A stretch of DNA of 25,977 nt, from the NCBI GenBank assembly GCA_017633615.1, contig JAGBPB010000025.1, positions 1 through 25,977 of the forward strand. The letters are read 5' to 3'. Source of the stretch: Bacteroidaceae bacterium (GTDB taxonomy: Bacteria > Bacteroidota > Bacteroidia > Bacteroidales > Bacteroidaceae). Each line of letters opens with the position of its first letter. Position 1 is the first letter of the stretch. A program made the position numbers and the translations under genes. This document shows positions 1 through 25,977 of this stretch, piece after piece. The notes below the pieces were generated by a model that searched no databases, was not told where the DNA came from, and saw only the letters and a program-made list of their open reading frames with translations.

Positions 1-1
1 A

Positions 2-376
2 GTCAACCTCTCCAAGAGGATTGTAGCGCTGGCAATGAACCGCATGAACCAGATTAACTTCATATCATTGGACAACGGCAAGCGGGCATCCAGTTCCCTA
101 TACGAGCCTCCTGTCTTGCCTGATGAAAGACAAATGCGGTACTACTGTAACATTACCGCGTCGCGTAACTACGTCTATGCCCTCTACATGAACCAGGCCT
201 ACGATGACTCATACGAGGTTGAAAAACCCATGGAGATTCACGTCTTTGACTGGAGCGGCCGCCACATAAGGACCTACGCCACAAGGGAATACATCTGGCG
301 CATCTCAGTCTCCCCCGATGACCGTACCCTGATAGCCTGCGATATGGACAACAGCGTCCTCAAGTACTCTTTATAA
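2..376 (+). CDS. 6-bladed beta-propeller protein, 3' part only (BF3164-like)
   Basis: The reading frame is open to the left edge of the window, so the gene is 5'-truncated; the first visible ATG (position 35) is internal. About 124 residues remain. They read as the last blades of a beta-propeller: short beta-strand-like runs, 'IHVFDWSGRHIRTY' (an NHL/TolB-like strand-turn-strand), and a final 'SPDDRTLIACDMDNSVLKYSL', typical of the closing blade in BF3164-type lipoproteins of Bacteroidales. The N-terminal lipoprotein signal would lie outside the window. A second propeller lipoprotein follows 40 bases downstream on the same strand, so the two are probably a tandem pair. The biological role of these surface or periplasmic propellers is not known to me. 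The propeller fold is fairly secure; family membership is inferred from the C-terminus only. Confidence 0.7.
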   Translation, partial: VNLSKRIVALAMNRMNQINFISLDNGKRASSSLYEPPVLPDERQMRYYCNITASRNYVYALYMNQAYDDSYEVEKPMEIHVFDWSGRHIRTYATREYIWRISVSPDDRTLIACDMDNSVLKYSL

Positions 377-416
377 ATGATATTAATTACATGAATGGCA
401 ACTGATTAAACAAAAT

Positions 417-1535
417 ATGAACAAAAGGACTTTTTTCCATATTGCTTTGTTAGTTATTGTAATTGTAGTAGCATCGTGCGGCAAGGGCAAGAGCATGCAG
501 GCCATTCCCGTTGAAGAGGTGGAGGACACATATTTCCTTGATGAGATTGCTGACAGCCGCAGTTATGTGCTGCTTGATGATGGCTCTCTTGATGCAATTG
601 TGGGCGATATTACCCAGGTTATGGTTGATGACGGGCTGATTTTTGTATCGCACATCCCTAATGCTAAAGGCAACGATATTGACCAGATAATATCAGTATA
701 TGACAAGGAGGGACGGTTCCTGAACAAGATAGGACAAAAGGGGCGTGCCCGGAACGAGTTCTTGCGCATTCGGTCATGGTGTATAGATAAGGATAGCAAA
801 GAGGTTCTGATGTATGACCTGGACGCTTACGCCATAAAGAAATACACGTATGACGGGACATTCATCAGCCAGACCTCAATTCCCAAAGAGATTGACTTGA
901 TGAAGCTTTTCCTTACTGACAAAAGGATGTACGTTCAGTCAACGGTCCCCAATGATGTATCGGATGACTTTATGGAGTTAAAGGAGGATGGTTCATATAC
1001 GCCATTACTGCCTATGAGGCAGATGGCAACTGACGGAGGCTGGCGCGTAGGTATTGTCAGCCATTTTAGAGACCAGGACCTGAAAGAGTTCTACCATATG
1101 CGGGCGTTTGACAATACGCTCTACAGAATCTCTGATGGCAAGGCTGACTCATGCGGATATTTTGAGTTTATTGACGTGCCCCCGGCCAACAAACTGGAGA
1201 ACCTTACTTTTGATTATCTGATTACCCTGAAGCATCCAAGCGAATGCTATGAGACTCCCGCCTATTTTGTGGCAAGTGAATTTGAGGCTGCCGATTATGT
1301 GTATCACAAGCCCACAGGCAAATGCACCTGTTACAGGTATGACATAGCCAATCTGCCCTACCGCCGCAAGATAGTAGGCGTGGTTGGCGATGTGATGATA
1401 GCCGGTGTAACCGCAATCAATGCACAGACTGCACTTAAGGAACATCCGGACATTATTCCGGAGCGGGACAAGGTCATGCTGGAAGCTATTGCAGGCAGAG
1501 AGAATGATGCACTGGTGTTCTATCACTTGAAATGA
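417..1535 (+). CDS. 6-bladed beta-propeller lipoprotein
   Basis: 372 residues. The N-terminus is a lipoprotein signal: Lys/Arg, a hydrophobic stretch, then the lipobox VASC followed by G, with the lipidated Cys near residue 21. An NHL-like element follows ('YDKEGRFLNKIGQKGRARNEF', roughly residues 95-115), with further propeller strands such as 'KKYTYDGTFISQTSIP'. This is the pattern of the large Bacteroidales group annotated as 6-bladed beta-propeller (DUF4934/DUF5128-like). The protein is expected on the periplasmic face of the inner membrane or on the outer membrane. It lies 40 bases after a related truncated gene and converges with the next gene, so it ends this transcription unit. No catalytic residues are evident. 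Its substrate or partner cannot be read from the sequence. Confidence 0.8.
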   Translation: MNKRTFFHIALLVIVIVVASCGKGKSMQAIPVEEVEDTYFLDEIADSRSYVLLDDGSLDAIVGDITQVMVDDGLIFVSHIPNAKGNDIDQIISVYDKEGRFLNKIGQKGRARNEFLRIRSWCIDKDSKEVLMYDLDAYAIKKYTYDGTFISQTSIPKEIDLMKLFLTDKRMYVQSTVPNDVSDDFMELKEDGSYTPLLPMRQMATDGGWRVGIVSHFRDQDLKEFYHMRAFDNTLYRISDGKADSCGYFEFIDVPPANKLENLTFDYLITLKHPSECYETPAYFVASEFEAADYVYHKPTGKCTCYRYDIANLPYRRKIVGVVGDVMIAGVTAINAQTALKEHPDIIPERDKVMLEAIAGRENDALVFYHLK

Positions 1536-1550
1536 CGAGGTGTGTGTTTC

Positions 1551-1573
1551 AAAACTATTTTGTAGGTAGTTTT
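1551..1573. terminator. Weak hairpin between convergent genes
   Basis: AAAACTA (1551-1557) and TAGTTTT (1567-1573) are perfect inverted arms around a 9-base loop, in the short space between the + strand propeller gene and the - strand gene, overlapping the stop codon of the latter. AT-rich and without a clean T-run, so only a possible bidirectional terminator. Confidence 0.3.
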
Positions 1574-2229
1574 ATCCAGTTGTTACGGTAGCCGGTTACC
1601 TCATCTATGAGGCGATAACGGATGTAGGCCTGATAGTTATTATTACCTGAATTAGGAACACTGAATTCTACTTCATTATCATGCTTTCTTATTCCCATGC
1701 AGCTGCGCATCTTGCTGGGATCACAGCCCACGCCCGGAGCGGTAAGTTGGATTCTGGCGGATAGGTGCCAGCGTTCAGGATTGACAGTATCAGATAGCGT
1801 TAGCCGGCAGCGGATGGTGGCCACACTATTACTGTAGGTGGCAGACAGCAGCTGTAATGATGATATTGGGAACTCCGGATATGGTTGTGGTACCGGAACG
1901 TGTTCACGGCCGAGCTGGGCAAAGCCGTGATAGGCACTGACAAAGAGGTTGTAGCCGCTGATGTGATTCTTGTCATCATACGGCGGGCGGTGTGAGGGAA
2001 CGCAGCGAGCAAGTTCCCTCCACTCCAGTTGCACTGAGTGCTGCAGCTGCTGCCAGGCAAGTATGGCACGATGATGAACCTGTGCCTGATCAAGACGGGC
2101 CGGAGTATGGTTGAATGACGGTTTGGGCTTGCGTTTCCAGTAGCATTGGCCGTTACGGTGGTAGAAGGTGATATCACCTATGGAGGACCAGCAGTCCTGA
2201 ATGATGGGTGTGGGATGGAATTTTGGCAT
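1555..2229 (-). CDS. Conserved-looking hypothetical protein (DUF6266-like?)
   Basis: 224 residues, no signal peptide or membrane segment. The first half is rich in aromatic and basic residues ('ITFYHRNGQCYWKRKPKPSF', about residues 20-39). It then has a helical part with 'AWQQL...EWRELARCVPSHRPPYDD' and 'HISGYNLFVSAYHGFAQLG'. The tail is beta-rich. The layout (short basic N-terminus, a Trp-rich helical part, then a beta-sandwich-like tail) recalls the DUF6266 family of Bacteroidetes proteins, but I am not certain of the match and assign no function. A -7 box 28 bases upstream and an intrinsic terminator just beyond it (both on this strand) suggest that it is transcribed separately from the LRR genes upstream. 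Confidence 0.6.
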   Translation of the reverse strand: MPKFHPTPIIQDCWSSIGDITFYHRNGQCYWKRKPKPSFNHTPARLDQAQVHHRAILAWQQLQHSVQLEWRELARCVPSHRPPYDDKNHISGYNLFVSAYHGFAQLGREHVPVPQPYPEFPISSLQLLSATYSNSVATIRCRLTLSDTVNPERWHLSARIQLTAPGVGCDPSKMRSCMGIRKHDNEVEFSVPNSGNNNYQAYIRYRLIDEVTGYRNNWIKLPTK

Positions 2230-2256
2230 GGTGTCATGGCTTTAGAGGTTATAAAG

Positions 2257-2264
2257 CAAAGGTA
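2257..2264 (-). promoter_or_regulatory. -7 box for the 224-residue gene
   Basis: The minus strand reads TACCTTTG followed by C, a perfect Bacteroidetes TAnnTTTG -7 element, 28 bases before the ATG at 2229. No clear -33 TTG at 19-21 bases. It lies just downstream of the terminator of the preceding gene, which fits a fresh start of transcription. Confidence 0.5.
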
Positions 2265-2265
2265 G

Positions 2266-2306
2266 TGAAAAAACCAACACAGCAGGTGTGGGCTGCTGTG
2301 TAGGTT
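2266..2306 (-). terminator. Intrinsic terminator after the 142-residue gene
   Basis: On the minus strand a perfect 9-bp stem (ACACAGCAG / CTGCTGTGT, at 2277-2285 and 2293-2301) is extended by four more pairs after one A/A mismatch and is followed by TTTTTT. It overlaps the stop codon of the gene it ends. Stem plus T-run is a textbook Rho-independent terminator. Confidence 0.8.
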
Positions 2307-2733
2307 AGTTTATACGGATTGACAGTTTGGTGTGGGGGCTGAATTGATGACAATGATATTGGGATACTTTGTCATCGGCTATAGAGGAACTGGCATCAAG
2401 GGTGAGAGTACCTTTATTGAAGGTTAAGGCGATTATGGTTGCTGTTCCGGGACTATCTATGAACGGGAGACTGATTATTTCATTGTTGTGGGATAATTCA
2501 TAGCAATCTTTTGCTGTATTGATACTCTCCTGATGGGTCTTAGTTATGGATAACTTGATATGGTCACTGTCTGAAACATCAACAGTAATGTCTATCACAT
2601 CATCTTTGAGCAGCGGTTCTGTTTGCTTGATGATGTCCGGAAAATAGCATGTGAGGAGGTTTCCCTGATTGTTTTTACAGAGGCAAACGACTCCGGTGGC
2701 GGTGTTGTTGATGTTTAGTGAAATGGGTTGCAT
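2305..2733 (-). CDS. Small hypothetical protein, last gene of the LRR unit
   Basis: 142 residues, not recognised. It has no signal peptide or membrane helix, so it is probably cytoplasmic unless exported in an unusual way. Composition is beta-like (alternating Thr/Ile/Ser/Val), with two Cys in 'VVCLCKNNQGNLL' and a single 'YHCHQF' near the C-terminus (about residues 126-131), the latter a possible metal site but too short to claim. It begins 18 bases after the LRR-plug gene and ends in a strong terminator, so it is very likely co-transcribed with that gene. Function unknown. Confidence 0.55.
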   Translation of the reverse strand: MQPISLNINNTATGVVCLCKNNQGNLLTCYFPDIIKQTEPLLKDDVIDITVDVSDSDHIKLSITKTHQESINTAKDCYELSHNNEIISLPFIDSPGTATIIALTFNKGTLTLDASSSIADDKVSQYHCHQFSPHTKLSIRIN

Positions 2734-2751
2734 AAATAAACATCTAATAGG

Positions 2752-3822
2752 TTATTTGACTTGAGGGTCCTGCGGCGTGTAGTTTTGCTCAAATCTCATG
2801 TCATATGCCTTTACGCGTTCAATCATGTCGTGAGTGAGCTGTTCAAGGCTCATGGTGTCGCGTTTGGCTTCATTAAAGAATTCCTTACCGTTAACAAGGA
2901 TATCTGTCTCCGTTGGAACGAGTCTGCCGTTCACATATATGTTATCAAGGCTGTCTATGGTTACGCCGGGTAGCTTTAGAATAACATCTCTGATAGTTGT
3001 CCCTTCTGGCAGACGAAAAGCCTCAGGATCAAACTCAGGGCCACAGACAAGTATTTCTTCAAACTTATCAAAAGAGCACCACCCCGGAGCGTTTTGGTAT
3101 GCCTGAAGTGAGCCTACTGGCACATATAAGGTTCTTGAAGGATCAAGACCCGGGTTATGTGGCCCGATGAATTGGAAACTCCAATCCATTATTTCAGTCC
3201 TGTTTGAATCTGTATATTCAATATGGATAGATGGAGGTGTAGTTGAAAGGCAATAAACATCTGTCAATGTCCTTAATGAGGATAATGCTTCTGTACCTAT
3301 GCTTTTCACGTTTTCTGGAATCACAATCTTCTGTAATGAATTGCCTGAAAAGGCCCAATTGCCTATTGTAATAAGGTTTTCACCCAGAGTTACACGCTTG
3401 AGTTTTGATGAAACGGCCCCGTCTGACATAACGTAATCTGTAGTCATCTCTATGAAAGCTTCCGGAATGTTCTTTACCAAAGGCGGTATTTCCAGCGTCT
3501 CTATATTGCTGCATCCTTGAAAACAAGCTCTTTCAAGATTCTCAACAGTTGATGGCAAAGATACATATACAAGAGATTTGCAATATGCAAAACCACCTAC
3601 TGAAATTGTCCTGTAATCACGTCCTTTTACACTGAATGATTCAGGGATAAAAAGTGAATCCAAATTGAATGTTTCACGATTTTCCGGACCAATAACACTT
3701 GCAGTCTTTTTGAAATATGATATTTTGACTTTCATTCCGTCAGCAACAATCTTCCGTGCAGAAACAGAAGACGGGAATTGTGCTACCAAAAAGACAATCA
3801 GAGTGTAAATATAGACTCTCAT
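2752..3822 (-). CDS. Secreted BspA-type leucine-rich-repeat protein with TonB-plug-like C-terminus
   Basis: 356 residues. A signal peptide (about residues 1-22, ending SVSA) is followed by a beta-rich lead-in and LRR_5 repeats of the BspA type (about 55-195: 'LPSTVENLERACFQGCSNIETLEIP', then 'IGNWAFSGNSLQKIVIPENVKSIG'). A typical BspA closing element, 'LYVPVGSLQAYQNAPGW', follows at about 233-249. Residues 274-356 are different: 'DVILKLPGVTIDSLDNIYVNG' and 'DILVNGKEFF...MIERVKAYD' match the pattern of the plug of TonB-receptor-like outer-membrane proteins (LKKLPGV-x-D-x-GNI-x-VNG, LVNGKEFF, M/V-E-K-V-K-V-Y-D). No beta-barrel follows, so this is an orphan plug-like module. It lies 243 bases downstream of the YD-repeat-like gene on the same strand. 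LRR_5 is secure; the plug resemblance is by motif and should be tested by profile search. Confidence 0.8.
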   Translation of the reverse strand: MRVYIYTLIVFLVAQFPSSVSARKIVADGMKVKISYFKKTASVIGPENRETFNLDSLFIPESFSVKGRDYRTISVGGFAYCKSLVYVSLPSTVENLERACFQGCSNIETLEIPPLVKNIPEAFIEMTTDYVMSDGAVSSKLKRVTLGENLITIGNWAFSGNSLQKIVIPENVKSIGTEALSSLRTLTDVYCLSTTPPSIHIEYTDSNRTEIMDWSFQFIGPHNPGLDPSRTLYVPVGSLQAYQNAPGWCSFDKFEEILVCGPEFDPEAFRLPEGTTIRDVILKLPGVTIDSLDNIYVNGRLVPTETDILVNGKEFFNEAKRDTMSLEQLTHDMIERVKAYDMRFEQNYTPQDPQVK

Positions 3823-4065
3823 AGGTTATTGCTATTATTGATTAAACGGAGAAAGAATCAAAATGCGTCATCTCCTTAGAAGCTTTTATTTGTAGAGTTG
3901 GAAACTGTTTATCACAAGGTGAGTTGAAATTATCGTAAATATACCTACTTAGCATTACAATCCAACTAATTGACAGCCTTTTAACCATTATTATTAGTTA
4001 CATATTTACATTATTGCACACTATGGCACAGGGAAACGGTCCTATTGTGTCAGAACTCGGATTGC
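3823..4065. other. Gene-free gap of 243 bases
   Basis: AT-rich spacer between two minus-strand genes. I find no ORF of note, no clear TAnnTTTG promoter on the minus strand, and no convincing terminator hairpin. Whether the LRR-plug gene is read through from the upstream genes or has its own promoter cannot be decided from the sequence. Confidence 0.5.
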
Positions 4066-5412
4066 TTATTCTGCAACCACCTTTGTGATGATGAGAGGAT
4101 GACCTTCAAGAGTGTAATTACCGTTTGCATCAGCTTCAAATCCTGGCAGCATCTTAAGTTTGTTCAGTAAAGACTCATTTACCTCTTTTATTTCTTCTCC
4201 AAAACTGAAATCTTGTACAAAAATGTCTGAGTCAGGATTGTCATCACTCACTATAACGTGTACATACCACGGTTTCAGTCTAACATCTCCGAAAGCGCTG
4301 GAATTGTATCTTTCGCCGTTCCGATAGCAAAAGCGTCTATATTCCACATGGTCTGGGATCAAAAATCCGTCTTCATCAGAAATATAAACAAGTCTGCGTG
4401 TCCAGTTTCCGTGCTTGTCATATTTATAAAGGTCATATTTGGTGGTTTCAATTCTATCTTTAAAGACTTTGGATTCCAGAAGAAGATCACCGTTATTGTT
4501 GTAGCGATTATTGTAAATAGTGCCATCTGGCAATACGGTCTTTAGCAGTGTTCCTTTTTTATCAAAGTATTCTGTCTTGTCTGTACCGTCATATTTATGT
4601 TTAATCTGATAACTGCCATCAGCGGAATATGTGTAATACTGTTTGGCTCTTTTGAAGTCAGATGCAGTAGCAGTTCCTGATGCATACATAAGTGTATTGT
4701 TCAGATTTCCTTTAACTGTAGGGTTGTAATCAGGGCCAATCTCATTACCCAAATAGTTGAAATATGATGTTTCAAGACTATCAATCCTGCCGTTATGACA
4801 ATAATAGTCCATACGTTCCTTGCGTCCGGTTGTCTTGTTTTCAAAAATCCGGGATTTAATGGTACCATCAGTGTTATATTCATAGTTAACAGAAGTGCTT
4901 TGAGCAATCATACTGTTACCCATTGTTGATTCTTGTATCAGCCTTCCGTTCTGGTATGTATAATCTGTCCAATTGGCTAATTGATCCCAGGATGCCTGAT
5001 AATCAAATCCACGTCTTTCAAAGTGGAGAGCCTCTGTTTCAAGATCATTGCCCCAAAATACCATGCCACCTGTTTCCGTATCAATCCTACCGTCTATTCT
5101 TTTGACTGTATCTGAAGTCAATGAGAAGAAAGTGCCTTTTGCACCTGCACCTCCCATACCCATTATCCTGGCTGTATAGGTTTCTGTCCTTACACGATTA
5201 CCGTCTTTATCCAACAAAACAGCAGTCAGGGATTCAACCGGACCGTCAACTACCGTATCAGAAACAAGGTTCAGGATACCTCTGTTGCCTTTAACAAGAT
5301 GAACCCGGTTGATGACAGTCTCATATGATAAAACCTCACCTCTAAGGTCCTGTGCTTTAAAACTAGTGTTGATGGTTGCCAACACCAGCATAATTATCAT
5401 TGTTCTTTTCAT
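4066..5412 (-). CDS. Secreted YD-repeat-like protein with short TonB-plug-like tail
   Basis: 448 residues. The signal peptide is short ('MKRTMIIMLVLATINTSFKAQ'), and no further membrane segment follows. From about residue 140 to 375 there are repeated beta-hairpin units of the YD/RHS-like or MORN-like kind ('DYTYQNGRLIQES', 'YEYNTDGTIKSRIFENK', 'YTYSADGSYQIKHKYDG', 'YKYDKHGNWTRRLVY'), common in secreted Bacteroidetes proteins. The last 35 residues (414-448) include 'LLNKLKMLPGFEADANGNY' and then 'TLEGHPLIITKVV'. These match the start of the same plug-like motif seen in the neighbouring LRR protein, but stop before a VNGKEFF-type element. The gene starts 12 bases after the M56 protease gene, so the two are almost certainly in one operon. 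Probably periplasmic or surface-exposed; function unknown. Confidence 0.75.
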   Translation of the reverse strand: MKRTMIIMLVLATINTSFKAQDLRGEVLSYETVINRVHLVKGNRGILNLVSDTVVDGPVESLTAVLLDKDGNRVRTETYTARIMGMGGAGAKGTFFSLTSDTVKRIDGRIDTETGGMVFWGNDLETEALHFERRGFDYQASWDQLANWTDYTYQNGRLIQESTMGNSMIAQSTSVNYEYNTDGTIKSRIFENKTTGRKERMDYYCHNGRIDSLETSYFNYLGNEIGPDYNPTVKGNLNNTLMYASGTATASDFKRAKQYYTYSADGSYQIKHKYDGTDKTEYFDKKGTLLKTVLPDGTIYNNRYNNNGDLLLESKVFKDRIETTKYDLYKYDKHGNWTRRLVYISDEDGFLIPDHVEYRRFCYRNGERYNSSAFGDVRLKPWYVHVIVSDDNPDSDIFVQDFSFGEEIKEVNESLLNKLKMLPGFEADANGNYTLEGHPLIITKVVAE

Positions 5413-5424
5413 TTTTCTTTCTCC

Positions 5425-7146
5425 TTAGTTTTCTGACATATAGAATGCTTTATCGCCAATTTCGGCCTTCAGTTTTGATGGGTCAACATTTTCCAATGAC
5501 CTACAATCATAGAAAGCTCCATTACCTATATAGCTTACTTTCTTAGGTATAATAACTGATGATAATCTTATGCACCTGAAAAAGGCTTCATCTCCAATCC
5601 TTTCTAATTTCTTAGGAAGATTGATTTCTGTAAGATGCCTGCAATCTGAAAAAGCGCCATCTCCAATAGTTTTAAGAGTTGAAGGAAGATGAACAGATTC
5701 CAAGTTCCTGCAATTTAAGAACAATCCTTCAGGCAGTTCTTTCAAGCCATTTTCAATATAGACCGATTTAAGGTTATCGCATCTGGTGAAAGCGCGGGAT
5801 TGTAGTACACATACGGAGGATGGGATAGTTATACTCTCAAGCATACGGCAAGAAGCAAATGCATCAGCACCTATCTCCGTTATTGTTTCAGGCAAGACAA
5901 TACGGGTATAGCGCGTACCGTTCAACGCAGTGGGAGCAATCACTCTTACGGTATATTCTTTTCCATCAAATGGAATTGTTGAAGGAACTGTTAATTCTAA
6001 ATCCATATCATATCGTTCCGGTCCATTATTCATGGCAGCCCAATCATATCCGTCAAGTACAGCAACACCATTTGCGATATTAAATCTTAATCCCTGATAA
6101 TAGTATTCTGTATCTGGATATTCATATAAACGTCTGATGCTTTGATTCTGGCGGGAATCGGATAACACATACGGGGCCTCGTGTCTGTCATAGACCTTGT
6201 TTGAGGTCAATAACATTGATGCAACTATAAGAAGAGGCAAATACATATATTTAAGAAGTGCCTTCTTTCCTGAAGCCTGACAATTCATCATCAACATTCT
6301 GGAGCGAAGATTACTGATACCTATTCCATTCACGGAAAGCAGAGCATTGTATCCGCATGCTATGTTTAAAAGAGATTCCTGATATTTGCTTTTTTCATAT
6401 CCGGCATTAAGGACTGCGGAATCTGCCTGATATTCATGTATGTTGCAAAGGTCATGACGAAGTAGCCAGACTGCAGGATTGAACCATTGAAAGACAGACA
6501 TCATATCAGTAAACAATAGCTCTAATGAATGATGGTTTACTACGTGAGCACGTTCGTGACATATTACAGCGTCTTCCCAGGATCCACTTTCCGTATTGTC
6601 TGTCATCAGTCTATTACCAATAGATTCAGGCACTATTATGTATCTCATCCAGCTGAAAGACTGAACGTCATGGGATGAAATCAAAATAGTGTAGTCCTTA
6701 TCTTTCTTAAAGACATGACTGTTTCTGACTATCTGTATTACCTTATAAATTGAGATGCTCCTTAACACAAGCAGAAGCGCCACTCCGGCTAAATAAACAG
6801 TAATGGCTATCATTAACAATAAGTCCGGATTATTGGCCGATGGCAAATCTGATATTTCCGCGTGCCCGGAAACTGCCTCCATACCAACAGGCATATCATT
6901 AGCCGAATTATTGGTAACCTTTGGGGATACAGTTATGTTACTTATTACTGTACTTGGAGATTCATTTACAGGTTTGTGTAAAGTTATAACGCATAGTGGC
7001 AGTATGTATGATATTACCAACGATGCAACCATGACTGCACGGCCAACGCTATAAAATGTATCACGTCTTGCAAGTAGATGATACAGCAAAACAAATGCTG
7101 CAGTAAGCAGTGCAACCTTCAATATGTAGATAAGGAATGTGCTCAT
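5425..7146 (-). CDS. M56 (BlaR1-type) membrane metallopeptidase with C-terminal leucine-rich-repeat sensor
   Basis: 573 residues. Four membrane segments (about 5-25, 37-57, 108-130, 300-314) match BlaR1/MecR1 topology. The zinc protease lies in the cytosolic loop between TM3 and TM4: HERAH at 197-201 is the HExxH motif, and EYQAD at 238-242 supplies the third ligand Glu. In BlaR1 the part beyond TM4 is a penicillin-binding sensor. Here it is a beta-rich lead-in (about 345-410) followed by about six LRR_5 repeats (about 412-570), such as 'LPSTLKTIGDGAFSDCRHL'. In the known family, a signal sensed outside triggers cleavage of the BlaI repressor; the LRR domain implies a ligand other than beta-lactam. 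The start overlaps the stop of the blaI-like gene by 4 bases (ATGA), so the two are translationally coupled. The active site is intact. Confidence 0.88.
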   Translation of the reverse strand: MSTFLIYILKVALLTAAFVLLYHLLARRDTFYSVGRAVMVASLVISYILPLCVITLHKPVNESPSTVISNITVSPKVTNNSANDMPVGMEAVSGHAEISDLPSANNPDLLLMIAITVYLAGVALLLVLRSISIYKVIQIVRNSHVFKKDKDYTILISSHDVQSFSWMRYIIVPESIGNRLMTDNTESGSWEDAVICHERAHVVNHHSLELLFTDMMSVFQWFNPAVWLLRHDLCNIHEYQADSAVLNAGYEKSKYQESLLNIACGYNALLSVNGIGISNLRSRMLMMNCQASGKKALLKYMYLPLLIVASMLLTSNKVYDRHEAPYVLSDSRQNQSIRRLYEYPDTEYYYQGLRFNIANGVAVLDGYDWAAMNNGPERYDMDLELTVPSTIPFDGKEYTVRVIAPTALNGTRYTRIVLPETITEIGADAFASCRMLESITIPSSVCVLQSRAFTRCDNLKSVYIENGLKELPEGLFLNCRNLESVHLPSTLKTIGDGAFSDCRHLTEINLPKKLERIGDEAFFRCIRLSSVIIPKKVSYIGNGAFYDCRSLENVDPSKLKAEIGDKAFYMSEN

Positions 7147-7508
7147 TTCTTTCTGCTTTTCTTGATTTCTTTGATTATCTGCTCAAGTTCCTCAACGGAG
7201 AGTTTCTCATCCTTGACGAATGACATTACCACGCTGGAATATGAGCTGCTGAAGAACTCATCAATAATGCCGTGAATACCGGACTTGCTGTACTCCTCAC
7301 GGCTCACTACAGGGTAATACTGGTAGTTGGTTCCATAGGCCTTGTGGTCCATAAAGCCGTCGGCCTGAAGTGTACGTACCTGATTGGACAGCGTACCGAA
7401 TGATGGTTTAGGGTCCGGGTACTTTTCCTGGAGCTCACGGATGAACAGGGGTCCGTATGTCCAGTAATAATTCATGATAACCTGCTCTTTCTTGGTCAGT
7501 TTCCTCAT
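7143..7508 (-). CDS. BlaI/MecI-family transcriptional repressor
   Basis: 121 residues, the usual family length. The N-terminal winged helix (about 1-70) has the typical start ('LTKKEQVIMNYYWTYGP') and the recognition region 'PSFGTLSNQVRTLQADGFMDHKAYGTNYQYYPVVSREEY'. The C-terminal helices (about 75-120) mediate dimerisation. Known members are inactivated when the partner protease cleaves near an Asn-Phe or similar bond in this C-terminal part; the equivalent here is Ser96-Phe97 in 'VVMSFVKDEKLS'. The gene overlaps the M56 protease gene by 4 bases, so it is the natural substrate and partner. It probably represses its own operon and perhaps the divergent gene starting at 7692. Confidence 0.9.
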   Translation of the reverse strand: MRKLTKKEQVIMNYYWTYGPLFIRELQEKYPDPKPSFGTLSNQVRTLQADGFMDHKAYGTNYQYYPVVSREEYSKSGIHGIIDEFFSSSYSSVVMSFVKDEKLSVEELEQIIKEIKKSRKK

Positions 7509-7576
7509 ATCTATACCTTTTTATAATTTGCCATTTACTCTTTGTGCAGGAGATGCATTAAAGAAATTCTTTCTCC

Positions 7577-7609
7577 GCAAAGTAAAATGATTTATTTTGT
7601 TCAACAAAA
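7577..7609 (-). promoter_or_regulatory. Promoter of the BlaI/M56-LRR operon with overlapping palindrome
   Basis: On the minus strand, TTTG (7608-7605) lies 19 bases from TTACTTTG (7585-7578, one mismatch to TAnnTTTG), about 70 bases before the blaI-like start. A perfect palindrome TTTTGTT-C-AACAAAA (7595-7609) overlaps the -33 box. A second, AAAGAA-A-TTCTTT (7560-7572), sits at the predicted start of transcription. Either could be the repressor operator; they do not match the TACAnnTGTA operator of staphylococcal BlaI. Confidence 0.5.
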
Positions 7610-7662
7610 ATTTTTCGCTACAAAAAATCTTTATTAATCTCGTTTTTTTAACAGATACCAAA

Positions 7663-7670
7663 TATCTTTG
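7663..7670 (+). promoter_or_regulatory. -7 box of the divergent CarboxypepD-reg gene
   Basis: TATCTTTG followed by C fits TAnnTTTG and lies 21 bases before the ATG at 7692, giving a very short leader. The -33 region is only a T-run and is weak. It shares the 183-base intergenic region with the BlaI operon promoter. Confidence 0.45.
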
Positions 7671-7691
7671 CGAGTGTATCAAGTTTTAGAA

Positions 7692-8783
7692 ATGAAAAGA
7701 ACCCTTGCCGTTATAGCTGTAATTGCGTTTGCATCAATATGTCTCCCCGTTGCCGTACAAGGACAAAACATCATAACGGGAACAGTTATTGACAGCCTGA
7801 CGCAAGAGCCGCTATCATTGGCCACAGTCTATATCAACGGCACTACCAAAGGAACAGTTACCGATGTCCATGGACAATTTGAACTTAGAGACGTTTCATT
7901 CCCTGCCACCGTTGTATTCAGTTTTGTGGGTTATAAGCCTAAAGCATACGATTTTACCCGTAATCCAGGCCATTTATCGGTAAAGCTCAAGCCAAACATT
8001 GAATTGCCCGAGGTCGTGATAACAGACAAGAAAGTGAAAAGGAAAGACCTGACATATTTCAAAAGCATGTTTCTGGGCGATGACAGATGGGGACGACATG
8101 CAAATATCAGGAATGAGAATGTTATCATGATTGAAAACAACAATTATAACGGAGTGTCTGTTTTCAAGGCTTGGGCCAGTGAACCCTTAATCATAGAGTT
8201 GCCTTTATTGGGATATGTTTTATATGTAGATCTGGTACATTTCACAGTCGAACACGTTGGCGGTAATACTCTGTGTGATATGCTTGGCTACTTTTACTAC
8301 AAACCCTACTCCATAGGAACAAATTCAAAACTTCTTAGTTTTAAGAAGAACCGCCGTCAGGCTTATTACAATTCAAGCCAGCATTTTCTAAGGTCTGTAT
8401 ATGAAAACCGTCTGGAAGAGAACGGCTACATATTGGCAATGGCAGATAAAGGAATACGCCTGGACATGATAAAATATAAGCCTATAAACATTGAAAGGTA
8501 TTCGGACGTAATAGAAGACAGTATTATGCAGATATTTGGTCTGAAAGACAAGAGACTGAAAATACTGTACTATCATAAGTATGACGGCACTCCCTTGAAT
8601 CTGAAAGATAACAAGACAACCCTATATCCTTTTTCAGAGTCCGGGATTGCTTTCATGAAAGATACCTGCATTTTCTTTCAGGATGGCATTGTCATTGACA
8701 ATAACATACGATTTATGGGTGAAATCTCTAAAAAAAGAGTCGGCGCATGTCTGCCCGATGATTACAGCATAGACAATGACTGA
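7692..8783 (+). CDS. Secreted carboxypeptidase-regulatory-like domain protein
   Basis: 363 residues from the ATG at 7692. An in-frame TTG at 7668 lies inside the -7 box and is rejected as a start. The signal peptide ends at about 'AVQGQ' (residues 1-25). A CarboxypepD_reg-like beta-sandwich follows at about 26-105 ('ITGTVIDSLTQEPLSLATVY', then 'GTVTDVHGQFEL', 'VVFSFVGYKP'). This is the domain that precedes the plug in many TonB receptors, but here no plug or barrel follows. The rest (about 110-363) begins 'VVITDKKVKRKDLTYFKSMFLGDD' and contains 'WASEPLIIELPLLGY', a pattern seen in a family of Bacteroidetes periplasmic proteins of unknown role. It is divergent from the BlaI/M56 operon and shares its intergenic region, so it may be in the same regulon. 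Confidence 0.8.
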   Translation: MKRTLAVIAVIAFASICLPVAVQGQNIITGTVIDSLTQEPLSLATVYINGTTKGTVTDVHGQFELRDVSFPATVVFSFVGYKPKAYDFTRNPGHLSVKLKPNIELPEVVITDKKVKRKDLTYFKSMFLGDDRWGRHANIRNENVIMIENNNYNGVSVFKAWASEPLIIELPLLGYVLYVDLVHFTVEHVGGNTLCDMLGYFYYKPYSIGTNSKLLSFKKNRRQAYYNSSQHFLRSVYENRLEENGYILAMADKGIRLDMIKYKPINIERYSDVIEDSIMQIFGLKDKRLKILYYHKYDGTPLNLKDNKTTLYPFSESGIAFMKDTCIFFQDGIVIDNNIRFMGEISKKRVGACLPDDYSIDND

Positions 8784-8790
8784 ATAACTC

Positions 8791-8816
8791 AAAGGAGGCG
8801 TCTCCTTTTCCTGTTT
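8791..8816 (+). terminator. Terminator after the CarboxypepD-reg gene
   Basis: AAAGGAG (8791-8797) and CTCCTTT (8802-8808) form a perfect 7-bp stem with a 4-base loop, 7 bases after the stop codon, followed by a T-rich stretch broken by CC. Confidence 0.6.
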
Positions 8817-8885
8817 TCCGCATTTTTTCACTCCTATAACCAAAAATGGCCTTACAGCGTTGTAGCACAAAACGATACTTCTGTG

Positions 8886-9440
8886 TCACTCAATTTTAGG
8901 GCGCAGAACTTTGTACATTCTCAGTGTGTCCTTATAACCAAGTGGCGTTTCTGCAGGAGTGAAATTGCATTTGAGATAAAACCCTACTGCAGAGTAATCA
9001 GTGGTTTTGTATGCTTCAACTGTCAAAAATTCACATTCAGGATTATCTCTCTGAACTTTCTTTTCTACTTGACTGATAATGTATTCACCTATGCCTTGCC
9101 CTCGCCATTTCTGGTCAACTGCAAGATATGTGATTTCAATTGCCGGAAACTCCTTTTCTGCGAAGAATTGTTGAATCTTTAGTGCGGCATCAGGCTTTGG
9201 AATAATTCCGGATTTCATCTCATCTTTATCGTCATCATCCAGAGTTAATGTGTCTGAACCAAGACAAAGCATCGCTACTATCTCACTACCGGCCTTTATC
9301 ACGTATGCAATACAGTCAGTTTGGTTTAGGTATTCCTGAAGTTTCTCATGGATGAAGACATCCATAGAAAGGACGCCACAATAGAAACCTGAAAGAACTG
9401 ATGCTTCATCAATTCTTTCAAATGAAAGATCTAAAATCAT
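8886..9440 (-). CDS. GNAT-family N-acetyltransferase (possible toxin of a TA-like pair)
   Basis: 184 residues. The GNAT fold is clear: 'AIEITYLAVDQKWRGQGIGEYII' (about residues 99-121) holds the beta-4 strand and the acetyl-CoA pyrophosphate loop Q-x-W-R-G-Q-G-I-G. A later 'TVEAYKTTDYSAVGFYLKCNF' is the usual Y-x-x-x-GF-Y motif before the C-terminal strand. The N-terminus begins 'MILDLSFERIDEASVLSGFYCG', and 'DVFIHEKLQEYLNQ' follows. That resembles the 'L-x-x-FL...A' substrate region of TacT-like and related GNATs in TA loci. Start and upstream stop are 3 bases apart, so translation is coupled to the 54-residue ORF before it. The acceptor substrate is not predictable. It could equally be a metabolic or protein-modifying acetyltransferase. 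Confidence 0.8.
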   Translation of the reverse strand: MILDLSFERIDEASVLSGFYCGVLSMDVFIHEKLQEYLNQTDCIAYVIKAGSEIVAMLCLGSDTLTLDDDDKDEMKSGIIPKPDAALKIQQFFAEKEFPAIEITYLAVDQKWRGQGIGEYIISQVEKKVQRDNPECEFLTVEAYKTTDYSAVGFYLKCNFTPAETPLGYKDTLRMYKVLRPKIE

Positions 9441-9443
9441 TGA

Positions 9444-9608
9444 TTATTTCCAGATGGCATTATATCTTTTCGATGCCTTCTCAGAGCGGAGAACGCCTTC
9501 TTTTTCTTCCTGATTTAGATTTCCTGTACGGGCACGATGCAATGCTTCGCGAAGCTCTTTCGCGAACTGCCCCTTTAATGGTTTGTGTGTAGATTCAATT
9601 CCTAACAT
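9444..9608 (-). CDS. Small protein coupled to the GNAT gene (antitoxin candidate)
   Basis: 54 residues if started at the ATG at 9608. A longer frame from a TTG at 9686 would read through the promoter and the neighbouring terminator, so it is rejected. The sequence is short, charged and helical: 'KGQFAKELREALHRARTGNL' followed by 'NQEEKEGVLRSEKASKRYNAIWK'. It has no signal peptide. It ends 3 bases before the GNAT ATG, so the GNAT ribosome-binding region lies inside it. A good promoter stands upstream. Small helical protein plus GNAT in an operon is the layout of type II toxin-antitoxin modules, but I do not recognise a known antitoxin DNA-binding fold (no obvious ribbon-helix-helix). The assignment is an inference from layout. 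Confidence 0.55.
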   Translation of the reverse strand: MLGIESTHKPLKGQFAKELREALHRARTGNLNQEEKEGVLRSEKASKRYNAIWK

Positions 9609-9632
9609 GATATTATGTATTAATTTCTGAAT

Positions 9633-9665
9633 GCAAAGGTTATAAATAAATCTCTTATATCCAAA
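9633..9665 (-). promoter_or_regulatory. Promoter of the small-ORF/GNAT pair
   Basis: On the minus strand TTTG (9665-9662), a 19-base spacer, then TAACCTTTGC (9642-9633), a slightly extended TAnnTTTG. The predicted start lies about 20 bases before the ATG at 9608. This position also decides the ATG over the upstream TTG. Confidence 0.6.
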
Positions 9666-9683
9666 TCTATAAGTCCGGCGATG

Positions 9684-9722
9684 CAAAAAAAACAGGCGGA
9701 CCGAGAAATCTCAGCCCGCCTG
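9684..9722 (-). terminator. Intrinsic terminator after the S-component gene
   Basis: On the minus strand a 7-bp stem (CAGGCGG / CCGCCTG, 9716-9722 with 9693-9699) is topped by a partly paired GAG...CTC extension and followed by eight or nine T's. It lies 23 bases after the stop codon of the gene ending at 9746. Confidence 0.8.
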
Positions 9723-9745
9723 ATTATAAATAAACACTGTGAATA

Positions 9746-10282
9746 CTATTTTGTTGCTAATCTGATTGCCAGGATGGCCAGAGGGATTGTGATAAGGTAG
9801 ACAAGAATCAGGACAGGGATGTTGTCGATGACGGGAATCATCAACTGATCGTAGCCGGGACGCATCTCCTCAACGGCAGCGGCAAGGGAGCCCTCTGTGT
9901 CGGTCCACCAGTGAGCAGTGTAGGTAAAGAATGAGAATGCCATCGGCACGAATCCCCAACGCAGGCTCTTTACAGGGTTTGACTTAAACTTGATCCTTAA
10001 GAACTCAGAAAGGGCTGCCAGGAAAATCATACCTATTACAACATTGGCATCGGCCTCACCTACCAGAAGAAACAGCACGATGACGAATCCGTTCATGATA
10101 CTTGCGGCGCCGAATCCCGGAACCTGCTTGACCATAGCCTTGTAAATGAAGGCCGTGATAAACGGCAGCAGAGCACCTACGTAGGCGTAGCATGCAGGAT
10201 GAATGATACCGGTAAATGCACCCAGAAAGAATGTGGCAAGATAAGCGATTGCCAACAGGATAACTTTAAAAATTGTTTTCAT
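9746..10282 (-). CDS. ECF-transporter S-component-like membrane protein (Trep_Strep/MptD type)
   Basis: 178 residues, almost entirely hydrophobic, with about five or six membrane helices. 'YVGALLPFITAFIYKAMVKQ' followed by 'VPGFGAASIMNGF', and then 'GMIFLAALSEFLRIKFKSNPVKSLRWGF', follow the pattern of the Trep_Strep/MptD family of putative substrate-binding S components. The length is usual for that family. S components give substrate specificity and work with shared ATPase and T subunits encoded elsewhere; none are in the window. The gene stands alone, with its own promoter, a 170-base leader carrying an attenuator-like structure, and a terminator. The aromatic codons of the leader ORF suggest, by inference only, that the substrate is an aromatic amino acid or a related compound. 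Confidence 0.65.
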   Translation of the reverse strand: MKTIFKVILLAIAYLATFFLGAFTGIIHPACYAYVGALLPFITAFIYKAMVKQVPGFGAASIMNGFVIVLFLLVGEADANVVIGMIFLAALSEFLRIKFKSNPVKSLRWGFVPMAFSFFTYTAHWWTDTEGSLAAAVEEMRPGYDQLMIPVIDNIPVLILVYLITIPLAILAIRLATK

Positions 10283-10310
10283 AACTTATTGATTTATTGT
10301 GAACTCAGAC

Positions 10311-10343
10311 AAAAAAAAGGAGAGCTTGCTACGCAGGCTCTCC
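10311..10343 (-). terminator. Terminator hairpin in the leader of the S-component gene (attenuator)
   Basis: GGAGAGCTTGC (10319-10329) and GCAGGCTCTCC (10333-10343) form an 11-bp stem with one G-T pair and a 3-base loop. On the minus strand it is followed directly by eight T's (10318-10311), then 28 bases to the start codon. It lies downstream of this gene's own -7 box, so it can only act as a premature, conditional terminator. On the + strand it is followed by CTTTTATT, a weaker T-run. Confidence 0.75.
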
Positions 10344-10367
10344 CTTTTATTCAATAATCTATCCCCA

Positions 10368-10445
10368 CTAGGAGCGGAATCCGCTCCTGTCTCTCTCCTC
10401 AAAAAACCAAAACATAATCCAATAATCATCAGGACCATAATTCAT
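10368..10445 (-). CDS. Aromatic-rich leader peptide, 25 codons
   Basis: ATG at 10445 to TAG at 10368. The peptide carries Tyr3, Tyr8, Trp9, Phe12, Trp13, Phe14, Phe15 and Phe23; the core reads YWIMFWFF (residues 8-15). Two Trp and three Phe in eight codons is far above chance and is the hallmark of attenuation leader peptides such as TrpL and PheL. It starts about 10 bases after the predicted transcription start. Its last seven codons and stop form a perfect 8-bp hairpin, and an intrinsic terminator follows 25 bases after the stop. Codons 16-18 (GAGGAGAG) could also pair with the 3' arm of the terminator. The reading frame is certain; translation and regulation are inferred. Confidence 0.7.
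   Translation of the reverse strand: MNYGPDDYWIMFWFFEERDRSGFRS
10370..10388 (-). promoter_or_regulatory. Hairpin at the end of the leader ORF
   Basis: AGGAGCGG and CCGCTCCT form a perfect 8-bp stem with a 3-base loop, spanning the last codons of the leader ORF; its outer base belongs to the stop codon. A ribosome finishing the leader would melt it, and one stalled on the aromatic codons would not. That is the arrangement expected of an attenuation switch. Confidence 0.6.
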
Positions 10446-10459
10446 CAATGTTTACGGCT

Positions 10460-10468
10460 GCAAAGGTA
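10460..10468 (-). promoter_or_regulatory. -7 box of the S-component gene
   Basis: The minus strand reads TACCTTTGC, a perfect TAnnTTTG box, 16 bases before the leader ATG. No -33 TTG at normal spacing; instead an imperfect inverted repeat (ACAGC-g-CCC / GGGCTGT, 10468-10487) lies just upstream and may be an operator. Confidence 0.55.
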
Positions 10469-10555
10469 CAGCGCCCAATCGGGCTGTGTAATACCCAAAA
10501 CATGTGATTCTGCACCACAGAGGTGTCCACAGGCCATTATCACTAAAAATGAGTA

Positions 10556-10586
10556 TTGCCGCAACACCGATAAGAGAGGACCTTTG
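10556..10586 (+). promoter_or_regulatory. Promoter of the porin-imelysin-cytochrome operon
   Basis: TTG (10556-10558), a 20-base spacer, then GACCTTTG followed by C (10579-10587), one mismatch to TAnnTTTG. It lies about 20 bases before the ATG at 10606 and supports that start over the longer upstream frame. Confidence 0.55.
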
Positions 10587-10605
10587 CAGCGTAAATGAAA
10601 CGACA

Positions 10606-11868
10606 ATGGAAAGAGTCCTGAAAACACTGGTTACATGCGTAACCTTATTAATATCGGCACAAGCCTCGGCACAGGAAAATGCCTCTGATACGCGTCTGAG
10701 CGTGGGAGGCTACGGTGAGGTTGTAATGAGCCGGAACTTCTACAGCGATAATGTGTATCGCTACTCAAATCCCACCAAGTATAAGGATGACCCCAGCCAT
10801 GGAAGATTCGATATCCCGCACGCAGTACTATATATTGGGTATGACTTTGGTAAAGGCTGGTCCATGCAGACCGAGATTGAGTTTGAGCATACCGGCACCG
10901 GAAGCGCTGTGGAAAAGGAGTTCACTGAGGCCGGTGAATGGGAAACCGAGATAGAGAAAGGCGGTGAGGTAGCACTTGAGCAGTTCTGGCTACAGAAAAC
11001 CATAAAACCCTGGCTCAACATACGCGTAGGACATATGGTCGTTCCCGTAGGCGCCCTCAACAATGCACACGAGCCCCTGAACTTCTTTACTGTATATCGT
11101 CCCGAGGGTGAGTTCACCATCCTACCCTCCACATGGCACGATACGGGCATCGGCCTTTGGGGAGACTTTGAAAAGTGGAGTTATGAGTTCCAGGTGATTG
11201 CCGGACTTGACGCTTTCATGTTCAACCGCGACAACTTCATAAAATACGGTGCTGCTTCACCCTATGAGTTCAAGGTGGCCAACAACTACGGTTTTGCAGC
11301 CAGGATTGATAACCGCTCTATCAAGAGCCTGCGTCTTAGCCTGAGCGGCTACTACGGTAACAGCATGCACAACTCATTTCCCAATGATATGAAGGACACC
11401 CGCTACAAGGATATAAAGGGCCGTACCGCCATAGGATGTTTTGACTTCAGCTATAAAGGCCGCAACCTGATAGTACGTGGAAACGCCGACTACGGATATG
11501 TATCGGACGCCGTGACTATCAGCACCGTAAAACGTAACATGACGTCAAACAACGCCCCCTACAAGAAGACTCCGGTTGGAAAAGCCGCCGTCACATACGG
11601 AGGCGAGGCCGGTTACAACATACTGGGAAAGTCTGATGAAAAGCTCTTTGTCTTTGGCCGATACGAGTTCTATGACCCGTACACCCCCGCAGCTGATCAG
11701 CAGGACTACACATTTACTGATGTACACCGCATAGCAGCCGGCATCAACTGGCTCCCCATACCGGAGATTGCCGTCAAGGCTGAATTCTCGGAGCGTTTCC
11801 GCTCAGAGCGCTACAACAACGAGCCGTCAGTATCAATAGGTATAGCATACATGGGATTTTTCAAATAA
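10606..11868 (+). CDS. Outer-membrane porin-like beta-barrel protein
   Basis: 420 residues from the ATG at 10606, which gives a proper signal peptide ('MERVLKTLVTCVTLLISAQ', then ASAQ). The frame is open upstream to 10504, but that part overlaps the promoter. After the signal come alternating amphipathic strands of a barrel: 'LSVGGYGEVVMSR', 'YIGYDFGKGWSMQTEIEFEH', 'EQFWLQKTIKPWLNIRVGHMVVPVG', ending 'SIGIAYMGFFK' with a terminal aromatic. The pattern fits phosphate-selective-porin-like (porin O/P) proteins of Bacteroidetes. It is the first gene of a run with imelysin, a di-heme oxidoreductase and CcsA, with 16 bases to the next gene. It would be the outer-membrane entry point of that system; the solute is not readable from the sequence. 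Confidence 0.75.
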   Translation: MERVLKTLVTCVTLLISAQASAQENASDTRLSVGGYGEVVMSRNFYSDNVYRYSNPTKYKDDPSHGRFDIPHAVLYIGYDFGKGWSMQTEIEFEHTGTGSAVEKEFTEAGEWETEIEKGGEVALEQFWLQKTIKPWLNIRVGHMVVPVGALNNAHEPLNFFTVYRPEGEFTILPSTWHDTGIGLWGDFEKWSYEFQVIAGLDAFMFNRDNFIKYGAASPYEFKVANNYGFAARIDNRSIKSLRLSLSGYYGNSMHNSFPNDMKDTRYKDIKGRTAIGCFDFSYKGRNLIVRGNADYGYVSDAVTISTVKRNMTSNNAPYKKTPVGKAAVTYGGEAGYNILGKSDEKLFVFGRYEFYDPYTPAADQQDYTFTDVHRIAAGINWLPIPEIAVKAEFSERFRSERYNNEPSVSIGIAYMGFFK

Positions 11869-11884
11869 TAAAACCATAATTGAA

Positions 11885-13099
11885 ATGAAAAAGAAACTGA
11901 TTTTAGGTATGGCGGCAGCCGCACTTGTACTGACCGCCTGTGACAAGTCAAAAGAGGATGAAGGACTCAGCAAGTTCCAGTCAGATGCAAAGGCAGTTGT
12001 TGAGCAGTATGTACCCAACGTAATCTACTCAACCTATAATGACCTGGCCAAGGAGTCAAGTGAGCTTTATGACCTGCTGGCTGCAGCCAGTGAGAGAGGC
12101 GTAAATGCTCTGCAGCAGTCTGATATTGATGCCATCTGCGCCAAGTTCCTGCAGGCACGTCAGTCATGGGAGGAATCTGAGGCTTTCCTCTTTGGTGCAG
12201 CCACAGATTTTGGTATCGACCCGCATATTGACACATGGCCCCTGGATGTTGAGGCTCTTGCTACCGCTCTGAGCAATGCCGAGCAGGTTGCAGCCCTTGA
12301 GGGTGAAGACGGCATTGCGTATGCATCGGCCAAACTGGGTGCCGAGCTCTTAGGATTCCACGGAATTGAGTTCATACTGTTCCGCGATGGAGCAAACCGC
12401 ACAGTAAGCGCTCTGCAGGCTAATGAGGACAATGAGGCTTTTGAGGGCAAGACCGTTACCGGAGCTCAGGAACTCATCTACGCTACCGCTGTAGCAGGTG
12501 ACCTCCGTGACAACTGCTACCGTCTTTGCGTAGCATGGAACCCCGATGCACCTGAGGCTTATAAGGAGCGTTGTGAGGAACTTGAGGTTGCCGTTTCAAT
12601 GACCGGATCCGATAAGTGCTACGGCGAGAACATGCTTGGTGCAGCACAGCTGGGCAGCACATACGCCACATGGCAGGAGACACTTGCATCTATCCTTGTT
12701 GCAGGTTGCTCAAACATCTGCAATGAGGTTGCCGCAGTCAAGATGGGTAACGCCCACAGCGGTGAGGATGTAAACTACATCGAGTCACCCTACAGCAAGA
12801 AATCATTCCAGGATTTCATTGACAACATACTGAGCATCCAGTACACACTGTACGGCAAGGCTGGTGCGACAGATCCTGTAAAGAATTCACTCATCAACCT
12901 GCTCAAGGACAACAAGTATGAAGGTGTGAACAGTCTGACAAACAAGTTGTCAGAGTCAATCGCAGCCCTCAAGGTTTGCCAGGGCAAGGGTGCATTCGTT
13001 GACATATATCAGGACGCCTCTGTTCAGGCTGCCATAGATGTAATAAGTGAACTTGATGATGAACTAAACAACGCTGCCAAATGGATAACCAGGCAGTAA
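11885..13099 (+). CDS. Imelysin-family (M75) lipoprotein
   Basis: 404 residues. The lipoprotein signal has lipobox LTAC (Cys19). The imelysin fold is indicated by the conserved GxHxxE motif (GFHGIE, residues 157-162), by 'KFLQARQSWEESEAFLFG', where Trp95 and Glu97-98 belong to the conserved helix, and by a C-terminal helical repeat with related spacing. Imelysin-like proteins (IrpA, ICMP, the EfeO M75 domain) act in the periplasm, probably binding iron or heme-related ligands rather than cutting peptides. It lies between a porin and a di-heme oxidoreductase, with 16 and 4 bases of spacing, so all are one operon. Pairing of an imelysin with a thiol/di-heme oxidoreductase is a known association in iron-regulated loci. 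Substrate unproven. Confidence 0.88.
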   Translation: MKKKLILGMAAAALVLTACDKSKEDEGLSKFQSDAKAVVEQYVPNVIYSTYNDLAKESSELYDLLAAASERGVNALQQSDIDAICAKFLQARQSWEESEAFLFGAATDFGIDPHIDTWPLDVEALATALSNAEQVAALEGEDGIAYASAKLGAELLGFHGIEFILFRDGANRTVSALQANEDNEAFEGKTVTGAQELIYATAVAGDLRDNCYRLCVAWNPDAPEAYKERCEELEVAVSMTGSDKCYGENMLGAAQLGSTYATWQETLASILVAGCSNICNEVAAVKMGNAHSGEDVNYIESPYSKKSFQDFIDNILSIQYTLYGKAGATDPVKNSLINLLKDNKYEGVNSLTNKLSESIAALKVCQGKGAFVDIYQDASVQAAIDVISELDDELNNAAKWITRQ

Positions 13100-13103
13100 T
13101 GAT

Positions 13104-14816
13104 ATGAAACAAAAAGCCATAATTTGTACAGCCCTTATTGGGCTCACTGTTGCCGTCGTTTCCTGCGACGGCAATAGCAGTTTAAATGTGAACAGTTCAA
13201 GGGAGCCCGATGCCAAGTACGTTGGACAGGCCGTAGGCAACTTCAGTGCAAGCGAGTGGTTCCCGGGTGGAGAACTTGGTACAACCGACAATGTAACTGC
13301 CGGATGCTATGAGGATGAGACACCATCCGTTACACTTCAGGGGCTTGAAACAGCCTTCAACCTAGGTGAAGCTGCATTTGAGCGCAAGTACACAACCGCC
13401 ACAGCCCCCTTCAAGGGTCTGGGCCCCGCTTACCTGCGCTCATCATGTCTGGACTGCCATCCCGGCTACGGACACGGCAAGCGTCAGTCTGAATACCGAT
13501 CGGAGTTCGGCAACGGCTATCTGCTGGTCATCTACCATCCCGTTGACGGCCAGAACAGCGATGACGGTCCGTATGTAAGCGAGGTTACAGGTATGCCCCA
13601 GACAAAGGCTACCTACCCCTTCCTGCCCCCTATCGACGAGGAGCAGATTGTCATCCAGTGGCTACCCGTAACCAGCATGGAGAGCGGTCTGCCCATGACA
13701 TTCCCTGACGGTGAGGAATACAGCCTCATATACCCCGAGGTAACCATCCCCGCAAGCGCATTCCACACCAGCCCCACTCCTTATGAGACCGGAGCGGTTG
13801 CATTCCGTCTGGAATCGACCATCGGCATTATCGGCTCAGGACTGCTTGATGCCATATCACAGGACAGCATCCGCGAGCAGTACCGCAGCGAGGCAGCCCA
13901 CGCTGACCTGAACCCCGCATTCTGGGATAAGGAGGCCAATGATTTTGCACCCACGGCATGGTACACGCTGGCAGCCGGACGTTTTGCTGACGGAACCGAT
14001 GCACCCGCAGGAACCAAGATGGTCAAGAAATTCACATACGCCATGACCCGCGCCTCACTGCAGGACGGTGCCGGCGCCAACGCCATCTGGAATATCACAA
14101 ACGTAAGCCGCAGCGACCGCCACTACCTGTACACCACCAAGGCATGGGCCAAGGCAATGTCTGAGAACGCACAGGTGATAGCCGCCATCAAGGCCGATCC
14201 CACATCACCCTACTATGCCGACGGCACCGATGAGGGCATACGTGAGGCGGTCCTGAACCTTCTCGATCCCTCAACCAACCAGTTTGACAACCAGTGGCAC
14301 GACTTTGAACCGGAGATGAGTGACCAGCAGTACTACAACTTTATGGTATGGCACCGCGGTCTATCCATCCCTCGTGCCCGTAACCTGAACCGTGAGGAGG
14401 TGCAGAAGGGTAAGGAGGTATTCAACCGCATCGGTTGCGCCACCTGCCACCGTCCCTCTTGGAATACCGGAAAGGACAATTACTGGAAACCTGCCGTCTA
14501 TGCCGACAAGGAGTTGCCCCGTTATGAGGAGCAGACCATCTGGCCTTATACTGATATGATACAGCACCGTCTCTACATGAAGAACGGCATTCACGGCAGC
14601 TGGTGCCGCACCACTCCGCTTTGGGGCCGCGGGCTCTCACGCACCAACACCGGAGCTGAGGACCGTCTGCATGACAACCGTGCCCGTGACGTTATTGAAG
14701 CCATTATGTGGCATGGTTACAGCAAGGAAAGTGATGCATACTGGTGCACTGAAAAGTTCTACAACCTCAAAAAAGAAGAGCGCGATGCCGTTGTGGAATT
14801 CATCAATTCAATCTAA
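13104..14816 (+). CDS. Di-heme oxidoreductase (DUF1111, putative peroxidase/thiol oxidoreductase), lipoprotein
   Basis: 570 residues. Lipobox VVSC (Cys21) anchors it to a membrane in the periplasm. There are two c-type heme motifs: CLDCH (115-119) and CATCH (445-449). This matches the di-heme oxidoreductase family related to cytochrome c peroxidases (MauG-like); the long insert between the hemes and the C-terminal 'TTPLWGRGLS' and 'HDNRARDVIEAIMWHG' (with a His near a proposed heme ligand) are typical of DUF1111 proteins. Function in known cases is uncertain: peroxidase or electron-transfer enzyme linked to iron handling. It starts 4 bases after the imelysin stop and is followed 9 bases later by the heme-attachment factor gene it would need. 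No truncation is visible. Confidence 0.88.
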   Translation: MKQKAIICTALIGLTVAVVSCDGNSSLNVNSSREPDAKYVGQAVGNFSASEWFPGGELGTTDNVTAGCYEDETPSVTLQGLETAFNLGEAAFERKYTTATAPFKGLGPAYLRSSCLDCHPGYGHGKRQSEYRSEFGNGYLLVIYHPVDGQNSDDGPYVSEVTGMPQTKATYPFLPPIDEEQIVIQWLPVTSMESGLPMTFPDGEEYSLIYPEVTIPASAFHTSPTPYETGAVAFRLESTIGIIGSGLLDAISQDSIREQYRSEAAHADLNPAFWDKEANDFAPTAWYTLAAGRFADGTDAPAGTKMVKKFTYAMTRASLQDGAGANAIWNITNVSRSDRHYLYTTKAWAKAMSENAQVIAAIKADPTSPYYADGTDEGIREAVLNLLDPSTNQFDNQWHDFEPEMSDQQYYNFMVWHRGLSIPRARNLNREEVQKGKEVFNRIGCATCHRPSWNTGKDNYWKPAVYADKELPRYEEQTIWPYTDMIQHRLYMKNGIHGSWCRTTPLWGRGLSRTNTGAEDRLHDNRARDVIEAIMWHGYSKESDAYWCTEKFYNLKKEERDAVVEFINSI

Positions 14817-14825
14817 TTTAGTAGC

Positions 14826-16223
14826 GTGAAAACAAACAGGATACTTAAATACACAGGCATTGGTTCAGCGGCCGCCGTCATCCTTATGATGGCAGCCGCT
14901 ACCATTGTTGAGAAGCTGTACGGTACAGAAACCGCATTCCGGCATTTCTATCACAGCCCGGTATTCATTGCACTCTGGGCCGTCACCGCAATATCAGGGG
15001 TATGGCTCATGATCAAACGCGGCACAATAAAGAAGCCCGCCACATTCTTCCTGCACATAGCATTCGTGCTTATACTGGCCGGCGCATTGATTACCCTGCT
15101 TACAGGCAAGAGCGGCAGCATGTACCTGCGCCGCGGTGAGACATCGGCAAATTGGTCATCGGACCAGGGATTCCGTCAGAAACTTCCTTTCAAACTGACG
15201 CTAAAGGATTTCAGCATTGAGTACTATCCCGGTACCAAGGATCCAAAAGACTACATCAGCAAGGTGGCTGTTACCGACAGCAATACCGGGGCTGCCACTG
15301 AGTACACCATATCCATGAACAACATACTCAAGTACGGAGGTTACCGTTTCTATCAGACCAGCTATGACTCAGACCTTAACGGAAGCGTATTCTCAGTGAG
15401 CCATGACCCCTGGGGCGTATCAGTGACCTACACAGGATACATCCTGCTGTTGCTCTCCATGATAGGGTTCTTCTTCCAGAAAAACTCCGGATTCCGTATG
15501 GCCCTGAAGGCCCGCAGCGAGGGATTCTCCAAGCCGGCAAGAACTGTCCTGCTGGTTCTGAACATACTGTTGTTCGGTTACCTGACCTTTATCATAGGCC
15601 GGAACTGGTACCGCTCCGGACACGGCCCGTTTGTAGGCACATACTCCGTGATGATGCTTATGGCCTGGCTTGTGACAGTGGCTATGGCAATGTTGCGCAA
15701 GCGCCTGCCCATTATCCAGCCGCTTGGCTTTGTACTGGCCGGATTCTCCATACTGGTGGCATCGCTCTCATTCTCTGACCCCGAGGCCAACCTTATGCCG
15801 GTGCTGCGCTCACCGTTCCTGAGCGTGCATGTGCTCTGCATGATGGTATCGTACACACTGTTCGGACTTGTAGCCCTGATAGGTGTGGTCGGGTTGATAA
15901 AACACAATGATGACACACGCTCCATGCTGCGCGACATGAGTCTGAGCATACTCTACCCCGCTGTATTCATGCTGACTACCGGCACATTCATCGGCGCCGT
16001 CTGGGCCAATATTTCATGGGGAAACTACTGGGGCTGGGATCCCAAGGAGACATGGGCGCTCATAACCATGCTGGTATATGCCGCAATGCTCCACAGCAGT
16101 ACCGTGTCCCGTTTTGCAAGGCCGCGTTTCTTCCACGCTTACGCAATCATAGCCTTCCTGACTGTACTTATCACATACTTTGGAGTCAATTTCCTGCTGG
16201 GAGGCATGCACTCCTACGCCTGA
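14826..16223 (+). CDS. ccsA: Cytochrome c maturation protein, ResB-like/CcsA fusion
   Basis: 465 residues. The N-terminal half (about 1-215) has a membrane helix pair, a periplasmic beta-domain ('GSMYLRRGET...LPFKLTLKDFSIEYYPGTKDPKDY...YQTSYD') and another helix: a short ResB-like part. The C-terminal half (about 235-465) is CcsA/CcmC-like: 'FVGTYSVMMLMAW', a His in 'LSVHVLCMMVSY' (external His), the heme-handling WWD motif WGNYWGWDPKET (398-409), and a last His in 'GGMHSYA'. The complex attaches heme to CxxCH motifs in the periplasm (system II), so its client is surely the di-heme protein encoded just upstream. The start is a GTG at 14826, 9 bases after the previous stop; no better ATG is nearby. 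Confidence 0.9.
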   Translation: MKTNRILKYTGIGSAAAVILMMAAATIVEKLYGTETAFRHFYHSPVFIALWAVTAISGVWLMIKRGTIKKPATFFLHIAFVLILAGALITLLTGKSGSMYLRRGETSANWSSDQGFRQKLPFKLTLKDFSIEYYPGTKDPKDYISKVAVTDSNTGAATEYTISMNNILKYGGYRFYQTSYDSDLNGSVFSVSHDPWGVSVTYTGYILLLLSMIGFFFQKNSGFRMALKARSEGFSKPARTVLLVLNILLFGYLTFIIGRNWYRSGHGPFVGTYSVMMLMAWLVTVAMAMLRKRLPIIQPLGFVLAGFSILVASLSFSDPEANLMPVLRSPFLSVHVLCMMVSYTLFGLVALIGVVGLIKHNDDTRSMLRDMSLSILYPAVFMLTTGTFIGAVWANISWGNYWGWDPKETWALITMLVYAAMLHSSTVSRFARPRFFHAYAIIAFLTVLITYFGVNFLLGGMHSYA

Positions 16224-16235
16224 CAAAATGATACA

Positions 16236-16260
16236 ATTGGGGACAGACCCCATTTGTAGT
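16236..16260. repeat. GGGG-ACAGA-CCCC hairpin
   Basis: TGGGG ACAGA CCCCA forms a 5-bp GC stem just after the ccsA stop. It has no T-run, so it is a poor terminator. The string resembles REP-like repeats of other bacteria, but I see only one copy here. Confidence 0.3.
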
Positions 16261-16282
16261 GTCTTTAACAAACTTTCATAAA

Positions 16283-16298
16283 ATATCGCTTGCGATAT
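16283..16298. promoter_or_regulatory. OhrR/MarR operator candidate 1
   Basis: ATATCGC-TT-GCGATAT is a perfect 16-base palindrome that overlaps the -33 TTG of the peroxidase promoter. Its core ATCGCTTGCGAT fits the same ATCGyNNrCGAT pattern as the second site 26 bases downstream. Likely bound by the OhrR-like regulator encoded two genes later in the same operon. Confidence 0.75.
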
Positions 16299-16319
16299 AA
16301 AATTAAAGCATTACATTTG
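16290..16319 (+). promoter_or_regulatory. Promoter of the gpx-ohrR-CDF operon
   Basis: TTG (16290-16292), a 19-base spacer, and TACATTTG followed by C (16312-16320): a perfect TAnnTTTG. Predicted transcription start near 16326, inside operator 2. Confidence 0.75.
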
Positions 16320-16320
16320 C

Positions 16321-16332
16321 ATCGTGAACGAT
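16321..16332. promoter_or_regulatory. OhrR/MarR operator candidate 2
   Basis: ATCGT-GA-ACGAT is a perfect palindrome placed directly after the -7 box, at the transcription start. It shares the ATCGyNNrCGAT core with site 1. Together they would cover the -33 box and the start site, a layout for full repression. Confidence 0.65.
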
Positions 16333-16368
16333 ATAAATAGCAAGTATAATATTAAGACCCAATGATAT

Positions 16369-16914
16369 ATGAAAAGGATTTTTGATTTCAAGGCCCAGAC
16401 CGGAAAGGGCGCAGAGCTGGATTTCTCTCAGCTTGAGGGTAAGGTACTCATGATTGTAAACACAGCCTCAAAGTGCGGTTTCACTCCGCAGTATGACGGG
16501 TTGGAGGCTCTTTACAAGAAGTACAAGGACCGGGATTTCATCATCATCGGTTTTCCCTGCGACCAGTTTGCACATCAGGAGCCGGGTACAGACGCGGAGA
16601 TAGAGGAATTTTGCCGCGTAAACCATGGAGTAACATTTCAACTGATGAAGAAGATTGATGTAAACGGAGCCAATGCGCACCCCATCTTTGAGTATCTCAA
16701 GGAGCAGGCTCCCACTGAGGAGTACAAAGGACTCAAGGCCAAGGCTGCGCAGAAACTCTTCAAGTCCATCAGTAAGAGTGTTGAGAAAGAGAGTGATATC
16801 ATGTGGAACTTTACTAAATTTCTGATTAGCCGTGATGGTACTGTTGTTAAGCGCTTTGCTCCTACTACAACCCCAGAGGAGATGGAAAAGGACATTCAGG
16901 AACTGCTCAAATGA
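16369..16914 (+). CDS. Glutathione peroxidase-family thiol peroxidase
   Basis: 181 residues, typical length, no signal peptide. It has the family motifs: peroxidatic Cys36 in 'NTASKCGFTPQY', 'FPCDQFAHQEPG' (with Gln70), Cys82 in 'EIEEFCRVNHGVTF', and Trp146-Asn147 in 'WNFTKFL', completing the Cys-Gln-Trp-Asn active site. It reduces hydrogen and organic peroxides. Non-selenium bacterial members generally use thioredoxin rather than glutathione. The stop overlaps the ATG of the OhrR-like gene (ATGA), and the promoter carries two palindromes suited to that regulator, so induction by organic peroxides is the likely mode of control. Cytoplasmic. Confidence 0.92.
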   Translation: MKRIFDFKAQTGKGAELDFSQLEGKVLMIVNTASKCGFTPQYDGLEALYKKYKDRDFIIIGFPCDQFAHQEPGTDAEIEEFCRVNHGVTFQLMKKIDVNGANAHPIFEYLKEQAPTEEYKGLKAKAAQKLFKSISKSVEKESDIMWNFTKFLISRDGTVVKRFAPTTTPEEMEKDIQELLK

Positions 16915-17348
16915 AAGAGGAATTCAAACTGGACAACCAACTCTGCTTCAGGCTCTACACGGCATCACGCCTGTTGACTCAGGCTTATCATCCGTTGCTG
17001 TCAGCGCACGGACTCACATATCCGCAGTATCTGGTACTGATGGTCCTATGGGAGTCCGACGCACAGCCGGTCAATGACATTGCGCGCAAACTCTATCTTG
17101 AGACCAACACGGTGACACCGTTGTTGCAGCGCATGGAAAAAGAGGGCATACTGACCCGCCGTCGCGGTGAAAAGGATGCCCGTCAGATGATTGTATCACT
17201 GACAAAAAAAGGCTGCGACCTGCAAAAAAAGCTGGCCGCAGTTCCTTTTACCGTTGGTAGCGCCGTTCTATGTGGCAGCGTTACACCGGAGACTGCTCCT
17301 ACATTATATCATATGCTTGACGATATCATAACCAAACTGAACAAATGA
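16911..17348 (+). CDS. OhrR-like MarR-family peroxide-sensing repressor
   Basis: 145 residues. The N-terminus 'LDNQLCFRLYTASRLL' places Cys12 where OhrR proteins carry the peroxide-reactive Cys. 'LTYPQYLVLMVLWE' (with Tyr37 and Tyr40) is the other OhrR-type signature. The winged helix follows ('DIARKLYLETNTVTPLLQRMEKEGILTRRRGEKDARQ'). Cys121, near the C-terminus, could form a disulfide as in two-Cys OhrR proteins of the Xanthomonas type. Oxidation of the Cys would release DNA and switch on the operon. It sits between the peroxidase and the metal transporter, overlapping both by 4 bases. Two matching palindromes stand at the operon promoter. Confidence 0.9.
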   Translation: MKEEFKLDNQLCFRLYTASRLLTQAYHPLLSAHGLTYPQYLVLMVLWESDAQPVNDIARKLYLETNTVTPLLQRMEKEGILTRRRGEKDARQMIVSLTKKGCDLQKKLAAVPFTVGSAVLCGSVTPETAPTLYHMLDDIITKLNK

Positions 17349-18448
17349 ACAGATCCAAACAAATCATACGCACCAGCGTAATAGGTATTGTTACTAATGT
17401 ACTCCTGGCTGCGTTCAAGGCCCTTGTCGGCTTGCTGGCGCACTCTGTTGCCATAGTGCTTGATGCCGTGAACAACCTGAGTGATGCGCTTTCAAGCGTC
17501 ATCACCATTATCGGCACCAAACTTTCAGAACGTCCTGCTGATAAGGAGCATCCGTTCGGTTATGGTCGCGTGGAGTACTTTACAGCAATAATCATATCGG
17601 CCATTGTACTCACCACCGGTATCACATCACTGGTTGAATCAGTCAAGAAAATCATCAATCCCACGCTGCCTGATTACACCACAATCACGCTGATTGTAAT
17701 CATAGCAGCCATCGTGACCAAACTGGTGCTGGGTTGGTATGTCCGCAAGCAGGGTCAAAAACTGGAGAGCGATGCGCTCATAGCCTCCGGAAGTGATGCG
17801 CTGTTTGACGCTGTAATCACATTGGCTACTTTGGTATCGGCCGGCATCATGCTTATATGGAATATGTCGCTGGACGGCTATCTGGGCGTGCTTATATCGG
17901 CTGTAATCATAAAGGCCGGTATAGAGATGCTTGCATCGCCTATAAACCAGCTGCTGGGTGCAAGCGTATCGGCCGAACTTACCCGTCAGATTAAGAGCGA
18001 GATTCTGGAGATGGAGGGCGTGCAGGGCGTGTATGACATCATCGTGCACGGTTACGGTCCCAACCTCAGTATAGGCTCACTGCATATCAGCGTGCCTGAC
18101 ACTATGGATGCTCACCAGATTCATGGCCTTACCAGAAAGATATCAGAGATGATGATGAGCCGTCACGGAATAGTCATGACGGTAGGGATCTACGCCAATG
18201 CTACCGGAAACAACCCGAATGCCGCCCTGCAGAAAGAGGTCATTCAGACCATCTCGCAACAGGAGCACGTAATCCAGGTACACGGCTTCTACTATTACGA
18301 GTCCGATAACCGCATATCGGTGGATGTGGTCCCCGATATGACCGTTACCGATGATCAGGCATTCATAAACTCACTAACAGAGAAACTCAAACCTATCCTC
18401 AAGGATCAGGAAATCACAATCGTTATAGATCACAATTACTGTGATTGA
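17345..18448 (+). CDS. Cation diffusion facilitator (CDF) metal transporter, possibly manganese type
   Basis: 367 residues. Six membrane helices (about 10-30, 33-57, 78-98, 112-131, 155-172, 176-195) precede a cytoplasmic C-terminal domain. The family motif HPFGYGRVEY lies at 69-78. The metal site would be N43-xxx-D47 in TM2 and D151-xxx-D155 in TM5. In zinc transporters such as YiiP/FieF, the TM5 pair begins with His. Replacement by Asp, with Asn in TM2, is the signature described for manganese CDFs (MntE type). I infer manganese, with iron or another metal possible. The C-terminal domain is longer than usual: a second ferredoxin-like stretch (about 290-367, 'ISQQEHVIQVHGFYYYESDNRISVDVV') follows the first. 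It overlaps the ohrR-like gene by 4 bases. Confidence 0.85.
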   Translation: MNRSKQIIRTSVIGIVTNVLLAAFKALVGLLAHSVAIVLDAVNNLSDALSSVITIIGTKLSERPADKEHPFGYGRVEYFTAIIISAIVLTTGITSLVESVKKIINPTLPDYTTITLIVIIAAIVTKLVLGWYVRKQGQKLESDALIASGSDALFDAVITLATLVSAGIMLIWNMSLDGYLGVLISAVIIKAGIEMLASPINQLLGASVSAELTRQIKSEILEMEGVQGVYDIIVHGYGPNLSIGSLHISVPDTMDAHQIHGLTRKISEMMMSRHGIVMTVGIYANATGNNPNAALQKEVIQTISQQEHVIQVHGFYYYESDNRISVDVVPDMTVTDDQAFINSLTEKLKPILKDQEITIVIDHNYCD

Positions 18449-18464
18449 TGTAAAAGTAGCACAA

Positions 18465-19835
18465 ATGGGCCGCATCCCTGTGTCATTTCACCCTTTGACT
18501 CTCTCTGACCGGGAGGCGATGCAGGCTGTGACTCTCCACGCCGGGCGCCGCAACTGCAATTATACCTTTGCCAATCTGTTAGGCTGGCAGTTCTGGTATA
18601 AAACAGAGGCGTGCGTGCTCCAGGAAGCAGTAGTGTTGCGTTACATTTATGAAGGGGAACGTGCCTATACGGTTTGTACGGCCGGCTATCTGACCGATGA
18701 ACTGGTTGATGCACTGCTGGCAGACAGTGGAGGTAAACTGACCATCTATGCCCTTGAGGACTCACAGGCACAGGCTCTCTCATCATTTAAAGCTGAAGTA
18801 AAGCCCATGCGTGACCTATATGATTACATATACCGCCGCACGTATCTGGCCATGCTGCAAGGCGGTCATCTGCAGGCCAAGCGCAACCATGTAAACCGTT
18901 TCAAGACCGATAATCCCAATTTTGAATACCGCCCGCTCATGCCGGAACTGTTTGATGAATGCCGAAGGCTTACAGAGATATGGCAGGGTGAGAAAGGTGC
19001 CAGTGAAACCATAGATGTTGAAAGGCAGGTTATGGAAAACATTTTCAGTAACTGGGAATCACTGGGTATGATTGGCGGCAGCATTTGGGTAAACGGCCAT
19101 ATGATTGCATTCAGTTACGGAGCGGCAGTCACCAATGATACATTTGATATCTGTGTAGAAAAGGCTGACCGCAACATTGAGGGTGCATTTGCCATCATAA
19201 ACCAGCAGTTTGCCAGCCATCTGCCCGAGCAATTCATCTACGTAAACCGTGAAGATGATATGGGCTTACCGGGCCTTAGAAAGGCTAAACTGTCATATCA
19301 CCCTGAAATTCTGCTGAGTTTCAATGTCGTACATATTGGAAAGCCGTACACGTTGCAAAGAATGACGTCGGCCGATGCACCGCTAACCATAGAGTGGATG
19401 GTGCGGGAATACGGCTTTGACCGTGCAAAGGTTGAGACCTGGGTGCGTGACCTGCACTTTAACTGGCCGCTGAGCATCAAGGCCGTTGATGATAACGGAA
19501 ACGTTATAGGTCTGCTCAATATGAGTGACTACCGCATTGAAGAGGAGACTCCACAGATTCTTGCCGATGCTCCAAAACTGCTGGCCAGCCTGAATGCCCG
19601 CCGCTATACCGCAGTATTCTCATTCATAGTAGCCCCGGAGTATCGCGGTACACGCCTCAACTACGATATGCTTATGTCCATCATGCCGGAACTAAAGGCT
19701 CGCTATGACTTTATCTTCATACCGGTAATGCACCGGCTCAAAACGCACGCATACTGGCAACGTTGGGGTGCCACCGAGTTCTATCGGGACTCAGAAAGTA
19801 TCTACTACAAACTGGGTCCGAAGGACTTTATTTGA
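18465..19835 (+). CDS. DUF2156 (lysyl-tRNA-transferase-like)/GNAT fusion protein
   Basis: 456 residues from the ATG at 18465. A GTG at 18441, overlapping the upstream stop, would add 8 residues and cannot be excluded. The first two thirds (to about 292) match DUF2156, the domain of phosphatidylglycerol lysyltransferase C-termini and stand-alone relatives: 'FHPLTLSDREAM', 'CNYTFANLLGWQFWYK', 'KRNHVNRFKTDNPNFEYR', 'YVNREDDMGLPGLRKAKLSYHP'. The last ~150 residues are a GNAT domain ('IEWMVREYGFDRAKVETWV', 'VFSFIVAPEYRGTRLNYDML'). Its CoA loop has RGTRLN in place of RGxGxG and may be weak or altered. There is no membrane part, so it is not the full MprF flippase. It ends convergent with glsB, overlapping it by 8 bases. 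Confidence 0.8.
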   Translation: MGRIPVSFHPLTLSDREAMQAVTLHAGRRNCNYTFANLLGWQFWYKTEACVLQEAVVLRYIYEGERAYTVCTAGYLTDELVDALLADSGGKLTIYALEDSQAQALSSFKAEVKPMRDLYDYIYRRTYLAMLQGGHLQAKRNHVNRFKTDNPNFEYRPLMPELFDECRRLTEIWQGEKGASETIDVERQVMENIFSNWESLGMIGGSIWVNGHMIAFSYGAAVTNDTFDICVEKADRNIEGAFAIINQQFASHLPEQFIYVNREDDMGLPGLRKAKLSYHPEILLSFNVVHIGKPYTLQRMTSADAPLTIEWMVREYGFDRAKVETWVRDLHFNWPLSIKAVDDNGNVIGLLNMSDYRIEEETPQILADAPKLLASLNARRYTAVFSFIVAPEYRGTRLNYDMLMSIMPELKARYDFIFIPVMHRLKTHAYWQRWGATEFYRDSESIYYKLGPKDFI

Positions 19836-20820
19836 ATTCTATCTCCGGAGTGATGAGGTCTGTGCGGCGGATGCGGCGGAATCGCGGCATCCGTTTTTCT
19901 ATGAAGGCTCTGACATGACGCTCTTTCTTTTCCAGATTAATCTCGCTGAAACGTATCATCAAACCGGTCTCAATAGCATCAGACAGTTCATCATTTACCG
20001 TGGAGCCGAATATCTTCATGGTCGATGAGGTGTTGATGTAAGAGTTGATCAGAGGCGGGATATTGGTGCCCAGACGGTGTACGGCATCCTTGAGGTTGCG
20101 GTAATCGGCCTTGAGGCGGTCATCACTAAGCAGCAGTTCAAGAATCCTGGGGTCTGTATCAGGAACCATTGCCTGATATGGACGCACCAGGCAGTCATTG
20201 TCAGGGAAATGTTTCTCAAGGAAATGCAGTATCAGTTCACGCGCAGCCTTGTCATAAGAGTTGTATATGGTCATCTTACCGAACAGATAGTCTATACCCG
20301 GGCTGCTCAGTACCACGCCCGTTATTCCGTCCCATAGATTATCAAGCGTAAAGAGTGATTTGCGTCCGGCAGCTGCAGTCTGATACTCGGGCCTTACGAA
20401 TGATCGGCCCAGCTCCATAGTATATGGAAGATAATCTTTGATAAACTTGTCAGTAAAATGATATAGATGTGATGATGTTACCTTGGGCTGTCCTTTCTCA
20501 TCAAAACCCGCATCAGTACCCAGGATATAGCGGTAACCGCCAATGATAGCCTGCGCATCAGGGTCCCATACTATTATCTGCTGATACGGCTTATCCATAA
20601 GGTCATACTCATCAAGATCCATTGACTTGCCTGAGCATCCGCCTGCAGCACGATAGGTAATCTCACGCAGACGCCCTATCTCACGTAGCGTATTGGGAGC
20701 ATTATGGCAATCTACCACATAGAGTTCATTACCACCCTTGTTTGTATCCATGAGCTTGCGCTCATCAGTAAGTTCAGCTTTTATAAGCTCCAATGCAACG
20801 GGTTCAATAATCTTTTCCAT
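19828..20820 (-). CDS. glsB: GlsB-like N-acyltransferase for glycine lipids (OlsB/hemolysin-like)
   Basis: 330 residues, no signal peptide. The OlsB-type acyltransferase core is recognisable: 'LREIGRLREITYRAAGGCSG' (about 45-64), 'IIGGYRYILG', 'YTMELGRSFVRPEYQ' (about 134-148) and 'LWDGITGVVLSSPGIDYLFGKMTIYNSYD'. In Bacteroides thetaiotaomicron the pair glsB-glsA makes glycine lipids: GlsB N-acylates glycine with a 3-hydroxy fatty acid, and GlsA then adds a second acyl chain. The gene follows glsA by 9 bases, so they form one operon with both steps. Its last codons overlap the end of the DUF2156-GNAT gene on the other strand. The remaining uncertainty is whether the amino acid is glycine here. 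Confidence 0.85.
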   Translation of the reverse strand: MEKIIEPVALELIKAELTDERKLMDTNKGGNELYVVDCHNAPNTLREIGRLREITYRAAGGCSGKSMDLDEYDLMDKPYQQIIVWDPDAQAIIGGYRYILGTDAGFDEKGQPKVTSSHLYHFTDKFIKDYLPYTMELGRSFVRPEYQTAAAGRKSLFTLDNLWDGITGVVLSSPGIDYLFGKMTIYNSYDKAARELILHFLEKHFPDNDCLVRPYQAMVPDTDPRILELLLSDDRLKADYRNLKDAVHRLGTNIPPLINSYINTSSTMKIFGSTVNDELSDAIETGLMIRFSEINLEKKERHVRAFIEKRMPRFRRIRRTDLITPEIEFK

Positions 20821-20829
20821 ATACTTGTA

Positions 20830-21615
20830 TTACAGTTTATACACTATATCCCTTACCAGATCAGTCCACTGGACAATGCTTTGGCTTTCATCAAACATGC
20901 TGATTGGCATTGTGTTACCAATTACTACTCTGTAGCTTTTACCGCGGGCGCGATACATCTCATCGGGCAGGAACAGCATTCCCAACGGAAAACGCAGTTT
21001 GAAGTATTTCTCCAGGCGGCCTATGCGGTAGAAACGGCGTGAGTTTGTACCTATGAAATGTATAGGTACTATGTCTCTGCCAGTTTCAATGCTCTTAACC
21101 AGAAAAGTCTTTTTCCAAGGCTGGTCCTGAATAACGCCATCAGTCTTTCTTGAAACCTTTCCGGCCGGCAAGACCAGGATATGGGCACTGCTGCTGAAAG
21201 CCTGGTCAATGTTGTCTTTCAGAGTGCGGCTCTGAATTCCTACCTTGCTTACGGGTACAATCATTGACTTAAGTCCCTGTATGTTGGTAAGGAAATCATT
21301 GCCCAGCATCATCACATCAGGGTTCTTTTGCCCTATAATGTGCAGTAGCGCCAGGCCGTCAACACCTCCCAACGGATGGTTTGATACAAATGTATAGGGA
21401 CCGCCTTCCGGAATACTGCCCTCAACTGTGATTGAAATATCCAGGTATTCCAGCGCTTTGGTGCAGAACTCAACACCGGTATAACCCTGAACAAAAAAGC
21501 CGTTGAGGTAATCCTGATGAATAAGATGCTTGAGATACCACGTGAGCAGACGCGGTGCCTTTCCGAATTTCTTTTTCAGGATAAGTTCAATGTCTATTCC
21601 TTGAGCATCATTCAT
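20830..21615 (-). CDS. glsA: GlsA-like O-acyltransferase for glycine lipids (PlsC/OlsA type)
   Basis: 261 residues. The PlsC-type acyltransferase motif is 'FVSNHPLGGVDGLALL' (about 76-91), with His80 and Asp86. Five residues separate them rather than the four of standard HX4D. A Gly-rich block 'HILVLPAGKVSRKTDG' follows (about 153-168), taking the place of the EGTR-like motif, then 'IVPIHFIGTNSRRFYRIGRL', a substrate-site stretch. Membrane-associated, with no clear transmembrane helix. It lies directly upstream of glsB and would transfer the second acyl chain onto the 3-hydroxyl of N-acyl glycine. The same family was once annotated as hemolysin or phospholipid acyltransferase. It has its own promoter. 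Confidence 0.85.
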   Translation of the reverse strand: MNDAQGIDIELILKKKFGKAPRLLTWYLKHLIHQDYLNGFFVQGYTGVEFCTKALEYLDISITVEGSIPEGGPYTFVSNHPLGGVDGLALLHIIGQKNPDVMMLGNDFLTNIQGLKSMIVPVSKVGIQSRTLKDNIDQAFSSSAHILVLPAGKVSRKTDGVIQDQPWKKTFLVKSIETGRDIVPIHFIGTNSRRFYRIGRLEKYFKLRFPLGMLFLPDEMYRARGKSYRVVIGNTMPISMFDESQSIVQWTDLVRDIVYKL

Positions 21616-21639
21616 TCTGTGGTGCGGTTTTAGGCATCA

Positions 21640-21671
21640 CAAAAATAGAATCTGCCGAATAAACAACCCAA
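21640..21671 (-). promoter_or_regulatory. Promoter of glsA-glsB
   Basis: On the minus strand TTG (21671-21669), a 21-base spacer, then TATTTTTG (21647-21640), a perfect TAnnTTTG, 25 bases before the ATG at 21615. Confidence 0.55.
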
Positions 21672-21740
21672 CTGCGTAGAAAATACAGAAAAACTGGCAA
21701 TAATGCGGCCTGCATGTAGAATGTGATTCTAAAAAGAGCG

Positions 21741-22949
21741 TCAAATGGAATCTTTTGCAGAATGTGCAAGGTCATGGTTGGTCATTGCGCAGACGCAGGA
21801 GTCTGACCACACGTTCTCTGCTGTCTCAACCATATCAATAATGGTGTAGATGGGCAGGATGATTCCAAGAATGGCCACGGGAGCACCAATTCCGGACATG
21901 AGTGACAGAGTCAGGAAGAAACAGCCCATGGGTACGCCGGCGTTGCCTATTGCCGATATCACAGAAATAAGGATCCAAAGCAGTATAGTGCCCAAAGTGA
22001 TGGGAGTTCCGCCGTTCTGCATTACAAACAGCGACGTAACCAGAATGAACGCCGCGCAACCGTTCATATTGATGGTAGTGCATATGGGCAGCACAAAACG
22101 CGACACCTCCTTGCGCACACCAAGACGGTCCTCGGCCGATTCCATAGTCACGGGAAGCGTGGCGGCGCTGCTCTTGGTAAAGAGCGCCATAAGCACGGCG
22201 GGGCTCATGCGTCCCAGCACATGAACGGGATTGAGACCGCGCGAAAGCAGGAACAGCGGCAGCACCACAAAGAACTGTATGAAATTACCGCCAAGCACCA
22301 CCAGAACATACTTGCCAATTGAATCGGCAATGACGCCGGCCGATATCTGGGCCGACAGTTGGGCCGAGAAAGCCACGATACCAAGGGGCAGAGTCCAGAT
22401 GAGAGCACGTATAAGCAGGAACAACAGGTCCTGCAGACCGGTCAGTCCCTTGACCACGACCGCCTTGTTCTCTGAATCCGGAAGTTTTGACAAACCTATT
22501 CCCACTGCAAAAGCCAGCACCAGAAGTGACAGCACATTACCCTCCAGGAAAGGACGGATAATGTTATTGGGAACGACCCCTAAGATATGCTCCAGATAAC
22601 TCTCCTGTGATGCATTCTCCAAAACAGAAGAAGCGGAGCCCACAGAATCCAGAGACAGATTGCCCGGAGCAATAATCACATAAAGCAGGGCGCCTACAGC
22701 AGCTGCAGCAAAGGTGGTGAACAATGTATATGTCAGTGTTTTTCCAAATATCCGTCCTGAACCTTTTGACCCGAAAGTAGCAAAAGTGGTTATCACTGCA
22801 AGCACGATAGTTGGCACGGCCAGCAACTGAAACAGCCTGGTATAGACCGTTGCGATAACATTCATCACCTGATCAAGCGCATGAATACCCAGGACTCCAA
22901 GGACTGCGCCCAGCACGAGTGCTCCTACCCAAATGACTATCTTCTTCAT
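21741..22949 (-). CDS. Dicarboxylate/amino acid:cation symporter (DAACS family)
   Basis: 402 residues with the hydrophobic pattern of the glutamate/aspartate (GltP/SstT) family: about eight membrane helices with two re-entrant loops. The first loop is the Ser-rich 'TKSSAATLPVTMESAEDRLGV'; 'LPICTTINMNGCAAFILV' holds the conserved NMNG-like sodium and substrate motif of TM7. It imports dicarboxylates or amino acids (Ser, Thr, Glu or Asp) with sodium or protons in the inner membrane. The ATG begins at the base after the TAA of the TonB-receptor gene, so the two are co-transcribed and probably translationally coupled. The C-terminus 'AENVWSDSCVCAMTNHDLAHS' has two Cys and two His, which could be relevant if metals are involved, but that is speculation. 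Confidence 0.85.
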   Translation of the reverse strand: MKKIVIWVGALVLGAVLGVLGIHALDQVMNVIATVYTRLFQLLAVPTIVLAVITTFATFGSKGSGRIFGKTLTYTLFTTFAAAAVGALLYVIIAPGNLSLDSVGSASSVLENASQESYLEHILGVVPNNIIRPFLEGNVLSLLVLAFAVGIGLSKLPDSENKAVVVKGLTGLQDLLFLLIRALIWTLPLGIVAFSAQLSAQISAGVIADSIGKYVLVVLGGNFIQFFVVLPLFLLSRGLNPVHVLGRMSPAVLMALFTKSSAATLPVTMESAEDRLGVRKEVSRFVLPICTTINMNGCAAFILVTSLFVMQNGGTPITLGTILLWILISVISAIGNAGVPMGCFFLTLSLMSGIGAPVAILGIILPIYTIIDMVETAENVWSDSCVCAMTNHDLAHSAKDSI

Positions 22950-24923
22950 TTAAAGTTCAAATGTTAAGTTCAAGTATATGTTACGGCCCTTCTGCGGAAT
23001 ATTGTTCCAATCAGAATAGGCCGAGTATTTCCTGTCAAAAAGGTTCTCCACGCCACCGCGTAAGGTAACAATCTTAAAACTGTATGCGGCTGACAAATTT
23101 ACAATATTCCAGGCTGATGTCTCTGTCTCACCATACTTAGCTGCATATTTTTCCTGGCGTGCATTACCCCTGACCTCAACCTGGGTCTTCAAGCGGCCAA
23201 AATCATACTTAAGTTCCGTGCGCCAAGCCACAGGTGATATCAGCGGCAGAGGATCACCTACATCATCACGTCCCAGACTATAGCTGAGCTTTAAGTTCCA
23301 GGCCAGACGCCCGGTAATCTGCCAATCAGCAGTGAGTGACGTATTTGCAATCACAGCATGATCCAAATTGCCGTAAACCTTCACCCCTTCAGCTCCCACT
23401 GTCATTGCTGAAATCCTGCTGTCAAGATGACCTATGATAAAATCCTTAAAGAAGAACGCATTCGCGTCCAGACTGATGCTGAAATCATGTGTAGAGAACT
23501 TGTAAGCACCGTTAACCTCAACCGCCGATTCATTGCTAAGGTGAGGATTGCCCATATAATCATATTGATCAAAAGTATTGTTCAGGTAGTATCCATAGGC
23601 TTCAGTGACCGAGGGAGCACGGCTGCCCCAACCCGTTCCTATTGAAAATTCAGAATTCAGAGTTGAGAACTGATAGGCTGCGGCTATGCGACCGGTGGTC
23701 TGATAGTAAGTGTCTGTCATACGCGGAAAGAACACCTTCTGGCCATGATAGCCCTCCTCGTTGTTAAGGCGCTGATGCTGCCATGCTATCTTGGCCGACA
23801 GGCGCAGCGACTGATTGGATGCAACGCTCACGTTATCAGTCAGTGCCAGACCTGTATTGAATGTACTCACATCGGGCCAGGTAACCATATACATGGGTGC
23901 GGCACCGCCCGGATACATGGTCATGTCGGCAAAAAGGCGGTTGTAGTAGAGGTCGTAGTTTACCGCCACATCATGCTGCAGCTCCGCCAGGTCGAGCGAG
24001 GTGGTAGCCAGGCTGTAGAGGCCTGCGGTCCAACTGTCGCCGGGCATATCCATGTGGATGGCCACATCGGGACGCGTGGTATCATCCATGATATGGATTA
24101 TGTGATTGTAATAGGCCTTTGTCTCCCAACCCACTTTACTGAACTGGTGCTTGTATGAGAGTGATGTAATCAGGCCCTGAGCTTTTGATACATCCATGTT
24201 GAGCGCAGGATAGCCCACATCGGTGGCTCGGTCAAATATGAACGTGGTCTCAAGCACATCTATGTCAGTAAGACGTAGCCCTGCGTTGGCAAAGAAGTTC
24301 ACCTTGCCGAACTGTGAGTAATTGAGCAGTTCACCTCCGCCCACCCGGTAGCAGTCGGCTGAGCGGTAGAACAGTCCTGTGTTCAGATATGTACGGTCAG
24401 TGCTGAATGCAGCATCGGCCCCGTAAACCTGCAGGTGTCCGTTCCACTCGTGTCCGGCCAGGATGTTGATGTGTCGGGGATCGGCCTCAAAACCTATCTT
24501 ACGCAGTTTCAGGTCCAGACTGCCGCCTATGTTTCCGGTTGCCTGCGGGTTGCCGTCCAGCCCGGAGTTCAGGCTGATGCTCTGCAGGTTGCCGCTCTCC
24601 ACATAAGAGGTCACAGGATCCATCTTATCCGTGCAGGCATAGAATATCTTCATGCCGTCAATGGTTGTTGACAGCCTCTCTGTCTGCATGTTGTTCACTA
24701 CGGGTTCCCATGCGTATGATCCGCGACGGACCAGATTTACGTTACGCAACCCGCTCAGATGTTCATCAATGCTGGCAGCCTGTCCCTTGACAGAGCGGGT
24801 TCTAGCCTTTCTGTCGGCCGACACGATGACCACCTCGTCAAGGTTATGCACCTTGTCGATGGACACCGAATCGGTCAACAGCACTATTGTCAAGAGAGCA
24901 GTTTCCAGCATCTTGAAAAACAC
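22950..24923 (-). CDS. TonB-dependent outer-membrane receptor with CxxxM plug motif (copper-type candidate)
   Basis: 657 residues from the ATG at 24923. A second ATG four codons later (24911) is also possible. The N-terminus is a short signal-like hydrophobic stretch, followed by a TonB-box-like 'LDEVVIVSA' and a plug (about 25-145) with 'LSTTIDGMKIFYACTDKMDPV'. The barrel continues to 'RKYSAYSDWNNIPQKGRNIYLNLTFEL', with a terminal aromatic/Leu as usual. In the plug, Cys97-xxx-Met101 matches the CxxxM copper-binding element of OprC/NosA receptors. 'HMDMPGD' (His290, Met291, Met293) lies at a similar distance to OprC's second His/Met site. It follows a lipoprotein gene by 27 bases and abuts a symporter gene. 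Copper is an inference; the receptor class is firm. Confidence 0.88.
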   Translation of the reverse strand: MFFKMLETALLTIVLLTDSVSIDKVHNLDEVVIVSADRKARTRSVKGQAASIDEHLSGLRNVNLVRRGSYAWEPVVNNMQTERLSTTIDGMKIFYACTDKMDPVTSYVESGNLQSISLNSGLDGNPQATGNIGGSLDLKLRKIGFEADPRHINILAGHEWNGHLQVYGADAAFSTDRTYLNTGLFYRSADCYRVGGGELLNYSQFGKVNFFANAGLRLTDIDVLETTFIFDRATDVGYPALNMDVSKAQGLITSLSYKHQFSKVGWETKAYYNHIIHIMDDTTRPDVAIHMDMPGDSWTAGLYSLATTSLDLAELQHDVAVNYDLYYNRLFADMTMYPGGAAPMYMVTWPDVSTFNTGLALTDNVSVASNQSLRLSAKIAWQHQRLNNEEGYHGQKVFFPRMTDTYYQTTGRIAAAYQFSTLNSEFSIGTGWGSRAPSVTEAYGYYLNNTFDQYDYMGNPHLSNESAVEVNGAYKFSTHDFSISLDANAFFFKDFIIGHLDSRISAMTVGAEGVKVYGNLDHAVIANTSLTADWQITGRLAWNLKLSYSLGRDDVGDPLPLISPVAWRTELKYDFGRLKTQVEVRGNARQEKYAAKYGETETSAWNIVNLSAAYSFKIVTLRGGVENLFDRKYSAYSDWNNIPQKGRNIYLNLTFEL

Positions 24924-24950
24924 AAAACTTATGAATCTGTAAATAGATTC

Positions 24951-25910
24951 TTAAATAGTCACATCAAAATAGAGTGAGCTATATCCTTCGTCAAGGTCGT
25001 CGCCACCGGCAACGACATTGCCCTGATTATCTTTCACTGTAAGATGTATGCGCCATCTTCCGGTCATGGTCAGATTGACGGTACCCAGGTAACTGCCGTC
25101 AGCCTGCTGGCTGAGAGCCTCGTTATCGGGTGATGTATGGTTGCCCATGTCAGGCATACGCGGATCAATCTCAATGACATACTGCTCAGCGGCAACAGCA
25201 TAAGGTGTTGTAGCAGGAGTACTCTTCTTGGATACGTAGGCCGTAAAGGCATTCTTTCCGGTCTTCCACTCCAGAGGGTTGACCACTGATACATAGTATG
25301 TGTCATCACCGGCCTTGAATGATTTGACCCACTCCTGACCTGCAGGCAGGGCATCGACGGTGATATCGGCCTTACTTGAAGTTCCATGGCTGCCCAGTAT
25401 CGAGTAGTTGAAAGCCAGAGTCCATGAACCGGCATCGCTTGTAGCCATTATGAATGATATCCAACCGTGCTTTACTGCCAGATAGTCTTCGTTGAAACTC
25501 TCAACACCCTCGCTTACGGGAGTGCTGTGAGTCATTTTCATTTTGACCATCAGCATGTGTGGAGTGACTCCTGAAATATCATAGTTCTTGACGTAGTTTC
25601 CGTTCTTCTTTTTGGTTGCCACAAAATAGATGTCGTTGTAACCTACATGGAAAGAACCGGTCTTGGAGTAAGCATAAACCACGTACTTGTCATCAATCAC
25701 TGTTGTGAGAGAGGGTATTATCTTTACTGTCTGAAGGAAATTATAGACCTGCAGCGCCTCCTCGGCCGAGCAGCAGTCAATATCACCGTCAATTGTTATA
25801 CCCGGGATCTCAATATCCACTTTTCCTAAATCATCGTTTGAGTTGCAGGAGGTGATGGCAGTGCCCAGCAGCACTGCCCCTCCTATCAATAATACTTTAC
25901 CTATATTCAT
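24951..25910 (-). CDS. Met/His-rich lipoprotein with YtkA/FixH-like domains
   Basis: 319 residues. The signal ends in lipobox ITSC (Cys22). Two immunoglobulin-like beta domains follow. The first (about 70-180) carries 'PHMLMVKMKMTHSTPVSEG' (His118, Met119, Met121, Met124, Met126, His128); the second (about 200-319) has 'RMPDMGNHTSPDNEAL' (Met252, Met255, His258) followed by 'GTVNLTMTGRWRIHLTVKD'. The latter is the usual signature of YtkA/FixH-like proteins, which are often associated with copper. Clusters of Met and His fit Cu(I) binding. It lies immediately upstream of the TonB receptor, so the two probably work as surface or periplasmic capture and outer-membrane uptake. A 'CC' pair at 46-47 is also present. 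Metal identity is inferred from residues only. Confidence 0.75.
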   Translation of the reverse strand: MNIGKVLLIGGAVLLGTAITSCNSNDDLGKVDIEIPGITIDGDIDCCSAEEALQVYNFLQTVKIIPSLTTVIDDKYVVYAYSKTGSFHVGYNDIYFVATKKKNGNYVKNYDISGVTPHMLMVKMKMTHSTPVSEGVESFNEDYLAVKHGWISFIMATSDAGSWTLAFNYSILGSHGTSSKADITVDALPAGQEWVKSFKAGDDTYYVSVVNPLEWKTGKNAFTAYVSKKSTPATTPYAVAAEQYVIEIDPRMPDMGNHTSPDNEALSQQADGSYLGTVNLTMTGRWRIHLTVKDNQGNVVAGGDDLDEGYSSLYFDVTI

Positions 25911-25931
25911 GATATCATTCTGTTTTTGAGA

Positions 25932-25977
25932 TTAATAACCGGGGTTCTGGGCAATGCCAAGATCCTCACCGTGAAGG
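25932..25977 (-). CDS. C-terminal end of a protein, perhaps SusD/RagB-like
   Basis: Only the last 14 codons are inside the window: LHGEDLGIAQNPGY, then TAA. Many SusD/RagB-family surface lipoproteins end in a similar 'QNPGY'. The gene lies 21 bases upstream of the lipoprotein gene on the same strand, so it likely begins or continues this operon. Fourteen residues are too few to be sure of the family. Confidence 0.35.
   Translation of the reverse strand, partial: LHGEDLGIAQNPGY

Follow-up and report, generated by a model that had tools for sequence, protein, structure and literature searches.

Why should a bacterial gene carry a transcription terminator within its own leader, between promoter and start codon? 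This question is raised by a locus on the minus strand of the window (the whole stretch of 25,977 nt that was analysed), where the leader spans position 10468 down to the gene start at 10282 and precedes an S-component-like gene. The first-pass annotation had taken such a terminator to be conditional and charged aromatic tRNAs to be its signal. Comparison with related loci makes the leader a candidate attenuator, but the aromatic signal is contradicted. The following parts are distinguished:

10461..10468, minus strand: promoter -7 box TACCTTTG, perfect, invariant in 8/8 aligned leaders and also found in the loci L143, L144 and L146
10368..10445, minus strand: aromatic ORF of 25 codons, MNYGPDDYWIMFWFFEERDRSGFRS, ATG at 10445 and TAG at 10370–10368, overlapping the conserved frame
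10286..10438, minus strand: leader ORF of 50 codons, MVLMIIGLCFGFLRRETGADSAPSGDRLLNKRESLRSKLSFFLSEFTINQ, in the conserved frame
10393..10399, minus strand: AGGAGAG, candidate antiterminator strand, complementary to CTCTCCT (10324–10318)
10370..10388, minus strand: hairpin 1, 8 bp, AGGAGCGG-ATT-CCGCTCCT, within the conserved ORF
10311..10348, minus strand: intrinsic-terminator-like hairpin and T-run (eight T, 10318–10311), overlapping the 3' part of the conserved ORF
9746..10282, minus strand: Trep_Strep/MptD-type S-component-like membrane protein of 178 aa, PF09605 match

The box TACCTTTG agrees with what we take to be the Bacteroidetes-type -7 consensus. This perfect box (10468–10461), the 8-bp hairpin near the end of the aromatic ORF (10388–10370) and the terminator-like hairpin with its eight T's before the ATG of the S-component-like gene are all present as first described. 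Folding of the leader beats 200 out of 200 dinucleotide shuffles (z -4.26). At the gathering score Rfam gave no match in the window and none in the related locus L001, and a known RNA family was rejected on this ground.

Reading frames and helices of the leader

Relatives of the S-component-like gene were collected by scanning genome contigs with an alignment of 17 homologues, and the best 80 of 168 were taken as loci L001 to L080. The leader is present in seven of these best 80, L001 to L007 (84–97% identity). An nhmmer search with the leaders of the window, L003 and L004 against the 80 loci and the window gave full-length matches only in these seven and in the window. Eight stretches of viral contigs matched a pattern, none of them being a relative.

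The frame running from 10438 to 10286 (MVLMIIGLCFGFLRRETGADSAP...) has an invariant ATG, and its 25-codon core is free of stops in 8/8 leaders (gap-free block). For a column shuffle test six of the eight rows were used, with L006 and L007 omitted as near-copies of L003 and L005: 36 of 2000 shuffles were without any stop, and none of the 2000 reached the mean BLOSUM62 score of this frame while remaining stop-free. L002 differs from the window by 12 nt in length with this frame kept. A SAP motif is kept in clades A and B, and downstream of it the sequence of the ORF is not conserved. In the window, L001 and L002 the ORF continues past the terminator, its stop lying 3 nt upstream of the ATG of the next gene in the window and overlapping the start codon of the next gene, encoding an RND protein, in L001; in clade B the stop is found 3 nt before the terminator hairpin. 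Judged by this conservation, the short ORF between promoter and terminator is conserved as coding, and a leader peptide is predicted from it. Short ORFs reminiscent of leader peptides are described for 5' UTRs of Bacteroides thetaiotaomicron (PMC7366714).

The first-pass annotation had read the other frame, with the core MNYGPDDYWIMFWFF, and proposed that charged aromatic tRNAs set ribosome-mediated attenuation through it. This ORF does exist in the window together with the hairpins and aromatic codons, and it is kept in L001; furthermore, an ATG inside this frame is retained in clade B (MFWFVW...), and a diverged leader type has its equivalent frame open, with W, F and Y codons in it. However, a start codon between box and core is found only in the window and L001 and is absent in six of the eight leaders (L002–L007), L004 has an internal stop, and the conservation of the frame is unremarkable, its score being lower than that of the conserved frame and reached by 236 of 2000 shuffles. 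Its TTT and TGG runs may simply follow from Gly, Phe and Leu codons of the conserved frame. The latter has two Phe, no Trp and no Tyr in its first 23 codons in the window, and the eight leader peptides tabulated hold 0–2 aromatic residues each, with no Trp/Phe/Tyr codon run in any. We judge the aromatic ORF to be an overlapping frame and presumably not the functional one. The comparison of frames largely refutes aromatic attenuation, which we regard as highly improbable and have rejected. This corrects the predicted signal: an aromatic substrate is not to be inferred. The aromatic and the conserved ORF lie in different frames.

With regard to structure, the terminator helix has 96.7% of its cells paired over the seven distinct leaders among the eight, and hairpin 1 has 95.2% in its six outer pairs, one of which shows a two-sided change. 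A predicted intrinsic terminator before the first structural gene is conserved, and a terminator-like hairpin is also found in three further leaders, of the diverged type. The antiterminator suggested at the outset, AGGAGAG:CTCTCCT, is complementary and has 95.9% of cells paired with one two-sided change, but this value was reached by 204 of 500 shuffles, L004 has a mismatch, and the registers shifted by +2 and +3 are paired to 83.7 and 89.8%. In the comparison of orthologous leaders, which had been put forward as a check, the terminator helix is conserved and the antiterminator is not above shuffles. Columns 72, 139 and 161 co-change between clades (L004 excepted at 72), so that both alternative helices are kept; they comprise one base of the terminator 3' arm and both its alternative partners, and the co-change was probably a single event. 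Visual inspection of the diverged type revealed no long antiterminator to match.

The operon behind the leader and its apparent partial loss

In five out of seven relatives (L001, L002, L005, L006 and L007) the leader heads an RND-exporter operon, in the order RND protein (783 aa), LolA_like/DUF1329 protein, DUF1302-like outer-membrane protein and S-component-like gene. The protein families were profile-checked on the L001 copies, which match MMPL, LolA_like/DUF1329 (263 aa) and DUF1302 (407 aa); the best model is HAE3, below its cut-off. In L003, L004 and the window the leader stands directly before the S-component-like gene, without the three preceding operon genes. L030 and L054 share this gene order; upstream of it L030 showed no such leader, and in L054 the upstream region lies beyond the contig. 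As a chance background we took the window and L001–L080, with 801 ORF starts having 260 nt upstream, 435 of these with a gap of at least 120 nt. Box and terminator precede 9 of the 435 starts; eight of the nine are this leader, and the ninth, in L063, has no uORF reaching the hairpin. This background is local only, since the loci are centred on one gene family.

L003 and L004 hold a short piece resembling the end of the outer-membrane gene, and the window has a post-terminator spacer as before the RND gene in L001; therefore, the junctions differ. A whole-genome search of the draft genomes of L003 and L004 gave no RND match at E 1e-30. The DNA identities of gene and leader alike group the window with L001/L002, and L003/L004 with L005–L007 (clade B), and because the two agree, the idea of a recombination between leader and S-component gene of L003/L004 was dropped. 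In the simplest history that these sequences suggest, the first three operon genes were apparently lost by separate deletions in two clades. Such apparent parallel gene loss would show that a switch can stay with the last gene of an operon.

The S-component-like protein scores 68.8 bits against PF09605 (cut-off 28.7), in which it resembles the ECF S-components of the MptD/Trep_Strep type. It differs from them in reaching only 34.1 bits against TIGR02185, below the cut-off of 76.45, and no match to CbiQ/EcfT was found in 7/7 related draft genomes, all metagenome-assembled (the control search was positive in 10 of 14 named genomes). An ECF transporter is therefore not to be assumed, and this identity of the gene is doubtful. 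As an S-component-family protein, possibly solitary, it becomes a candidate partner of the RND exporter.

A comparable set is the AmeABCD type of Castellaniella, in which the HAE3 RND transporter AmeD has DUF1329 periplasmic and DUF1302 outer-membrane partners (PMC6394551). The Bacteroidales operon is alike in joining an HAE3-like RND protein (in L001 the HAE3 match is below cut-off) with these two kinds of partner, but has a fourth gene, of the S-component family; leader regulation does not appear in the available part of the Castellaniella account (PMC6394551).

Some neighbouring genes may be mentioned. Next to the operon on its downstream side, L001 has a gene (8537–9805) for SO_0444-type Cu/Zn efflux that includes a heavy-metal domain, and in L005 a Cu/Zn efflux-like gene, recognised by eye from its C-terminus, lies upstream of the leader. 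In the window a divergent cluster on the plus strand (10504–16223) codes for a barrel-like protein (PF13505 below cut-off), an imelysin, a di-haem oxidoreductase and a ResB/cytochrome-c-assembly protein.

Leader types within and outside the genus

Across 37 genomes of the genus, a covariance model built from the eight leaders gave eight strong matches of at least 107.7 bits; of the other matches listed, the highest had 31.8 bits. The strong matches are the seven known loci and a copy in genome G034 (L104, ~1501–1675, minus strand), which consists of the ORF only, of the clade B leader: it shares 106 identical nt with both L003 and L006, lacks this promoter and terminator, and lies in an unrelated patchwork context near the contig end. 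This copy is perhaps an assembly artefact and for this reason was left out of the alignments. Outside the genus the best covariance matches in a 251-genome sample of the family had 37–40 bits and fell on one tRNA-Arg gene, one tRNA-Lys gene and a stretch resembling a terminator. Weak matches of the R1 model (28–40 bits) were likewise rejected as leaders, those opened being other elements: the ~180-nt element of L105, L106, L109 and L111 described below, tRNA-Arg in L127, tRNA-Lys in L128, and by eye only a terminator-like hairpin in L129, L130 and L132.

At E 1e-30 or better, 9 of the 37 genomes have the RND protein, with a readable upstream region in eight; G033 (L145), whose match covers the protein only from residue 56 on, lacks the upstream region and is unusable for the leader. 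Box, uORF and terminator-like hairpin are present in 8/8 readable regions, five being of the first type and three, in G036, G029 and G030, of a diverged type (for instance, MVITIVGNGLCMIVSALGARTHTNGEGYM) with its stop codon in the hairpin loop. The diverged type follows the same plan before two further RND operons and one broken remnant; the latter, in G030, where the match covers residues 1–132 only, counts against the attenuator reading. By eye, a core I-[IV]-G-..-[LI]-C is seen in several leader types; deviations from it occur in L002 (Tyr for Cys), in L004 (Val for [LI]) and also in L143 and L144. Since the leaders reduce to three sequence types, independent events are few.

In the family sample an RND match at E 1e-100 or better occurs in 21 of 301 genomes. 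Among 17 RND upstream regions from outside the genus that were inspected by eye, five (L149, L150, L154, L160, L161) combine a box, or a site like it, with a hairpin and T-run ahead of the gene, two (L159, L163) have a hairpin behind an upstream gene, and ten have neither; by script, an ATG-started ORF behind a perfect box was found in one of the 17, L149. Judged from these regions, the leader plan appears to be uncommon outside the genus. Between hairpin and RND start a palindrome-like GAAC...GTTC, a possible operator, was seen by eye in L149, L150, L154 and L159. In L158 and L159 the RND gene follows what we take to be the C-terminus of a TetR-type regulator.

A separate element was seen in L105, L106, L109 and L111 (~1501–1680), strongly conserved over ~180 nt, with a box-like site and a T-run, beside a presumably esterase-like gene, assigned by motif. 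Model matches of 177–180 nt are found in 24 of the 37 genomes of the genus, of which these four were opened, and Rfam gave no match in the two loci scanned. This element is possibly a small RNA.

Mode and signal of control

The leader is probably a translation-dependent transcription attenuator, which in relatives heads an HAE3/MMPL RND exporter operon and here stands before the fourth gene of this operon. RNA polymerase would start just downstream of TACCTTTG and produce a leader of ~140 nt. In it an ORF with the conserved hydrophobic N-terminal core MVLMIIGLCFGFLRR would be followed by a small hairpin and then by the intrinsic terminator, placed within the 3' end of the ORF or immediately behind it, and the position of the leader ribosome would decide whether the terminator hairpin forms. 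Parts, order, conserved frame and recurrence are read from the sequence; from these we infer where transcription starts, that the ORF is translated, that termination is conditional and which way control runs. In relatives the regulated unit would be the whole exporter operon (RND, LolA-like/DUF1329, DUF1302-like and S-component-like genes), whereas in the window, with the first three genes missing at this locus, the attenuator would act directly on the fourth. The varying end of the ORF, through the terminator, 3 nt before it (clade B) or in its loop (diverged type), argues against an attenuator, and so do the ORF-only copy in G034, the scarcity of the plan outside the genus, the small number of sequence types and the shuffle result and L004 mismatch of the antiterminator. 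Control might run in two directions: early stalling in the ORF would free the antiterminator, or a ribosome translating as far as the hairpin, or entering it, would block the terminator. The leading candidates for the signal are Ile/Leu/Val supply or the behaviour of a nascent hydrophobic peptide, not aromatic tRNAs. In Bacteroidales, such an arrangement would put an HAE3-like RND export operon under a candidate leader-peptide attenuator; among the titles listed by literature searches on leader peptides and attenuation in Bacteroidetes and Bacteroides, none was on this leader.

The second direction corresponds to the coupling mechanism of the pyrBI attenuator of E. coli. Translation through or up to the hairpin would block the terminator, and the operon would be on when a ribosome closely trails RNA polymerase. 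We consider this possible, though only as a tentative reading. As in pyrBI, the leader ORF of the window, L001 and L002 spans the terminator; over the three leader types the ORF end lies inside the terminator, past it or 3 nt short of it, and the overlap of its stop with the RND start codon in L001 fits as well. On the other hand, the end of the ORF is not fixed, as in clade B and the diverged type it lies before or inside the hairpin, unlike pyrBI, and no pyrimidine link was seen for the present leader. In E. coli a terminator placed directly after a gene was repressed almost fully, which was ascribed to ribosome–RNA polymerase coupling and favours the same here, but a terminator can work efficiently when it lies within the first 100 bp of a coding region (PMC4824070), and the hairpin in question starts ~90 nt into the ORF. 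For reinitiation near leader stops a distance peak of 11–14 bp is reported in Bacteroidetes (PMC4833913), unlike the 3 nt found in the window.

The ORF could also encode a real small membrane protein working with the exporter, the terminator merely setting the dosage of the operon. Its hydrophobic core followed by Arg, the SAP motif conserved in clades A and B and the ORF-only copy in G034 are in line with this. But the C-terminal part, which extends up to the terminator or into it, is not the same in the different clades, the sequence is hardly conserved in the diverged type, and the peptide has no Pfam or NCBIfam match; a database search with the leader peptide gave two hits at E up to 10, P0127 of the clade B type and P0128 (E 0.19). 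We therefore hold a small membrane protein to be unlikely. Similarly doubtful is a more specific form of the attenuator, in which it senses a hydrophobic nascent peptide by the core described above, tunes RND export to membrane or translation stress, was kept through parallel loss of the exporter and now drives a solitary protein of the S-component fold.

If early stalling is the relevant direction, Ile/Leu/Val supply could be the signal: ribosomes slowed in the first ~9 codons would expose AGGAGAG for pairing with CTCTCCT, and termination would not occur. Codons 2–18 of the eight peptides contain 6–9 Ile/Leu/Val codons out of 17, compared with ~4/17 from a rough background of 0.237; the co-changing columns, L004 excepted at column 72, keep both helices; and a branched-chain-rich leader precedes ilvD in a genome of the genus (G001). 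However, any hydrophobic peptide would show an equal enrichment, there is no homogeneous run of a single codon as in his leaders, and the antiterminator suffers from its shuffles, its slides, the L004 mismatch and the lack of a long counterpart seen by eye in the diverged type. Furthermore, we know of no link of an RND exporter to Ile/Leu/Val. Altogether we regard this signal as rather unlikely.

Biosynthetic operons of the same genus served as a yardstick. The his and ilv attenuators and the present leader are alike in plan, with a short ORF directly downstream of the promoter, then hairpins, an intrinsic terminator and the first structural gene. They are unlike in that the present leader has no regulatory codon run, its antiterminator is a candidate, and it precedes an RND export operon in relatives and the last gene of this operon in the window. 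In 5/5 hisG loci read (L175–L179 of six; L180 was left out) we found a leader of 15–16 codons with four or five consecutive His codons; Rfam gave no match in the two loci scanned (L175, L177). For ilvD one of four loci read (L165–L168 of six; L164 and L169 were left out) has a leader, MYNMSVITFIVDVVVAWPAR in L165 (with VITFIVDVVV), followed by a hairpin and located ~260–290 nt upstream of the ilvD match, and the boxes in L166–L168 have no comparable ORF. No leader was seen before trpE in four loci (L170–L173 of five; L174 was left out), where a coding region adjoins upstream. Because of the his and ilvD leader peptides, amino-acid attenuation seems to exist in this lineage. Nor is it new to the phylum: leader-peptide attenuation before amino-acid operons is also reported for Flavobacterium psychrophilum (PMC9723704). 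For the present leader an amino-acid signal is possible but not indicated, since a his-like codon run is lacking. The his and ilvD leaders are ready positive controls from the same genus; a his leader such as MKRYTVSYHHHHTCRS, some 145–180 nt from the hisG match on its upstream side, follows a TAnnTTTG box and is itself followed by a terminator-like hairpin.
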